Position numbers and translations under genes: made by a program
Shown here: positions 1 through 64,000 of the stretch, piece after piece
How positions within the stretch are numbered: the stretch's first letter is position 1
Layout: each line of letters starts with the position of its first letter
The notes under the pieces: model-generated
What the model was told of the DNA's origin: nothing
The model's input: only the letters and a program-made list of their open reading frames with translations
Databases searched by the model: none
Source: Chloroflexota bacterium
GTDB taxonomy: Bacteria > Chloroflexota > Dormibacteria > Dormibacterales > Dormibacteraceae
NCBI GenBank assembly: GCA_005883575.1
Contig: VBFH01000030.1
Span: forward strand, 62,001-126,000
Reading direction: 5' to 3'
Length of the DNA stretch: 64,000 bases

Positions 1-2
1 TG

Positions 3-197
3 CACCGGCTGCTCCTGGAGTGGCTGCCGCGGCTGACGCCCGGCGGCGCGGCCTACCTTGTCGTGCAGCGAAACCTGGGCGCGGACTCGCTGGCGTCCTG
101 GATGCGGGGGCAGGGTTGGAGCGTCGCGCGCCTGAAGTCGAAGAAGGGCTACCGGGTGTTCAAGGTCAAGGTCACCGAGCCAACAGCAGGGAGCTAG
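3..197 (+). CDS. RsmC-like class I methyltransferase, 3' fragment
   Basis: This is an open frame entering from the left edge and ending in TAG at 195-197, giving 64 residues of a C-terminus. It contains [21 protein letters not shown] near the start and KKGYRVFKV near the end. That pattern is typical of the C-terminus of small methyltransferase-domain (MTS) proteins of the RsmC type, which methylate a guanine N2 of 16S rRNA using S-adenosylmethionine. The catalytic and SAM-binding parts lie outside the window, so the substrate is inferred from resemblance only. The stop codon overlaps the stop of the convergent gene on the other strand: both TAG codons share the palindrome CTAG at 194-197. Confidence 0.7.
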
Positions 198-1210
198 GCC
201 TGCCCGGCGAAGTGGCACGCCGCGATCTGGTCCGGCGCGCCGTGCGCCTCGAGCGGCGGCTCGACCTCGCTGCAGACCCCGGGCACCCGCGCGATCGGGC
301 AGCGCGTGTGGAACCGGCATCCGGACGGCGGGTTGACCGGTGACGGAATCTCTCCCTTGAGTGTGATCGGCGCCCGCTCCTTCTCCACGATCGGGTCCGG
401 CACCGGGATCGAGCTCAGCAGGGCCTTGGTGTACGGGTGCTGGGGCCGGTCGTAGATGTCGTTCCGGTCGGCGGTCTCCACGACCTTGCCGAGATACATC
501 ACCGCGATCCGGTCTGACAGGTGTCGGACAACGGCAAGGTCATGCGCGATGAAGAGATACGTCAGGTCGAACTCCCGCTGCAGGTCCTGCAGCAGGTTGA
601 TGATCTGGGCCTGGATCGAAACGTCCAGCGCCGAGACCGGTTCGTCGCACACGATGAAAGACGGGTTCACGGCGAGCGCCCGGGCGATGCCGATGCGCTG
701 TCGCTGGCCACCCGAGAACTCATGCGGGTACCGGTTTGTGAAGTTGGGGTTCAAGCCGACAAGGCGAAGCAGCTCCTGGACACGCCGGCGGCGGTCGCGC
801 ACCGTGCCGATGGCGAAGTTGTCGAGCGGCTCCTGGATTATGTCGCCCACCGTCATCCGGGGGTCGAGCGAGGCAAACGGGTCCTGAAAGATCATCTGCA
901 TCTTTCGCCGCACCCGGCGCAGGCGGCCGCCGTGCAGCTTGGTGAGGTCCTGACCATCGAAGATGATCGACCCGGCGGTGGCCGGCAGGAGACCCGTAAC
1001 GAGGCGCGCGAGCGTCGACTTGCCGCAGCCGGACTCGCCGACGAGCCCCAGCGTCTCGCCCCGGTTGATCTGGAGGTCGACGCCGTCCACCGCCCGCACC
1101 GAGAGGCCTCCGAAGCCGCTGATCGGGAAGTGCTTGACGGCCCCGTTGATGCGCAAGAGCACCGGGTCCGCCTTGACCGCCGTGATCGGCGTCCTCTCAG
1201 CCGCCTGCAC
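194..1210 (-). CDS. oppF: Oligopeptide/dipeptide ABC transporter ATPase (OppF/DppF type)
   Basis: This 338-residue protein is the second nucleotide-binding subunit of a peptide importer and couples ATP hydrolysis to uptake at the inner face of the membrane. Walker A (GESGCGKST) is at about residues 58-66. The Q-loop lies in [10 protein letters not shown], the signature is [10 protein letters not shown], and Walker B ends in CDEP. The C-terminal oligopeptide-transporter domain includes CRFHTRCP. The GTG start at 1210 overlaps the end of the upstream oppD-like gene by 14 bp, so the two are probably translationally coupled. The family is clear; whether the cargo is a dipeptide, a longer oligopeptide or nickel cannot be read from the sequence. 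Confidence 0.9.
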
Positions 1211-2279
1211 CGCCCCCCACCTCCGCCACCGGGGCCTTCAGCTTCTCCGCCGCCTCTTTGGACAGGGCGCTCGTCTTGGCCGCCTCGAGGCTTTCATCCT
1301 TCACGTTCCTCATCAGCACCCAGCAGCGCGCTACCTGGTTGACGTCGACCTCGCCAAGGTTCGGCTCAGGATCGACCTTGCACTTGTCGATCACGAACGG
1401 GCAGCGTGGGTGAAATTTGCACCCTGGCGGCGGGTTCAACAGGTCGGGCGGGAGGCCACGGATCGAAACCAGCCGCTCCTTGCGAGCCTCGTCCACGCGG
1501 GGCACCGAGCGAAGGAGCGACCACGTGTAGGGATGCTGCGGGCTCTTGAAGATCTGGTCGACCGGCCCCTCTTCGACGATCCTGCCGGCGTACATCACGA
1601 TGATCCGCTGGCAAAGGCTGGCGACCAGAGCCATGTTGTGCGTGATCAACATCATCGCCGTGCCGAGCTCGCGGTTCAGCTGCTTCATGAGCTGGATGAT
1701 CTGAGCCTGCACGGTGACGTCGAGCGCGGTGGTCGGCTCGTCGGCGATCAGCAGCGACGGCTCGTTGGAGAGGCCCATGGCGATCATGGCGCGCTGGCGC
1801 ATGCCGCCCGAGAACTGGTGTGGATAGTCCTTGACCCGTGACTCGGCGGCGGGCACGCGAACCCGCTTCAGCAGCTCCACGACTCGCCCCCGGGCGAGTG
1901 TCTGCGTGAACCGCTGATGCGCCGTCATCGCCTCTTCGATCTGGCTCCCGATCTTGGTCACCGGATTCAGCGACGTCATCGGGTCCTGGAAGATCATGGC
2001 GACGTCGTTGCCGCGGAAGTCGCGGATCTCGTCATCGGTCATCTTCGTGACGTTCTTGCCGGCAAACAGGATCCTGCCCGATGTGATCCGGCCCGGATCC
2101 GGCACCAGACGGAGGATCGAGAGTGCGGTCATCGTCTTGCCGCATCCGGACTCGCCGACGACGCCGACCGTCTCGCCGGCGTCGACATGGAGCGTGACCC
2201 CGTCAACGGCCCGGACCACTCCGCGTGACGTGTAGAACTGGGTATGCAGGTCTTCGACCTGAAGCAGCGTCTGTGCCAA
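1197..2279 (-). CDS. oppD: Oligopeptide/dipeptide ABC transporter ATPase (OppD/DppD type)
   Basis: This 360-residue ATPase subunit partners the OppF-like protein. Walker A (GESGCGKT) is at about 42-49, followed by [11 protein letters not shown] in the Q-loop region, the signature [10 protein letters not shown], Walker B ending in ADEP, and the C-terminal oligopeptide-transport extension with CKFHPRCP. The likely start is TTG at 2279; no good Shine-Dalgarno is visible, so the exact start is uncertain by a few codons. The gene lies in the usual order after the two permeases and 23 bp downstream of the oppC-like gene. The last residues (about 335-360) are low-complexity Lys/Ala/Gly and are not part of the conserved fold. 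Confidence 0.9.
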
Positions 2280-2302
2280 TCTGGCTGCAGAACTCTACAG
2301 CG

Positions 2303-3217
2303 CTAGCGGCGCATTCGCGGGTCGAGGGCGTCCCGCAGGCCGTCGCCGACGAAGGAGAAGGCGAGCAGCGTGAAGCCGATCGCCAGCGCGGGGAACACCA
2401 CCGACGAGGGGTTGGCGTAGATCGCCTCGTAGCCGTCGAACACCATCTGGCCCCACGTCGGCGTGGGCGGCTGGATGCCGACGCCCAGGAAGCTCAGCAC
2501 CGCCTCGAGGAAGATGGCGTTCGGGATGCCAAACGTCAGGGTGACGATGATCGGGCCCAGAGAGTTGGGCAGCAGGTGCTTGAGAATCAGCTTTGGCGGC
2601 GATGATCCCGACGAGCGCGCGGCCTCGATGAACTCCTTCTCCTTGATGGACAGCACTTGGCCGCGAACCAGCCGAGCGAGTCCGACCCAGTTCACAAGCG
2701 CGATCGCGCCGAAGATCGTCAGCAGGCTCGGTCCGAAGACCGAGACCACCACGAGCACGAAGAGCAGGTCGGGAAACGCGTACCAAACGTCGGTGAAGCG
2801 CATCAGCAGGTTGTCGACGCGGCCGCCGAAGTAACCCGCGGTCAAGCCGATCAAGAGGCCGATGGGCAGGATGATGCCCTGGACGAAGATGCCGACCGCC
2901 AGCGAGATTCTGCTGCCGAACAGCAGGCGGCTCAGGGTGTCCCGGCCGAGCTCGTCAGAGCCGAAAAGGTAGCCGTTCTGGCCCGGGCCGGATTCAATGA
3001 ACTCGACGTTTTGCTTCAGCGGGTCGTGAATGATGCCGAGCTGCACGAGCAGCGGCGAACCGAAAGCGATCAGGATCAGCAGGACGACGAGGACTGCGCC
3101 GGCGATGGCCAGCCGATTACGACGGAAGCGCTGGGCGGCATCGCTCCACAGGCCGATCTGCTGTTCGGGGACCTCCCACTGGCTCAGCTGCTCGACGGTC
3201 GCTGCGGGGACGGCCAC
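2303..3217 (-). CDS. oppC: Peptide ABC transporter permease (OppC/DppC type)
   Basis: This is a 304-residue inner-membrane permease of the BPD_transp_1 family. A cytoplasmic N-terminus precedes a first transmembrane helix at about residues 34-58. A periplasmic loop with HYLFGSDELGRDTLSR-like sequence (here YLFGSDELGRDTLSR) follows; this is the OppC N-terminal domain hallmark. The remaining helices and the EAA loop (EAARSSGSSP) contact the ATPases. The GTG start at 3217 directly follows the TAG of the oppB-like gene with no spacer, so translation is probably coupled. The C-terminus ends in a basic DPRMRR, as is common in this family. Confidence 0.92.
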   Translation of the reverse strand: MAVPAATVEQLSQWEVPEQQIGLWSDAAQRFRRNRLAIAGAVLVVLLILIAFGSPLLVQLGIIHDPLKQNVEFIESGPGQNGYLFGSDELGRDTLSRLLFGSRISLAVGIFVQGIILPIGLLIGLTAGYFGGRVDNLLMRFTDVWYAFPDLLFVLVVVSVFGPSLLTIFGAIALVNWVGLARLVRGQVLSIKEKEFIEAARSSGSSPPKLILKHLLPNSLGPIIVTLTFGIPNAIFLEAVLSFLGVGIQPPTPTWGQMVFDGYEAIYANPSSVVFPALAIGFTLLAFSFVGDGLRDALDPRMRR

Positions 3218-4246
3218 CTAGGTCAGCCTCACACGAGGATCGATGAACACGTAGGCGACGTCGACGACGAGGTTCGCGACCGCGATGACCAGCGAGAAGA
3301 GCACGGTGGTGCCGAGGATCATCGGGTAGTCGCGCGACTCGATGGCGACGACGAATGCGCGGCCGATCCCGGGGATGCTGAACACCGTCTCGACGATCAC
3401 GGAGCCGGTGACCAGGAACGCAAACGTCGGCCCGAGGGTCGTGACCACAGGGATCAGCGAGTTCTTCAAGATGTGTCTGATCACGACGAGCCGCTCAGGC
3501 AAGCCCTTGGCCCAAGCGGTGCGTACGAAGTCCTGCCGGATTGTGTCGAGCGTGCTCGCCCGCGTGAGCCGCGCCGTGTAGGCGATCGGAAGCAGCGCAA
3601 GCGTTACCACGGGCATGATCAGCGAGTCGTCGATTCCGAATCCAGCCGCTGGCAGATAGAAGTTGCCGCCGGTTGCCTTGTAGGCGAGGACCGAGAGCAC
3701 CACGACCATCAGCGCTCCGATCACGAAGTTCGGGAACGAGGCCGCAACGGTCGCGAAGCCCATCGTGATGTAGTCGATCCGGGTGTTCTGGCGGAGCGCG
3801 GCCAGGACGCCGAGGCCGACGCCGACCGGGATGATCAGCAAGAACGCAAGCAGCCCGATCGTCGCGGTGTAGGGCCAGCTCTCGAGCAGCAGGCCGGAAA
3901 CTGTCTTGTTCTGGTACTGGTAAGAGAGCCCGAAGTCGAAGTGGACGACGCTCCAGATGTAGAGCAAGAACTGCTGAGCGACGGGCTTGTTGAGGCCGTA
4001 CCTGATGTTCAGGTTGTTGATCACCGTGTCCGACAGCTGGCGCCCTCCCGCCTTGTCCCACGGGCTGCCGGGGGCCAGATGCATGAGCGTGAACGTGATC
4101 AGGATGACGAAGAACAGGATCGGGATCATCCAGAGGATTCGCCGGACGATGAAGATCGTTAGGGCCCCCGACCTGGTGCTGGTGATCGCCCGCAGCTGGG
4201 AAGGCAGCAGGGCGCCCCGCATGGGACGCCCTGCTGTTGCTGCCAA
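3218..4246 (-). CDS. oppB: Peptide ABC transporter permease (OppB/DppB type)
   Basis: This 342-residue permease has the N-terminal IVRRILWMIPILFFVIL helix typical of OppB, a LAPGSPWDKA motif in the first periplasmic loop, and the EAA-like cytoplasmic loop FVRTAWAKGLPE. The TTG start at 4246 is preferred because AGGAAA lies 8 bases upstream. ATG at 4222 is the alternative and would remove an N-terminal tail that the family does not need. It forms the translocation pore with the adjacent OppC-like protein and follows the binding-protein gene by 14 bp, which places all five genes from oppA to oppF in one transcription unit. Confidence 0.9.
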   Translation of the reverse strand: MAATAGRPMRGALLPSQLRAITSTRSGALTIFIVRRILWMIPILFFVILITFTLMHLAPGSPWDKAGGRQLSDTVINNLNIRYGLNKPVAQQFLLYIWSVVHFDFGLSYQYQNKTVSGLLLESWPYTATIGLLAFLLIIPVGVGLGVLAALRQNTRIDYITMGFATVAASFPNFVIGALMVVVLSVLAYKATGGNFYLPAAGFGIDDSLIMPVVTLALLPIAYTARLTRASTLDTIRQDFVRTAWAKGLPERLVVIRHILKNSLIPVVTTLGPTFAFLVTGSVIVETVFSIPGIGRAFVVAIESRDYPMILGTTVLFSLVIAVANLVVDVAYVFIDPRVRLT

Positions 4247-4260
4247 TTCAGTTGTTTCCT

Positions 4261-5964
4261 TTAGTGCTGCGTGATGTACGCCTGGTTGTACCTGGAGTCG
4301 CCGGGAAGGTACTGGTCGTCGGTCGTCGTCACAGTCAATCCCTGCACGTACGGCTTGACGAGGTCGTACTCGTACGGCTGGTACAAGAACGCAACGACTG
4401 CGGTGTCGATGAGCATCTTCTGAGCCTGGGTGTAGTCCTTGGCGCGCTGGGTCTTGTCGGACTCAGCGTCTGCCTTGCTGATGAGAGCATCGTAGCCCGG
4501 GATGTTGAGACAGCCCCAGTTGAGGCTGTGGCATGACCCCGACTGGAAGATGTCGAACCAGTCTTGCTGGTCGGGATAGTCGCTGATCCAGCCGTCTAGA
4601 CCGTAGATGTCGAACACTCCCTTGCGGAGGTGCTGACCGGTCACGGTCTTGCTGTCCACGACGTCGAGCTGGATGGTGACGCCGAGGTTGGTCTGCCACT
4701 GGTCGGCTAGGAACTGGTTGACCGTCTTGTTCCCCGTGGTATTGCGGGTGAGCAGCTTCATCTTTGCAAGCTGGGCTGCCTTGCCCGAGTCCGCGAGCAG
4801 CTTCTTGGCCGCCGCGGGGTCGAAGCTCTGGGCGTTGTCCGAGGGGTCGTAGCCGGGCATGCCCTTCGGGATGAACGTTGGGAGCGGCTTCCCGTTGCCG
4901 TGCTCGATGTCGCTGACCAGCTTGTCGCGGTCGATCGACTTGGCGAGCGCCAGGCGGACCTTGGCGTCATCCAGCGGAGCTTCCTTCGTATTGAAGGAGA
5001 TCCAGTACTGGCTGAGCGTCGGGATCAGCTTCGCTTCCTTGCTGAGCTTGGGGTCGCCGCGCACGACAGTGACGTCTGCGAGCGGCACGTTGATGATGTC
5101 AAGCGCGCCGGTCTGGTACTGCGAGTAAGCGGTGTTCCCGTCAGCGATGTAGTAGTAGGTGATCTGCTGCAGTTTTGGTGCGGCCGCCCAATAGTTTGGG
5201 TTCGGCACGAGGGTGATGTGGTCCTTCGCCGCGATCTCTTTGATCTTGTACGGCCCGTTGCCGATGATCGTCGCCGCGTTGTTGGCCCACGCCTCGGCCT
5301 TGGTCGTGTCGGTCGAGGAGAATGCTCCGCCCGCCGCCTGCTCGATGACGTCCTTGCGGAGCGGGGCGGCCATCCACAGGGTCGCCACCCACTTGAAGTA
5401 CGCGGCCGGGTGGTCCAGCTTGACGACGAACGTGTTCGGGTCGGGCGCAGAAAGCCCGAGACCGTTGAGATACGCGTCAACCGCGCTGGCGCTCGTGGTG
5501 TCCACGCTGCCGTAGTTGCTGGCGCCGGCGATGGTCTGGTCGAAGAACGGGTCGACGTAGCCGGCGGCGAGCGCCGGGTTCAACAGGTGCTTCCAGCCGT
5601 ACACCCAGTCGCTTGCGGTGACCGGCTTGCCGTCGCTCCACTTTGCGTTCTGGCGCAGGTGGAACGTGTATGTGAGACCGTCCGAAGATACGTCGAAGCT
5701 CTGCGCGCCGAGCGGTTCGACGTCGCTCGAGTCTGCCTTGGCTCGGAACAAGCTGTCGTACGTCTGGATGGCGACGGCTCGCTCATACGTGTAGGTCTGC
5801 TGTGTGGGGTCCAGGCTGTTCGGCTCGGTGCCGTCGTTTGCCCGCAGGATCTGCTTGTCCGGCGAAGCGAGGTTGGCACTGGTCTGGCCGCCGCCGCCGC
5901 AGGCGGCCAGAAAGACCGCGCCGATCGCGAGCGTCAACGCCCGACTCCAACTACCTATCTGCAT
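4261..5964 (-). CDS. oppA: Extracellular peptide-binding lipoprotein (OppA/SBP family 5)
   Basis: This 567-residue protein is the solute receptor of the peptide importer. The N-terminus has a basic start, a hydrophobic stretch and the lipobox LAAC followed by Gly residues, so it is predicted to be anchored to the outer face of the membrane by a lipidated cysteine. The rest is a family-5 binding protein, with the conserved opening ILRANDGTEPNSLDPTQQ, a WSDGKPVTASDWVYGWKHL block and a GNGPYKI block. It is followed closely by the permease genes and preceded by a candidate sigma-70-type promoter at 6068-6097. It is a paralogue of the binding protein encoded just upstream. Confidence 0.9.
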   Translation of the reverse strand: MQIGSWSRALTLAIGAVFLAACGGGGQTSANLASPDKQILRANDGTEPNSLDPTQQTYTYERAVAIQTYDSLFRAKADSSDVEPLGAQSFDVSSDGLTYTFHLRQNAKWSDGKPVTASDWVYGWKHLLNPALAAGYVDPFFDQTIAGASNYGSVDTTSASAVDAYLNGLGLSAPDPNTFVVKLDHPAAYFKWVATLWMAAPLRKDVIEQAAGGAFSSTDTTKAEAWANNAATIIGNGPYKIKEIAAKDHITLVPNPNYWAAAPKLQQITYYYIADGNTAYSQYQTGALDIINVPLADVTVVRGDPKLSKEAKLIPTLSQYWISFNTKEAPLDDAKVRLALAKSIDRDKLVSDIEHGNGKPLPTFIPKGMPGYDPSDNAQSFDPAAAKKLLADSGKAAQLAKMKLLTRNTTGNKTVNQFLADQWQTNLGVTIQLDVVDSKTVTGQHLRKGVFDIYGLDGWISDYPDQQDWFDIFQSGSCHSLNWGCLNIPGYDALISKADAESDKTQRAKDYTQAQKMLIDTAVVAFLYQPYEYDLVKPYVQGLTVTTTDDQYLPGDSRYNQAYITQH

Positions 5965-6067
5965 ACGCGTCTTACCTCTCAGATGGATCCTGCGGCCTTC
6001 TTCCCGAAACGCGGGGCGAGAGTGCGCCGGCAGCAGGTCTTACTCACAGCCTCTTCGGCCAAATGGA

Positions 6068-6097
6068 ATTCTGTTGTGGTTAGCGCACAAGTGTCAA
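6068..6097 (-). promoter_or_regulatory. Candidate promoter for the oppA-oppF unit
   Basis: On the minus strand a perfect -35 hexamer TTGACA (6097-6092) is separated by 18 bases from CAGAAT (6073-6068), which matches four of six -10 positions. It lies about 100 bp upstream of the oppA-like start, in a stretch that is AT-richer than the flanking genes. The call rests on consensus match only. Confidence 0.45.
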
Positions 6098-6117
6098 GTT
6101 GCATAGGCCACCAGTTG

Positions 6118-6133
6118 GCGAACGTGCGTTCGC
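6118..6133. repeat. Perfect 7-bp inverted repeat upstream of the opp promoter
   Basis: GCGAACG and CGTTCGC are separated by TG. The repeat lies 20 bases after the stop of the upstream binding-protein gene and about 20 bases upstream of the candidate -35 of the oppA promoter. It could be a weak stem after the first gene or an operator; there is no U-tract, so a classical intrinsic terminator is not supported. Confidence 0.4.
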
Positions 6134-6152
6134 TCGCGTCCTTATTAATGGG

Positions 6153-7799
6153 CTAATGGGGCGCGATCGACAGCCGCGAGGGCTCGATCGCCCCCGGCCA
6201 CTCGTCCAGCGGCGACGTCACCAACCCCCGCACATAGGGCTGGACGAGATACCAGCTGACCGTCTGGGCGAGGAATGCGACCGGCGCCTCGCTCACCAGC
6301 ATCGACTGCGCCTGGAGATATTCCTGGTCTCGCCGCGCCGGCTGCACGTCGGTGCGCGCCACGCGGACGAAGTTGTCGTACTGCTGGCTCTGCCAGAACG
6401 GGATGTCGTTTGAGCTTGTTGTGAGGAAGATGTCGTACCAGTCCGCGGGATCGGGATAGTCGGCCGTCCATCCGCGCGGGCCCGTGATCTGGAACTGACC
6501 GGAGTCGATACGCGAAGCCAGCGTGTTGGCATCGAGGGCCTGGAGGTTGAGCTCGAGGCCGAGGTTGGTCTTGAGCTGGTCGTGGACGAATTTCGCCGTC
6601 GCCTTGGCAAAGTCGGAGGTCTGGTCATACGAGTAGGTGAGCGACAGCTGCTTGCCCGAGAGACCGGATACAGCGAGCGAAGCCCGTGCCTGTGCGACGT
6701 CGAACTTCTGGGTCGTCAGGTTGGGCGAGTGACCATGCATGCCCTTGGGAATGAACGTCGTCGCCGGGGTGCCCTCGCCCTGGAAGACCTGCTGGACGAA
6801 GGCGTTGCGGTCGATCGCCTGGGTAAGGGCCTGCCGCAGTCTGACGTTGTCGAGGGGTGGCGAGTTGACCCGAAACACGATCCAGAACACGGTGAGGTTT
6901 GGCGTCTTCACGAGCTGATGGCCGAGCGTCTTGTCAGCGGCGACCGAGGCCGCCTGGGCCGGTTGAACGGTCATCACGTCGAGGTCCCCGTGCCTGTACT
7001 TGTCGAGAGCAGCCGCGCCGTCATTGACGATCGGGAAATCGATCCGCGCTAGGGAAGCCTTGCCGCCCCAGTAGAAAGGATTGCGCTCGACGCGGATGTG
7101 GTCGTTCTTTGTCATCTCGGTGACCTTGAACGGCCCGTTGGTGAGGAAGGTGGTGGGCGAGCTCGCCCACCTGTCTCCGTTCTGGGTCACCACGTCTTCG
7201 CGGATCGGGGCGGCGGCGGGCATCGCCGCAAGCCAGAGAAAGGCAGGGTCCGGCCGAGCCAGCTGCACCCGAAACGTGAGGTCGTCGATCGCCTTCAGGC
7301 CGAGCATGGCCAGCGCGGCGTCGATCGTCGCCTTGTCCCGCTGCGGGTCCATCAATGAAACGCGCTCACCGTTCACGACCGCATCGGCGAACAGCGTCTC
7401 GTTGGGAGCGGCGAGGCGTGGGTCGATGAGCCGCTGCCACGCGTAGACGAAGTCCTGAGCCTTGACCGGCGTGCCGTCCCAGTACTTCGCGGTCGGGCGT
7501 AGGTGAAAGACGTACGCGGTGCCCGCGCTGTTGACCTCGTAGCTCTGCGCCGCCGCCGGGACCACCCCGCTGAGGTCGGGCGACGGCCTCATCAGGGGCT
7601 CGGACACGACGCGCAGAACCGCCGTCTCGTATGTGTACTGCGTCTGGCCCGGATCCAGCGATGCGGGCTGATCCTCCAGCATCACGCGCAGCACCTGGTC
7701 TTTGGCGAGCTTGGGCCCGACCGTGACCCCGGAATCGCACGCGGAGCTCGCGACCATCACGACCGCGAGGGCGCAGACGAGCCGTCGGCTTGGATTCAC
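6153..7799 (-). CDS. Second peptide-binding lipoprotein (SBP family 5)
   Basis: This 548-residue protein is a paralogue of the next binding protein, with the same block order: a RVMLEDQPASLDPGQTQYT opening, WDGTPVKAQDFVYAWQRL and TNGPFKVTEM. The N-terminus has a signal peptide with lipobox ASSAC, so it is predicted to be a membrane-anchored lipoprotein. The start is GTG at 7799; upstream ATG codons are not in frame. It lies 188 bp upstream of the oppA-like gene, which appears to have its own promoter, so the two receptors may be expressed differently but share one permease/ATPase set. Ligand specificity cannot be inferred. Confidence 0.88.
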   Translation of the reverse strand: MNPSRRLVCALAVVMVASSACDSGVTVGPKLAKDQVLRVMLEDQPASLDPGQTQYTYETAVLRVVSEPLMRPSPDLSGVVPAAAQSYEVNSAGTAYVFHLRPTAKYWDGTPVKAQDFVYAWQRLIDPRLAAPNETLFADAVVNGERVSLMDPQRDKATIDAALAMLGLKAIDDLTFRVQLARPDPAFLWLAAMPAAAPIREDVVTQNGDRWASSPTTFLTNGPFKVTEMTKNDHIRVERNPFYWGGKASLARIDFPIVNDGAAALDKYRHGDLDVMTVQPAQAASVAADKTLGHQLVKTPNLTVFWIVFRVNSPPLDNVRLRQALTQAIDRNAFVQQVFQGEGTPATTFIPKGMHGHSPNLTTQKFDVAQARASLAVSGLSGKQLSLTYSYDQTSDFAKATAKFVHDQLKTNLGLELNLQALDANTLASRIDSGQFQITGPRGWTADYPDPADWYDIFLTTSSNDIPFWQSQQYDNFVRVARTDVQPARRDQEYLQAQSMLVSEAPVAFLAQTVSWYLVQPYVRGLVTSPLDEWPGAIEPSRLSIAPH

Positions 7800-7828
7800 G
7801 GATTCATCTTAAACAGGCGTCGTGAGTA

Positions 7829-7887
7829 GGCCGGATTCACTCCGGCCGTCCCCAAACACTTTTCACTCCAGGGAACCCAGGTTCCCT
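7829..7887. repeat. Two inverted repeats between rpoC and the peptide transporter cluster
   Basis: GGCCGGA and TCCGGCC (7829-7847, 5-base loop) and AGGGAACC and GGTTCCCT (7870-7887, 2-base spacer) are both perfect. They lie in the leader of the first binding-protein gene, downstream of the rpoC terminator. They may be operators or leader stems for the peptide transporter; neither is followed by a U-tract. Confidence 0.35.
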
Positions 7888-7894
7888 CTCCTAG

Positions 7895-7926
7895 AAAAAA
7901 GGGGCAACCCTGGCGGGCGCCCCCTT
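7895..7926 (-). terminator. Intrinsic terminator after rpoC
   Basis: Read on the minus strand, AAGGGGGC pairs with GCCCCTT across a GC-rich loop and is followed by a run of six T. It lies 42 bases after the rpoC stop, the expected position for the end of the rpoB-rpoC transcript. Confidence 0.65.
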
Positions 7927-7967
7927 GTGCACGTAAGAGTGACTTTAGCCCAAACGGGCTTCAGTTT

Positions 7968-12206
<4,239 letters not shown>

Positions 12207-12240
12207 CCTTTTTCCTCTTCTTCCTTATCTATCTATGTAT

Positions 12241-12315
12241 CTATTCGGCAGAGTCTTCCCCGAGCTCTTCGCGCTCGAGGCTGATTCCCAGGTCAAGCGG
12301 GATCTCCGGGATGTC
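12241..12315 (-). repeat. Direct repeat of the rpoB 3' end
   Basis: These 75 bases encode the same 24 residues plus a stop as 12384-12458, the genuine rpoB end. All 11 codon differences are synonymous (for example ATA/ATC, CTC/CTT, CGG/CGC, TCG/TCT), and the stops differ (TGA in rpoB, TAG here). Similarity begins abruptly at the GAC of DIPEIP. Confidence 0.9.
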
Positions 12316-12383
12316 GGAACCCCACGAAATCTGCGATTTCGCGGGGACCCCTGTCTTGTTTGAATGCCGCGAAGAAGACATCC

Positions 12384-12387
<4 letters not shown>
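12241..12387 (-). CDS. Small reading frame coupled to rpoB and ending in a copy of the RpoB tail
   Basis: The ATG at 12387 overlaps the rpoB stop as ATGA and would be preceded by GGAGAGGA in the rpoB 3' end, about 9 bases upstream. The frame runs 48 codons to TAG at 12241. The first 24 residues ([13 protein letters not shown] and so on) are polar and basic and match nothing I recognise. The last 24 residues, from [10 protein letters not shown] to EELGEDSAE, are identical to the last 24 residues of RpoB, although 11 codons differ synonymously. This could be a translated peptide that mimics the beta C-terminus, or the relic of a second rpoB end left by recombination. Expression is not shown by the sequence. 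Confidence 0.45.
12320..12346. repeat. Strong hairpin between the rpoB stop and the tail copy
   Basis: CCCCACGAAATC and GATTTCGCGGGG form a 12-bp stem with one mismatch and a three-base loop. It lies within the small reading frame and has no U-tract, so it may be an RNA-processing or translational element rather than a terminator. Confidence 0.6.
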
Positions 12388-15923
<3,536 letters not shown>

Positions 15924-16115
15924 TTCGGTTCTCCTTCCAGGAAAAAGGGCGCGCTCAGTTAATAGGCTTCGTGAGCGGCCGGGACGTGCACAAACAGCGA
16001 GTATACGACAAATACCCCTCTATAGGGGCGCTTAAACAGGACCAGGACGGAACGGCCCCTGGCCTAGGTTTCCGGGCACTATACCACCGGAGGGGCCCGG
16101 TTAGCCTGTGCAGAG
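15924..16115. other. Divergent intergenic region upstream of rpoB
   Basis: This 192-bp gap should hold the rpoB promoter. On the minus strand a TATACT hexamer occurs at 16005-16000, and a second TATA-like element (TATAGT) occurs near 16082-16077. Neither has a convincing -35 at 16-18 bases. A CCCCTCTATAGGGG element lies at 16015-16028. No small reading frame or RNA gene is evident. Confidence 0.4.
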
Positions 16116-17267
16116 ATGCCAGATTGGAAGGCTCTCCGAGCCGAGTTCCCCCTCCTAGATCGCTGCATCTATCTAAACGCCTGCTCGCTCGGCCCTCTTC
16201 CCCGCCGCGGCCGGGCGGCCCTGGCCAAGTACGCCCAGGACTGGGATGAGCAAGGCACGCCGGTCTGGTTCTCCACCTGGCTGCCGCTGCTCGAGCGTTT
16301 TCGAGACAAGGTAGGGGAGCTGCTGGCCGCGCCGGCGGGCTCGACTGCGATCGCCCCCTCCGTCTCGGTTGCCCTGACCTCCCTGGCCACGGGGCTGCCT
16401 CTGCCGCCCGGACGGGACAAGATCCTGATCGGCGAGCTGGACTTCCCGACGATCGGACACCAGTGGCTCTCGAGACCGGGCTTCGAGGTCGAGTTCGTGC
16501 CCTCCCCGGACGCCATGACCATCCCTCCTGAGGCCTTCGCCGAGCGGATCGACTCCCGCACGGCGCTCGTGGCCACGACCCATCTCTTCTATACGACGGG
16601 CTACCTGCAGGACGTCCGCGCGATCGCGGACGCCGCTCACGCCGCAGGCGCGCTGTGCGTGATCGATGGCTACCAGACGTGCGGATGCGTGCCGCTCGAC
16701 GTCGCGGGCATGGACTGCGACGCGTTCGTGGGCGGGTGCCTGAAGTGGGTCAGCGGAGGGCCGGGCAACGCCTTCCTTTACGTCCGTCCTGAGCTGATCT
16801 CGCAGGTTCGGCCGCAGGGCACCGGCTGGTTCGCCACCCGGGACCCCTTCTCGTTCACCCTGCAGCAGCTCATCTTCGCCGACGACGCGCGCCGGCTGGA
16901 GACCGGGACGTGGGCTGTGGGGTGCCATTACGCGGGCCTGGCCGGCCTGGAGACGGTGCTCGAGGTCGGCGTGGCCAACATCCAGGAGAGGTTGCGCGAC
17001 CTGACGGACCGCATCCTCGAGCGCTGCGACGCGGCAGGGGTCAAGACTTTCACACCGCGCGAGCGCGGGCGCCGGTGCGGGATCGTGACGCTCGAGTGCG
17101 ACCGCCCAGAGGAGGTCGAGGCTCGGCTGCGCGCGGCCGGGGTCATCGTCGACTCCCGCCCAGGCCGACTCCGCCTGTCGCCCCATTGGTGCGTAACCGA
17201 GGAGGAGCTGGAGCGCGGAATGGAGCTCGTCCTGGAGCACGTCCAGGCGGCAGCCAGGACCAGCTGA
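16116..17267 (+). CDS. Class-V aminotransferase-fold PLP enzyme (kynureninase/cysteine-desulfurase-like)
   Basis: This 383-residue fold-type I PLP enzyme starts with YLNACSLGPLP, the opening typical of the class-V family. It has a CVIDGYQTCG segment, with the aspartate that pairs with the PLP pyridine nitrogen, and the likely Schiff-base lysine is K210 in GGCLKWVSGG. That lysine context and the RRLETGTWAVG segment fit the branch of kynureninase-like and uncharacterised aminotransferases better than IscS or SufS, which carry a different cysteine loop. It is a single gene, divergent from rpoB and convergent with an HNH gene, so context gives no pathway. The reaction is therefore not assigned. 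Confidence 0.8.
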   Translation: MPDWKALRAEFPLLDRCIYLNACSLGPLPRRGRAALAKYAQDWDEQGTPVWFSTWLPLLERFRDKVGELLAAPAGSTAIAPSVSVALTSLATGLPLPPGRDKILIGELDFPTIGHQWLSRPGFEVEFVPSPDAMTIPPEAFAERIDSRTALVATTHLFYTTGYLQDVRAIADAAHAAGALCVIDGYQTCGCVPLDVAGMDCDAFVGGCLKWVSGGPGNAFLYVRPELISQVRPQGTGWFATRDPFSFTLQQLIFADDARRLETGTWAVGCHYAGLAGLETVLEVGVANIQERLRDLTDRILERCDAAGVKTFTPRERGRRCGIVTLECDRPEEVEARLRAAGVIVDSRPGRLRLSPHWCVTEEELERGMELVLEHVQAAARTS

Positions 17268-17287
17268 AGGATCAGAACGGCGGAAAA

Positions 17288-17309
17288 CCGTCGCCAGTCG
17301 TGGCGACGG
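17288..17309. terminator. Hairpin terminator between convergent genes
   Basis: CCGTCGCCA and TGGCGACGG form a perfect 9-bp stem with loop GTCG. On the minus strand the stem is followed by TTTT, so it best serves the HNH gene; it is also placed to stop the aminotransferase transcript. Confidence 0.65.
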
Positions 17310-17319
17310 GGACAGCGGC

Positions 17320-18605
17320 TTAGTTCGCGGGCCCAGCCCTGGCCTCGGCCGGCATAAAGGCCTCGCCGAGGACCCACATCATCTCGTCGAGGTCCATATG
17401 CTCGCCGCCCCACTCCGCGCGCGCCGCCTCGCGCTCAGCCAGCGGAGACTCTGACATCACGACACCGCGTGGATGGCCGATCACCGCTCCGTCGGTCGTC
17501 TCGAATTGAAATTCGCTGCCGACCTTGACGATCCGATACGCCCCCTCCTGATAGCGACCGTGGTGAAAGCCACACAGCAGCATCATGGCGGCCAGATTGG
17601 TGCCCCCGCCACTGAACCAGGGGTCATGGTGGTGCGCCTGCGTCCGGCGCGCCGGAACTCCGCATCCGGGATAGCGGCAGAACCGGTCCCGGACTTCCAG
17701 GGCCCGGCGCAGCCGGGGCGGCGCCGTCCGGTACTTCCGGCCGACGTCGATCGGAAGGCCGTAACGCTCGATGACCGGGATGATCTCCGCGTCGCAGCCA
17801 ATCCGGCGCGCCGCAGCCGCCGACAGTCGGACTCCGTTCTCGAGGTTGCAAAGCCCGTCGGGTGACTCGCCCGTCAGAACTCCGACGTCCACGTGCACGA
17901 CCATCTGCCGAGCCTCGCCCGCCGCAACGAGCGCCGGCGTCCCACCGGTGAGGACATGCTCCGACATCGCGACCAGGGCGTCGGCCCGGCGCGCGGCCAA
18001 GGCTCGTAGGCCGCATCCTCTTGCTCTTCGGCGGGCGGCTTGTCGCCGCTGATGGATTCGATCGCTTTCATGACGATCTCCCCTTCTTCCGGCGGAAGGA
18101 TCGCTACCAGCCGCAGCATGCCATCCTCTTCGATCCGCGTCCACAAGCCGCGTTTGGCCCGCTGATTCTCCGAGTGTTCGAGACGGACCATGCGCCGCAG
18201 CGACCGGCAGATCCTCGCCAGTTGTGAGCCTGACGCCCCGCGCGCGATCCGGGTCATCAGCTCGTCGGTGTCTGGCGTCGCCACGCTGGTGGCCTGCCGA
18301 ACCTTGTCGAAGGACAGCTCGCCGGCGGCAAACGCCGCGGAAAGCAGCGGCAGCGCCCGGAGGGCCTGACCGACCCTCAGCAGCTCGGCGCCGGTGTTGG
18401 AATCGAAGCCGGCCCAGATCGCGAGCCAGTGTGGGAACGACTTGATGCCTCCGCCGCCCCAACCACCGATCTCGTCGAACTCGGCCGCCGCGGCGGTGAC
18501 TCGCGCCATCGCGGCGTGAGCCTGGGCGGAGGAGAGGCAGATCTCACGCTCGAGAGCGTCGGCGCGCTCCTGGTTCTCCGTGCTGACGCAATCGAAGCGC
18601 TCCAC
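17320..18605 (-). pseudogene. DUF222/HNH endonuclease-domain gene with a frameshift
   Basis: Two overlapping frames together make one DUF222 plus HNH protein. The N-terminal part (GTG at 18605, helical DUF222) reads through SGDKPPAEEQEDAAYE, then runs into an out-of-family Trp/Pro/Arg tail. The C-terminal part continues in another frame from LAARRADALVAMSEH, through CRYPGC, QAHHHDP and LLCGFHH (the HNH metal and catalytic motif), to the stop at 17320. The break is at about 18002-18003, where GAGCC appears to be one base short of GAGGCC. There is no slippery heptamer, so a real disruption or a sequencing error is more likely than programmed shifting. Such genes are common and often multicopy in Actinomycetota and relatives; their role is unknown. 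Confidence 0.75.
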
Positions 18606-18649
18606 TCAAGGAGTGTACGAAATTCAGTTCGTTTCGTCCACCATTGCAG

Positions 18650-18661
18650 TGTAAATTTACA
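18650..18661. promoter_or_regulatory. 12-bp perfect palindrome, candidate operator
   Basis: TGTAAATTTACA is a perfect 12-bp palindrome in an unusually AT-rich pocket between the divergent HNH gene and the HAD/GH65 pair, 67 bp upstream of the HAD start. A GATACT hexamer follows at 18664-18669. Size and position suit a dimeric repressor of the sugar genes, but no regulator gene is nearby. Confidence 0.45.
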
Positions 18662-18728
18662 TTGATACTTGCCAACCCCGCCCACCATGACTCCCTCTTC
18701 ACAGTCCCGTCCTCGTACGTTCTACAGC

Positions 18729-19421
18729 ATGGCGCCCGCGTTAGGCCTCCCACCCCAAATCACCGCCTGCCTCTTCGACCTCGACGGCGTCATCACCCAG
18801 ACCGCGAAGGTCCACGCCCAGGCCTGGAAGCGCGTCTTCGACGAATTCCACATCCCCTTCGACGAAGTCGAGGATTACGACACCTACGTCGACGGCAAGC
18901 CGCGCGCCGACGGCGTCCGTTCGGTCCTGGCCGCTCGACACATCCCCGCTCCCGACGACCTCGTCCAAGAGATCGCGACCCGCAAGGACCACCTCTTCCT
19001 CGACCTCATTCACAAGCACGGCGTCCAGACCTACCCTGGATCCATCCGCTACCTGGAAGCCGTCCGCAACGCGGCCAAAAAGATCGCCGTCGTTTCCTCG
19101 AGCAAACACACCTCCGAGGTCTTGCGCGCGGCCAAGCTAGACCATCTCTTCGACGCCCAGGTCGATGGCAACCTCGCCGAGGACGAGCATCTCCACGGCA
19201 AGCCGGCCCCTGACACGTACCTCCGCGCGGCGCGAATGCTCGAAACAAGCGCGCACGAGGCGGCCGTGTACGAGGACGCTCTCGCGGGCGTGGAGGCCGG
19301 CCGCGCGGGGGGTTTCGGGCTTGTGGTCGGCGTCGATCGCGCCGGCCAGGCCGATGAGCTGCGCCGGCACGGCGCCGACGTCGTCGTCCATGACCTCTCC
19401 GAGCTGCTGCAGCAACCGTGA
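18729..19421 (+). CDS. pgmB: HAD-family beta-phosphoglucomutase
   Basis: This 230-residue HAD hydrolase-fold protein starts with CLFDLDGVITQTAKVHAQAWK, the nucleophile/acid DxD motif of beta-phosphoglucomutases. VVSSSKHT carries the motif-II serine, GKPAPD the motif-III lysine, and YEDALAGVEA the motif-IV acidic pair. These enzymes convert beta-glucose 1-phosphate to glucose 6-phosphate. The ATG at 18729 is preferred because the conserved domain starts 13 residues later; ATG at 18687 would add a low-complexity leader. The GTG of the GH65 gene overlaps its TGA, and this pairing is the classical arrangement for disaccharide phosphorolysis. Confidence 0.88.
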   Translation: MAPALGLPPQITACLFDLDGVITQTAKVHAQAWKRVFDEFHIPFDEVEDYDTYVDGKPRADGVRSVLAARHIPAPDDLVQEIATRKDHLFLDLIHKHGVQTYPGSIRYLEAVRNAAKKIAVVSSSKHTSEVLRAAKLDHLFDAQVDGNLAEDEHLHGKPAPDTYLRAARMLETSAHEAAVYEDALAGVEAGRAGGFGLVVGVDRAGQADELRRHGADVVVHDLSELLQQP

Positions 19422-21931
19422 GCGGCGACCACCGTTTCCGCTGCGAGCCGTGGAGCGTCCGCGAGACCGCGCTCGACCTGGACGTGCTCGGCCAGACCGA
19501 GTCGATCTTCGCGCTCTCGAACGGACACATCGGATGGCGCGGCAACCTCGACGAAGGGGAGCCACATTCGATCTCAGGCTCGTATCTCAACGGCGTCTTC
19601 GAAGAGGTGTCCCTTCCGTACGCCGAGACCGCCTACGGCTATCCCGAGGCCGGGCAGAACATCGTCAACGTCACCAACGGCAAGGTCATCCGCCTGCTCG
19701 TCGACGACGAACCGTTCGACGTGCGCTACGGGTCTCTCACCTCCCACGAGCGCACGCTCGATCTCAGGACCGGTCTCTTGACGCGGGCCGCCGAGTGGGA
19801 ATCTCCGACCCACCGCACTGTCCGGATCCGCTCGACGCGGATGGTGTCGCTGGTGCACCGCGCGCTGGCCGCGATCCTCTACGAGGTCGAGCCGCTCGAC
19901 GGGGCCGCCGACCTCGTCCTCCAGTCCGAGCTCGTCGCCAACGAACCCGTCCTCGGCGGCAAGGACCAAAAGGACCCGCGGTCGGGCGAGGTCCTCGAGA
20001 AGCCTCTTGCGCCGGAGCTCGCCGTCAGGAGTGCGCGAGGCGGTGTCCTCATCCACTCCACCAAGCGCAGCAAGCTTCGCGTAGCCGCGGCCATGGACCA
20101 CGTGGTGAAGGCGCCGCGAGACGCGGAGCTGAAGTCCGAGAGCGAGGACGACCACACGCGCTTCACCGTCACCGCGAGGCTGAAGCCGGGCCAGCGGCTG
20201 ACCCTGGTCAAGTTCGTCGCCTACGGTTGGTCGAGCCTACGCTCGGTACCCGCCCTGCGGGCGCAGGTCGAGGGCGCGCTGACCACCGCGCTGGAGCACG
20301 GCTGGAACGGCCTGGCCAGCGCCCAGCGAAAGTACCTGGCGGACTTCTGGGCGCGCTCGGATGTCGAGCTCGACGGAGACGAGGAGGTCCAGCAGGGCAT
20401 CCGGTTCGGGATGTTCCACGTCCTCCAGGCGGCCGCGCGCGCCGAGCAACGGGCGATCCCGGCCAAGGGCCTGACCGGGCCGGGCTATGACGGCCATACG
20501 TTCTGGGACACGGAGACCTTTGTGCTGCCGGTCCTCACTTACACCGCGCCCGCCGCCGTCGCCGATGCGCTGCGGTGGAGGCACTCGATCCTCGACGGAG
20601 CGCGCAAGCGGGCTCACGACCTGGGGCTGAAGGGAGCCGCGTTTCCGTGGCGGACGATCCACGGCGAGGAGTGTTCAGGCTACTGGCCCGCGTCGACCGC
20701 GGCTTTTCACATCAACGCCGACGTGGCGGACGCGGTTCTTCGCTACGTGACCGCCACCGGCGACCTGCGGTTCGAGCGGGCCTTCGGGGCCGAGCTCTTG
20801 ATCGAAACTGCTCGCCTCTTTGCATCGCTCGGCCACTTTGACCGCGGCGGCGAATTTCGCATCGACGGAGTCACCGGTCCGGACGAGTACAGCGCTCTGG
20901 CGGACAACAACCTCTACACCAACCTGATGGCGCAGCGAAACCTGAACGCCGCAGCCGACGCAATCGCGAGACACAAGGGGGTCGCGAAACGCTTGAAGGT
21001 CACGACCGCCGAGGTCAAAGCCTGGCGAACCGCGGCGGAGAAGATGTACATCCCGTTCGAGCCTGAGCTGGGCATCCACAAGCAGGCGAGCCAGTTCACC
21101 GACCACGAGGTGTGGGATTTCCATAGGACGAAACCCAACCAGTACCCGCTGTTCCTGCGTTTCCCCTACTTCGACCTGTACCGCAAGCAGGTCGTCAAGC
21201 AGGCGGACCTGGTGCTGGCGATGCACCTGCGCGGTGATGCGTTCAGCGCGGCCGAAAAGGCCCGCAACTTTTCCTACTATGAGGCGATCACCGTCCGCGA
21301 CTCGTCGCTGTCCTCATGCACGCAGTCGATCATCGCGGCGGAGGTCGGCCACCTGCAGCTCGCGCACGACTACCTTGGCGAAGCGGCCCTGATGGACATC
21401 GAGGACCTCGAGCACAACGTGCGGGACGGGGTCCACATGGGCTCGCTAGCGGGGGCGTGGCTGGCCGCCGTCCACGGGCTGGGCGGGATGCGGCACCACG
21501 GTGAGTCGCTGAGCTTCAGTCCCAGGCTGCCGCCGCGGATCCGCAGGCTGACCTTCCGCGTCAGCTTCCTCGGCCGGCTGATCAAGGTCAGCCTGAACCA
21601 CGAGCGGACGACCTACACACTGTTGCGCGGCCGGCCGATCACATTCGACCACTTCGGCGAACGGGTTCGACTCAAGTCGCGCGCGGCGGTGATCCGCGCG
21701 ATCCCCGCGCTGCAAGCCCCGCGGGAACCGAGGCAGCCCGCCGGGCGCGAACCAGCCCGGCGGGGTGAATCTCGGCCGCGAAAACTGCGCCCTACTTCAT
21801 CTCCGCCGTCGCGCCGGCTTCCTTCAGCCGCGCGACAGCCTTCTCGGCGTCGGCCTTCGAAACGTTCTCGAGCACCGGCTTCGGCGCCGCGTCGACGAGG
21901 TCCTTCGCCTCCTTCAGACCGAGCTGCGTAA
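19418..21931 (+). CDS. GH65 disaccharide phosphorylase (kojibiose/trehalose/maltose type)
   Basis: This 837-residue glycoside hydrolase family 65 protein splits an alpha-linked glucose disaccharide with phosphate to give beta-glucose 1-phosphate, the substrate of the phosphomutase encoded just upstream. It has the N-terminal domain ([13 protein letters not shown]), [13 protein letters not shown] and [15 protein letters not shown] in the barrel, and GPDEY with the likely catalytic acid at about residue 490. Linkage specificity cannot be decided by eye. The GTG start overlaps the preceding stop as GTGA. The last 65 or so residues are an Arg/Pro/Ser-rich tail, and the final 140 bp lie antisense to the 3' part of rplL. 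This suggests the original stop was lost or never fixed before rplL. Confidence 0.87.
21737..21764. terminator. GC-rich hairpin at the rplL 3' side
   Basis: CCCGCCGGGC and GCCCGGCGGG form a perfect 10-bp stem with an 8-base loop, 28 bases past the rplL stop. There is no T-run on the minus strand, so it may work as a processed 3' stem or a Rho-assisted end. It lies inside the C-terminal tail codons of the convergent GH65 gene. Confidence 0.5.
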
Positions 21932-22190
21932 GCTCTCGGACCGCCTTGATGACGTTGATCTTGCTGTCGCCGACCGCGGTCAGAGTGACCGTGAACTCGG
22001 TCTGTTCCTCTTCGGCGGGGGCAGCATCGCCGCCCGCCGTGGGTCCGGCCGCCGCCGCCACCGCCATCGGCACCGCCGCCTTGATGCCGAACTCGTCCTC
22101 GATGGCCTTCACGGCCTCGACGACGTCGAGGATGCTCCAGTCTTTGAGCGCTTCGACGAAATCCTTCGGGGTGATCTTGGTCGCCGCCAT
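21792..22190 (-). CDS. rplL: 50S ribosomal protein L7/L12
   Basis: This 132-residue protein is the stalk protein that recruits translation factors. The N-terminal dimerisation helix region ([20 protein letters not shown]), an Ala/Gly/Pro-rich hinge and the conserved C-terminal domain with [27 protein letters not shown] and PKPV are all present. The ATG at 22190 follows the rplJ stop by two bases and is preceded by GGAGG inside the rplJ end, which implies coupled translation. It forms the stalk with L10. Confidence 0.97.
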
Positions 22191-22192
22191 TG

Positions 22193-22726
22193 TTACGCTG
22201 CCTCCAGTTTTGTCTTGTACGCGTTCAGCACTCCCAGGAGTTGCTGAAGCGGGGTTTGCATGATTCCTACAAGCTGACCGACGGGCGATTGCAGTGTGCC
22301 CATCAGCTGGGCGATGAGCGCTTCGCGAGACGGCAGGTCGGCCAGCTGCTTGACCTGGTCCTGCGTGAACACGCGACCCTCGACCAGGCCGCCCTTGACG
22401 TCGAGCTTCAACCGGGTGGTCCGGACCCAGTCGTTGATCAGCTTCGAGGGGAGGCTCAGGTCGTCGTATCCGAACGCGATCGCGACAGGTCCCTCGAGCT
22501 CCGACTGGAGCGCGCTCACGCCGGCTGCCTCGGCCGCGCGCCGGGCCAGCGTGTTCTTGATGACCCGGTACTCGACGTCGCCCGTGCGCAGCTTGCCGCG
22601 TAGGTCCTGGAGTTGGGTGACGGTCAGACCGCGATAGTCGGTCAGGAGCGCGACCTTTGCCTTGCGCAGCTTTTCGGTCAGCAGCTCGACCTGCTCCGCC
22701 TTCTGTTCTTTGCGTGCCTTCGGCAA
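22193..22726 (-). CDS. rplJ: 50S ribosomal protein L10
   Basis: This 177-residue protein anchors L7/L12 dimers to the ribosome and commonly represses its own operon by binding the leader. The TTG at 22726 ([13 protein letters not shown]) is chosen because AGGGAGGG lies 8 bases upstream and the family starts here; in-frame codons further upstream would translate the leader structure. The body shows [20 protein letters not shown] and FGYDD blocks. The C-terminal helix that binds L7/L12 is present. Confidence 0.95.
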
Positions 22727-22857
22727 ATAAAAAACCCTCCCTGCCCCGATTTCCATCGTCAAGGCAGGAAGGATCCACGTGTCCTTCACTTACTGGTGCC
22801 TCGGTAGGAAATTAAGCCGGCTCGCGCCGGCGCCTACGGTCTAGGGCAGGCCGCTGA
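22727..22857 (-). promoter_or_regulatory. L10 leader RNA upstream of rplJ
   Basis: The 131-bp leader has the features I associate with the bacterial L10 leader. GACCGTAGG pairs through GTAGG with CCTAC in TTTCCTACCGAGG, and the enclosed hairpin has the stem GCCGGC/GCCGGC closed by a GCGA (GNRA) tetraloop. It ends in a second hairpin carrying the Shine-Dalgarno sequence. L10, probably with L12, would bind here to lower rplJ-rplL expression. The assignment is from memory of the family's pattern, not a covariance search. Confidence 0.7.
22729..22772 (-). terminator. Terminator-like hairpin covering the rplJ Shine-Dalgarno
   Basis: CCTTCCTGCC pairs with GGCAGGGAGG (one G-U wobble) and is followed directly by six T. 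The 3' arm contains the GGGAGGG ribosome-binding site of rplJ, so the same stem could terminate transcription or hide the ribosome-binding site. It overlaps the L10 leader. Confidence 0.6.
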
Positions 22858-23397
22858 TTATACGTGAGACCTTTCCCAGTCCTTGCGCAGAAGCTCGGTG
22901 AGCACGTGGTCGTGCCACTTGCCGTCGATGAAACGGTCGCCCGTCCACCGCCCGACCTCCTTGTAGCCGGCGGCCTTCTGCGCCCGAGCGCTGGCCTCGT
23001 TGCCTTCGAGGTACCCGGACTTGAGCTTGCGGAGTGGGAGCTGAGTGAATGCGTAAGCGGCGCGGAGCTGCATCAGCTCACGGGCCAGGCCTTTGCCCCA
23101 AGCGCTCTTGTCTCCGATGACCGTCCCGGTGGTGCCGAAGCCATTCTTCCAGTCGATGCTGACGATGCTGGTCCCGCCGACGGTCCGACCTTCATGCTCG
23201 ACCACCCAGAAGATCGCATCCGGGTCGCGTGCCATTCGGTCGAGGAACTCCTTCTCGAAGTCGATCGAGGGCGGGTGGCGCAGCTTGATGAAGCGCGTCA
23301 CCTCCAGGTCTTCGAACCACGTGATCATCGATTCGGCGTCGTCTGGCCGTGGCGGACGCAGCCTCACGAGCTTGCCCTGAATCACCGGTCCGTACAT
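22858..23397 (-). CDS. GNAT acetyltransferase, RimJ/RimL-like
   Basis: This 179-residue Acetyltransf_3-type GNAT has the opening GKLVRLRPPRPDDAESMITW. The central beta strands include IGDKSAWGKGLARELMQL, whose WGKGLARE forms the acetyl-CoA pyrophosphate loop, and a C-terminal NEASARAQKAAGYKEVG motif is shared with RimJ/RimL and similar enzymes. It lies between rplA and rplJ, a place where no acetyltransferase is normally found. RimL in E. coli acetylates the N-terminus of L12, so L7/L12 is a possible substrate here, but that is inference from position and family. The ATG start at 23397 is well placed. Confidence 0.82.
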   Translation of the reverse strand: MYGPVIQGKLVRLRPPRPDDAESMITWFEDLEVTRFIKLRHPPSIDFEKEFLDRMARDPDAIFWVVEHEGRTVGGTSIVSIDWKNGFGTTGTVIGDKSAWGKGLARELMQLRAAYAFTQLPLRKLKSGYLEGNEASARAQKAAGYKEVGRWTGDRFIDGKWHDHVLTELLRKDWERSHV

Positions 23398-23439
23398 GAC
23401 GCCAAAGGTTAAAGCTGGGCGTGAGGATTCATGAACGCC

Positions 23440-23467
23440 GCGAGCGGTTGCCCGAGGGGCAACTCGC
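23440..23467. terminator. Hairpin after rplA
   Basis: GTTGCCC and GGGCAAC form a perfect 7-bp stem extended by GCGA/TCGC on the outside, just past the rplA stop. No U-tract follows, so it may be a partial terminator or a processing stem between the L11-L1 block and the GNAT gene. Confidence 0.45.
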
Positions 23468-23473
23468 CCAAGG

Positions 23474-24205
23474 CTAGCCGGCTACGTGCAGCTTCGCGGC
23501 TTCCCTGACGTCGACCGGCACCGACGGCCCTTGCGTCGAGGTCAGAAAGAAGGTCCGCAGGTACTGGCCTTTCGAAGACGCCGGCTTGTTGCGAATCAAG
23601 GCGTCGACGAGCGTGGTCAGGTTCTGGTGCAGCTGGCGCGAATCGAAGGACACCTTGCCGATCGGCACATGCACGATGCCGAACTTGTCGGTCCGGAACT
23701 CGACCTTGCCGCCTTTGGCGTCGCGCACCGCGCGGCCCACGTCGTTCGTCACGGTGCCCGACTTCGGGTTGGGCATCAAACCACGCGGGCCCAGGATCTT
23801 TCCAAGCGGACCGACCTTCGACATCAGGTCCGGGGTCGCGATCGCAGCGTCGAAGGCAGTCCAGCCTTCCGATACGCGCTTGACGAGGTCGTCGCCCCCG
23901 ACCACGTCCGCGCCGGCGTCCTGCGCCTCACGCGCGCGATCGCCCGCGGCGAAGACGGCGACCCGCACCTTCTTGCCCGTCCCGTTGGGGAGGACAACCG
24001 ATCCGCGGACCATCTGCTCCGCGTGGCGCGGGTCGACACCAAGCCGAATGTGTGCTTCGACGGTGGCGTCGAACTTCGAGATCGAGGTGTCGCGCACGAT
24101 CTGGCAGGCAGCCTCGGGGTCCAGGCCCCCGTTGCCGTTGCTCGAAACGGCGGCCTCGACCTTCTTGGCCGCCTCGATGTACTTCTTTCCCCGCTTCTTC
24201 GGCAT
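23474..24205 (-). CDS. rplA: 50S ribosomal protein L1
   Basis: This 243-residue protein binds 23S rRNA at the L1 stalk. Typical blocks are [14 protein letters not shown] at the N-terminus, [24 protein letters not shown], the signature [20 protein letters not shown], and a C-terminal RNA-binding [15 protein letters not shown]. The ATG follows directly on the TAG of rplK with no gap. L1 is often the repressor of its own operon. Confidence 0.97.
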
Positions 24206-24634
24206 CTACTCGACCACCTCGAGACCCATCGACCGGGCGGTGCCCTCGATCATCTTTGCCGCTTCGTCGGGGTCGTAAGCGTTGAGGTCCTTGCCCTTGA
24301 CGTCGACGATCTGCCGGATCTGCTGACGCGTGACCCGGCCGACCTTTTCCCGGTTGGGCTTCGGGGACCCCTTCTCGACACCGGCCGCGCGCTTCAGCAG
24401 CTGCACCGCCGGCGGCGTCTTGAGCACGAAAGAGAAGCTGCGGTCTTCGAAGATCGTGATCAGCGCGGGCACGACGTCGCCCGCCTGCTGAGCGGTCCGC
24501 TCGTTGTAGGCCTTGGTGAACTCCATGATGTTGATTCCGTGCGGGCCGAGCGCCGTCCCGACCGGCGGCGCCGGCGTGGCCTTGCCTGCCTGGAGCTCTA
24601 GCTTGAGCACCGCGCGAACTTTCTTCTTGCCCAT
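24206..24634 (-). CDS. rplK: 50S ribosomal protein L11
   Basis: This 142-residue protein forms the GTPase-associated centre with 23S rRNA. The sequence shows [23 protein letters not shown], the segment [21 protein letters not shown], and the C-terminal RNA-binding domain with [21 protein letters not shown]. The length and the position between nusG and rplA are standard. Confidence 0.97.
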
Positions 24635-24641
24635 CGCCCGG

Positions 24642-25202
24642 CTAGTGCACCTTCTCTACCTGAAGGAGGTCCAGCTCGACCGGGGTCTCGCGCCCGAACA
24701 TGTTGACCAGCACCTTCAGCTTGCCCTTCTCGGGGTTGATCTCGTCGACCTTGCCGTGGAAGTCGGTGAACGGGCCGTCCACGACGCGCACCGACTCGCC
24801 GACCTGGAACTCGACCCGGATCTTGGGCGCCTCCTGCTTCATCTGCTTCTGGATCGCCCGTACCTCTTTCTCCTGCAGAGGCACCGGGCTGTTGGCGGAG
24901 CCGACGAAGCTCGTGACGCCGGGTGTGTTCCGGACCACGAACCACGACTCGTTGGACATCTTCATCTTCACGAGGATGTAGCCGGGGAAGATGCGCTTCT
25001 GGACATGGCGGCGCTTGCCGTCTTTGATCTCGATCTCGTCTTCCATCGGGACAAGGACCTGGAGGATCTTGTCCTGCATGTCCATCGATTCGATCCTTTT
25101 CTCGAGGTTCTTCTTGACCTTGTCCTCATGCCCGGAGTAGGCGTGGACGACGTACCACTGGGCTTCGTCGTCGGGCGTGGGTTGAGCTTTCTCGATGGCC
25201 AT
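24642..25202 (-). CDS. nusG: Transcription elongation/antitermination factor NusG
   Basis: This 186-residue protein binds RNA polymerase at the clamp. The N-terminal NGN domain begins [19 protein letters not shown] and carries [26 protein letters not shown]. The C-terminal KOW domain ([18 protein letters not shown]) binds S10 or Rho. The ATG at 25202 shares its A with the TGA of secE (TGATG), so translation is coupled. The order secE-nusG-rplK-rplA is conserved in bacteria. Confidence 0.97.
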
Positions 25203-25441
25203 CAGGGTGTCACTCCATTGTTGTAGATCGTCCGCTTGGCGGCTTCGCCGAGCAGGTAGTCGGTGCCGCCGATGAAGATCCCGAGCAACACCACCGTGAA
25301 GATCACTACCAGCGTGTAGCGGTAGAGCTCGCCGGCGGTGGGCCAGACGACCTTGCGCAGCTCGTCGTATACGTCGCGCAGAAACTGGCCGATTCCCGCC
25401 TGGGATCTGGGCTCGTCGCGCTTGCGTGCCGTTACTGCCAT
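25202..25441 (-). CDS. secE: Preprotein translocase subunit SecE
   Basis: This 79-residue small SecE has an amphipathic FLRDVYDELRKVVWPTAGELYRYT segment before a single transmembrane helix (about residues 43-62), the minimal form found in many bacteria. It clamps SecY in the translocon. It lies 7 bp after rpmG and overlaps nusG by one base. Confidence 0.95.
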   Translation of the reverse strand: MAVTARKRDEPRSQAGIGQFLRDVYDELRKVVWPTAGELYRYTLVVIFTVVLLGIFIGGTDYLLGEAAKRTIYNNGVTP

Positions 25442-25448
25442 CAGTTGG

Positions 25449-25598
25449 TTACTTTGTCTCCTTGTGGGCGGTGTGCTTGTGGCACCACTTGCAGTACTTG
25501 CTCAGCTCGATCCGGTCAGGATCGTTCTTCTTGTTCTTGACGGTGGTGTAGTTGCGCCTTTTGCAGACGCCGCAGGCGAGGGTGATGATGTCTTCCAT
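25449..25598 (-). CDS. rpmG: 50S ribosomal protein L33, zinc-ribbon form
   Basis: This 49-residue protein begins [19 protein letters not shown] and continues with [16 protein letters not shown]. The two CxxC pairs (ACGVC and YCKWC) make it the zinc-binding (C+) form of L33. It is the first gene of the secE-nusG-rplK-rplA run, as in many Gram-positive-type genomes. The TAA stop lies 8 bases upstream of the secE start. Confidence 0.93.
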
Positions 25599-25625
25599 GC
25601 TTGGCTCTTGGGTTGGGGGAGAAAG

Positions 25626-25648
25626 AAAAAAGCCTAGGTTTCCTAGGC
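25626..25648 (-). terminator. Intrinsic-terminator-like hairpin in the rpmG leader
   Basis: On the minus strand GCCTAGG, loop AAA, CCTAGGC is followed by six T, then CTTTC, ending about 28 bases before the rpmG ATG. There is no minus-strand gene upstream for 2.3 kb, so it looks more like an attenuator of the ribosomal operon than the end of another transcript. Confidence 0.6.
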
Positions 25649-25750
25649 CTTGTCAATACTAGCAGACGATCTGCGCCACCCATCGACCAAGCGCCTCAAA
25701 AGGGCTATATGGCGGATCAACCCTGCCTCCGTCACCAAGGAGAAGAAGCG

Positions 25751-26227
25751 ATGCTGGGTTTCAGACGTGTTCTGACCGCTTTTCCCGTCTCTTCGGCGCT
25801 CATTCTCGGCGGGTCGGTGGCCGCCTCCGCGGCCGGCAATCCCGGTCGTACGCCCAATCCGTCCGGGGGACCTCTGGACATCAACTGCGGTGGCATCCCT
25901 GCGGTCGCCTCGATAACGTTCAATAAGGAATTCGCGAAGACGTACACCCTCGCCGACGGCACCGTGAAGGTGATGATTGAAGGGCGCCAGCTCGTCACCG
26001 TCACCGGCAACGGGAAGGTCCTCAGCTTCAACTCCAGCGGGCCTTGTGCGATCTACTTCCGGCCAGACGGGTCAGTGACCGTGGTCGTCGAAGGTCACAC
26101 CTTCTACATCGCCCCCACCCTCGATGGCATCTGGCTGTACAAGGGCAAGGTCGTGGCCGACGGCGTGACCGGGCTGATAACAAGCCACGACGGCCACGTC
26201 ACGGACATTTGCGCGCTGTTGAGTTAG
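25751..26227 (+). CDS. Small secreted protein of unknown function
   Basis: This 158-residue protein has ATG at 25751 preceded by AAGGAG at 8 bases. A Sec signal peptide (LGFRRVLTAF, then a hydrophobic stretch) ends near ASAAG, at about residues 25-28. The mature part is rich in beta-prone hydrophobic/polar alternation and has three cysteines (NCGG, GPCAIYF and DICALLS), which could form one disulfide. There is no membrane helix after the signal and no catalytic motif I recognise. It stands alone between the ribosomal leader and the dehydrogenase gene. Confidence 0.7.
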   Translation: MLGFRRVLTAFPVSSALILGGSVAASAAGNPGRTPNPSGGPLDINCGGIPAVASITFNKEFAKTYTLADGTVKVMIEGRQLVTVTGNGKVLSFNSSGPCAIYFRPDGSVTVVVEGHTFYIAPTLDGIWLYKGKVVADGVTGLITSHDGHVTDICALLS

Positions 26228-26264
26228 AAGGCCTGCTGGCCCGGTCCCTTGCGGATCGGGCCAT

Positions 26265-27365
26265 ATGATTCGGTCGATGCCTGGGACGGCGTTCGCCGTG
26301 CTGCACGGCGACCAGACCGGCGAGGAGCTCCTGAAGGAGGCGCTGCGCATCCTCGAGCCCGGAGTGCTTGGGGTGAACGTCGAGACTCGCGATTTCGACC
26401 TCTCGCTCGACGAGCGTAGGCGCACCCGCAACCAGTGCGTGCTCGACGCGGCGTCGGCGCTGCGCGAGCTCGGGTTTGGGATCAAGGCGGCCACGATTAC
26501 GCCGGAGGGGTCGGGCGACGTGGGCAGCCCAAACGCGATCCTGCGCAAGCAGATCGACGGCCGCGTGATCGTCCGGACCGGGCGGCGCATCCCAGGCGTG
26601 CGGCCGCTCGCCGGGGTGCACGCCCCCATCTCCGTGATCCGGATGGCGGTCGATGACGCGTACGGCGCCAGGGAATGGCGCGAGGGCCACGATCTCGACG
26701 AGTGGGCCTACCGGACCGAGAAGATCAGCCGTCGCACGTGCCGCATCGTGGCCGACTACGCGTTCCACCACGCGCGCCGGATCGAAGCCCGGGTCTTCGG
26801 GGGTCCCAAGTTCACGGTCAGCCCTGTCTACGAGGGGATGTTCAAGGAGGAGCTCGACGCGGCGTCGAAGCGGCACCCGGGGGTTCGCTATGAGCCGCAC
26901 CTCATCGACGCCACCTACGCCCTTCTCCTGGCCACCACCGGTGAGGCGTTGGTGATCCCGGCCCTGAATCGGGATGGCGACACTCTCTCCGACCTCGTCA
27001 TGCAGATGTTCGGCACGATCGCCGGCGCCGAATCGACGCTTCTGGCCTTTGACGACGCCGGCGCCGTCACTGTGGCCATGACCGAGGCGCCCCACGGCAC
27101 CGCACCCGCCCTCGAGGGCAAGAACGTGGCCAACTCGATGGCCATGATCATGGCCGTGGCCTCGCTTCTCGGCTACATGAAGGGCGAGGACGCCCGCCGC
27201 GCGTCGCGCGCGATCTACGAGGGTGCGCTCGAGGCGGTGTCGGATGGCGTGCGGACAGCGGATCTGGGGGGGCAGGCTTCGACCTCTGACTTCACGGCTG
27301 AGGTCGTCCGCCGAGTCAAGACGAAAGTCGACGTGTGGAGCGCGCTCGCCGACATCGAACGTTGA
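26265..27365 (+). CDS. Isocitrate/isopropylmalate dehydrogenase-family enzyme, divergent
   Basis: This 366-residue protein has the beta-decarboxylating dehydrogenase fold. It shows ILRKQIDGRVIVRTGRRIPG (aligned to the ELDLYANVRP segment), DAYGAREW, the metal-binding NRDGDTLSDL (replacing NLNGDYISD), the cofactor loop EAPHGTAPALEGKNVANS (typical form EATHGTAPKYAGK), and a C-terminal MIMAVASLLGYM. The N-terminus reads LHGDQTGEELLKEAL instead of the usual GDGIGPEV, so it is an outlying member. Substrate and NAD/NADP preference are not assigned. An SGNH hydrolase gene starts within its stop codon. Confidence 0.75.
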   Translation: MIRSMPGTAFAVLHGDQTGEELLKEALRILEPGVLGVNVETRDFDLSLDERRRTRNQCVLDAASALRELGFGIKAATITPEGSGDVGSPNAILRKQIDGRVIVRTGRRIPGVRPLAGVHAPISVIRMAVDDAYGAREWREGHDLDEWAYRTEKISRRTCRIVADYAFHHARRIEARVFGGPKFTVSPVYEGMFKEELDAASKRHPGVRYEPHLIDATYALLLATTGEALVIPALNRDGDTLSDLVMQMFGTIAGAESTLLAFDDAGAVTVAMTEAPHGTAPALEGKNVANSMAMIMAVASLLGYMKGEDARRASRAIYEGALEAVSDGVRTADLGGQASTSDFTAEVVRRVKTKVDVWSALADIER

Positions 27366-27925
27366 AATACCTTGCGCTCGGCGACTCGTACACGATCGGC
27401 ACAGGCGCCTCCGACCAATCGCACAGCTGGCCGGCGATCATCGCCGGGAAGCTGAACGCCCAGCTGACCAATCCGGCGGTCAACGGGTACACCACGCTCG
27501 ATCTGATCAGGCACGAGCTGCCCCTCCTGGAGGAGTTGAAGCCTGACCTCGTGACCATCCTGATCGGGGTCAACGACCTGGTCCAGGGACGGACTCCCGA
27601 TGAGTACCGGCGGTCCCTGATCACGATCTACGGCGAGCTTTCGGGGCTGCGCGTGGGCGCCATCTCCATCCCGACCTGGTCGTATGTCCCGGCGGCATCA
27701 GACTTCGGCGGCGCCGATCGCGTTGACCGGCTGACGAAAGTCTTCAACGCCGTGGCAAGAGAGGAAGCCCTTGCACGCGGATTTGCCTGGGTCGACATCG
27801 GACCGGTCAGCGTTTCGCGCATCGGGACCGGAGGCTGGATCGCTTCCGACCGGCTCCACCCCGGAGACGCGCAGTACGCGGCCTGGGCCGAGGTCATCCT
27901 GCCGCCACTACGCGACCTCGTTTAG
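27362..27925 (+). CDS. SGNH/GDSL-family hydrolase
   Basis: This 187-residue esterase/lipase-like protein opens LKYLALGDSYTIGTGA (block I with the catalytic Ser), has an oxyanion Gly in block II, GVNDLVQG (block III), and SDRLHP near the end (block V Asp and His). The start is a TTG at 27362 that overlaps the dehydrogenase TGA as TTGA; an upstream in-frame ATG at 27335 lies inside the dehydrogenase C-terminus and is less likely. No signal peptide is seen, so it is predicted to be cytoplasmic. It may hydrolyse an acyl or acetyl ester; the coupling suggests a shared small-molecule pathway with its neighbour. Confidence 0.85.
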   Translation: MKYLALGDSYTIGTGASDQSHSWPAIIAGKLNAQLTNPAVNGYTTLDLIRHELPLLEELKPDLVTILIGVNDLVQGRTPDEYRRSLITIYGELSGLRVGAISIPTWSYVPAASDFGGADRVDRLTKVFNAVAREEALARGFAWVDIGPVSVSRIGTGGWIASDRLHPGDAQYAAWAEVILPPLRDLV

Positions 27926-27946
27926 CCGCGGCGAGCTCCGTCCGGC

Positions 27947-28681
27947 CTAAACCGTGATCCTCTTGAACGACTCCGCGTACTGATAGCCCCCGCGCTTCCC
28001 CACGTCCCGGTGCCGCCTGCGCATGAACTTCTCGAAGTCCCATTCCCGGCCCGGTTTTGAGACCTGGCTCTTGTGCTTGCGCAGCGCCTCGATCTTGCGG
28101 TCGAGAGTGGGCGTGATGTCGACCAGGTAGTCGCCCAGCGTCCAGAAGGGGATCCAGACCTCTTTCACCTCGTGCGGTTTGAACCCCTGCTTCAGCAGTG
28201 AGCGAAATGCGCGCGGGTTGCGCGAGTCGGGGTACACGGCCGCCATCGTCGCCTCGCCCACCGCCAGGTGGTCGGGGTGGGAGCCGCCCATCGGCGCATC
28301 GAGCACCCGCCCGGGGATATGCGTGATCACCAGCTCAGGCTTGTACTTGCGGATCTGGCGGACGATGTCGCGCCGGAGATTCAGATCGGGCGACAGGTGG
28401 CCGTCCCTATAGCCGAGAAACTCCACGCGCTTGACGCCGAGAACCTTCGCCGCCGCCCGCTGCTCCTTGGCGCGGATGGCGACCAGCTCGGAGTCCTTCT
28501 GGGCCGGATCCTCGCCACCCTGCCGGCCGTCGGTGACGATGACGTAGGTGACCTCAGCCCCGCTGTCCGCCAGCCGCGCGATCGAGCCCCCGGCGCCGAA
28601 GTCGGGGTCGTCGGGGTGGGCTGAGACTACCATCACCCTTTGAAATTTCGGCAGCCTGCCGTTGCTGCGCGCCGTCGCCAT
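27947..28681 (-). CDS. PIG-L (LmbE-like) deacetylase
   Basis: This 244-residue zinc-dependent N-acetylglucosaminyl deacetylase-family protein has MVVSAHPDDPDFGAGG (metal-binding HPDD) and GGSHPDHLAVGEATMAAV, with the third metal ligand in HPDH. The family includes MshB, BshB and LmbE, which remove acetyl or acyl groups from sugar conjugates. It lies 18 bp downstream of the five-repeat protein gene at the end of the long minus-strand run. The substrate is unknown; a role in thiol (mycothiol/bacillithiol-like) metabolism is possible but is not indicated by its neighbours. Confidence 0.87.
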   Translation of the reverse strand: MATARSNGRLPKFQRVMVVSAHPDDPDFGAGGSIARLADSGAEVTYVIVTDGRQGGEDPAQKDSELVAIRAKEQRAAAKVLGVKRVEFLGYRDGHLSPDLNLRRDIVRQIRKYKPELVITHIPGRVLDAPMGGSHPDHLAVGEATMAAVYPDSRNPRAFRSLLKQGFKPHEVKEVWIPFWTLGDYLVDITPTLDRKIEALRKHKSQVSKPGREWDFEKFMRRRHRDVGKRGGYQYAESFKRITV

Positions 28682-28699
28682 GCCAAAAAAGGTTAGTGA

Positions 28700-30550
28700 C
28701 TAGCGACGCGCCCGTGCAGGCGCGCTGAGCGAGGACAGGGGGATCGCCGGCTGGATCGGCTCCCACAACGCCTCCAGCTGCTGAGCCGTCAGGCGCGTGC
28801 GCACGGCTATCACCCGACCACCGAACGCCGCCGTCTTCACCGCCGCCCATCCCCCGCCGGCCGCCAGGCGCATCGGCACCGTCACGACCGCGGCCAGGGC
28901 GGCCGCCTCCTCACCCGGCCGCGCGCCGCCGTCGGCCACGGCGCGGGAGAGCACGCTGGACAGCTCGTCGTCCAGCTGCCAGGCACGCGCCAGCGTGGCG
29001 CACTGGCTGGCACCGAGGCGGCCTACCGCGGTCACGTAGCGCGAAACCATAGCGCCCAACGAGCGCGGGTTCGTCACGGGTATGGCTGAGGCGAAAGGCG
29101 CGTACGACGCCGCGAACTTGATGGGCGTCAGCTGCTGGCGGTGGACCAGCGCAGACACCGCGTGCCATGTGGCCACGGCCTCGTCGTCTGAGCGCCCGCC
29201 GAAGAAGTCGATCAGCGCCGTACCCGCGACGACCAGCGGAGCCACCGCTTCCACGTTCGCCTCGGGCGCGGCGGCGGCCACGCGCTCCCAGTCGGACCTG
29301 TCAAGCGTCGCGACCTTGTGCGCGAACCCCCCACCGTTGAGCGCCTCGAAAGCAATCGACGGCTCGAACGGCGTCATCGCCAGGCGTACCTGGTCTGGGT
29401 TCACGCCTCCTTGCGCCTCGACCGCGAAGCCCGCACGCTCCACGGCCGCGAACGCGCGGCACCGCGTGTACGTGTCGAGATCGCGGGTGGCTTGGAGCGC
29501 GATCAGGATCGAGCGCACCACGCCCGCCGGCTCGACCGTCCCTTCGCGCGTGACGCTCGCTACCAGCTTGCGCCGGTCGAGCACCCGCAGCCACTGGATC
29601 GGAGACAGCTCGGCCAGCCCTTTGATGAAGGCGGCCACCTCCGCGTGGTTTGGCCCGTATAGGGCCGCGACCTTCACCCCCGAGGGTGCCGGCGCTCGGC
29701 TTCGCGGCGGCCTGGTGATCGTCTTGATGGCGTTGGCGACGGTGTGGACGACGTCGGTCCGCGGCGCGGGCTCGACCTGACTCAGCGACGCCAGCGGAAT
29801 GGCCGGCTCAAGGGGCGCCCACAGCTGCGCCGCCTCATCCGGCGTGAGCTCGCCCAGCGCGGCAAGCACCCTCCCACCGTGGACCGCGGTTCGGACCGCC
29901 GCCCACCCCTCGTCGCCAACGAGATGGTGCGGGATGACCGAGAGCGCGGCCACCGCCACGGTCTCCTCGCTTGTGCCGTGCCGGCGCTTGGCGACGGCCT
30001 GAAGGAGGGCGCGCGACGCTGCCGGTTCGATGCGCCAGCGCCTGGCCAGGTCGGCCAGCTGCTCCCTGCTCAGATCTTCGAGCAGGGCGAGGAAGCGCCG
30101 CGTCTTCGGATCTAGGACGTCTGCGCCGGAAGGCGGAATCATCGCCGCAAACGGCGCGTAGTGAACGGCGAACTTCAGGGCCGGGAGATGCGAGCGCATG
30201 ATGAGCGCGGTCATGGCCTGCCACGCCGTGACCTGCTTCTCGTCGCCCTTCTTGACCAGCGTGTCGAAAAGCACCTCGCCTGCGCGGGCCATCGGCTCGG
30301 AGATGCGGCCGTCGCTGCTCCTGATCGCCGCCTGGATGGAACGGGCGGAGTCGCTGCCGCCGGTTGGGTCCTTGCTCACCGAGCCGACGAGCCGGCGCGT
30401 CGTCTGCACCTGGCGCCATTGCCACGGAGTCAGCTGCCCCACGGCGGCGATGAACGCCTCGACCTCCGCGGTATGCGGGCCGAAGCGATGCGAGGCGACA
30501 TCGTTGGCCCTCTGGATGCGGCCGAGCAGACCATGGGAGGCGGGAGCCAC
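28700..30550 (-). CDS. Five-repeat helical protein of unknown function
   Basis: This 616-residue protein, from GTG at 30550, consists of five divergent copies of a roughly 85-110 residue unit at about residues 28-140, 150-256, 303-404, 409-492 and 500-608. Each unit begins with a helix of the AEVAAFIKGLAEL type, has a W/A-A motif in the middle (AWQAM, GWAAV, AFAAV, TWHAV, GWAAV), and ends in YAPFAAMIP, LEPAIPL, FEPSIAF, YAPFASAIP or IQPAIPL. Units 1-2 and 4-5 resemble each other most, which suggests nested duplication. No signal peptide or transmembrane helix is clear. It follows pyk by 41 bp and precedes the PIG-L gene. I do not recognise the family. Confidence 0.7.
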   Translation of the reverse strand: MAPASHGLLGRIQRANDVASHRFGPHTAEVEAFIAAVGQLTPWQWRQVQTTRRLVGSVSKDPTGGSDSARSIQAAIRSSDGRISEPMARAGEVLFDTLVKKGDEKQVTAWQAMTALIMRSHLPALKFAVHYAPFAAMIPPSGADVLDPKTRRFLALLEDLSREQLADLARRWRIEPAASRALLQAVAKRRHGTSEETVAVAALSVIPHHLVGDEGWAAVRTAVHGGRVLAALGELTPDEAAQLWAPLEPAIPLASLSQVEPAPRTDVVHTVANAIKTITRPPRSRAPAPSGVKVAALYGPNHAEVAAFIKGLAELSPIQWLRVLDRRKLVASVTREGTVEPAGVVRSILIALQATRDLDTYTRCRAFAAVERAGFAVEAQGGVNPDQVRLAMTPFEPSIAFEALNGGGFAHKVATLDRSDWERVAAAAPEANVEAVAPLVVAGTALIDFFGGRSDDEAVATWHAVSALVHRQQLTPIKFAASYAPFASAIPVTNPRSLGAMVSRYVTAVGRLGASQCATLARAWQLDDELSSVLSRAVADGGARPGEEAAALAAVVTVPMRLAAGGGWAAVKTAAFGGRVIAVRTRLTAQQLEALWEPIQPAIPLSSLSAPARARR

Positions 30551-30591
30551 GGCCCCTATTCTCAGGGCAGAGCCCGCAGGCTTATGCCGGC

Positions 30592-32031
30592 TTAAACGGT
30601 CTCGACTTTGAGCAAGTTGGTCTGGCCGGGGCGACCCACGGGGACGCCCGCCACGACCACCACTCGATCGCCCTCCCGCACCATGCCGCTCTCCAGGGCG
30701 GCCGCTGTCGCGTTCGAGATCATCTGGTCCGTGTCGGTGCCCGGCCTGACCAGGAGAGGGATCACGCCGGAGTAGAGGGCGGTCCGCCGCAGGACCTCCT
30801 CGTGCGGACTCGCCGCGATCACGGGCATGGGCGGGCGCGCCTTGCTGCATCGGAGCGCCGTGGTGCCGGACTCGGTGAAGGCGATGATGACCTTTGCCTG
30901 CAGTTCGGTCGCGGTCGACGCCGCGGCGTGGGCGATCGCGCTCCCCACCTGCCCCGGCTCCCGCCAGAACTGCCGGGCGCGCTCGAAGTCGGGGTGCTTT
31001 TGGGCCGCGATGCAGATCCGGGCCATCGCGCGGACGGCCTCGATTGGGTGGGCCCCGATCGACGTCTCCTGGGACAGCATCACCGCGTCGGTGCCGTCCC
31101 AGATCGCATTGGCGACGTCCGAGGCCTCGGCGCGCGTGGGCCGGTTGGACGTGACCATCGATTCCAGCATCTCGGTCGCGGTGATCACAGGCACGCCGGC
31201 ACGGTTGGCGCGGTCGATCACGTCCTTCTGCACCGCCGGCAGGTCCCCCAGCTTGAGCTCGACCCCAAGGTCGCCGCGGGCGACCATGACCGCATCGGCC
31301 ACCTCGAGGATCTTGCTGAGGTTGCGGATGGCCTCGAGCTTCTCCAGCTTGGCGATGACAGGAATGGTTCGGTTGAGCCCGGTGATGTGCTGCTGGCACA
31401 TGAGCACGTCTTCTGGTCGGCGGACGAATGAGAGGGCGATGTAGTCGACCCCGAGGTCGACTGCGAGCTTCAGGTCCTGTATGTCCTTCTCGGTCAGCGC
31501 GGGAAGAGGCAGCGGGCGGCCGGGAACGCTGATGCCCTTGCGCTCGCCGAGCAGCCCGCCGCGGACGACCGATGCTTCGGCACGGCCGTCGTTGACGGCG
31601 CGAACCGCAAGCTCGATCCGCCCGTCATCCAGGAGGACGCGATCGCCGACGCGAAGTGCATGCACCAGCTCCGCGTGGCTGACCTCGATCCTGTCCTCCC
31701 CATCTGTGGGGAGGTGGCCCGAAGGGCCCGGGGGGAGGGAGGCAACCAGAACGACGGACCGTCCGCGCACGAGGCGCTGAAAGGTCCCTTCGACCGGTCC
31801 CGTCCGGATCTTCGGTCCCTGAAGGTCTCCCAGCAGCGCCACCGGACGCCCCACAGCCTCCGCCGCCTCGCGGACGTTCGCGGCCGCCTCGCGATGCGCA
31901 TTCGCGTCGCCATGCGAGAAGTTCAGCCGCGCCACGTCCATTCCGGCCTGGATCATCGACCGCAGGACCTGAGGCGACGAGCTGGACGGTCCGATCGTGC
32001 AGACGATGCGGGTCCGCCTGATTGGTGTCAC
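30592..32031 (-). CDS. pyk: Pyruvate kinase
   Basis: This 479-residue enzyme transfers phosphate from phosphoenolpyruvate to ADP, the last step of glycolysis. It has RIVCTIGPSS at the N-terminus, MDVARLNFSHG, KIRTG, the active-site VIAKLEKLEAIRNL segment (Lys and Glu of the metal site), MVARGDLGVEL, and a C-terminal regulatory domain beginning near ITATEMLESM. GTG at 32031 overlaps the stop of the yacP-like gene by four bases. It stands in the same transcription direction as the rlmB-yacP pair. Confidence 0.96.
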   Translation of the reverse strand: MTPIRRTRIVCTIGPSSSSPQVLRSMIQAGMDVARLNFSHGDANAHREAAANVREAAEAVGRPVALLGDLQGPKIRTGPVEGTFQRLVRGRSVVLVASLPPGPSGHLPTDGEDRIEVSHAELVHALRVGDRVLLDDGRIELAVRAVNDGRAEASVVRGGLLGERKGISVPGRPLPLPALTEKDIQDLKLAVDLGVDYIALSFVRRPEDVLMCQQHITGLNRTIPVIAKLEKLEAIRNLSKILEVADAVMVARGDLGVELKLGDLPAVQKDVIDRANRAGVPVITATEMLESMVTSNRPTRAEASDVANAIWDGTDAVMLSQETSIGAHPIEAVRAMARICIAAQKHPDFERARQFWREPGQVGSAIAHAAASTATELQAKVIIAFTESGTTALRCSKARPPMPVIAASPHEEVLRRTALYSGVIPLLVRPGTDTDQMISNATAAALESGMVREGDRVVVVAGVPVGRPGQTNLLKVETV

Positions 32032-32465
32032 TGGTAGCGCCTTACTCGGCGGCTCATCTCCTGCTCGGCGTCGATGACGCGCCGCTCGAGCTCAAGCGAG
32101 CTGATCACCGCTCCTCCCATCCCGCGGACGACGTCGCGCTGAAACCTGTCCGAGGTCGCGACTGTGATCACGTCGCCCGACTCGCCGGCCCGGTAGGCCA
32201 GGCGTTCGATGGAGTGGTCTGCGGAATGGCCTTTGCGCGTAAAGACGACGCGCACGCCGTCCACGATCTCCTCAGAGTTGGACATGGCCTCGGAGTGGTG
32301 TGCGTCGAACACCACCGTCACCTCTTCCCCGCTGACCATGCCTAGGACCGAGAGCCGCCTGATCAGCTCGTCACGTGCGGCCTCCAATGACGCCGTAGTG
32401 AGCAGCCGCTTCAGCGACTGCCACGCGTGGACCACGTTGTAGCCGTCGACGATGAGCCTCTGCAC
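32028..32465 (-). CDS. YacP-type NYN-domain RNase
   Basis: This 145-residue protein has LIVDGYNVVHAWQSL at the N-terminus with the acidic residue of the NYN/PIN-like site, and later VTVVFDAHHSE and TVATSDRFQRD. The family (YacP/Rae1) is a ribosome-associated or mRNA-cleaving endonuclease in Firmicutes. The rlmB-yacP neighbourhood matches the Bacillus order. Its GTG start at 32465 comes after a 204-bp gap from rlmB, which is unusual in this tightly packed run. Confidence 0.85.
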   Translation of the reverse strand: MQRLIVDGYNVVHAWQSLKRLLTTASLEAARDELIRRLSVLGMVSGEEVTVVFDAHHSEAMSNSEEIVDGVRVVFTRKGHSADHSIERLAYRAGESGDVITVATSDRFQRDVVRGMGGAVISSLELERRVIDAEQEMSRRVRRYQ

Positions 32466-32669
32466 TAGAGTGTCCCGCGCCCGCAGGTCCTTGCATCTTC
32501 GCGTCCTCGACTGCAGGGCGCCTTCGGCGCTGAAGGCTGCGTCAAGGGGCCCGGCGCTGCGTCGTCACGCATCTAGCGATGCGCTCCTGGCCGCGCCACC
32601 CTTTCCTTGCCTTCGGCCGCCGATGACGCGAATCTGCGTCGGAACTCGGGCGCCTGACACTCAACCAGT
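32466..32669. other. 204-bp gap between rlmB and the yacP-like gene
   Basis: GC-rich spacer inside an otherwise overlapping gene run. It contains CGCATC-TAGC-GATGCG at about 32568-32583 (6-bp perfect stem) and GCGCC-TTC-GGCGC at about 32520-32532. I see no tRNA, no coding frame with family features and no U-tract terminator. It may hold a promoter or a structured leader for the yacP-pyk pair. Confidence 0.45.
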
Positions 32670-33389
32670 TTATGGGCGGGTCTCTGTAGAGACGGCTCTC
32701 TGACGCATCACCTCATACAGGAGCGCGGCGGCTGCAGCGGAGGCGTTGAGGCTCGCGAGGCGTCCGGCCATGGGCAGCCGCACGCGCGCATCGCAGCGCT
32801 CTTTGACCAATCGATGCACACCGGACCCCTCGCTGCCCACGACGACGCATACGTGCTGAGTGAAGTCGAACTCCCACGCCTTTAGGTCGCCGCGCGGGTC
32901 GAGCGCTACGCACCAGATCCCGGCGCGCTTCACCTCGACGATCGCGGAAGGCAGTCCCGAGACCCGTGCGATCGGCAGAAGCTCGCTCGCGCCCGAGCTC
33001 GCTTTCATCGCGACGGCGGACAGAGGCGCGCTCCGATGCTCAGGGACGATGGCGCCGCCGGCGCCGGCCACCTCGGCGCTGCGCAAGATCGCGCCGAGGT
33101 TTTGTGGATCCATGATCGAGTCGAGGGCGACCAGGAGTGAGGGGCGCGTGTCGAGGAGCTGGTTGAGAGTCCATTCGCGGCGTGGTTTGAGCTCCGCAGC
33201 GACGCCCTGGTTGACGCCGGGCGCCATCGCGTCCAGCCGGGGCGCCGGCACCACCTCAACTCGAGTGAGCCTGGCCAATTCCTCGAGGCGTGGGTCATGG
33301 CCGAGCCCCGTGGCCTGGTACACCTTGACCACGCGACCTGCGCGCGCCGCCTCCAGCACCGCGTTGCGGCCGTGGATGAGCTGCCTCAA
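32670..33389 (-). CDS. rlmB: 23S rRNA 2'-O-methyltransferase, RlmB/TrmH family
   Basis: This 239-residue SpoU methyltransferase transfers a methyl group to a ribose in 23S rRNA. The N-terminal substrate-binding domain starts LRQLIHGRNAVLEA. The SPOUT knot has SLLVALDSIMDPQNLGAILRSAEVAG, VVVGSEGSGVHRLVKE (motif 2) and LNASAAAAALLYEVMRQ (motif 3). The start is TTG at 33389, one base after the cysS stop; longer upstream frames would lie inside cysS. The length matches E. coli RlmB (243). Confidence 0.9.
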   Translation of the reverse strand: MRQLIHGRNAVLEAARAGRVVKVYQATGLGHDPRLEELARLTRVEVVPAPRLDAMAPGVNQGVAAELKPRREWTLNQLLDTRPSLLVALDSIMDPQNLGAILRSAEVAGAGGAIVPEHRSAPLSAVAMKASSGASELLPIARVSGLPSAIVEVKRAGIWCVALDPRGDLKAWEFDFTQHVCVVVGSEGSGVHRLVKERCDARVRLPMAGRLASLNASAAAAALLYEVMRQRAVSTETRP

Positions 33390-33390
33390 A

Positions 33391-34812
33391 TCATCCGGCC
33401 GGCGCGATGCGCCTCCAGCGCACGCCCTCTTTCGAATCCTCGAGCGCGATGCCGCGGGCTCGCAGCTCGTCGCGGATCCGGTCGGCGCGCGCGAAGTCTC
33501 GTGTCTTCCGGGCTCCCTCGCGCTCAGCGATGAGTCGCTCGACCTCTTGGGCGAGTCCCGGCTCCTCCGCACGGACTACGTCCAGATGCGCGTCGAGGTC
33601 GTCGATCACGGCCAGGAGCGACGCCTGGTTGAGGGGGCCGACTCTGCCTGCGTCGAGCGCCGCGTTCGCTTCGCGGATGTGCTCGAAAACAATGCCGACT
33701 CCTTGCGGAAGGTTGAGGTCGTCGTCCAGAGCGTCGCGGTAAGCCGCGCGAACATCCGCGGTCTTCCGCGCAAGCTCACCGTCGTCGGCGCCGGACGGGC
33801 TCGTGCGATTGACTCGATCCGCGAACTCGCGGAGGCGCCGCACCTGCTCAGCCGCAGCGTGCAGAGCCTCCGGGCTGAGCCGGACGCGAGAGCGGTAGTG
33901 TGCGTTCGCGATCAAGAAGAAGCGGATCGCGAGGGGGTCGTGGCCGGCGTTGACGAGATGCCGCAGTGTCGTGAAGCTGCCGGCACTCTTGGACATCTTG
34001 TCCCCCGTCGCGTCGGCGAGATGCTCGGAGTGGAGCCACACGCGGGCGAACGTCGCATGATTGGCCGCCTCCGATTGGGCGATCTCGTTCTCATGGTGCG
34101 GAAACATCAGGTCGACGCCGCCGGCGTGAATGTCGAGCGTCTCGCCGAGGTAGCGCTTGCTCATCGCCGAGCATTCGATGTGCCAACCGGGCCGGCCGCG
34201 GCCGAAGGGCGCGTCCCACGCCGCCCCGATTCGTTCGTCGGCCGGCTGCGCCTTCTTCCACAACGCGAAGTCGCTCACCGATTCTTTCTCGTACTTGTCG
34301 GCCGCGACCCGTGCGCCCGCCTTGAGACCCGCTCGATCGAGGTGCGAAAGCTCTCCATATTTCGGAAAGCTCGCGATCCGGAAGTACACGTCTCCGTCCG
34401 CTATGTAGGCGTTTTCGTTCTCGATGAGAGTCGAGATCATGTCGACCATCTCGTTGATGTGCTCGGTGGCCCGCGGGTAGTGCTCCGCCCGCTCGGCACG
34501 AAGCGCCGCCATGTCCTCAAAGAACGCCTGGGCGTAAGGCTTCACGAACTCGGCGATCGTCGTGCCGGCGTGCATCGCCTGGTCGAGGATGCGGTCGTCT
34601 ATGTCAGTCAGGTTCATCACGTGCGTGACGCGATAACCCGAGACGCGAAGATGCCTGCGCACCAGGTCGTAGAAGAGGAAGGCGCGCAGGTTGCCGACGT
34701 GGGCGTAGTTCCAGACCGTCGGACCGCACGTGTACATGCGCACGTGCCGGTTCTCGAGAGGTTGGAACTCGTCTTTGGTGCCGGTGAGGGAGTTGTGCAG
34801 CCGCAGCGTCAC
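33391..34812 (-). CDS. cysS: Cysteinyl-tRNA synthetase
   Basis: This 473-residue class I synthetase charges tRNA-Cys. The zinc-site cysteine is in YTCGPTVWNYAHVGN (C29, HVGN), and KMSKSAGSF is at about residue 270. The C-terminal DALR-like anticodon-binding part ends in GVRWRR. GTG at 34812 is chosen because the conserved RLHNSLTG follows and the upstream phosphotransferase gene ends four bases earlier. The arrangement ispD-ispF-cysS-rlmB-yacP is like that of Firmicutes apart from the phosphotransferase gene. Confidence 0.96.
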   Translation of the reverse strand: MTLRLHNSLTGTKDEFQPLENRHVRMYTCGPTVWNYAHVGNLRAFLFYDLVRRHLRVSGYRVTHVMNLTDIDDRILDQAMHAGTTIAEFVKPYAQAFFEDMAALRAERAEHYPRATEHINEMVDMISTLIENENAYIADGDVYFRIASFPKYGELSHLDRAGLKAGARVAADKYEKESVSDFALWKKAQPADERIGAAWDAPFGRGRPGWHIECSAMSKRYLGETLDIHAGGVDLMFPHHENEIAQSEAANHATFARVWLHSEHLADATGDKMSKSAGSFTTLRHLVNAGHDPLAIRFFLIANAHYRSRVRLSPEALHAAAEQVRRLREFADRVNRTSPSGADDGELARKTADVRAAYRDALDDDLNLPQGVGIVFEHIREANAALDAGRVGPLNQASLLAVIDDLDAHLDVVRAEEPGLAQEVERLIAEREGARKTRDFARADRIRDELRARGIALEDSKEGVRWRRIAPAG

Positions 34813-34816
34813 GCCG

Positions 34817-35767
34817 TTAGTCTCGCGTAAACGGCTCGCGTTCAATCGAGCTGCAGAGGCCCCGCCAGGCCCTTTCGCTGTCCTCGTCCTGACGGTGCGC
34901 CGAGCGAAGCTCGTGCACGCACCACGACAGATCATCGAGGCGCCATCGCAGCCGGTAGAGCTCACAGAGTGTTGGATCGCCTCGGCCGATCATCCAGAGG
35001 TCGCGCTCGGCCGGCGCCAGGCCGGCCGTGTCCCAGTCGACGAGCAGGAATCGGTCACGGGAGCGAACGATGTTCCCGCTGTGCGGCTCGCCGTGCGTCA
35101 GAACAGGCTTGGCGGCCGTCATATCGACTCCTGCCTCCAGCTCATCGAACCTCTCGAGCCACTGCATGATCAACCCGGCGTTGCGAGCGACCATCGACCG
35201 TGCCGGACCCGAGTAAGGTCCCCCGGCCCAGTCCGCGTCGAGGTCTCGCAAAGCGTTCTCGAGGTCTTCACGCAGCGGCACGCTCGGCACGATCACCCGT
35301 GCCGTCGCCGCGACTCCAGGAGAAGAGCCGTGCAGGCGCCCGAGCATGTCGACCAGCGCCGTCCGCTCCCCGCCGGTGAGCACCTTTCGGAATGGCTGCG
35401 GATCCCCGAGAAACGGGTAGAACGCCACCGCGTAGTGTGTCCCGACGCGGGTGAGGACCTCGCCGTCGACGTTGTCGAGAGGAGAGACCACAAAATCGAG
35501 CTCCGCGTCCGATCGCAGCGTGCGCGCCGTTTCCAGAGCGCTGCGGAGGTGTTCGAACACCTCAGCCGCGTGCTCACCGAGGAAGGGCTTGCGATCGAGA
35601 TCGTCGACGGTCACGAAATGGCGAGTTCCCTTCCCGTCCGTACAGCGCCAATGGTGGCTGCCGGCGCCAATCGGCAGGTGCTCGAGATCGACATCTTTCA
35701 GTCCCCAGCCGTTCGTCAACGCGACGATGAGGTCGCTCTCAGCGAGATCGGGCGGTCGGGTCCTCAA
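34817..35767 (-). CDS. Aminoglycoside phosphotransferase-family kinase
   Basis: This protein of about 316 residues has the APH fold. GSHHWRCTD and GTRHFVTVDDLDRK give the nucleotide-lysine region, LTHGEPHSGNIV is the catalytic loop (HGExxxxN instead of the more common HGDxxxxN), and FLLVDWDTAGLAP contains the DxD metal site. Its substrate is unknown; the family phosphorylates antibiotics, choline, fructosamine and others. It is inserted between ispF and cysS. The start is uncertain: TTG at 35767 overlaps ispF by 29 bases, and a later TTG at about codon 20 is possible. Confidence 0.78.
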   Translation of the reverse strand: MRTRPPDLAESDLIVALTNGWGLKDVDLEHLPIGAGSHHWRCTDGKGTRHFVTVDDLDRKPFLGEHAAEVFEHLRSALETARTLRSDAELDFVVSPLDNVDGEVLTRVGTHYAVAFYPFLGDPQPFRKVLTGGERTALVDMLGRLHGSSPGVAATARVIVPSVPLREDLENALRDLDADWAGGPYSGPARSMVARNAGLIMQWLERFDELEAGVDMTAAKPVLTHGEPHSGNIVRSRDRFLLVDWDTAGLAPAERDLWMIGRGDPTLCELYRLRWRLDDLSWCVHELRSAHRQDEDSERAWRGLCSSIEREPFTRD

Positions 35768-36230
35768 GCTCTTCGATGGTGGCGACCGCCTGCGCGGCGA
35801 TGCCGGCCTTCTGGCCGAGGGCGCCAAGCCCCTCCGGAGACTTGCCTTTGATGTTCACGTTTTCCGTCCCGATCCTGTTCGCGAGCTGCGCCTTCATCTT
35901 GGGAAGATGCGCCTGCAGCCGCGGCTCCTGCGCGATCACCGTGCAGTCCACGTTGACTACGCGATAACCAGCCTCACGCAACTCTGCGATGGCCGTCGCG
36001 AGCATGTCCAGGCTCGATGCGTCCTTGAATTTCGGATCGTCGGCCGGAAAAAGGGCGCCGATGTCGCCCAGTCCTGCAGCCCCGAGAACCGCGTCGATCA
36101 CCGCGTGAGTCAGCACGTCCGCGTCCGAATGGCCGTCGAGCCCTCTCGGGTGATCGATGCGCACGCCGCCCAGCACGAGCGGACGGCCCGCCGCCAGCGG
36201 ATGCACGTCGTACCCGATGCCGACTCTCAC
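35739..36230 (-). CDS. ispF: 2-C-methyl-D-erythritol 2,4-cyclodiphosphate synthase
   Basis: This 163-residue enzyme of the non-mevalonate isoprenoid pathway forms the cyclodiphosphate in a trimer. The metal ligands are in GYDVHPL (D and H) and the loop LDGHSDADVLTHAVIDA; DCTVIAQEPRL and KGKSPEGLG complete the active site. GTG at 36230 overlaps the ispD TGA, as is usual for the ispD-ispF pair. The last seven residues overlap the kinase gene. Confidence 0.96.
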   Translation of the reverse strand: MRVGIGYDVHPLAAGRPLVLGGVRIDHPRGLDGHSDADVLTHAVIDAVLGAAGLGDIGALFPADDPKFKDASSLDMLATAIAELREAGYRVVNVDCTVIAQEPRLQAHLPKMKAQLANRIGTENVNIKGKSPEGLGALGQKAGIAAQAVATIEELEDPTARSR

Positions 36231-36919
36231 CTGACCGCGGTCTCGTGCTCCCGGATCAGAGCCTCCACGACTTCCAGGTCTTCTGGCGTCGTCAACTTGA
36301 GATTGGCCGGCTCGCCAGGAACCACCGAGACCAAGTGGCCCGTCGCCGCGACCAGCTGCGCGTCGTCGTCACCGACGAGCCCGGCGTCAGCGGCCTCGCG
36401 GTGGGCGCGGGCGAGGAGATCGTAGGCAAAGCCCTGCGGCGTCTGGGCGAGCACGATCAGCGAGCGGTCGAGGCTCTCGACCAGGCGGTTCCCTTCGACG
36501 CGCTTGACCGCGTCCCGCGGGCTGATCGCCGGGAACGCGGCACCGCTCTCCATCGCGGCCGCCAGGACGCGGCGGACCAGCGTGGCGGTGACCAGAGGGC
36601 GGGCCGCATCGTGGACGAGCACGAAATCGCAGTTGCCGAGCGCCGCCAGACCCATCCGAACCGAGTCCTGGCGGCTCTCGCCTCCCGCCTTGACGATGAC
36701 CGGTTTGCGTGGATGAAGCGCCTCCACCTCACGCTCGGCGCTTTCGAGCCGGCTCGGTGGCCCGACGACCACGATCCGGTCCACCTCGTCGAGCGCCAGG
36801 AACAGCTCGAGCACGCGGGCCAGCGTCGTACGGCCGTTGAGCCGAACCAGCGCTTTGCTGCCGCGGCCCAGACGCGAGCCGGTGCCCGCGGCGGCAACGA
36901 TTGCACCTACTGTCCGCAT
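36227..36919 (-). CDS. ispD: 2-C-methyl-D-erythritol 4-phosphate cytidylyltransferase
   Basis: This 230-residue enzyme makes CDP-methylerythritol. IVAAAGTGSRLGRGSKALVRL is the CTP-binding loop with its essential Arg and Lys, followed by VGPPS, a GGESRQDSVRMGL motif, VHDAARPLV, and a C-terminal LKLTTPEDL. It overlaps ispF by four bases and lies 13 bp downstream of the PIN/TRAM gene. Confidence 0.96.
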   Translation of the reverse strand: MRTVGAIVAAAGTGSRLGRGSKALVRLNGRTTLARVLELFLALDEVDRIVVVGPPSRLESAEREVEALHPRKPVIVKAGGESRQDSVRMGLAALGNCDFVLVHDAARPLVTATLVRRVLAAAMESGAAFPAISPRDAVKRVEGNRLVESLDRSLIVLAQTPQGFAYDLLARAHREAADAGLVGDDDAQLVAATGHLVSVVPGEPANLKLTTPEDLEVVEALIREHETAVR

Positions 36920-36932
36920 CAGTCGCGGCAGC

Positions 36933-38018
36933 TCACGCCGATTCCTCGCGCGGCTTGACCCTGGTTGGCTGGCGACGCGGTTCCGCGCCGCTTGGCTCGG
37001 CGAAGATCATGCGTCCCGCCGATGTCTGGATCACCGACGTAACCACCGCGGTGATCGTCTGATTGAGCAGTCGGCGTCCGTTCTGGATCACCACCATCGT
37101 CCCGTCGTCCAGGCTGCCGACGCCCTGGCCCGGCTCTTTGCCTTCTCGGGCCACGGTGACGACGATCTCCTCGCCGGGGATGGCGACCGGCCGCATCGCC
37201 TGCGCCAGGTCGTTGAGGTTCAAGACGGCGACGCCTTCCAGTCGAGCGATCCGGTTGAGATTGAAGTCGTTGGTCATGATCGCCCAGCCCTTGCGCTTGG
37301 CCGTGCGCACGAGGTGCGTGTCGATGTCGCCGTTGGGTGGAGAGTCGTCCTCGGTGACCTGCAGGTCGATCGACGGCTCCTTTTGCATCTCGGTGAGCAC
37401 GTCGAGACCGCGACGGCCCCGCCGCCGGCGTGTGACGTCCGCGGAGTCGGCGACCGTTTGTAGCTCCCGAAGCACGGAGCTGAGCGTGATCAGCGGCATG
37501 TCGAGAAAACCGGTCTTCGCGATGTCGAAGATGCGGCCGTCGATGATGACCGAGGTGTCCAGCAGCACCGCCGGGACACGGTGTGTGTCAGGTTCGGTGC
37601 TGCGGCCCAAGAAAAGGCTGGTGAGCTCGGCCCGACGCGTCAGGCCGACCGATGCCCCTTGCGCCGCCAGCAGCAGCGCAAGCACCGCCGAGACCCAGAT
37701 TCCATACGGCTGGATGTCGCGCACGAAAGCGCCGATCAGGACCGCGACCACCAATCCCACAATCAAGCCCAGCAGTCCGCTGAGGAGGTCCGGGAGCGGA
37801 GTGCTCGTCAGCCGGAAGTTGAACTTTCGCCACCCACCCAGCACGTACGGCGTGCCGAGGTACGCAAAGATCAAGCCTTCCAGGGTCGTCAGCCCGATGA
37901 TCGCCCAGCCCGGGTGCGCGGTCGAGATGCCCCGGACCATGAAATAACCGAGCAGAAAACCACCGATCACTCCGAGCCCTCCCCCGAGCCATCGGGCGAG
38001 ACTCTCGGAAAGCTTCAC
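36933..38018 (-). CDS. PIN/TRAM membrane protein (YacL-like)
   Basis: This 361-residue protein has four transmembrane segments in the first 130 residues. The cytoplasmic PIN domain opens LLDTSVIIDGRIFDI and has acidic residues at TEMQKEPSIDLQVTEDDSPP and MTNDFNLNRIA. A C-terminal TRAM domain spans about 270-330. The family is a putative ribonuclease associated with the membrane. GTG at 38018 is preceded by GAGGAGG, a strong ribosome-binding site, which also confirms the end of radA upstream. The last 25 residues are basic and proline-rich. Confidence 0.9.
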   Translation of the reverse strand: MKLSESLARWLGGGLGVIGGFLLGYFMVRGISTAHPGWAIIGLTTLEGLIFAYLGTPYVLGGWRKFNFRLTSTPLPDLLSGLLGLIVGLVVAVLIGAFVRDIQPYGIWVSAVLALLLAAQGASVGLTRRAELTSLFLGRSTEPDTHRVPAVLLDTSVIIDGRIFDIAKTGFLDMPLITLSSVLRELQTVADSADVTRRRRGRRGLDVLTEMQKEPSIDLQVTEDDSPPNGDIDTHLVRTAKRKGWAIMTNDFNLNRIARLEGVAVLNLNDLAQAMRPVAIPGEEIVVTVAREGKEPGQGVGSLDDGTMVVIQNGRRLLNQTITAVVTSVIQTSAGRMIFAEPSGAEPRRQPTRVKPREESA

Positions 38019-38021
38019 GGG

Positions 38022-39431
38022 TTACCTCCTCAAGAGACCGTGAGTGGCCTCCTTTATGAATGTGCCGGACCGGATAGGTGAAGAAAAGGCGGCGGAGACG
38101 GCCTCCGCCACGGACCGCACCTCGACGATGTCGAGGCGGGAGGGTCGACCGGCGCGCGAGCCGGCCGGAATCAAAGCGCGCGTCAGGCCGTGCCGCGCAG
38201 CTTCTTGCAAGCGGCGTTCGAGATGGCCCACGCGGCGCACCTCGCCCGACAATCCCAGCTCTCCGATCACGACCAGGCCGTCCGGCATTGGCCTGCTCTC
38301 CTCGTTGCTGACGATCGACAGGGCGAGACCGAGGTCGGCGGCCGGCTCCGTGATCCGGATGCCACCCGCCACGCTGACGAAGACGTCCGATTTGGCGAAG
38401 GATCGATTCAGGCGTTTCTCCAGGACCGCCAGGATCATGTGCAGGCGATTGACGTCGATCCCGTTTGCGATCCGGCGAAGCATCCCACTTTCGTTCTTGT
38501 TGGTGAGACTCTGCACCTCGACGAGGAGAGGACGCGTGCCCTCCAGGGTGGCCACGATAGCCGTCCCGGGCGCGGTCGCGGCAGCGCCTGCCAGGATCGC
38601 CGCGGATGGGTCCGGGACTTCCTCGAGGCCGCTTTCGCCCATGGCGAAGACCCCGATCTCCTCGGCCGATCCGAAGCGGTTTTTCGTCGCCCGAAGGAGC
38701 CGGAGCTCCTGACGGCGGTCGCCTTCCAGATACAGCACGGTGTCAACGATATGCTCCAGGACCCGGGGTCCGGCTATGGAACCGTCCTTGGTGACGTGGC
38801 CCACGAGGAATATGGGGACGTTGATCTCCTTGGCAAGGCGCATCAGCCGCGCGGCCGACTCGCGGACCTGGGTCACGCTGCCGGCGCTGCCGTCGAGGCC
38901 GCCGTCGGTCACAGTCTGGATCGAGTCGATGATCGCGAGCTTGGGCCGCTCGGCCTCGATCACCCCGCAGATCGTCTCCAGATCGCTCTCTGCCAGCAGC
39001 AGGATGGCCGGCTCCAGCGCCCCCAGGCGCTGAGCGCGCATCCGGACCTGCTGTCCGGACTCCTCGCCGGAGACGTACAGGACTTTGCCCGATCTGGCGA
39101 CCTGCGCCGCTGCATGCATGAGAAGAGTGGACTTGCCGACCCCCGGCTCGCCCCCGATGAGGACGAGGCTTCCGCCGACGATGCCCCCGCCCAGCGCCCG
39201 GTTGAGCTCGCCCCACTCCAGACGCGTTCGAGGCGCGTCCTCGGTCGCCATGTCGGTTAGCGCGACCGCGCGGGCCGGTTGAATGGACTTCGGTCTCGGG
39301 TCTTTCCCTGCCTTCCGGACTTGAAATTCCTGCAGCGTGTTCCAGGCTCGGCAGTGCGGGCACTGGCCGGCCCAGCGGAGGCTTTCGCCACCACATTCCG
39401 TACAGACAAAGGTGATCGTCGATTTGGGCAT
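38022..39431 (-). CDS. radA: DNA repair protein RadA
   Basis: This 469-residue recombination helicase/branch-migration factor has a zinc finger at CTECGGESLRWAGQCPHC (cysteines 10, 13, 24, 27). The ATPase has GGEPGVGKST (Walker A), then KNRFGSAEEIGVF (the KNRFG motif), and a C-terminal Lon-protease-like domain with a proline-rich linker. ATG at 39431 is preceded by an AT-rich stretch with a TTGAAA element. It is the first gene of the minus-strand run that includes ispD-ispF-cysS-rlmB. Confidence 0.96.
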   Translation of the reverse strand: MPKSTITFVCTECGGESLRWAGQCPHCRAWNTLQEFQVRKAGKDPRPKSIQPARAVALTDMATEDAPRTRLEWGELNRALGGGIVGGSLVLIGGEPGVGKSTLLMHAAAQVARSGKVLYVSGEESGQQVRMRAQRLGALEPAILLLAESDLETICGVIEAERPKLAIIDSIQTVTDGGLDGSAGSVTQVRESAARLMRLAKEINVPIFLVGHVTKDGSIAGPRVLEHIVDTVLYLEGDRRQELRLLRATKNRFGSAEEIGVFAMGESGLEEVPDPSAAILAGAAATAPGTAIVATLEGTRPLLVEVQSLTNKNESGMLRRIANGIDVNRLHMILAVLEKRLNRSFAKSDVFVSVAGGIRITEPAADLGLALSIVSNEESRPMPDGLVVIGELGLSGEVRRVGHLERRLQEAARHGLTRALIPAGSRAGRPSRLDIVEVRSVAEAVSAAFSSPIRSGTFIKEATHGLLRR

Positions 39432-39535
39432 GGGAAGACTGTGTACCCCATCATCGTGGTTTTCAAGTCGGGGTTTTTACAAGGAGGTCCGTAGCCTTTT
39501 ACAGACGGAAACGTTTTATCTGTTGAGCGTCAAGG

Positions 39536-39563
39536 CGCCGCCCTGACTACCCCCGGGGCGGCG
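39536..39563. repeat. 8-bp inverted repeat between radA and the dehydratase gene
   Basis: CGCCGCCC and GGGCGGCG are separated by 12 bases, 28 bases before the dehydratase GTG and 105 bases from the radA start. It lies in the divergent promoter region and is a candidate operator or leader stem; there is no U-tract. An orphan AAGGAGG at 39481 has no start codon in the right place. Confidence 0.35.
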
Positions 39564-39590
39564 TCAGTATTTGAAGGCTATCCTCCCACC

Positions 39591-40541
39591 GTGGACGCGA
39601 CGATCTCCATCGACCGCATCCGCGAGGCCGCGGATGCGATCGATCCCGTGTTTCTCCACACGCCGCAGTTCGCGTCGGAGCCGCTAAGCGAGCGGATCGG
39701 CGTCCAGACGATCCTCAAGGTTGAGTCCGTCAACCCGATCCGGAGCTTCAAGGGCCGCGGCGCCGATTATCTGATGCACCGGCTTGGCGCCGATGCGGGA
39801 ACGATCGTGTGCGCGTCGGCGGGGAACTTCGGCCAGGGCATGGCCTACGCATGCCGGAAGCGCGGGATCGCGCTCACCGTCTTTGCGGCGCAGAACGCAA
39901 ACCCGCTGAAGATCGAGCGCATGCGCCGGCTTGGCGCCAGGGTTGAGCTGCGAGGCGACGATTTCGACGAAGCCAAAGACGCCGCAAGGCGGCACGCTGA
40001 AGACGACGGCCACCTGTTTGTCGAGGACGGGCTGCTCGGTGCGATCGCGGAAGGAGCCGGCACGATTGCGGTCGAGCTCACACAAGCGCCTGACTCGATC
40101 GATGCGGTCTTTGTCCCGCTCGGCAACGGCGCGCTCGTGAACGGCGTCGGCACGTGGCTCAAATACAGATCGCCTCGAACCCGCGTGATCGCGGTGTGCG
40201 CCGAGTCTGCCCCATCGATGGCGCTGTCGTGGAAGTCGCGCAAGCCCATGACCGCGCCCGGCTCGACCATCGCCGACGGCATCGCCGTGCGCGTGCCGGT
40301 CGCCGAGGCTGTCGCCACGATGGCGAAGACGGTCGATGACGTGATGCTTGTCAGCGACGAGGAAATGCGGTTGGCGATGCGCCGGCTGTTCATCGACGCC
40401 GGGCTGGTGGTCGAGCCCGCCGGCGCCGCCGGGATCGCCGCGATCGCAATCCGAGCGAAGGAGTTTGCGGACAGACGCGTGGCCGCAATCCTGACCGGAG
40501 GGAACCTGACCGAGCAGCAGATCAGGGACTGGCTCTACTGA
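39591..40541 (+). CDS. Threonine/serine dehydratase-family PLP enzyme
   Basis: This 316-residue fold-type II PLP enzyme has LHTPQFASEPLSERIG, then NPIRSFKGRGADYLM with Schiff-base K54. CASAGNFGQGMAYACR binds the PLP phosphate region, VPLGNGALVNGVGTWL follows, and IAAILTGGNL (here AAILTGGNL) is at the end. The family deaminates threonine or serine, or acts on related beta-substituted amino acids. There is no C-terminal ACT domain, so it is a catabolic rather than feedback-regulated type. The gene is monocistronic, with its end overlapping the convergent RDD gene by 7 bp. Confidence 0.87.
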   Translation: MDATISIDRIREAADAIDPVFLHTPQFASEPLSERIGVQTILKVESVNPIRSFKGRGADYLMHRLGADAGTIVCASAGNFGQGMAYACRKRGIALTVFAAQNANPLKIERMRRLGARVELRGDDFDEAKDAARRHAEDDGHLFVEDGLLGAIAEGAGTIAVELTQAPDSIDAVFVPLGNGALVNGVGTWLKYRSPRTRVIAVCAESAPSMALSWKSRKPMTAPGSTIADGIAVRVPVAEAVATMAKTVDDVMLVSDEEMRLAMRRLFIDAGLVVEPAGAAGIAAIAIRAKEFADRRVAAILTGGNLTEQQIRDWLY

Positions 40542-41338
40542 TCAGGCGCGCCCTGCGCGCGCCCGGTTCGCTCCAGGTCCGCGAGGTAGTCGAGCGCCGC
40601 CAGCGGACCGTACTGGTTGAACACGTCCGGCGCCGCCGCCTGGAGGCTGGCCTGCAGCTGGCTCGCCAGCTGCGCTCGCAGCACGGGCGGCAGCTCGGGC
40701 CGGCGCCGGCCGTATGAGGTGACGAAGCGCCGCAGCTCGGGGTCGAGCCGTCGCAAGAACAATTCCGCCGGAGTTGCCGGCGCGTAAACGGCCTGCGAGG
40801 CGGGGGGCGCGGGTGGATCGGAAGGGCGTCCGCCCGGCAGCTGCCACAGCCAGACGTAGTCGGAGTCCTTGACCACGATCGTGCCCGCGGCCAGGTCGCC
40901 GAGGCGCTTGCCGCGACCGTTGATGAACAGCACCACCAGCCCCACGCCGTAGCCGTAAGGCAGGAAGTCGACGAGCCTGACGATGTTCCGGATGCCGGCC
41001 TGAACAAAGGTCATCGGCTCGCCCCGGTCGCCCACGGCGCGGAGCCGAAACACCTTCTTGCCGATCGTCTGGCCGGACCAGAAGGCCTCGCACGTCCAGT
41101 GGTAGCCGAAGATGACGAGGAAGCTGCCCAGGATCGCGATCAGGTACGCGACCGCGTCCAGGCCCGACGCTCCGACCGCGATCGCCGCGAAATAGACGCC
41201 GGCCAGGACGCCGAAAAGGATGAGCAGGTCGAGGATCTGGGCGATGCCGCGCGTCGCGAGGCCGGCGACCTGGTAGTCGAACGACACCCGCTCTGGCGTC
41301 GCGACCACGAGCTCGCTGTCGGGAAGCGGCTGGCTCAT
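40535..41338 (-). CDS. RDD-family membrane protein
   Basis: This 267-residue protein has an RDD domain: [19 protein letters not shown] (first helix with the R-D motif), [22 protein letters not shown], and [13 protein letters not shown]. Two to three hydrophobic helices occupy residues 30-85 and 120-145. The C-terminal 100 residues are cytoplasmic, proline- and glutamine-rich, with a helical end. RDD proteins are often next to SpoIIM, as here; the function is unknown, with transport or ion exchange suggested for some. The start is ATG at 41338, 20 bases from the divergent SpoIIM-like gene. Confidence 0.88.
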
Positions 41339-41358
41339 CTCCTGGTTATTGTCATGCC

Positions 41359-42381
41359 GTGCGCGCAGAGGACTTCGTGGCCATCCGCAGAGATGACTGG
41401 AACCGTCTCGAAAACCTGCTCGGCAGCGCCGGCGCGGCCCACCTCAATGCGCTTTCACCCGCGCAGGTCCTCACCATGGCGGCGCTCTACCGCCGCGCCA
41501 CCGCCGACCTCGCCCGTGCCCAGCGGGACTGGCCGGGCGAGCCCGTACATCGCTACCTGAACGGCCTCGTCGCTCGCGGTCACGGCATCGTTTACCGGCG
41601 CGGTGGAGAGATTGGGAAACGCATCCGCCGCTTCTACACCGAGAAATTGCCTCAGACCTATCGCCAGGCCTGGCCTTACCTGCTCGCCGCGGCCGCGCTG
41701 ATGTTCGTCCCCGCACTCGTCAGCTTTTTCGTCGTCCTGGCCGATCCCGACGCCGTGTACGCGATCGCGGATCCGCGTCTCATCGACCAGGTGCATCACC
41801 ACCAGCTCTGGACCAACATCCCGCCCGATGAACGTGTGCAGATCGCGGGACTGATCACGGTCAACAACATCTACGTCTCGATGCTGGCCTTCGCCCTCGG
41901 CGTTTTCTTCGGCCTGCCTGTGATCTGGGTCATGGTCTCGAACGGCATCTCGCTCGGCGGACTTTTCGGGCTCACGCAGGCCTACGGGCTCGCCGGTGGG
42001 TTGTTCGATTTCGTCATCGGACACGGCGTCCTCGAGCTCTCGATCGTCATCGCCCAGGGCGCGGGGGGGCTGATGATGGGTTGGGCGTTGGTATCGCCGG
42101 GCAACCGCCGGCGCTCCGACGCGCTCGTGATCGCGGCCCAGCGCGCCTTCACGATCCTCCTCGGCCTCGCGCCGCTGCTCGTGGTCGCGGGCATCATCGA
42201 AGGCAACATCTCACCCTCCGCCACGCCGTTCCAGATCAAGCTCGCGATCGGCCTGACGACCGGTACGCTCTTCTATTCCTATCTCTTGCTCAGCGGCCGG
42301 AGCTCACAGGAGCGCTCTCTCTTTGAGCTCCAGGTAGCGCTCCACAAGGGCGGGAGACAAGGTGCCCGCGACCACGTCTAG
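41359..42381 (+). CDS. SpoIIM-like (stage II sporulation protein M) membrane protein
   Basis: This 340-residue protein begins with a helical cytoplasmic domain of the [16 protein letters not shown] type, then has five to six transmembrane helices (about 110-130, 170-200, 220-250, 260-300). The [19 protein letters not shown] motif is typical of SpoIIM. In Bacillus, SpoIIM helps remodel peptidoglycan during engulfment, but homologues occur in non-sporulating bacteria next to RDD, DUF58 and MoxR genes, as here. The gene starts with GTG at 41359 and its last 78 bp overlap the convergent DUF58 gene. Confidence 0.85.
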
Positions 42382-43623
42382 CCCGAGCACCCCGCCGCGG
42401 CGCAGCATCTCGAAGCTTTCGCGCCGGCTCGACACGAACTCCTCGGCCGCGGCCCACTCGTAGGCGCGGTTCGTGCTGTCGATCGGGCTGTCGCGTGCGC
42501 CGAGCACCGCTGGGTCCGACATCGCAACGACGAGGACGAGGTGGCGTGCCGCGAGGCGCAGCGTGTGCGCGACCAGCTCGCGTGACACCTCCGGGTCCTG
42601 CACGTCGGTCAGCACCACCACCATCGAGCGACGTCCCACCCGCAGCGCGAGGTGGGTCATCGCGTGCCCGAAGTCCGGCTCGACGTACTCGGGCTGGATC
42701 GCGTACAGCGCTTCCGTGATCCGTCGCAGCTGAGCCGCGCCGCGCTCGGGCTTGATGAAGCCGGTCACGCGGTCGTCGAACGTCATCACACCGACTCGAT
42801 CGCCATAGGCCTGTGCCACCCACGCGAGCATGAGGGCCGCGTTGACCGCATGGTCGAGCTTGTCCAGGTCGCCGGCCGGCGCGGTCATCAGGCGTCCGCA
42901 GTCGAGGGCGATGATGACCTGCTGGCCTCGCTCCGCCTCGACCTCGACCACCACCGGCCGGTCACGGCGGGCGGTCGCCGTCCAGCTGACGCGCCGCACG
43001 TCATCGCCTCGGACGTAGTCCCGCAAGCCGGCGAACGCCGTCGACGCGCCCGGCGGCCGCGCGCGCCGCATGCCGGCCATCGCCCGCAGGCCGCGACGCA
43101 GCGAGAGCTGGATGCGCCTGATGGCGACGACGTTGGGAAATACAGCCACCTGTTCCGAGCCGGGAAGCCGCACCTGGCGCCGCCACCAGCCGTCAGGTCG
43201 CGAAACCTGAAGGTCGACGGCTCCAAATCGAAAGGCCCCGCGCTTGGGTGAGTAGGTGCGGTAGGTGAGTTTCAAGACGCCGTCGCGGTCGAAGCGGCCC
43301 ACCAGCTCACGCGGAGAGGGGCGCAGCATGTCGGGAGCGTGATCCGCGATCTTGCCGAGCAGGCCGGCGGCCGCGCGATTCTGAACCACAACCGTCACTT
43401 CCTCGAGCTCCCCCAGCGAGAAAGGCTCTGGTACCACACGCCGCACCGCGTAACCCGAGCCGTCCGGCAGGAGGGCGAGGTCGCGGGACGCGATCACGAC
43501 CAGGCCGGCGTTGTAGACGATCGCGACGAGTCCAAGCAGCGGTGAGACCACGGCCAGTGCGATGAGCCCGGCGCCGATCGCGACCGCCCAGATCAGCTTG
43601 GGCTGGGGCGCCAGGCCCCTCAC
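42304..43623 (-). CDS. DUF58 (VWA-like) protein
   Basis: This 439-residue protein has two N-terminal hydrophobic segments ([21 protein letters not shown]) followed by a DUF58 domain with a [18 protein letters not shown] motif. A VWA-type fold opens with [12 protein letters not shown] and carries [11 protein letters not shown]. Such proteins act with MoxR ATPases as metal-ion-dependent protein activation or membrane assembly partners. GTG at 43623 is placed 6 bases after the MoxR stop; upstream codons lie in the MoxR gene. Confidence 0.85.
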
Positions 43624-43628
43624 AAAGT

Positions 43629-44590
<962 letters not shown>

Positions 44591-44594
<4 letters not shown>

Positions 44595-45712
44595 TTGCGC
44601 AGTCGGCGCGGGCTTGGGTGTGCGATCTCGTGCAGCCGGCGCGCAGCGTTCAGCAGGTCGCGTTCTGACGGGGATGGGGCGACAAGCGAGTTTTCTATTT
44701 CGGCTAGCTCGCTCGCGATCACCGGTGCTCGCACCCACAGAGCATTCCAGAACCGCTCGCGCGGCTGGAGCGGAAGCCCAGTGCGCGAAGCGACCGCGCG
44801 CTCGGCCGCGCGCGCCAGCACGCCTAGCGTCACCGCGCGGGCGCTCGACCGCTGGAGCAACTGGCCGACGGCCACCGACCATTCGACGTCCGAGCGCGCG
44901 ACCTCGGCCCGACGCTCGATCAACGGCCCGAAACGACGGCCGCGGAGCAGGAGCCCGAAGAACACCGCGACCAGCAGCCACAGGAGCCCCGCCCCCCAGG
45001 GCGTCAGGAGCCAGGCCTGGGGGGCGAAGTCGCTAACCGTCAGGCCATGGTGGTACTCGTCGAACGTGACCTGGGCGTTGGCATCCGCACCGATCAGGTC
45101 GGCGAGCAACCTGCCGTTGTCCGCCTTCTCGAGGAAGCCGTTGCAGAGGACCAGTGGGTCCGCCAGGACGACCACCGTGCCGATCCCGATTCGCTGCATG
45201 TATCCGGCGGTCAAACCGTCGGCGGTCCGAAGAAAGGGAACCTGCGCCGGCGCCGGGTCGAGGGGCACGAGATCACCACCGCCGCCGACCGCCGTCACAC
45301 CGTCGACCACAGGCATGGCGCGGTAAGGCGCCCCGACAGCACCAAGGCTGAAACGGGTGACGCCAAGGACGCGGTCGAGCTCTGGATCTCCTGGCTCGGA
45401 GGCGTAGATGAGGGTGCCGCCGCGCGCCCGGACCCACTCGCGTAGTTGGCCCGCCTCGTCCGCGGTGTACGGGCTGGTCGGGGTGAACACGAACATCACC
45501 GAAAAAGCCGCAGGCGGGTTGAACGCCCCTGTCATCTGGCTGGTCGGGTGACCCATCGCCTGCGCGAACAGGAACGCGGCAGACGTGCCGCCGGCGGCGT
45601 CGCTGTTGGAGCTGTGTTCCGGCGAGTCGTTATGGGGCCGGACGAGGTAGGCCGCGCCCGCGATCAGGATCGCAGCCGCGGCGGCGATGATCCAGCCCCG
45701 GGCTCCTCTCAC
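44591..45712 (-). CDS. DUF4350-domain membrane protein
   Basis: This 373-residue protein has a first transmembrane helix (GWIIAAAAAILIAGAAYLV) and an extracytoplasmic DUF4350 domain with FNPPAAFSVMFVFTPTSPYT, VRARGGTLIYASE and TVVVLADPLVLCNG. A second helix follows at about residues 232-254 (LLTPWGAGLLWLLVAVFFGLL), then a helical cytoplasmic tail. The family is always found with MoxR and DUF58 and resembles a gate or sensor in that set. GTG at 45712 overlaps the DUF4129 stop as GTGA. Confidence 0.85.
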
Positions 45713-46617
45713 GCCGCGACCTGCGCCGGGTGGCGGAACGGCTCGGCGACTCGCGCGGCCCGGTCGTACGTGGAGGCGTCGACGTCGCGTCCTCCATAGA
45801 CCGCAGCCTCGAAGGGCAGGAGCAGCGGGCGCAGGCTGGCGAAGTCGGGCGCGCGTTGAAAGATCTCGCGCACCGTGAGTGGGCTTCCCTCCCACGACCG
45901 CTCGCCTTCGAGCGTCGCCGCGACCCCGGCGCAAAGGGCGCGAATGGCTCCCACCCGATCTCCGCGTCCGGCCATGCGGTCCGCCTCGGAGAAATAGTCG
46001 GCTGCAGGTCGCGGTCGCTCGGGGGCGGCGCCGATCGATTGCACGAACCTCCCGCGGCTCGCGCGAAAGACGACGAAGACGACCGCAGCCACGACCGCGA
46101 CGCCGATGAGGTAAAACCACCACGCCGCCTGCGCCCCTCCTCGCGTTCCAAACAGCAGGTGCAGCAGGGAGGAAATCCGGTCCTGCACCCACTGCGTGAA
46201 GCGGTCGAGGAGTGAAGGCGGCCGGTGCAGCGCGTCGTAGCGGCTCATCGACATGACCTCGCGCAGCCGCTGCTGGGCCAGCTCCGGGTCGGATGTCGTC
46301 ACGGGGTGCGCGAGCGCGGCGAGGAGCGCGGTCAGCCGGATCCTCGCATCGTCGTAGAGGGGTGGACGCGCCTGAAGGTCGCGAACGATCTCCGGCTGCG
46401 TGTCGCCCGTGCCCGCCACCAGTACCTGTATCGCCAGGATCGCCGGCACGACGTCTCGCGGCGAGGCATCCTGGATCAGGGTGTAAGCGCGCTGCACGGC
46501 TTCCAGGTAGCGCGGCGGTGAAACAGGGTCGGCGACCGCGGTGGTGGCGCCGGCGATCACCAACGACAGGGCCAGGAGCCCGGGCGCGGTCAGACGAAAG
46601 ATGCGTGCGGGGCTCAG
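45709..46617 (-). CDS. DUF4129-domain secreted/membrane protein
   Basis: This 302-residue protein begins with a signal-like segment (LSPARIFRLTAPGLLALSLVIA). A helical extracytoplasmic domain (about 40-150), a transmembrane helix (FYLIGVAVVAAVVFVVFR) and a cytoplasmic DUF4129 domain with the ADYFSEADRMAGRGDRVGAIRAL motif follow. The most plausible start is CTG at 46617, which overlaps the upstream stop as CTGA; no ATG, GTG or TTG in frame lies before the signal segment without being inside the upstream gene. In MoxR clusters DUF4129 proteins pair with transglutaminase-like genes, but none is seen here. Confidence 0.75.
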   Translation of the reverse strand: MSPARIFRLTAPGLLALSLVIAGATTAVADPVSPPRYLEAVQRAYTLIQDASPRDVVPAILAIQVLVAGTGDTQPEIVRDLQARPPLYDDARIRLTALLAALAHPVTTSDPELAQQRLREVMSMSRYDALHRPPSLLDRFTQWVQDRISSLLHLLFGTRGGAQAAWWFYLIGVAVVAAVVFVVFRASRGRFVQSIGAAPERPRPAADYFSEADRMAGRGDRVGAIRALCAGVAATLEGERSWEGSPLTVREIFQRAPDFASLRPLLLPFEAAVYGGRDVDASTYDRAARVAEPFRHPAQVAA

Positions 46618-47456
46618 ATCGCCGCCGGAGGAGCCGCGAGCCGATACGCCATCTGAAAGAGATCCAGGGCCTCGCGCCGGACGCGCAAGTCGAAGTAGAC
46701 GAGCACGATCACGATCTGCACGATCGGTGTGACCAGGGCGCCGACGAGCTGGCCGGCCGCAAGAGTGATCGCGGTGGCGACGAATGGCGAGACGATGATC
46801 GTAAGCAGAGCCTGCCCAAGCTGGATGAAACCTCCGAGCGCAATCCCGACGACCTCGTAGACGACAAAGGTCAGAAAAAGGATGAGAAAAGTACGCCACC
46901 ACCGGCCATGCACGAGCTGCCGGCTGCGAGTGATGGCGGCGGCGAGGCCAATGTTCTCGACAAACATCGCCGGAGTGACCGCAATCCACATCACGAACAC
47001 CCAGATCCAAAAGGCGAACGGCGCGAGGCATAGCAAGAGGGCCATGGAGGCAGTGAAGGTGTTGAACAGAATCCAGTAACCCAGTAGCGGGAAATACCTC
47101 CGCAGCACGCCGATGAAGATGCCGCTTGCGGTCACCGGGCGCCCCAGCGCCGATTCGCAGGCGGCGTACGTGATCGCTCCATGGGTGAAGGGAAGAATCA
47201 GGATGCTGACGACGGCGGCGGCGCCGAAAGCAGCAAGAAAACCGGTCAGGAGCCCCAGGTCGGAGGAGCCGGCCGCTTGCTGCAGCCCGGTCGTAAACCA
47301 GGCGAGCGCCAGACCGTAAAGGGCCGCCGCGGGGATGGCCAGGATCACGGCAATTCCGGCAAACAAAAGGAAGTGCCTGCGGTACATGCGAAACGTCTCG
47401 TCGAGCAGATCGCCGACCTCGAGCGGTCGCAGCCTCAGCGGAACCGATACGCTCAC
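46614..47456 (-). CDS. Multi-span membrane protein, GPDPase_memb-like
   Basis: This 280-residue protein starts with VPLRLRPLEVGDLLDETFRMYRRHF, the opening of the DUF7544/glycerophosphoryl diester phosphodiesterase membrane-domain family, followed by five to six transmembrane helices and a short cytoplasmic C-terminus. No phosphodiesterase domain is fused. The function is unknown. It is the first gene of the DUF4129-DUF4350-MoxR-DUF58 run. GTG at 47456 is chosen because upstream codons run into the promoter of the divergent response-regulator gene. Confidence 0.78.
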   Translation of the reverse strand: MSVSVPLRLRPLEVGDLLDETFRMYRRHFLLFAGIAVILAIPAAALYGLALAWFTTGLQQAAGSSDLGLLTGFLAAFGAAAVVSILILPFTHGAITYAACESALGRPVTASGIFIGVLRRYFPLLGYWILFNTFTASMALLLCLAPFAFWIWVFVMWIAVTPAMFVENIGLAAAITRSRQLVHGRWWRTFLILFLTFVVYEVVGIALGGFIQLGQALLTIIVSPFVATAITLAAGQLVGALVTPIVQIVIVLVYFDLRVRREALDLFQMAYRLAAPPAAI

Positions 47457-47507
47457 GTTTCTCGCGTCAAGTCCTGTCGTAAATCCACCAGCTAAGCGTT
47501 GCACGAA

Positions 47508-47921
47508 ATGAAGGGATGGGAATTGAATCAGCGGGCCAGTGCAGACCCGGATGATGTAAGGATCCTCGTCGTCGAGGACGATGCATCCGTGGCTCAGATG
47601 TACCGGCTCAAGCTCGAGCTTGACGGGTACTCGGTCGACGTCGCCGGCGACGGTCTGGTGGCGCTGGAAAAAGCAAGGACTTTGCACCCGGACATCATCT
47701 TTCTGGACATTAGGCTGCCCAAGCTCGATGGCCTGGGCGTGCTCGAAGCTTTGCGCGAAGATGCCTCGACCGAGCACATCCCGGTGGTCATCTTGTCGAA
47801 CTGGAACGAAAAAGAGCTGGTCGAGCGCGGGATCAAGCTCGGAGCGCTCGACCACCTGATCAAGAGCCAGACGACGCCGGCCCGGCTCTCCCAACGCCTG
47901 AAGGACTGGCTTAAGGCCTAA
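47508..47921 (+). CDS. Single-domain response regulator (CheY-like)
   Basis: This 137-residue REC domain has VRILVVEDD (acidic pocket D24/D25), FLDIRLPKLDG (phospho-acceptor D67), VILSNWNEKE (switch Ser) and HLIKSQTTPAR (the Lys of the site and an adjacent helix). There is no output domain. ATG at 47508 is used, but TTG at 47523 has a better-spaced AAGGGA and could be the real start. No histidine kinase is nearby, so it is probably phosphorylated by an unlinked partner. The ClpC gene is convergent. Confidence 0.87.
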   Translation: MKGWELNQRASADPDDVRILVVEDDASVAQMYRLKLELDGYSVDVAGDGLVALEKARTLHPDIIFLDIRLPKLDGLGVLEALREDASTEHIPVVILSNWNEKELVERGIKLGALDHLIKSQTTPARLSQRLKDWLKA

Positions 47922-47941
47922 GGGGGATGGCTTTGGGGCTT

Positions 47942-50452
<2,511 letters not shown>

Positions 50453-50519
50453 GGTCCCTTTCCTCCTGGACTCCTTTCTACGACGCTAGGTGGGGCCAGC
50501 ACCTCCTCAACGTAACAGT

Positions 50520-50550
50520 GGTACCCCTGGGTACCCCCGCACCTAATATA
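50520..50550 (-). promoter_or_regulatory. Candidate clpC promoter region with 7-bp inverted repeat
   Basis: GGTACCC and GGGTACC with a 2-base spacer (50520-50535) lie just inside the expected transcription start if TATATT (minus strand, 50550-50545) is the -10. The arrangement resembles a repressor site over the +1 region of a stress-regulated promoter. No -35 of good quality is seen. Confidence 0.4.
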
Positions 50551-50591
50551 GCGTCCAACTCCGCCACTCGATTTCAGTTATGAGGAGGCAT

Positions 50592-52163
50592 ATGAGTCGC
50601 CTTCTCGAACGAGTGAGTGGCTTTATTCCCGCTGTCATCGCGCTAACGCTGCCGATTGCCTTTCTACCCTCCGCCGGCGATAGCTACATCCTCCCGCGAG
50701 CGTCGATCGTAATCGGGGGCGCGAGCCTGGGCGTCGGTGTGGCGCTCATCATCCCTCGCGGCCCTGGCCTTGCTGGGCTGCGCCTTCCTCTCGCCGCGGC
50801 GGCCGCGGCCGCCGTGCTCGCGTTCATCTTCTCGATCTCCTGGCCGCTGAGCGTCGCGGGGTCCTACACACGATACGAGTCCTTGCCGATGCGCCTCGCT
50901 TACCTCGGCTTGATGGCCTCGGCGGTCTGGTTGCTGAAGAGCCGCCTGCAGCGCGACGTGGTCGTCACGGCTTTCGTGTTCGGCGCAACCGTCGCCTCGC
51001 TCGAGGCGCTGGAGCAGGCTTTCACGCACGTCGCCTTTCGCCCGGACGGCAACCTGGGGAACGCCAATCTCCTTGCGGCCTTGATCGCGATGGCCATCCC
51101 GCTGGCGGTCGAGCGGGCATGGAGAGGCGGCCTGTTCGTCGGCCCGTGGGCGGCCGCGGTGGTCGTGATGGCGTCCGGACTGGTCGTGACGACGTCGCGC
51201 AGCGGCGGGTTGGGTGCGATCGCAGGCTGCCTCGCGTTGATCACGTTTGCCGTTCCGCGCCGGCTCAGCACCGCGGCTGGCGCGGCCTCGGCCGTGGCGG
51301 TGGGCGCTGCGGTGCTGTTCATCCTCGTCTCCCCGCTGCGCGCGCTGAACGACGACCCGGCGTCGCTCCGCCTCAACCTCTGGCAGGACGGCCTTCGTCT
51401 CGTCGGCGCGCGCCCGCTCACGGGCTGGGGCGAAGACGCCACCGGTTTGTCGTTTGGACACTACCTCACCCAGGATTACGCGGGCCTGGTCACCTTTGAC
51501 CGCGTCCATTCCGGTCCTCTCGACGTCGCCGCGACGCAGGGCATCCTCGGGCTGGCGGCGCTCGCGTGGGTGCTGGTGGTGCTGTCGCGCGGCGCTTGGA
51601 GGAGACGCGAGGAGCGCGACGTGGCCGGCCTGGCCGGGGCGCTCGCCGGCTACAGCGTGTGGGTCTTCTTCAATTTCGACTGGGCGCCGGCAACCGGGCC
51701 GTTCTGGCTCCTGGCGGGGACGCTCTGGTCTACGCTTCCCCGCTTGCCGGGGAAAGTGGATCCGTCGCTTGGCGACCGGGCCGGATGGCGGGTTGCGCTC
51801 TGGCAACCGCTGTTGGCGGCAGCGTTGGTCGTGGTCGCTGTAGTTTTCGCCGTCTTCCCGATCCTCGCCGACACCTGGTACATCAGGGGCCGAGCCGAAC
51901 TGTCCGTTCGGCTCGATCCGCTCCAGGCCCAGTACCACCGGTCCCTGGGCCTGAGCGTGATGGCCCGAGGCGACCTGCCCGGCGGCGTCGCCGAGCTGCG
52001 GCGCGCCGCAGACCTGGGCGAAACCGATCCCGGATTGTATGTCGAGCTTGGCGATCGGGAGAGGCAGCTCGGAAACTTCGACGGGGCCAGGCGCGCGTAC
52101 CAGCGCGCGCTCGCGATCGACCCGTACTACACCCCGGCAGCGCAGCGCCTGGCGGGGGTCTAG
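50592..52163 (+). CDS. O-antigen ligase/polymerase-like membrane protein with TPR tail
   Basis: This 523-residue membrane protein has around ten hydrophobic helices in the first 420 residues. The central periplasmic loop includes ARPLTGWGEDATGLSFGHYL, typical of the Wzy_C (O-antigen ligase/polymerase) family. A C-terminal cytoplasmic or extracellular tail (about 430-523) consists of TPR-like units (LDPLQAQYHRSLGLS and RAYQRALAIDPYYTPAAQRL). ATG at 50592 is favoured because AGGAGG precedes it; ATG at 50580 is the alternative. It may ligate or polymerise a surface polysaccharide. No sugar-transferase cluster is nearby. Confidence 0.82.
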   Translation: MSRLLERVSGFIPAVIALTLPIAFLPSAGDSYILPRASIVIGGASLGVGVALIIPRGPGLAGLRLPLAAAAAAAVLAFIFSISWPLSVAGSYTRYESLPMRLAYLGLMASAVWLLKSRLQRDVVVTAFVFGATVASLEALEQAFTHVAFRPDGNLGNANLLAALIAMAIPLAVERAWRGGLFVGPWAAAVVVMASGLVVTTSRSGGLGAIAGCLALITFAVPRRLSTAAGAASAVAVGAAVLFILVSPLRALNDDPASLRLNLWQDGLRLVGARPLTGWGEDATGLSFGHYLTQDYAGLVTFDRVHSGPLDVAATQGILGLAALAWVLVVLSRGAWRRREERDVAGLAGALAGYSVWVFFNFDWAPATGPFWLLAGTLWSTLPRLPGKVDPSLGDRAGWRVALWQPLLAAALVVVAVVFAVFPILADTWYIRGRAELSVRLDPLQAQYHRSLGLSVMARGDLPGGVAELRRAADLGETDPGLYVELGDRERQLGNFDGARRAYQRALAIDPYYTPAAQRLAGV

Positions 52164-53354
52164 CTACTCCTCGTCTTCGGTGGGGTACTCGTGAGCCCGG
52201 TCGCTGCGTACGCCCACGAGGTTCGCAGGCGGCGCCGACAGCTGCTTCAGGCTGAGCGAGATCCGGCGCCGCGCGGTGTCGATGCCGATCACCTTGACCT
52301 GCACCGTCTCGCCGACCTTGAGCACGTCCTCAGTCCGCTCGACGTGATCCCAGGACAGCTCCGAGATGTGAAGCAGGCCCTCGATGCCGGGCATGATCTG
52401 GAGGAAGGCGCCGTACTTCTTGGTCTTGGTGACCTGCCCCTCGACGATCGAGCCGACGGGCATCGACTGCACCAGCCGCTCCCACGGATCCTGCTGCAGC
52501 TGGCGCAGCGAGAGCGAGATCCGCGTCTGCTCGGGGTCGAGCTTGATCACCTTGACCGTGACCTCCTCGCCAAGCTGCAGCACGTCGGTCACCTTGGAAA
52601 CACGGTCCCACGACAGCTCGGAGATGTGGATCAGGCCGTCGGCGCCGCCGATGTCGACGAACGCGCCGTAGCTGGTGATACCGGAGACCGTTCCACGCAC
52701 CGTCGTCCCGGTCTGCAGTCGGCTGAACAGCTCCTCGCGCTTGCGCGCGCGGTCCTCGTCCTCCGCCGCCTTCTGGCTGACGATCAACCGGTTGCGCTTG
52801 CGGTTGACCTCGAGGATCTTGACTGGGATCCTCTTTCCCACCAGCGACTCGAGACTTCCCGCGTAGGCCCGCGCGACCTGGCTGGAAGGCAGGAAGCCGC
52901 GCAGGCCGAGGATGTTGACGATCAGCCCGCCCTTGTTCTGCTCCCGCACGTCGGCGTCGATGACGGTCCCGTCGATCTGCTTCTCTGCGGCGACGAGCCA
53001 GGTCGTCTCCGCCCGCGCCCGGCGCAGGCTGAGGACGACGTTGCCCTCTTCGTTCTCAGGCTGCAGGACGTAGACCTTGATCTGGTCCCCTGGCTCGAGG
53101 CCGGCCGAGTCCATCTCTCCGCGCAGGCCGAGCTCCTTGCTCGAGATGACCCCCTCAGCCTTGGCACCAATGTCGACCAGGACCTCGTCCGGGTCGACTC
53201 GCACCACGATCCCATCCACGATGTCCCCGTGGTTGGGGGTCTTGAAGGCCTCCTCCTCGAAGTGGAGGTAGTCCTCCATCGTCATCGCTGCCGATGAATC
53301 CTGGTCGGTCCCCTCCTTGTCTTCGGTCAGGACAGCACCGATCTCAGTAGACAA
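52164..53354 (-). CDS. S1 RNA-binding domain protein (RpsA-like)
   Basis: This 396-residue protein has four S1 domains at about residues 44-110, 128-200, 218-285 and 302-370. Motifs include GIVVRVDPDEVLVDIGAKAEG, RGTVSGITSYGAFVDIGGADG and TKTKKYGAFLQIMPGIEG. The acidic N-terminal extension and the C-terminal YPTEDEE tail resemble the Gram-positive type S1/YpfD homologues rather than six-domain E. coli S1. It may bind mRNA at the ribosome. TTG at 53354 is preceded by AGGGGG at 8 bases. It is adjacent to, and convergent with, the polymerase gene. Confidence 0.88.
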   Translation of the reverse strand: MSTEIGAVLTEDKEGTDQDSSAAMTMEDYLHFEEEAFKTPNHGDIVDGIVVRVDPDEVLVDIGAKAEGVISSKELGLRGEMDSAGLEPGDQIKVYVLQPENEEGNVVLSLRRARAETTWLVAAEKQIDGTVIDADVREQNKGGLIVNILGLRGFLPSSQVARAYAGSLESLVGKRIPVKILEVNRKRNRLIVSQKAAEDEDRARKREELFSRLQTGTTVRGTVSGITSYGAFVDIGGADGLIHISELSWDRVSKVTDVLQLGEEVTVKVIKLDPEQTRISLSLRQLQQDPWERLVQSMPVGSIVEGQVTKTKKYGAFLQIMPGIEGLLHISELSWDHVERTEDVLKVGETVQVKVIGIDTARRRISLSLKQLSAPPANLVGVRSDRAHEYPTEDEE

Positions 53355-53445
53355 AATACGAACCCCCTAAAGGTTATTGATGTGGTCTTGGTCGTCAAAA
53401 CGGCCTCCGCCAAAACGAGCGTCAATTGTACCGCACCAAACATCG

Positions 53446-54261
53446 CTAACCCGGGAAGGGTTCGGCGAGGTCGTGGTTGTCAATCAATCTCGTTTTTCCA
53501 ACTCGGGCGGCCATTACGGCAAGCGTGCCAGGCTTCTGAAAGGTAGCCGGGTCGACGAGCTCCGCATACTCCAGCTTGACCAGCGGCTCGAGGGCCAGAC
53601 GGGCGGCCAGCCGCGCTCTCAATCGAATCGGATCACGCTCGCCAGTGGCGTATGCGTCCGCAGCCTCGCGGAGCGCGGCGCTGATTCCGGCCGCGGCCCT
53701 GCGCTCGTCCTCACTCAGGTAGACGTTGCGTGAGCTGAGGGCCAGCCCGTCCTGCTCCCGCACCGTTGGCACGACCCTGATCTCGACGCCGAGGTCAAGG
53801 TCGCGGACCAATCTCTTGACCACCGCGACCTGCTGCGCGTCCTTCTGGCCGAAGTACGCGCGGTCCGGCGCGACCGCCGCGAACAGCTTGGTGACGACGG
53901 TCGCGACGCCGTCGAAATGCCCGGGGCGGGCCAGGCCCTCGAGAGCTTCCGTAACTCCGCCCACATGCACCCGCGTGCTCGCGTTCGGCGGATACATCTC
54001 TTCGGCGGACGGGCGATACACCGCATCGACCTCGGCGTGCCCGAGCAGCATCAAGTCGTGGTCCCAGTCCCCCGGGTAGCGGCCGAAGTCTTCATGGGGG
54101 CCGAACTGAATCGGGTTGACGAAGACGCTCGCGACCACGACCTCGTTCTCGAAGCGCGCGCTCTCGAGAAGACGTGCGTGGCCGGCGTGCAGCGCGCCCA
54201 TCGTGGGCACGAGACCGATCGATCTCCCATCACGACGCCATCGGCGCGACGCTTCGAGCAT
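53446..54261 (-). CDS. panC: Pantoate-beta-alanine ligase
   Basis: This 271-residue enzyme of pantothenate (coenzyme A) synthesis has SIGLVPTMGALHAGHARLLESAR (the HIGH-like motif is HAGH), VVASVFVNPIQFGPHEDFGRYP, the loop DGVATVVTKLF and ALSSRN. It joins pantoate and beta-alanine at the cost of ATP. ATG at 54261 gives a short N-terminus compared with E. coli, and no better start lies upstream. It follows panB by 31 bp. Confidence 0.94.
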   Translation of the reverse strand: MLEASRRWRRDGRSIGLVPTMGALHAGHARLLESARFENEVVVASVFVNPIQFGPHEDFGRYPGDWDHDLMLLGHAEVDAVYRPSAEEMYPPNASTRVHVGGVTEALEGLARPGHFDGVATVVTKLFAAVAPDRAYFGQKDAQQVAVVKRLVRDLDLGVEIRVVPTVREQDGLALSSRNVYLSEDERRAAAGISAALREAADAYATGERDPIRLRARLAARLALEPLVKLEYAELVDPATFQKPGTLAVMAARVGKTRLIDNHDLAEPFPG

Positions 54262-54292
54262 CGCGCCGGGACGGTCGATGACGGTTGGCGCG

Positions 54293-55138
54293 CTATCCCC
54301 CGTACCGGACCTCTGCCCTGTCCTTGGCGGGAGCCGAACCGTTGGTCGAATACTCGTGCTCTGGACCCGGAAACTTGCCGATCCGCACGTCTTCGGCGTA
54401 GCTCGTCGCCGCGTGAGCGATGTCCTCCGCCAGGTTGGCGTAACGCTTCACGAACTTCGGCGCCTTGCCGGTGGTCAGGCCCAGCATGTCGTGGAAGACG
54501 AGCACCTGGCCGTCGGTGGCCGGGCCGGCGCCAATCCCGATCGTCGGGATGCGAAGCGCGTGCGTGACCGAGGCCGCGAGCTTGCTCGGCACGCCTTCGA
54601 GCACGAGGCCGAACGCTCCCGCCTCCTCGAGCGCCTTCGCGTCGGCGAGGATCTGCGCCGCCTGGGCGTCGGTTTTGCCCTGGACCTTGAAGCCACCCAT
54701 CTGGTGGACGAACTGTGGAGTTAGCCCGAGGTGCCCCATGACCGGGATTCCGACCTCGGTGAGCCGCCGGGTGATCTCGACCACGCGCCCGCCGCCCTCG
54801 AGCTTGACCGCGTGCATTCCTGCCTCCTGCACGAACCGGCCTGCGTTGGCGATCGCCTGCTCGGTGGACTCGTGGTACGACATGAATGGCATGTCGCCCA
54901 CGAGCAGCGCCTGTCGCGCTCCGCGGGCGACCGCTTTGGCGTGGTGGAGCATGTCCTCCATCGTCACGGGCAGCGTCGTCGGATGACCGAGCATCACCAT
55001 GCCCAGGCTGTCACCGACGAGAAGGATCGGGATACCGGACTCGTCGAGGATCCGGGCGCTGAGGAAGTCGTAGGCGGTGAGCACGGCAAAATGCTTGCCC
55101 TCGTCCTTGAATCGCTGGACGTCCAGCACCGTGGTCAT
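54293..55138 (-). CDS. panB: 3-methyl-2-oxobutanoate hydroxymethyltransferase
   Basis: This 281-residue enzyme makes ketopantoate from 2-oxoisovalerate and methylenetetrahydrofolate. It has ILLVGDSLGMVMLGHPTTLPVTMEDMLHH (metal ligands), AVKLEGGGRVVE, GHLGLTPQFVHQMGGFKVQGK, and GIGAGPATDGQVLVFHDMLG. It overlaps the DUF2520 gene by four bases (ATGA). The pairing with a reductase-like DUF2520 gene and panC suggests a complete pantothenate segment. Confidence 0.96.
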   Translation of the reverse strand: MTTVLDVQRFKDEGKHFAVLTAYDFLSARILDESGIPILLVGDSLGMVMLGHPTTLPVTMEDMLHHAKAVARGARQALLVGDMPFMSYHESTEQAIANAGRFVQEAGMHAVKLEGGGRVVEITRRLTEVGIPVMGHLGLTPQFVHQMGGFKVQGKTDAQAAQILADAKALEEAGAFGLVLEGVPSKLAASVTHALRIPTIGIGAGPATDGQVLVFHDMLGLTTGKAPKFVKRYANLAEDIAHAATSYAEDVRIGKFPGPEHEYSTNGSAPAKDRAEVRYGG

Positions 55139-55956
55139 GTGCCACCTCTCCTTCGGGTCGCTGCCACATTTCGGGTCAGCGCCCTCTTGGTCCGCTCCGC
55201 CGCCGCCGGATCGAGTCCAGCCTCTCTTGCGATCTGAAGCGCGACCAGGCCGAGCATACGATAAAGATCTGGGCGGTCGACTGACTTCAGGTGGCGCGCG
55301 ACCGTCTCCGCGTCGCCGCGCCGGATGGGTCCCGTCAGTGCCCGCACCACACCGCGTCGGCGGATGTTGTCGATCCCCCCTTCGATCAACGGCATCAACG
55401 CTTTCGTCGCCTCGTCCTCGCTCCAGCCGGCCTGCTCCAGGAGCCGCACCGCTTGCGCGATCACCACGTCGACGAAGTTGGAGGCGAAGACGGCCGCCGC
55501 GTGGTAGAGCACCCGCCGGCTGTCGTCGACGTGCTTCGGTCGGGCCCCGAGGTCGCGGGCGAGCCTGGCGAGCCGGCGCCGCAGCGCCGCGGTGCTGGCG
55601 TCGACCGCGACTGTGATCCCGTGAAACGCTGAGGGCCCGCGAGGCTCGGAAAAGGACTGGAGGGGGTGAAACGAGCCCACCGCGTGATCGTGCAGCGGCT
55701 CGAGGGCGTCGAGGCCGAGTGCGCCGCTGAGGTGGACGAAGCTGACGCCCTCCCGCGGCGCCATGCCCGCGATGCGTGAGGCGGTCTCGCGGACGGCGCC
55801 ATCGGGGACGGCTAGAAAAACCAGCCCCTCTCGCGGCAACCTTAGCCCGCTGCGCGCGGGCGTCAGTCGGGCGGGATGACCTGCCGCGCGAATCGCGCGT
55901 ACGAGGCTGCGGCCGAGGTTGCCTCGGCCTGAGACTGTGATTGGGGGTTGTGGCAG
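55135..55956 (-). CDS. DUF2520/Rossmann-fold oxidoreductase-like protein
   Basis: This 273-residue protein has an N-terminal Rossmann segment (ITVSGRGNLGRSLVRAIRAAGH, then GLVFLAVPDGAVRETA) and a C-terminal DUF2520 domain with AAAVFASNFVDVVIAQAVRLL. It resembles NADP-dependent short reductases such as ketopantoate-reductase relatives, and lies directly before panB, so a role in pantoate formation is possible but unproven. There is no conventional start between the ftsH stop and the domain; CTG at 55956 fits, 10 bases after the ftsH TAA. Confidence 0.8.
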   Translation of the reverse strand: MPQPPITVSGRGNLGRSLVRAIRAAGHPARLTPARSGLRLPREGLVFLAVPDGAVRETASRIAGMAPREGVSFVHLSGALGLDALEPLHDHAVGSFHPLQSFSEPRGPSAFHGITVAVDASTAALRRRLARLARDLGARPKHVDDSRRVLYHAAAVFASNFVDVVIAQAVRLLEQAGWSEDEATKALMPLIEGGIDNIRRRGVVRALTGPIRRGDAETVARHLKSVDRPDLYRMLGLVALQIAREAGLDPAAAERTKRALTRNVAATRRRGGT

Positions 55957-55966
55957 GGGTGAGGCG

Positions 55967-57814
55967 TTACGAGGCTGACGAGCTTGCCGCGGCTCGAGAG
56001 TCCGGCTCGTCGTGGGCCAGGATCTGGTCCAGCTCTTTGCCGTCGATCGTCTCCACGATCTTGAGGCGCTCGACCACGGCGTCCATCTTGCCGCGCTGCT
56101 GCGTGAGGATGGTCTTGGCCGTCTGGTAGCCGTGGCTGATGATGCTGCGGATCTCCTCGTCGATGAGCGCCGCGATCTCCTCCGAGTAGTTCCGCTGCTC
56201 GCCAAGATCGCGGCCGAGGAACACGAGCTCCTCCTTGTGGCCCATCGTCACAGTCCCGAGCTTGTCCGACATCCCCCACTGGGTGACCATGCGCCGGGCC
56301 ATCTGCGTCGCCCGCTGGATGTCGTTCTCGGCGCCAGAGGTGATGTCGCCGAAGACGATCTCTTCCGCGACGCGGCCGCCCATGATGCCCGCGATCTGGT
56401 CCATCAGCTCGTCGCGCGAGACGAGGTACTTGTCCTCTTCGGGAAGGCTCAGGGTCCAGCCGAGGGCCATGCCGCGGGAGATGATCGAGACCTTGTGCAC
56501 GGGGTCGGTGTGCGGCAGTGCCTTCATGACCAGCGCGTGGCCAGTCTCGTGATACGCGATGATCTCTTTCTCCTTTTCGGAGATGCGCCGGCTCTTGCGC
56601 TCGGGTCCGGCGATCACGCGCGCGATCGCCTCCTCGAGCTCGTCCATGCCGATCACCTTCTTGTTGGCGCGGGCGGCGAGGATCGCGGCCTCGTTGATCA
56701 GGTTCGCGAGGTCGGCGCCGCTGAAGCCCGGCGTCTGGCGCGCCAGCACGTCGAGGTCGACAGTTGAGTCGAGCGGCTTGTTCCGCGCGTGCACGTCCAG
56801 GATCGAGCGCCGGCCCTTGATGTCGGGCCGGTCGAGGGTGACGTGGCGGTCGAAGCGGCCGGGGCGGAGCAGTGCGGGGTCGAGCACGTCAGGCCGGTTG
56901 GTCGCCGCGATGACGATGACGTGGGTGTTGGTGTCGAAGCCGTCCATCTCGACGAGCAGCTGGTTGAGGGTCTGCTCGCGCTCGTCGTGACCGCCGCCCA
57001 GCCCGGCGCCGCGCTGGCGGCCGACGGCGTCGATCTCGTCCACGAACACGATGCAGGGCGAGTTCTTCTTGGCCTGGTCGAACAGGTCGCGGACGCGGCT
57101 CGCGCCGACGCCCACGAACATCTCCACGAACTCGGAGCCCGAGATCGAGAAGAAGGGCACGCCGGCCTCACCGGCCACGGCCTTGCTGAGCAGCGTCTTG
57201 CCCGTTCCGGGAGGACCGACGAGCAGCACGCCCTTGGGTATGCGCGCGCCAAGGGCGACGAACTTCTCCGGGTACTTCAGGAACTCGACGATCTCCGTCA
57301 GCTCTTGTTTCGCTTCGTCCACCCCGGCGACGTCGGCGAACGTGATCGCCGGCTTGTCGCCGGCGATCATGCGCGCCCGTGAGCGGCCGAAGGAGATCGC
57401 CTGGTTGTTGCCGCTCTGGGTCTGGCGCAGCACCCACCACATGAATGCGGCGATCAGGATCACCAGGATGATGTTCGGCAGCAGCACGCTGATCAGGTAG
57501 CTGCCGGTCTGGCTCTTCTCGAACTTCACCGTCACGCCGTTTGTGCGCAGGTCATCCATGTACTTGCACTCGCCGGAACAGTCGGGCAGGACAACGTTGT
57601 GCTTGTGACCCTGGTCATCGGTCACGACACCATCAGTGCCGCTGATGTCGACGATCTTGACGTGTCCGGAGGAGGCCTGGTTCAGCATGGTCGTGTAGTC
57701 CCAGTCCCCCTGGCTCTGACTGTTCTGGATGGAGCTCCAGGTAAACCAGAAGATGAGGCCGAGCACGACGACCAACGCGAAATAAAACAGGCTGGAGCGG
57801 GGGAAACGACTCAA
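55967..57814 (-). CDS. ftsH: ATP-dependent zinc metalloprotease FtsH
   Basis: This 615-residue membrane protease has two transmembrane helices (about residues 7-24 and 108-128) flanking a short periplasmic domain. The AAA module has GPPGTGKT, then [15 protein letters not shown], and the protease domain has HETGHALVM (zinc site at about residue 421) and a coiled coil at the end. It degrades membrane and regulatory proteins. TTG at 57814 overlaps the tilS stop as TTGA, with AGGAG 7 bases upstream. Confidence 0.97.
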
Positions 57815-59064
57815 ATCAGATCTCCTCGAGGAGTTTCTAGCCTAACAACTTTCTGCGACGACGCAACCGGCATAGGTGTAAGGGTCACGTGTTGTGCCGG
57901 CTCACCGGGGAGGCTCGCGAGGTCGGCATCGACCGCGTAGCCCGGCACCCAGGCCAGCCTAGGGCCCGCAAACACGAGCGGCCAGGCATCCCGATCCTCG
58001 CGCGGCACCCGCGCGTCGACAAAGATGTCCTGAAGCTTGCGGGTCCCGCGGCCGCCCGCAGGACGCATCCGGAGGCCGGGCCGACGATGGCCAAGATGCA
58101 GCTGGAGGCCGCCACGGAGGTGGACGGCCTCGCGATCGTCGCATCCCGCGCAGCTCCTGACCTCGAGCCGAGGCGGCGCCTGCGGCCCCTGCTGCGACGG
58201 AATCACCTGCATGAGCTCCCCCACGATACGGAAACGCAGGCCTCCGGGAAGATCGACGCCTCGGCCGCCCGGCCCTGGGCGAACAAGGCGGCGCATGGCT
58301 TCGATGTGGGACCTGGAGAGGCCCGGTTGAGCACCGCCCGCACGGACGTAAAGCTGCCTCAGCGCCTGGGCGGCCACCGGCGCCGGCATCCGCTCCAACC
58401 GGCGTCGCGTGAGCCGGCCCGCGGCCGCCTGCTCGGCGGCCTGCTGCCACTGCGCCGCGGCGAGGGCGGCGGCGTGGAACCTCCGGGTGATGCCCGGCCT
58501 GTCGCGCTCGAGCGCCGGCAGGATCAAAAGACGCGCGCGCACGCGGGCGAATCGGGTGTCGAGGTTGGCGGGGTCTTCGTGGGCGACGATTCCCCGGTCC
58601 TGGAGGAACAGGCGCACCTCGCGCCTCCAGACATTCAGGAAAGGACGCACGTAGCGCCCGCGTTGGGCGGGCATGCCTCGGAAGCCGGCGATCCCACAGC
58701 CGCGCAGCAGATGCAGGACGACGCTTTCAACCAGGTCGTCGGCGCTGTGCGCGATGGCGACGACCTCGGCGCCGGACTTGAGGCGTGCGCGCTCGAGGAA
58801 TGCGTAGCGAAGCGTGCGGGCCGCAGCCTGGAGCGAACCTTTGGGGATCGGCTCGTCGCGACGTTCGGAGATCAGCGGGACGCCGATGCCCTCGCACAGG
58901 TTCGCGACCTCGCCCGCGACCGCGTCCGAACCTTCGCGAAGCGCGTGGTCGAAATGCGCCGCCACAATATCTCGACCGGCCTCGTGGAGGGCCAGGAGCA
59001 GGGCTGTCGAATCCGGGCCGCCCGAGACCGCGACGAGGATTCGGCCGGCGGGAATCACAGCCAT
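57811..59064 (-). CDS. tilS: tRNA(Ile)-lysidine synthase
   Basis: This 417-residue PP-loop enzyme ([12 protein letters not shown], residues 13-20) modifies C34 of the CAU-anticodon tRNA-Ile to lysidine so that it reads AUA. It also has [21 protein letters not shown] and the conserved [19 protein letters not shown], plus C-terminal TilS substrate-binding domains, with the ending DIFVDARVP typical of TilS. The start is ATG at 59064, whose A is the last base of the CCA of the upstream CAU tRNA. No hpt gene lies between tilS and ftsH. Confidence 0.93.
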
Positions 59065-59139
59065 GGTGGTGCCGGGTGGACTCGAACCACCGACAACGCG
59101 ATTATGAGTCGCGCGCTCTACCACCTGAGCTACGGCACC
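59064..59139 (-). tRNA. tRNA with anticodon CAU (elongator Met or Ile2)
   Basis: The minus-strand gene has acceptor GGTGCCG/CGGCACC, D-arm GCTCAGGTGGTAGAGC, an anticodon stem CGCGA/TCGCG with loop CTCATAA (anticodon CAT), a GGTGG/CCACC T-arm with TTCGAGT, discriminator A and encoded CCA. There is no C1-A72 mismatch and no three-G anticodon stem, so it is not initiator. Anticodon CAT is shared by elongator tRNA-Met and the tRNA-Ile2 that TilS modifies. The direct adjacency to tilS raises the Ile2 possibility, but identity is not decided from sequence alone. Confidence 0.9.
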
Positions 59140-59152
59140 GCGGGGCGAGATG

Positions 59153-59236
59153 CTACTTGGAAGCTTGCGCTCGCGCCTTGAGCTTGCGCTTCTTCTTGCG
59201 GTGCTTGTCGATCGCCACCCTCTTTCTCTTGTTCAT
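59153..59236 (-). CDS. 27-residue basic protein (AURKAIP1/COX24-like, possible small ribosomal protein)
   Basis: This is a 27-residue frame (MNKRKRVAIDKHRKKKRKLK, then ARAQASK) with a stop 13 bases before the CAU tRNA. The composition, KHRKKKRK core and length match the AURKAIP1/COX24-domain mini-proteins, some of which (bS22 in mycobacteria) sit on the small ribosomal subunit. A GGAG lies about 13 bases upstream of the ATG. The family call rests on composition and pattern; direct ribosome association is inferred. Confidence 0.65.
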   Translation of the reverse strand: MNKRKRVAIDKHRKKKRKLKARAQASK

Positions 59237-59322
59237 GTCGTTCAGACTTCTCCAGGACGCATCGTAGCCAAGCGCCGCTAATCGGGCTCAGACCCGAGGT
59301 CGGTTGGGCAGAATATACGGCC

Positions 59323-61617
59323 TTGATCGGCACCGCCACACGAACCCTCGAGCGGCCGGCAGCTGCGTCCGTTGCCGTGGTGTCCGTGTTCGCGCTGTGC
59401 ATCTTCACGAGCGCGTTCCTCATGTTCCTGGTCGAGCCGATGGTCGCCAAGATGGTGCTTCCTTCTGTCGGTGGGACCCCGGCCGTCTGGACCACGTCCG
59501 TCCTTTTCTTCCAGACGGTGCTTCTGGCGGGGTATGGCTACTCGCACTGGCTTGCGATGCGTATGACGTGGCGCCGCCAGGCTCTGGTGCACGGGACGGT
59601 CCTTCTCCTGCCTCTCCTGGTTCTGCCCATCCACGTCATCACCGGGTGGAATCCTCCGACCTCCGGCAGTCCTGTTCTGTACCTGGTTCTGCTCCTCTCC
59701 GCGATGGCCGGCCTTCCGTTTTTCGTGGTTGCCACGACCTCGCCCCTGGTCCAGCACCTGTTCTCCCGTACCGATCATCCGGACGCCTCCGATCCGTACT
59801 TCCTGTACCGCGCCAGCAATCTCGGCAGCGCGCTCGGCCTGCTCGCCTATCCGGCGCTGATCGAACCTCACGTCGGCCTGCGCGCCCAGGCGCAGCTCTG
59901 GACCGCCGGCTACGTGACGTTCGTCGTTCTCGTCGTCCTTTGTCTTGCGATGGTGGCTTTGGGCCGACGGCAGCCGGCGGCCGAGCCTTTGCCTGTGGCT
60001 GCCACGGTCGCGAGCCGGACGTCGGCTGTGACCTGGCGCCGCCGGGCACGGTGGATCCTTCTCGCGGCGGTGCCCTCGACCTGGATGCTGGCCGTGACCT
60101 CGTACTTCACGACCGCGATCCGGCCGCTCCCGCTGCTTTGGGTCATACCCCTGGTCCTTTATCTGCTCTCGTTCGCGGTCGTCTTCGCTCGGCGTCCGCT
60201 TGTTCCGCGCCGGTGGCTGAACCGCGCCTATCCGTTCTATGCGCTTCCGGTTCTGGGCATGGTCCTGCTCGGAGGTAGCGGTCCCTTCTTCGCGCTGGCC
60301 GTCCTCCATTTCGGAGCGTTCTTCCTCGCAGCGCTGCTTTGCCACGGTGAGCTTGCCGCCGACCGGCCGAGCGCCACCGACCTCACCGAGTTCTACTGGT
60401 GGGTCGCGGTCGGAGGCGCTGCGGGTGGATTGTTCAGTGCCGTGATCGCGCCGTTTGTCTTCAACGACTTCCTGGAGTATCCGATCGCGATCATCGTCGC
60501 CGCCCTGCTCAGGCCGGCGCTGGCAGCCGGTCGAGGCAAACGCGTTCTGATCGCGGACTTCGGCCTGCCCGCCGCCCTGGCGGCCGGGCTTCTGGTCGCG
60601 GTGGGCGTGACCGAAGCCTCAGGGGCGATGGCGCGGCTGGATCAGATCACCGTCACCAGCGCCGCCAGCGCTTCGGACCTGGTACGTGTTCTGGTCGTCT
60701 TCGCCGTACCCGCTGTGATCTCCGCGGCCTTCACCTGGCGTCCGGTCCGCTTCGGGCTGACGATGGCGATGATGCTTCTACTGAGCCTTCTTCCGGTGGG
60801 CTCACAACCTGTCCTGTTTCAGGCACGCGACTTCTTCGGTGTCCACAAAGTGGTGACCAATGCCTCGGGTGACCGCCACGAGCTGATCGACGGCGGCGTC
60901 ATCCATGGCGTCCAGCTCACCGACCCGTCTCTTCGCGACGTACCCACGTCCTACTACGGAGCGACCAGTCCGGTGGGGGACCTCTTCCGGGCCGAGCAGG
61001 GCGTGGATGCCGCATGGAACGTCGCCGTGCTCGGGCTCGGGGCAGGGTCGATCGGGTGCTATGCGCAGCCGGGGCAAAGCTGGACCTACTACGAGATCGA
61101 TCCCGTCGTCGTCGGCATCGCTCGCAACACCTCGTTCTTCACGTTCTTGCACGACTGCACGCCACAGGCCCGCGTCACCCTCGGTGATGGCCGCATCACG
61201 ATGGCCGCGGTCCCTGACCGCAGCTATGACCTGATCGTCCTCGACGCCTTTGGCGGCGACGCGCCGCCGGTTCACCTTCTGACCCGGGAGGCGGTCCAGC
61301 TCTACATGGCCAAGCTAAGGCCTGGAGGTGTCCTGCTCTTCAACGTCTCCAACAAGTACATCGACCTCGCCTCGGTTCTCGCCACCGAGGCTTCGAGCCT
61401 GTCCCTGGTCTCGTACGTCCGCGTCGACCGCGATGTGACCGCGGCCGAGGCGGCTCATGGCAAGACCCCGTCCTCTTGGGTCGTCATGGCGTCACAGGCC
61501 GGCAATCTCCAGGACCTTCCCAATCGGCCGGGCTGGGGACAGATGACGGCCACGCCACAGTTCCCCGTCTGGACAGATGACTTCTCCGACCTGCTGGTGG
61601 TCACGCGCCTGGGCTGA
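59323..61617 (+). CDS. Membrane-fused spermidine synthase-like protein
   Basis: This 764-residue protein has about a dozen predicted transmembrane helices in the first 500 residues (starting VAVVSVFALCIFTSAFLMFLVEPM), an MFS/permease-like fused part. It is followed by a SAM-type spermidine-synthase domain with VAVLGLGAGSIGCYA (about residue 570), TYYEIDPVVVGIA and DLIVLDAFGGDAPPVHLL. In the family the domain transfers aminopropyl groups, but many fused forms have no proven polyamine activity. TTG at 59323 is near an AATATACG element, so leaderless transcription is possible. It is convergent with the initiator tRNA gene. Confidence 0.85.
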   Translation: MIGTATRTLERPAAASVAVVSVFALCIFTSAFLMFLVEPMVAKMVLPSVGGTPAVWTTSVLFFQTVLLAGYGYSHWLAMRMTWRRQALVHGTVLLLPLLVLPIHVITGWNPPTSGSPVLYLVLLLSAMAGLPFFVVATTSPLVQHLFSRTDHPDASDPYFLYRASNLGSALGLLAYPALIEPHVGLRAQAQLWTAGYVTFVVLVVLCLAMVALGRRQPAAEPLPVAATVASRTSAVTWRRRARWILLAAVPSTWMLAVTSYFTTAIRPLPLLWVIPLVLYLLSFAVVFARRPLVPRRWLNRAYPFYALPVLGMVLLGGSGPFFALAVLHFGAFFLAALLCHGELAADRPSATDLTEFYWWVAVGGAAGGLFSAVIAPFVFNDFLEYPIAIIVAALLRPALAAGRGKRVLIADFGLPAALAAGLLVAVGVTEASGAMARLDQITVTSAASASDLVRVLVVFAVPAVISAAFTWRPVRFGLTMAMMLLLSLLPVGSQPVLFQARDFFGVHKVVTNASGDRHELIDGGVIHGVQLTDPSLRDVPTSYYGATSPVGDLFRAEQGVDAAWNVAVLGLGAGSIGCYAQPGQSWTYYEIDPVVVGIARNTSFFTFLHDCTPQARVTLGDGRITMAAVPDRSYDLIVLDAFGGDAPPVHLLTREAVQLYMAKLRPGGVLLFNVSNKYIDLASVLATEASSLSLVSYVRVDRDVTAAEAAHGKTPSSWVVMASQAGNLQDLPNRPGWGQMTATPQFPVWTDDFSDLLVVTRLG

Positions 61618-61628
61618 CCCGGTCAGGT

Positions 61629-61703
61629 TGGTTGCGGAGGTCGGATTCGAACCGACGACCTTCGGGTTATGAGCCCGACGAGCTGCCGCTGCTCCACTCC
61701 GCG
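61629..61703 (-). tRNA. Initiator tRNA-fMet (CAU)
   Basis: Minus-strand gene with acceptor CGCGGAG/CTCCGCA, showing the C1-A72 mismatch of initiators, an anticodon stem TCGGG/CCCGA with three consecutive G-C pairs, loop CTCATAA, T-arm TCGGTTCGAATCCGA, discriminator A and encoded CCA. These are the hallmarks of tRNA-fMet. It lies 20 bases after the FtsB/DivIC-like gene in the same direction. Confidence 0.95.
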
Positions 61704-61723
61704 GCTCCAGTATACCCGCGAAT

Positions 61724-62074
61724 TTATCGAGATCTGGGCGACGGGGACGGGGTCGGCGGCGTCGTCACCAGGTAGAGCTTCTCGTTCGGTTTCGCGTAGC
61801 CGTTGCGCCGGGCCTCCTCCTCATCGGCGGTTCCCGACTGCAGCGCTTGCACGTCTTTGCGATAGCCCGCGTTCTGGGCCGCGATCTCCGTGTTTTGCTT
61901 TCTGATCTCGGACACCTGCTGGCTGAGGCGATGGCTCACATACGCCTCCTGCGCGAACGCCACACCGCCCCACGTCAGTGCAACGCCGACGCCGGCGGCG
62001 ATGACGACCTGGCGCACGCCGAACGTGTTCGTGCGCACGCTGCCCGCAACGGTCAAGGCTTTGCTGTGTCTCAT
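61724..62074 (-). CDS. FtsB/DivIC-like septum formation initiator protein
   Basis: This 116-residue protein has one transmembrane helix (about residues 22-42: VVIAAGVGVALTWGGVAFA) followed by a coiled coil (LSQQVSEIRKQNTEIAAQN) and a short NGYAKPNEKLYLV motif, typical of the DivIC/FtsB family that links FtsL and FtsQ in the divisome. ATG at 62074 is favoured; the longer frame upstream would enter the mazG spacer. A Thr/Pro/Ser tail ends the protein. It follows mazG by 53 bp. Confidence 0.88.
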   Translation of the reverse strand: MRHSKALTVAGSVRTNTFGVRQVVIAAGVGVALTWGGVAFAQEAYVSHRLSQQVSEIRKQNTEIAAQNAGYRKDVQALQSGTADEEEARRNGYAKPNEKLYLVTTPPTPSPSPRSR

Positions 62075-62127
62075 GCTGCGATGTTGTTGTGAAGCCGGCG
62101 GAGGGAGCCGACTATAACAAACCGGCC

Positions 62128-62904
62128 CTAGACCGAGCCCTCCCAACGCCGCAACTTCTCGGCCTCGCCGAGGTCGGAGAAGGTCTTGCCCTCACTGCGA
62201 AGCGCGGATTCGGCCGCCGCAAAACGCTTCCGGAATCGCTGCCCGGCGACGCGCAGCGCATCCTCCGGATTGAGCTTCAGACTCCGCGCCAGCGACACGA
62301 TCGCGAACAGCAGATCCCCCATCTCCTCGAACGCGCGGTCGCGGTCGCCGGCGTCGGCGGCCAGCTCACGCGCCTCCTCGGCCACCGATTCCGCTGCCGC
62401 CGCCGGCGTCGCGAAGTCGAAGCCGACACGGGCCGCGCGCTTCTGCAAACCAAGCGCCCATGCAAGCGCGGGCAGCGTCGAGGGCACGCGGTCGACGACC
62501 GACTCATCGCCACCGGCGTGGCGCGACTCCTGCATCTTCTGGTGCTCCCAGTTCCGCAGGACCTCATCCGCGTTGGCCACCGACGTGTCGCCGAACACAT
62601 GCGGATGGCGCTTGACCATCTTTGCGGCCACGGCTTCGGATACCTGTGCCGCATCGAACCGACCTTCCTCGGCGGCGATCTCGGCGTGCATCGCGATCTG
62701 TAGGAGCAGGTCGCCCAGCTCCTCCATCATCTTCGCGTCGTCGGACGAGTCGATCGCCTCAAGCAGCTCATATGTCTCCTCGAGCAGGTATGGCCGCAGC
62801 GACTCGTGCGTCTGCTCGCGATCCCAGGGACAACCACCTGGCGCGCGCAGCCGGTGCACGACCTCGAAGATCGCGGCAATCCCAGCCGAGAACGGCGTGT
62901 CCAT
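62128..62904 (-). CDS. mazG: Nucleoside triphosphate pyrophosphohydrolase MazG
   Basis: This 258-residue protein has two MazG domains. The first opens LRAPGGCPWDREQTHESLRPYLLEETYELLEAI with EExxE-type metal ligands and MEELGDLLLQIAMHAEI. The second has VAEEARELA and FEEMGDLLFAIVSLAR. It hydrolyses nucleoside triphosphates to monophosphates and pyrophosphate, which helps to remove damaged or excess nucleotides. It lies 11 bp downstream of mfd, the common order. Confidence 0.94.
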   Translation of the reverse strand: MDTPFSAGIAAIFEVVHRLRAPGGCPWDREQTHESLRPYLLEETYELLEAIDSSDDAKMMEELGDLLLQIAMHAEIAAEEGRFDAAQVSEAVAAKMVKRHPHVFGDTSVANADEVLRNWEHQKMQESRHAGGDESVVDRVPSTLPALAWALGLQKRAARVGFDFATPAAAAESVAEEARELAADAGDRDRAFEEMGDLLFAIVSLARSLKLNPEDALRVAGQRFRKRFAAAESALRSEGKTFSDLGEAEKLRRWEGSV

Positions 62905-62915
62905 GCGGCCTGATT

Positions 62916-64000
62916 CTATGAAGGCGCCGGAACCGCCGCTCGGCCCGCCTCGTAGAGCGCCGCTATCTCTTCGAGCAGGCTCAGCAGGTCTGCCTGCCAG
63001 CCCTCCCCCTTTCTTCGCAGCTTGATGCGGTTCGGACCGACCGCGATCCGCCCCGCCATGCGCCGCGACAGCTCCTCGACGTCGAGAAAACGCTGCGGAT
63101 CGACTCGGATCAGGATGTCGTGACCCTCCGCGATCACGCCGCGAAGGCCCATGCGCTGGCCACGCAGCTTCACGCGCAGCGAGTACACCAGGTTGTCCAG
63201 TTGCGCGGGCGCCGAACCATAGCGGTCCTTCAGCGAGCGAAGCATCGAGTCGAGGTCCTGCTCGTCTTCCGCGTTCGCCAGCTGGCGATAAGCGCCGAGC
63301 CGAAGCTTCTCATCGCGGATGTACGAGCGAGGGATGAAGTGGTCGAGGGGCAGGTCCAGGTTCATCTCGGCCGTCGACAGGACGTCTGTGACCGCCGTTT
63401 CCTCAGACCCAGTGCGCAGCTTGGAGACCGCACCCTGGAGCATCTGCAGGTACATCTCGAAGCCGACCGCGGCGATGGCGCCGTGCTGCTCGGTGCCGAG
63501 CAGGTTCCCCGCACCGCGGATCTCGAGGTCGCGCAGGGCGATCTTGAAACCCTGGCCCAGCTCGTGAAGCCCCGAGATCACGTCCAGGCGCTTGTCAGCC
63601 TCTTCGGTCAGCGATCGGCGCGGGTCGTAGAGAAAGTAGGCGTAGGCGCGGCGTCCCGACCGGCCTACGCGGCCACGGAGCTGGTAGAGCTGGGCCAGCC
63701 CGAAGCGGTCGGAGCGTTCGACGATGATCGTGTTGACGTTCGGGATGTCGAGCCCCGACTCGATGATCGTCGTGCACACGAGCACGTCATGCTTGCCCGC
63801 CTCGAAGTCCACCATCACGGTCGCGAGCTCGTTCTCTGACATCTGGCCGTGACCGACCGCGATCCGCGCCTCGGGCAGCAGCCGGCGGACACGCTCGGCG
63901 GCCTTCTGGATGGTGCGCACCCGATTGTGGACGAAGTAGACCTGGCCGTTGCGATTGAGCTCGCGGCTGATCGCCTCGTGGATGAGCTCGTCGTCGTCGG
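62916..64000 (-). CDS. mfd: Transcription-repair coupling factor Mfd, C-terminal part
   Basis: The frame is open to the right edge and gives 361 residues of a C-terminus. Helicase motifs include DDELIHEAISRELNRNGQVYFVHN, TTIIESGLDIPNVNTIIVER and YQLRGRVGRSGRRAYAYFLY. These are followed by FKIALRDLEIRGAGNLLGTEQHG and the TRCF domain, which distinguish Mfd from RecG. Mfd removes stalled RNA polymerase and recruits UvrA. The N-terminal UvrB-like part lies outside the window. Confidence 0.93.
   Translation of the reverse strand, partial: DDDELIHEAISRELNRNGQVYFVHNRVRTIQKAAERVRRLLPEARIAVGHGQMSENELATVMVDFEAGKHDVLVCTTIIESGLDIPNVNTIIVERSDRFGLAQLYQLRGRVGRSGRRAYAYFLYDPRRSLTEEADKRLDVISGLHELGQGFKIALRDLEIRGAGNLLGTEQHGAIAAVGFEMYLQMLQGAVSKLRTGSEETAVTDVLSTAEMNLDLPLDHFIPRSYIRDEKLRLGAYRQLANAEDEQDLDSMLRSLKDRYGSAPAQLDNLVYSLRVKLRGQRMGLRGVIAEGHDILIRVDPQRFLDVEELSRRMAGRIAVGPNRIKLRRKGEGWQADLLSLLEEIAALYEAGRAAVPAPS

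Follow-up and report, generated by a model that had tools for sequence, protein, structure and literature searches.

A predicted L10 leader switch whose terminator hairpin contains the rplJ Shine-Dalgarno sequence in Dormibacterota-like bacteria

In a stretch of 64,000 nucleotides from a Chloroflexota bacterium (GCA_005883575.1, contig VBFH01000030.1; hereafter the window), the leader of rplJ probably forms a four-segment RNA switch of the Bacillus subtilis type, by which rplJ-rplL would be autoregulated with a dual output, termination of transcription and occlusion of the rplJ Shine-Dalgarno sequence (SD). We infer the dual output because this leader combines the geometry of dual expression platforms (PMC2258182) with an L10 element and a logic of three helices as in B. 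subtilis. When free L10(L12)4 is low, segment 2 would pair with segment 3 during transcription to form an antiterminator, RNA polymerase would read through, and segment 4 with the rplJ SD would be single-stranded and translated. When L10(L12)4 is to spare, the complex would keep the kink-turn element closed (segments 1 and 2), segment 3 would pair with segment 4, and transcription would stop within the U-tract, immediately ahead of the start codon. In transcripts escaping termination, the SD would be covered by that same hairpin. Binding of L10(L12)4, termination and the translational block are deduced from what is known of the family and from the anatomy of the leader. The comparison of leader sequences, for its part, establishes an L10 leader, a hairpin with the SD in it, a conserved T-tract and an antiterminator that beats shuffled controls.

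The gene order on the minus strand of the window is rplA, a GNAT-family acetyltransferase gene, the leader, rplJ and rplL, with the following features.

24205-23474, minus strand: rplA
23397-22858, minus strand: GNAT-family acetyltransferase gene (PF13302)
22857-22862, minus strand: candidate -10 box TATAAT of an rplJ promoter, overlapping the acetyltransferase stop
22845-22848, minus strand: segment 1, UGCC, 5' strand of the outer L10-element helix (predicted anti-antiterminator), within the RF00557 match
22804-22842, minus strand: predicted L10-binding core with the AGACC bend, the GUAGG/CCUAC helix, the GCGA-capped apical stem and the UUAAU bulge
22782-22802, minus strand: segment 2, predicted 5' strand of the antiterminator, GAGGCA (22802-22797) plus GAAGGA (22787-22782)
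22761-22776, minus strand: segment 3, GGAUCCUUCCUGCCUU, predicted to form the terminator 5' arm and, alternatively, the antiterminator 3' strand
22732-22747, minus strand: segment 4, GGGGCAGGGAGGGUUU, predicted 3' arm of the terminator, with the rplJ SD
22735-22741, minus strand: rplJ SD GGGAGGG; best anti-SD duplex -10.4 kcal/mol over AGGGAGG (22742-22736)
22729-22734, minus strand: T6 tract, predicted terminator U-tract and spacer between SD and start
22193-22726, minus strand: rplJ (uL10), TTG start at 22726-22724; PF00466 95.5 bits, NF000955 176.9 bits
21792-22160, minus strand: rplL (bL12), the partner in the L10(L12)4 complex; PF00542, PF16320

The RF00557 (L10_leader) covariance model matches the window at 22864-22720 on the minus strand with 48.4 bits against a gathering cut-off of 44 (E 1.1e-4 in the window search), confirming the L10 leader proposed in a preliminary description of this DNA. 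The match covers model positions 1-138, that is, the full model including the terminal hairpin with its U-tail, and it is the single match in the window's own genome. It lies directly upstream of rplJ-rplL, with the PF00466 and PF00542 genes following, and contains both sequence features that are conserved in the L10 target, the bend and the UAA; the three-dimensional kink-turn nature of this bend is known from published papers. The L10-binding element spans 22848-22797 (minus strand), the parts of its core correspond to the kink-turn and the UAA motif of the L10 leader, and GGCA of segment 2 doubles as the 3' strand of its outer helix. The preliminary description had also correctly placed the rplJ SD GGGAGGG in the 3' arm of the terminal hairpin (22741-22735), the T6 after this hairpin (22734-22729) and the TTG start 8 nt past GGGAGGG (22726-22724). 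The hairpin itself, given there as 10 bp, is longer: in the centroid fold it stacks 16 pairs, G-U among them (22776-22761 / 22747-22732). Its stem ends 5 nt before TTG, or 8 nt if the U pairs are not counted, and the ribosome-binding site (RBS) lies in the 3' side of the predicted terminator at most 10 nt from the start, as in a dual platform. The GNRA-capped hairpin described earlier is present as the apical stem GCCGGC-GCGA-GCCGGC at 22831-22816; the loop is, however, GNRA in only 12/49 leaders, all from the window's family, and was rejected as a defining feature.

The leaders were compared within the window's family (f1) and the other families (f2-f4) of its Dormibacterota-like class. In an alignment of 49 leaders (the 51 of f1 and f4 minus G019 and G021, whose 5' part is divergent or missing), the L10 element is 95.3% paired, with 66 double-change cells against 20.7 in alignment shuffles, which do not allow for relatedness, and with both-side changes at 6 pairs, a number reached by 108/500 shuffles. 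The GUAGG/CCUAC helix is paired to 100%, with both-side changes at 2/5 pairs, and UUAAU or UCAAU is present in 49/49 leaders. In the outer helix 90.8% of the cells are paired, the first pair being unpaired in 18/49. At E<=0.001, RF00557 was detected in 43 of 110 class genomes, i.e., 34/42 f1, 9 f4, 0 f2 and 0 f3, and above the cut-off in 30/42 f1 genomes, under the stricter filters applied in searches of more than 40 genomes, by which weak matches are lost. At the f2 and f3 loci (among L132-L170) RF00557 has no match, and no T-run separates the SD from the rplJ start; these two families may have lost the L10 leader, or f1 and f4 may have gained it. A search for an L10 leader at E up to 10 in the genomes of four Actinobacteria-like loci gave one weak match below the cut-off. 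The Rfam model, like the window leader, ends in a hairpin with a U-tail, and a terminator in an L10 leader is therefore ordinary; the model as printed has no antiterminator and nothing on the rplJ SD, whereas the window leader has a predicted antiterminator and the rplJ SD in its terminal hairpin. The point of interest is rplJ's own SD within the terminator, not the terminator itself.

The region upstream of rplJ was examined in 90 of the 98 class genomes with rplJ (G012, G020, G085 and G095 lack the gene start; G048, G064, G068 and G070, all f2, are missing). An SD was found in 36/36 f1, 16/25 f2, 13/14 f3 and 15/15 f4 leaders, in 84/88 leaders of other Chloroflexota and in 38/39 further loci, and leaders in which none was found (including 9 f2 and 1 f3) were scored as being without the arrangement. 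A run of at least four T between SD and start is present in 35/36 f1 leaders, the exception (G026) having TTTATTT, and in 13/15 f4 leaders, compared with 0/25 in f2 and 0/14 in f3, the starts of G092 and G101 having been set by eye. Outside the class, where starts were partly chosen with a preference for those having an SD, such a run occurs in 0/88 other Chloroflexota leaders with RF00557 (the best 29 loci plus 59 chosen to spread over families, of 126 matched non-class genomes; one start, L220, is misassigned). It occurs in 1/39 loci from Dehalococcoidia, Clostridia and others (the 42 RF00557-bearing of 56 searched loci, minus L060, L067 and L073 with an unresolved start codon; some genomes may be in both this set and the 88), and in 0/30 leaders from the phylum of a Clostridium (the best 30 of 255 matched genomes; one start, L272, is unresolved).

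In the minimum-energy fold, a 3' arm holds 80% or more of the SD in 35/36 f1, 5/15 f4, 10/25 f2 and 2/14 f3 leaders, as well as in 25/88 of the other Chloroflexota and 12/39 of the further loci, so SD pairing in minimum-energy folds alone is not special. The T-run and the SD in the 3' arm are found together in 34/36 f1 and 4/15 f4 leaders and in 0 of the other four sets, the one outside-class leader with a T-run (L055) failing the stem criterion, and it is this combination that sets f1 apart. In the minimum-energy folds of f4 the antiterminator competes with the SD hairpin; when the hairpins of the 13 f4 leaders whose SD is embedded are folded alone, the SD is paired, and most of these hairpins contain a bulge or a small internal loop. 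Among the leaders sampled, only f1 and most of f4 show the arrangement. The 34/36 f1 leaders with the T-tract and the SD in the arm thus lend comparative support to the earlier suggestion that one stem could act both as an attenuator and as a translational lock.

In 50/51 f1 and f4 leaders the stem is followed by a first T-run of 4-7 nt, a count that partly rests on the finder, which searched for TTTT (6 runs were entered by hand); the alignment shows the runs directly. Such regular tracts would also be expected if the hairpin were an attenuator only, with the SD overlap as an economy of space and with no effect on translation once the polymerase has passed the U-tract, and in B. subtilis L10(L12)4 does work at transcription according to excerpts of PMC4538822. 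We consider this rather unlikely. The hairpin enclosing the SD has a predicted energy whose median over the 51 leaders is -22.6 kcal/mol, and occlusion on the full-length RNA would therefore be physically hard to avoid. Moreover, an attenuator does not require the overlap, for in the leaders sampled from other lineages the SD remains downstream.

The hairpin is conserved, and the singularity of its T-tract suggests that it also acts as a terminator, as the dual-output switch would require. In the 49-leader alignment the terminator helix is 90.9% paired, with 51 double-change cells against 18.0 in shuffles and both-side changes at 7/11 pairs, which 0/500 shuffles reach. In the window GGAGGNTTTTT has a single occurrence, where 0.06 are expected (5/100 shuffles contain at least one). 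Across the 3.6-Mb genome, GGRRGGN-T5-NNNTG (GGRRGGNTTTTTNNNTG) is found once, at rplJ, and its backward control pattern 0 times. On this single occurrence, the T-tract as a genome-wide habit of U-rich spacers was rejected, and a terminator is favoured. A simple terminator scan listed 2 sites against a shuffle mean of 2.7, no excess, and flagged the L10 apical stem on the same strand; the rplJ hairpin was not among the sites, presumably because its loop exceeds the 8-nt limit of the scan. Control of translation only, with an SD-sequestering stem as proposed for Escherichia coli and the T-tract as a mere unstructured spacer, would suit the location of the SD in a stem, the unstructured nature of U-rich spacers and the repression of rplJ at translation in E. 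coli (excerpts of PMC10931766). It has somewhat less in its favour than attenuation only and is improbable given that the SD-T5-start motif is unique in the genome, that a T-run between SD and start is seen in 0/39 f2 and f3 rplJ genes (an SD was found in 29), and that the RF00557 model ends in a hairpin with a U-tail.

The preliminary description missed the antiterminator: 22802-22797 and 22787-22782 pair with the 5' arm of the terminator, and since the antiterminator competes for this arm, the hairpin would be a switch. Across the compared leaders, the terminator 5' arm GAUCCUUCCUGCC has a possible pairing partner in the conserved GAGGCA and, in most of f1, in GTGAAGGAC as well. In f4 and in G040 and G041 the antiterminator pairing is of other sequence, e.g., AGGCGAG with CUCGCCU, a change that is expected if the pairing is what is kept. 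The outer L10 helix, the antiterminator and the terminator are mutually exclusive because their strands are shared, and their order is that of B. subtilis; the models thus predict three mutually exclusive structures of the B. subtilis type.

In the alignment the antiterminator is 91.2% paired with 22 double-change cells against 7.8 in shuffles, neither value being reached in 500 shuffles, and has both-side changes at 4 pairs, which 57/500 shuffles reach. When it is slid by -3 columns, covariation is 0.185 against 0.136 and double-change cells are 23 against 22, with only 47.7% paired; as the slid helix scores at least as high, the covariation score and double-change cells alone do not decide. 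A cross-clade test was made on 14 representatives, some of them related, with segment 3 placed by motifs (by hand for 12 leaders). Cognate partners were better than non-cognate ones both for the terminator (0/20,000 permutations; 5e-5 without G019) and for the antiterminator (permutation p 1e-4; 6e-4 without G019), and the cognate partner ranked first in only 4/14 and 3/14 rows, respectively, the effect lying in the mean. Shuffling of the segment 2-3 duplex energy per leader was not significant (p<=0.05 in 8/51, median p 0.32), 12 rows of this set (G028 and 11 f4) being without segment 2, with the antiterminator taken as the terminator, and other rows being misplaced.

The leaders were also followed in fold snapshots without protein. 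When segment 3 has just emerged, its mean pairing with segment 2 is 0.85, compared with 0.50 when segment 2 is shuffled; this early pairing lies at <=5% of 40 shuffles in 37/49 leaders, and segment 3 is held by segment 2 (>0.5) just after emergence in 47/49. At full length the terminator is predicted to have taken over in 28/49 leaders, window included, and the antiterminator to persist in 17/49, while the outer L10 helix hardly forms, exceeding 0.5 in 1/49 early and in 4/49 at full length. The terminator is predicted to be more stable than the antiterminator in 43/51 f1 and f4 leaders, window included. This stability, together with the predicted nature of L10(L12)4 binding here, could also fit a fixed terminator/SD hairpin that is not controlled by L10(L12)4 and sets, for example, the ratio of rplJL to the upstream transcript. 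Such a hairpin is very improbable, as the L10-binding core is kept with both-side changes and the antiterminator couples this core to the stem. Finally, the GTG in GTGAAGGAC, in frame with rplJ in the window, is hardly credible as the start of a leader peptide or of an extended rplJ: over the 24 leaders with GTGAAGGA its distance to the rplJ start spreads over frames 9/7/8 and a stop is present in 6/24 reading frames, and a leader peptide at this site was rejected for its non-conserved frame.

One of the nearest known systems to the switch proposed here is the B. subtilis rplJL leader, in which L10(L12)4 stabilises an anti-antiterminator and promotes termination; competitor oligonucleotides and mutations fit a three-structure model, and the logic is proven there (PMC4538822, Yakhnin et al. 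2015, in excerpts). Likewise in excerpts of that paper (PMC4538822), this leader has an L10-type kink-turn/UAA element followed by an overlapping antiterminator and intrinsic terminator, as well as an SD on the 3' side of that terminator's hairpin. That SD, according to the same excerpts (PMC4538822), serves a short leader peptide in Bacillus, and the rplJ SD is separate and further on, whereas in the window leader the SD in the terminator is rplJ's own and the U-tract, as a spacer, separates it from the start. A search of the compared leaders for a leader peptide of the Bacillus form found no conserved leader-peptide start. In riboswitch dual platforms, the terminator is so near the gene that the RBS falls in the 3' side of the hairpin (PMC2258182, Barrick and Breaker 2007), as in the window leader, but these are known for metabolite riboswitches (PMC2258182), and the ligand expected here is the ribosomal protein complex L10(L12)4. 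The E. coli rplJL leader shares the autoregulation by L10(L12)4 and a proposed sequestration of the SD and differs in being controlled at translation, no terminator being mentioned in the excerpts of PMC4538822 and PMC10931766. An L10 leader with the SD in the terminator, or any L10 leader of Dormibacterota, was not found in literature titles and abstract openings, among which few subscription papers were covered. The parts are known, and their combination in an L10 leader appears to be new.

L10 autoregulation is known to act on translation in E. coli and on transcription in B. subtilis, and here both outputs would reside in one hairpin. This lineage, from a little-known group of soil bacteria, would offer a natural case for studying the interconversion of the two modes and for measuring the contribution of each layer. 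When the L10 leader model is applied, the rplJ start should be taken into account, since the predicted mechanism depends on where the SD lies with respect to the terminator. The f4 leaders without an SD-start T-run, G092 (L121) and G093 (L117), have an L10 leader, a terminator and then a separate SD downstream of the T-run; beside their f4 relatives with an embedded SD, they possibly represent an intermediate state. On a tentative and rather doubtful reading, two families of the class have rebuilt the L10 switch so that the terminator and the rplJ RBS are one object and the U-tract doubles as the spacer. The rplJ gene would then have taken the SD-in-terminator position of the Bacillus leader peptide, the L10(L12)4 signal would be read twice, by polymerase and ribosome, and G092 and G093 against the 13 embedded f4 leaders would reflect a change within one family.

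In the region upstream of the leader, the acetyltransferase gene sits between rplA and rplJ in the window, and a similar gene is found upstream of rplJ at 24/36 f1 loci (one being a 24-residue match only) and 0/15 f4 loci, some upstream stretches being too short to tell. There is no evidence for a role of this acetyltransferase as a component of the switch. Its top-scoring solved relative is titled ribosomal-protein-S5-alanine N-acetyltransferase, and for this reason it possibly modifies a ribosomal protein. No promoter-like hexamer pair was found in the window stretch, where the conserved TATAAT has no recognised -35 box and lies 14 nt before AGACC. TATAAT is present 13-15 nt before the AGACC/AGACA motif in 27/36 f1 leaders, and in 32/36 when TATACT, TACAAT and TACGAT, variants chosen by eye, are included. 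TATAAT or TATACT is also present upstream in 15/15 f4 leaders, mostly at a greater distance.

Follow-up and report, generated by a model that had tools for sequence, protein, structure and literature searches.

Alpha-solenoids of the TPR, HEAT, ARM and PPR classes are all-helical tandem repeats, presumed to bind proteins, which are assembled from units of ∼30 to 50 amino acids (aa) containing two or three helices. Successive helical bundles are found in the talin rod and in vinculin/alpha-catenin, and the phage proteins of PHROG 8332, known here by their profile alone, have not been assigned a function. The protein described here is encoded within a 64,000-nucleotide stretch of contig VBFH01000030.1 (the window) and shares with the TPR, HEAT, ARM and PPR proteins a predicted all-helical, tandemly repeated chain, whereas its units measure 87 to 119 aa with five to six helices each. 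It belongs to an uncatalogued all-helical domain family, with no entry in Pfam or NCBIfam, that is widespread in an understudied and largely uncultured phylum. Literature searches on the lineage together with repeat proteins, alpha solenoids or pyruvate kinase found nothing relevant. The five-unit protein is by itself of modest general interest; the notable feature is its position beside pyk together with a paralog beside glpX. That members of the family adjoin key enzymes of central metabolism, the five-unit protein by pyruvate kinase and a two-unit cousin by the gluconeogenic fructose-1,6-bisphosphatase (FBPase), is a mild surprise.

A conserved gene between pyk and a PIG-L deacetylase gene

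The gene spans positions 28700 to 30550 of the window on the minus strand, from a GTG start codon at 30550 to a stop codon at 28700, and encodes a protein of 616 aa. The host is an uncultured soil Chloroflexi (Dormibacterota) bacterium with a 3.6-Mb genome, and its near relatives are Chloroflexi/Candidatus Dormibacterota MAGs. Homologs were identified in 31 of the 42 genomes from the family (Dormibacterota), partly as fragments on broken contigs, and full-length orthologs shared 46 to 84% identity. The GTG start was kept at the equivalent position in most congeners, and within-genus dN/dS values of 0.13 to 0.21 indicated purifying selection. Long spurious frames do arise in high-GC DNA, yet the likelihood that this frame is degenerate or exists by chance is negligible, as such a reading is refuted by the dN/dS values, the full-length orthologs and the structured model described below. 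The gene encodes a real, conserved protein that has been vertically inherited with fixed neighbors.

Directly upstream, across a gap of 41 nt, lies pyk, encoding pyruvate kinase (positions 30592 to 32031, minus strand; PF00224; E value, 6e−105). Directly downstream, after 18 nt, is a gene for a PIG-L family deacetylase (27947 to 28681, minus strand; PF02585; E value, 3.5e−33). Both neighbors, like the exact coordinates of the gene, were given correctly in the original prediction. The order cysS-rlmB-yacP-pyk-gene-PIG-L was kept at every ortholog locus that retained neighbors on the contig; at two loci (L049 and L055) long insertions after pyk part it from the five-unit gene, and in congeners the PIG-L gene is often nearer, at about 10 to 60 nt. 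No σ70-like promoter was identified in the stretch and no convincing terminator between the genes. From the shared strand, the 41- and 18-nt gaps and the lack of these signals, we infer that the five-unit gene is probably cotranscribed with pyk and the PIG-L gene.

In the congener G016 and in G024/G025, which lack the five-unit gene, pyk directly adjoins the PIG-L gene. Sister genera carry in the same slot, between pyk/yacP and PIG-L, a gene for a minimal histidine kinase of ∼220 aa (HisKA plus HATPase_c) without a sensor domain (L187, L188, L190, L191, L192, L193 and L196). Thus, the slot is exchangeable and the five-unit gene dispensable, and pyk does not need the five-unit protein.

Five units of two repeat types

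Units were cut from an alignment of 27 ortholog sequences and compared profile against profile using hhalign; in addition, unit pairs from the single sequence were aligned by Smith-Waterman and assessed against 300 shuffles. All units are encoded on the minus strand. Unit 1 (U1; type A; residues 22 to 140; positions 30131 to 30487) contains six predicted helices, from H27-38 to H124-135, and is followed by unit 2 (U2; type B; residues 145 to 256; positions 29783 to 30118). After a disordered and unconserved linker (residues 259 to 295; positions 29666 to 29776; pLDDT ∼30) in which no column was invariant, unit 3 (U3; residues 296 to 405; positions 29336 to 29665) represents a type A′ that bridges to type B and contains the invariant-rich segment IQWLRVLDRRKLVASVTRE. 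Unit 4 (U4; residues 407 to 493; positions 29072 to 29332) is a shortened type A, and unit 5 (U5; type B; residues 496 to 608; positions 28727 to 29065) is the most conserved, with 37 of its 113 columns invariant.

Strong profile-profile matches were obtained for U1-U4 (E value, 1e−24), U1-U3 (4e−22) and U2-U5 (1e−33), with scores of 122 to 182 compared with up to ∼23 for column-shuffled controls. Between type A and type B the similarity was weak, with E values of 5e−5 (U2-U3), 8e−5 (U3-U5) and up to 0.09. The pairs U2-U3 (31.6), U3-U5 (30.7) and U3-U4 (25.3) also scored above the column-shuffled controls and U1-U5 barely so, whereas U1-U2, U2-U4 and U4-U5 did not. Smith-Waterman z scores were 21 for U1-U4, 30 for U2-U5, 14 for U1-U3 and 5 for U2-U3, and alignment of U1U2 with U4U5 gave a z score of 49 over shuffles; in the alignment these two pairs share 37% identity. 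Strong similarity within types coupled with weak similarity between them denotes two repeat types rather than five equivalent copies. On these comparisons the architecture reads as A-B-A′-A-B, in which an A-B pair has been duplicated and a further A-like unit bridges both types.

The original prediction of five divergent repeats of roughly 100 residues was therefore confirmed, each repeat being an all-helical unit, and their divergence supports the old duplication that it proposed. The shared opening, here of the form F/YGP-N/H...EVxxFI..L..W, and the central motif, here W-x-A/A-A, were present, and the end motif, P-F/L/I-x-x-x-I-P, held in four units and was weaker in U3 (PFEPSIA). Across the orthologs, conservation was dominated by Trp, Phe, Leu and Arg, with 11 of the 12 Trp residues invariant, and invariant His, Asp, Ser and Thr were rare. 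The invariant positions thus have for the most part a structural character, a pattern that speaks against an active site of the hydrolase or transferase type. The protein showed neither a recognizable catalytic site nor a domain with known chemistry, and it has no transmembrane helix.

Predicted structure and searches for a known family

Using AlphaFold2 on the ortholog alignment, the whole protein was modeled as all helix (mean pLDDT, 79.5; pTM, 0.54). The helix order h1 to h6 was repeated in U1, U2, U4 and U5 and slightly reduced in U3, and the ∼37-residue linker after U2 was modeled as disordered. A model of the U4-U5 pair, generated from 31 pair sequences, reached a pTM of 0.72, with pLDDT mostly 84 to 97, and for the greater part above 90, in U5 and 55 to 84 in U4. 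The models thus predict tandem, separate bundles of five to six helices and ∼90 to 120 residues each, the relative packing of which is uncertain at these pTM values. Internal repeats are present in the predicted fold. The alpha-solenoid that had been considered likely is not supported as stated, since separate bundles, a disordered linker and uncertain packing do not allow a continuous solenoid to be taken as established fact.

Pfam searches identified no family for the window protein at E values up to 10 and none common to the 27 orthologs, and scans of the window protein against NCBIfam, PADLOC and PHROGs, as well as a sequence-profile search of the PDB, returned no match. When the whole model and the model of the U4-U5 pair were each compared with the PDB using Foldseek and VIA-align, no E value fell below 0.6 and the best Z score was 4.3, which is background level for helical bundles; a viral structure library likewise gave no convincing match. 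The earlier view that the protein belongs to no known family is consistent with these searches, none of which returned a full-length match to one.

A two-unit paralog immediately after glpX

A two-unit A-B paralog is located immediately after glpX, which encodes a class II FBPase, and matches the five-unit family with an hhalign E value of 8.7e−7. In the genome of the host it lies outside the window (G000:C39:77779-78573; L185:4279-5080). The paralog was found in 31 of 31 genomes carrying the five-unit gene, and in G016, although this co-occurrence may reflect only one clade. Its reading frame opens at a CTG codon overlapping the TGA stop codon of glpX, forming a 4-nt CTGA junction, and the sequence CTGAGCG was identical in 20 of 20 distinct genomes examined (other loci: L101 to L111, L113 to L117, L119, L120, L082 and L098). 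None of the 20 genomes carried ATG, GTG or TTG in place of the CTG. Where the last glpX codon is CGC or CCC, a C-to-A or C-to-G change in it would be synonymous and would create ATG or GTG. Judged from sequence, translation could restart at the CTG, a rare event, or a −1 frameshift could fuse the paralog to the FBPase; a programmed −1 frameshift is not favored because no conserved slippery heptamer was present. The CTGA overlap suggests that expression of this relative is coupled to that of a second enzyme in the glycolysis/gluconeogenesis pair.

An unnamed superfamily across Chloroflexota

Relatives were collected by searching the class Dormibacteria and another class of the phylum with profiles; the names of neighboring genes for which no Pfam result is cited rest on reading of the sequences. 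Counts for profile A6 include in part the rows from which this profile was built, and they were left out of the membership evidence. These searches place the unit in an unnamed superfamily across Chloroflexota that has one-, two-, three- and five-unit members, and the repeat signature extends beyond the window protein. A C-terminal hairpin (A..AA.AL..R..L....F..LY.PF/W...IP) was present in the superfamily alignments A4 and A6.

Single-unit relatives of ∼166 aa occur near nuoA-B-C genes in another family (L083:1708-2211, L087:1745-2245 and L095:1667-2266) and match the five-unit profile with an hhalign E value of 1.1e−12. They adjoin an unnamed gene that precedes nuoA-nuoB-nuoC, and its ∼205-aa product had no Pfam match. 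Another class of the phylum carries a tandem pair of two-unit proteins with acidic linkers beside thrH, between the genes for threonine synthase and aspartokinase (L171:4316-6656, L172:3374-5990 and L173:3748-6100). A single-unit relative located two genes from glpX was also observed in another class (L266:2670-4773). Many Dormibacteria carry small members of 90 to 150 aa beside a DoxX-like gene, beside ssb or between infB and rbfA. A single-unit family of ∼142 to 149 aa is found across Dormibacteria in shifting contexts (L183:4619-5047, L254:2684-3112, L255:2668-3117 and L247:2503-2940) and carries the motif GYG...SPAGVERAAxGWDxH...LVRPMxEALPWLLP. With E values near 1e−4 and the PHROG 8332 matches given below, inclusion of the 90- to 150-aa proteins in the superfamily is probable, not certain. 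No scanned relative had a Pfam match above the cutoff or a relevant NCBIfam match.

The PHROG 8332 profile (248 positions) matched a thrH-side two-unit relative (E value, 3.5e−8) and a ∼142-aa small relative (9e−6), and more weakly the nuo-side and glpX-side relatives. As a query it found matches in 46 of 110 Dormibacteria genomes, many of which contained superfamily members among them. This profile was made independently, and its matches to several groups of relatives support a single superfamily. The same matches, together with the wide variation in copy number and context, could also point to a domesticated phage-type module that was spread by mobile elements and has no dedicated metabolic partner. 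This origin is very unlikely, given that the orthologs are strictly syntenic, that PHROG 8332 had no match to the window protein at an E value of 0.01 and that tblastn searches of plasmids and phages with the relatives gave no match.

Charge differs among the members. The five-unit protein is basic (net charge, +10; pI 9.8), and its net charge was positive in 27 of 27 orthologs. Helix 2 of both U1 and U3 bears a basic strip (W-R-x-V...R-R-x-V..V-K/R), which in U3 includes the invariant residues R322, R326, R327 and R335; this strip could be a surface for contact with DNA or RNA, and one small relative does lie beside ssb. However, U3 is neutral overall, net charges are negative in the glpX paralog and in the single-unit relatives (−2 to −11) and no known nucleic-acid-binding fold was matched, making this function unlikely for the window protein. 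As a property of the family it was rejected, since the sign of the charge varies among members.

Proposed function and comparison with known systems

For a modular helical protein in which Trp, Phe, Leu and Arg are conserved, the most fitting reading is that of an adaptor that binds proteins. The five-unit protein would be soluble and nonenzymatic, with its tandem helical-bundle modules providing protein-protein binding surfaces, and, less certainly, could be an accessory adaptor or regulator that is coexpressed with pyruvate kinase. Its role would be to tune or anchor the enzyme without being essential to it, and the two-unit paralog would be its counterpart for the class II FBPase encoded by glpX. 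The paralog, the two-unit relatives beside thrH and the fixed pyk-gene-PIG-L order help the pyruvate kinase reading. That the slot is exchangeable, that insertions part pyk from the gene in L049 and L055 and that the relatives occur in varied contexts weigh against a strict enzyme-partner rule, and the members found next to ssb, a DoxX-like gene, infB-rbfA or nuo indicate that enzyme partnership is not the rule in the family. A noncatalytic adaptor with pyruvate kinase as its partner is thus put forward tentatively, as a plausible reading that falls short of an even chance.

The adaptor could also have another partner, such as the PIG-L protein, a complex of amino-sugar/thiol metabolism or an unlinked protein, and its place behind pyk could be historical. 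The slot can hold an unrelated gene or stand empty, PIG-L is linked just as constantly and often lies closer in congeners, and superfamily members adjoin many unrelated genes, all of which make this a credible reading, again somewhat below evens. Against it, the glpX paralog makes a link to central carbon enzymes look less accidental, and the PIG-L gene stays in place also where the five-unit gene is absent.

Extending the pyruvate kinase adaptor to the family, the helical modules could be dedicated, coexpressed adaptors of metabolic enzymes in Chloroflexota, serving pyruvate kinase, the class II FBPase (through the CTGA overlap or a frameshifted fusion) and threonine and respiratory enzymes; this broader proposal has a small, though appreciable, chance of being correct. 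If such an adaptor family were true, it would imply lineage-specific coordination of glycolysis and gluconeogenesis. Should the partner-enzyme idea hold, a hidden layer of metabolic control would be uncovered; otherwise, the proteins form a clean conserved family.

Unlike TPR, HEAT, ARM and PPR proteins, the window protein has no match to a Pfam repeat model and is predicted to form separate bundles with a disordered linker. The top structural look-alikes were weak and included talin R1R2 (Z score, 4.3; 68 residues aligned; 4.7 Å) and the vinculin tail (Z score, 3.6; 89 residues aligned; 4.3 Å). These proteins differ in being eukaryotic and without sequence similarity to the window protein, and the matches had Z scores below the helical-bundle background and Foldseek E values above 0.6. 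The likeness to the talin rod and vinculin/alpha-catenin is one of analogy only and lies in the succession of helical bundles along the chain.
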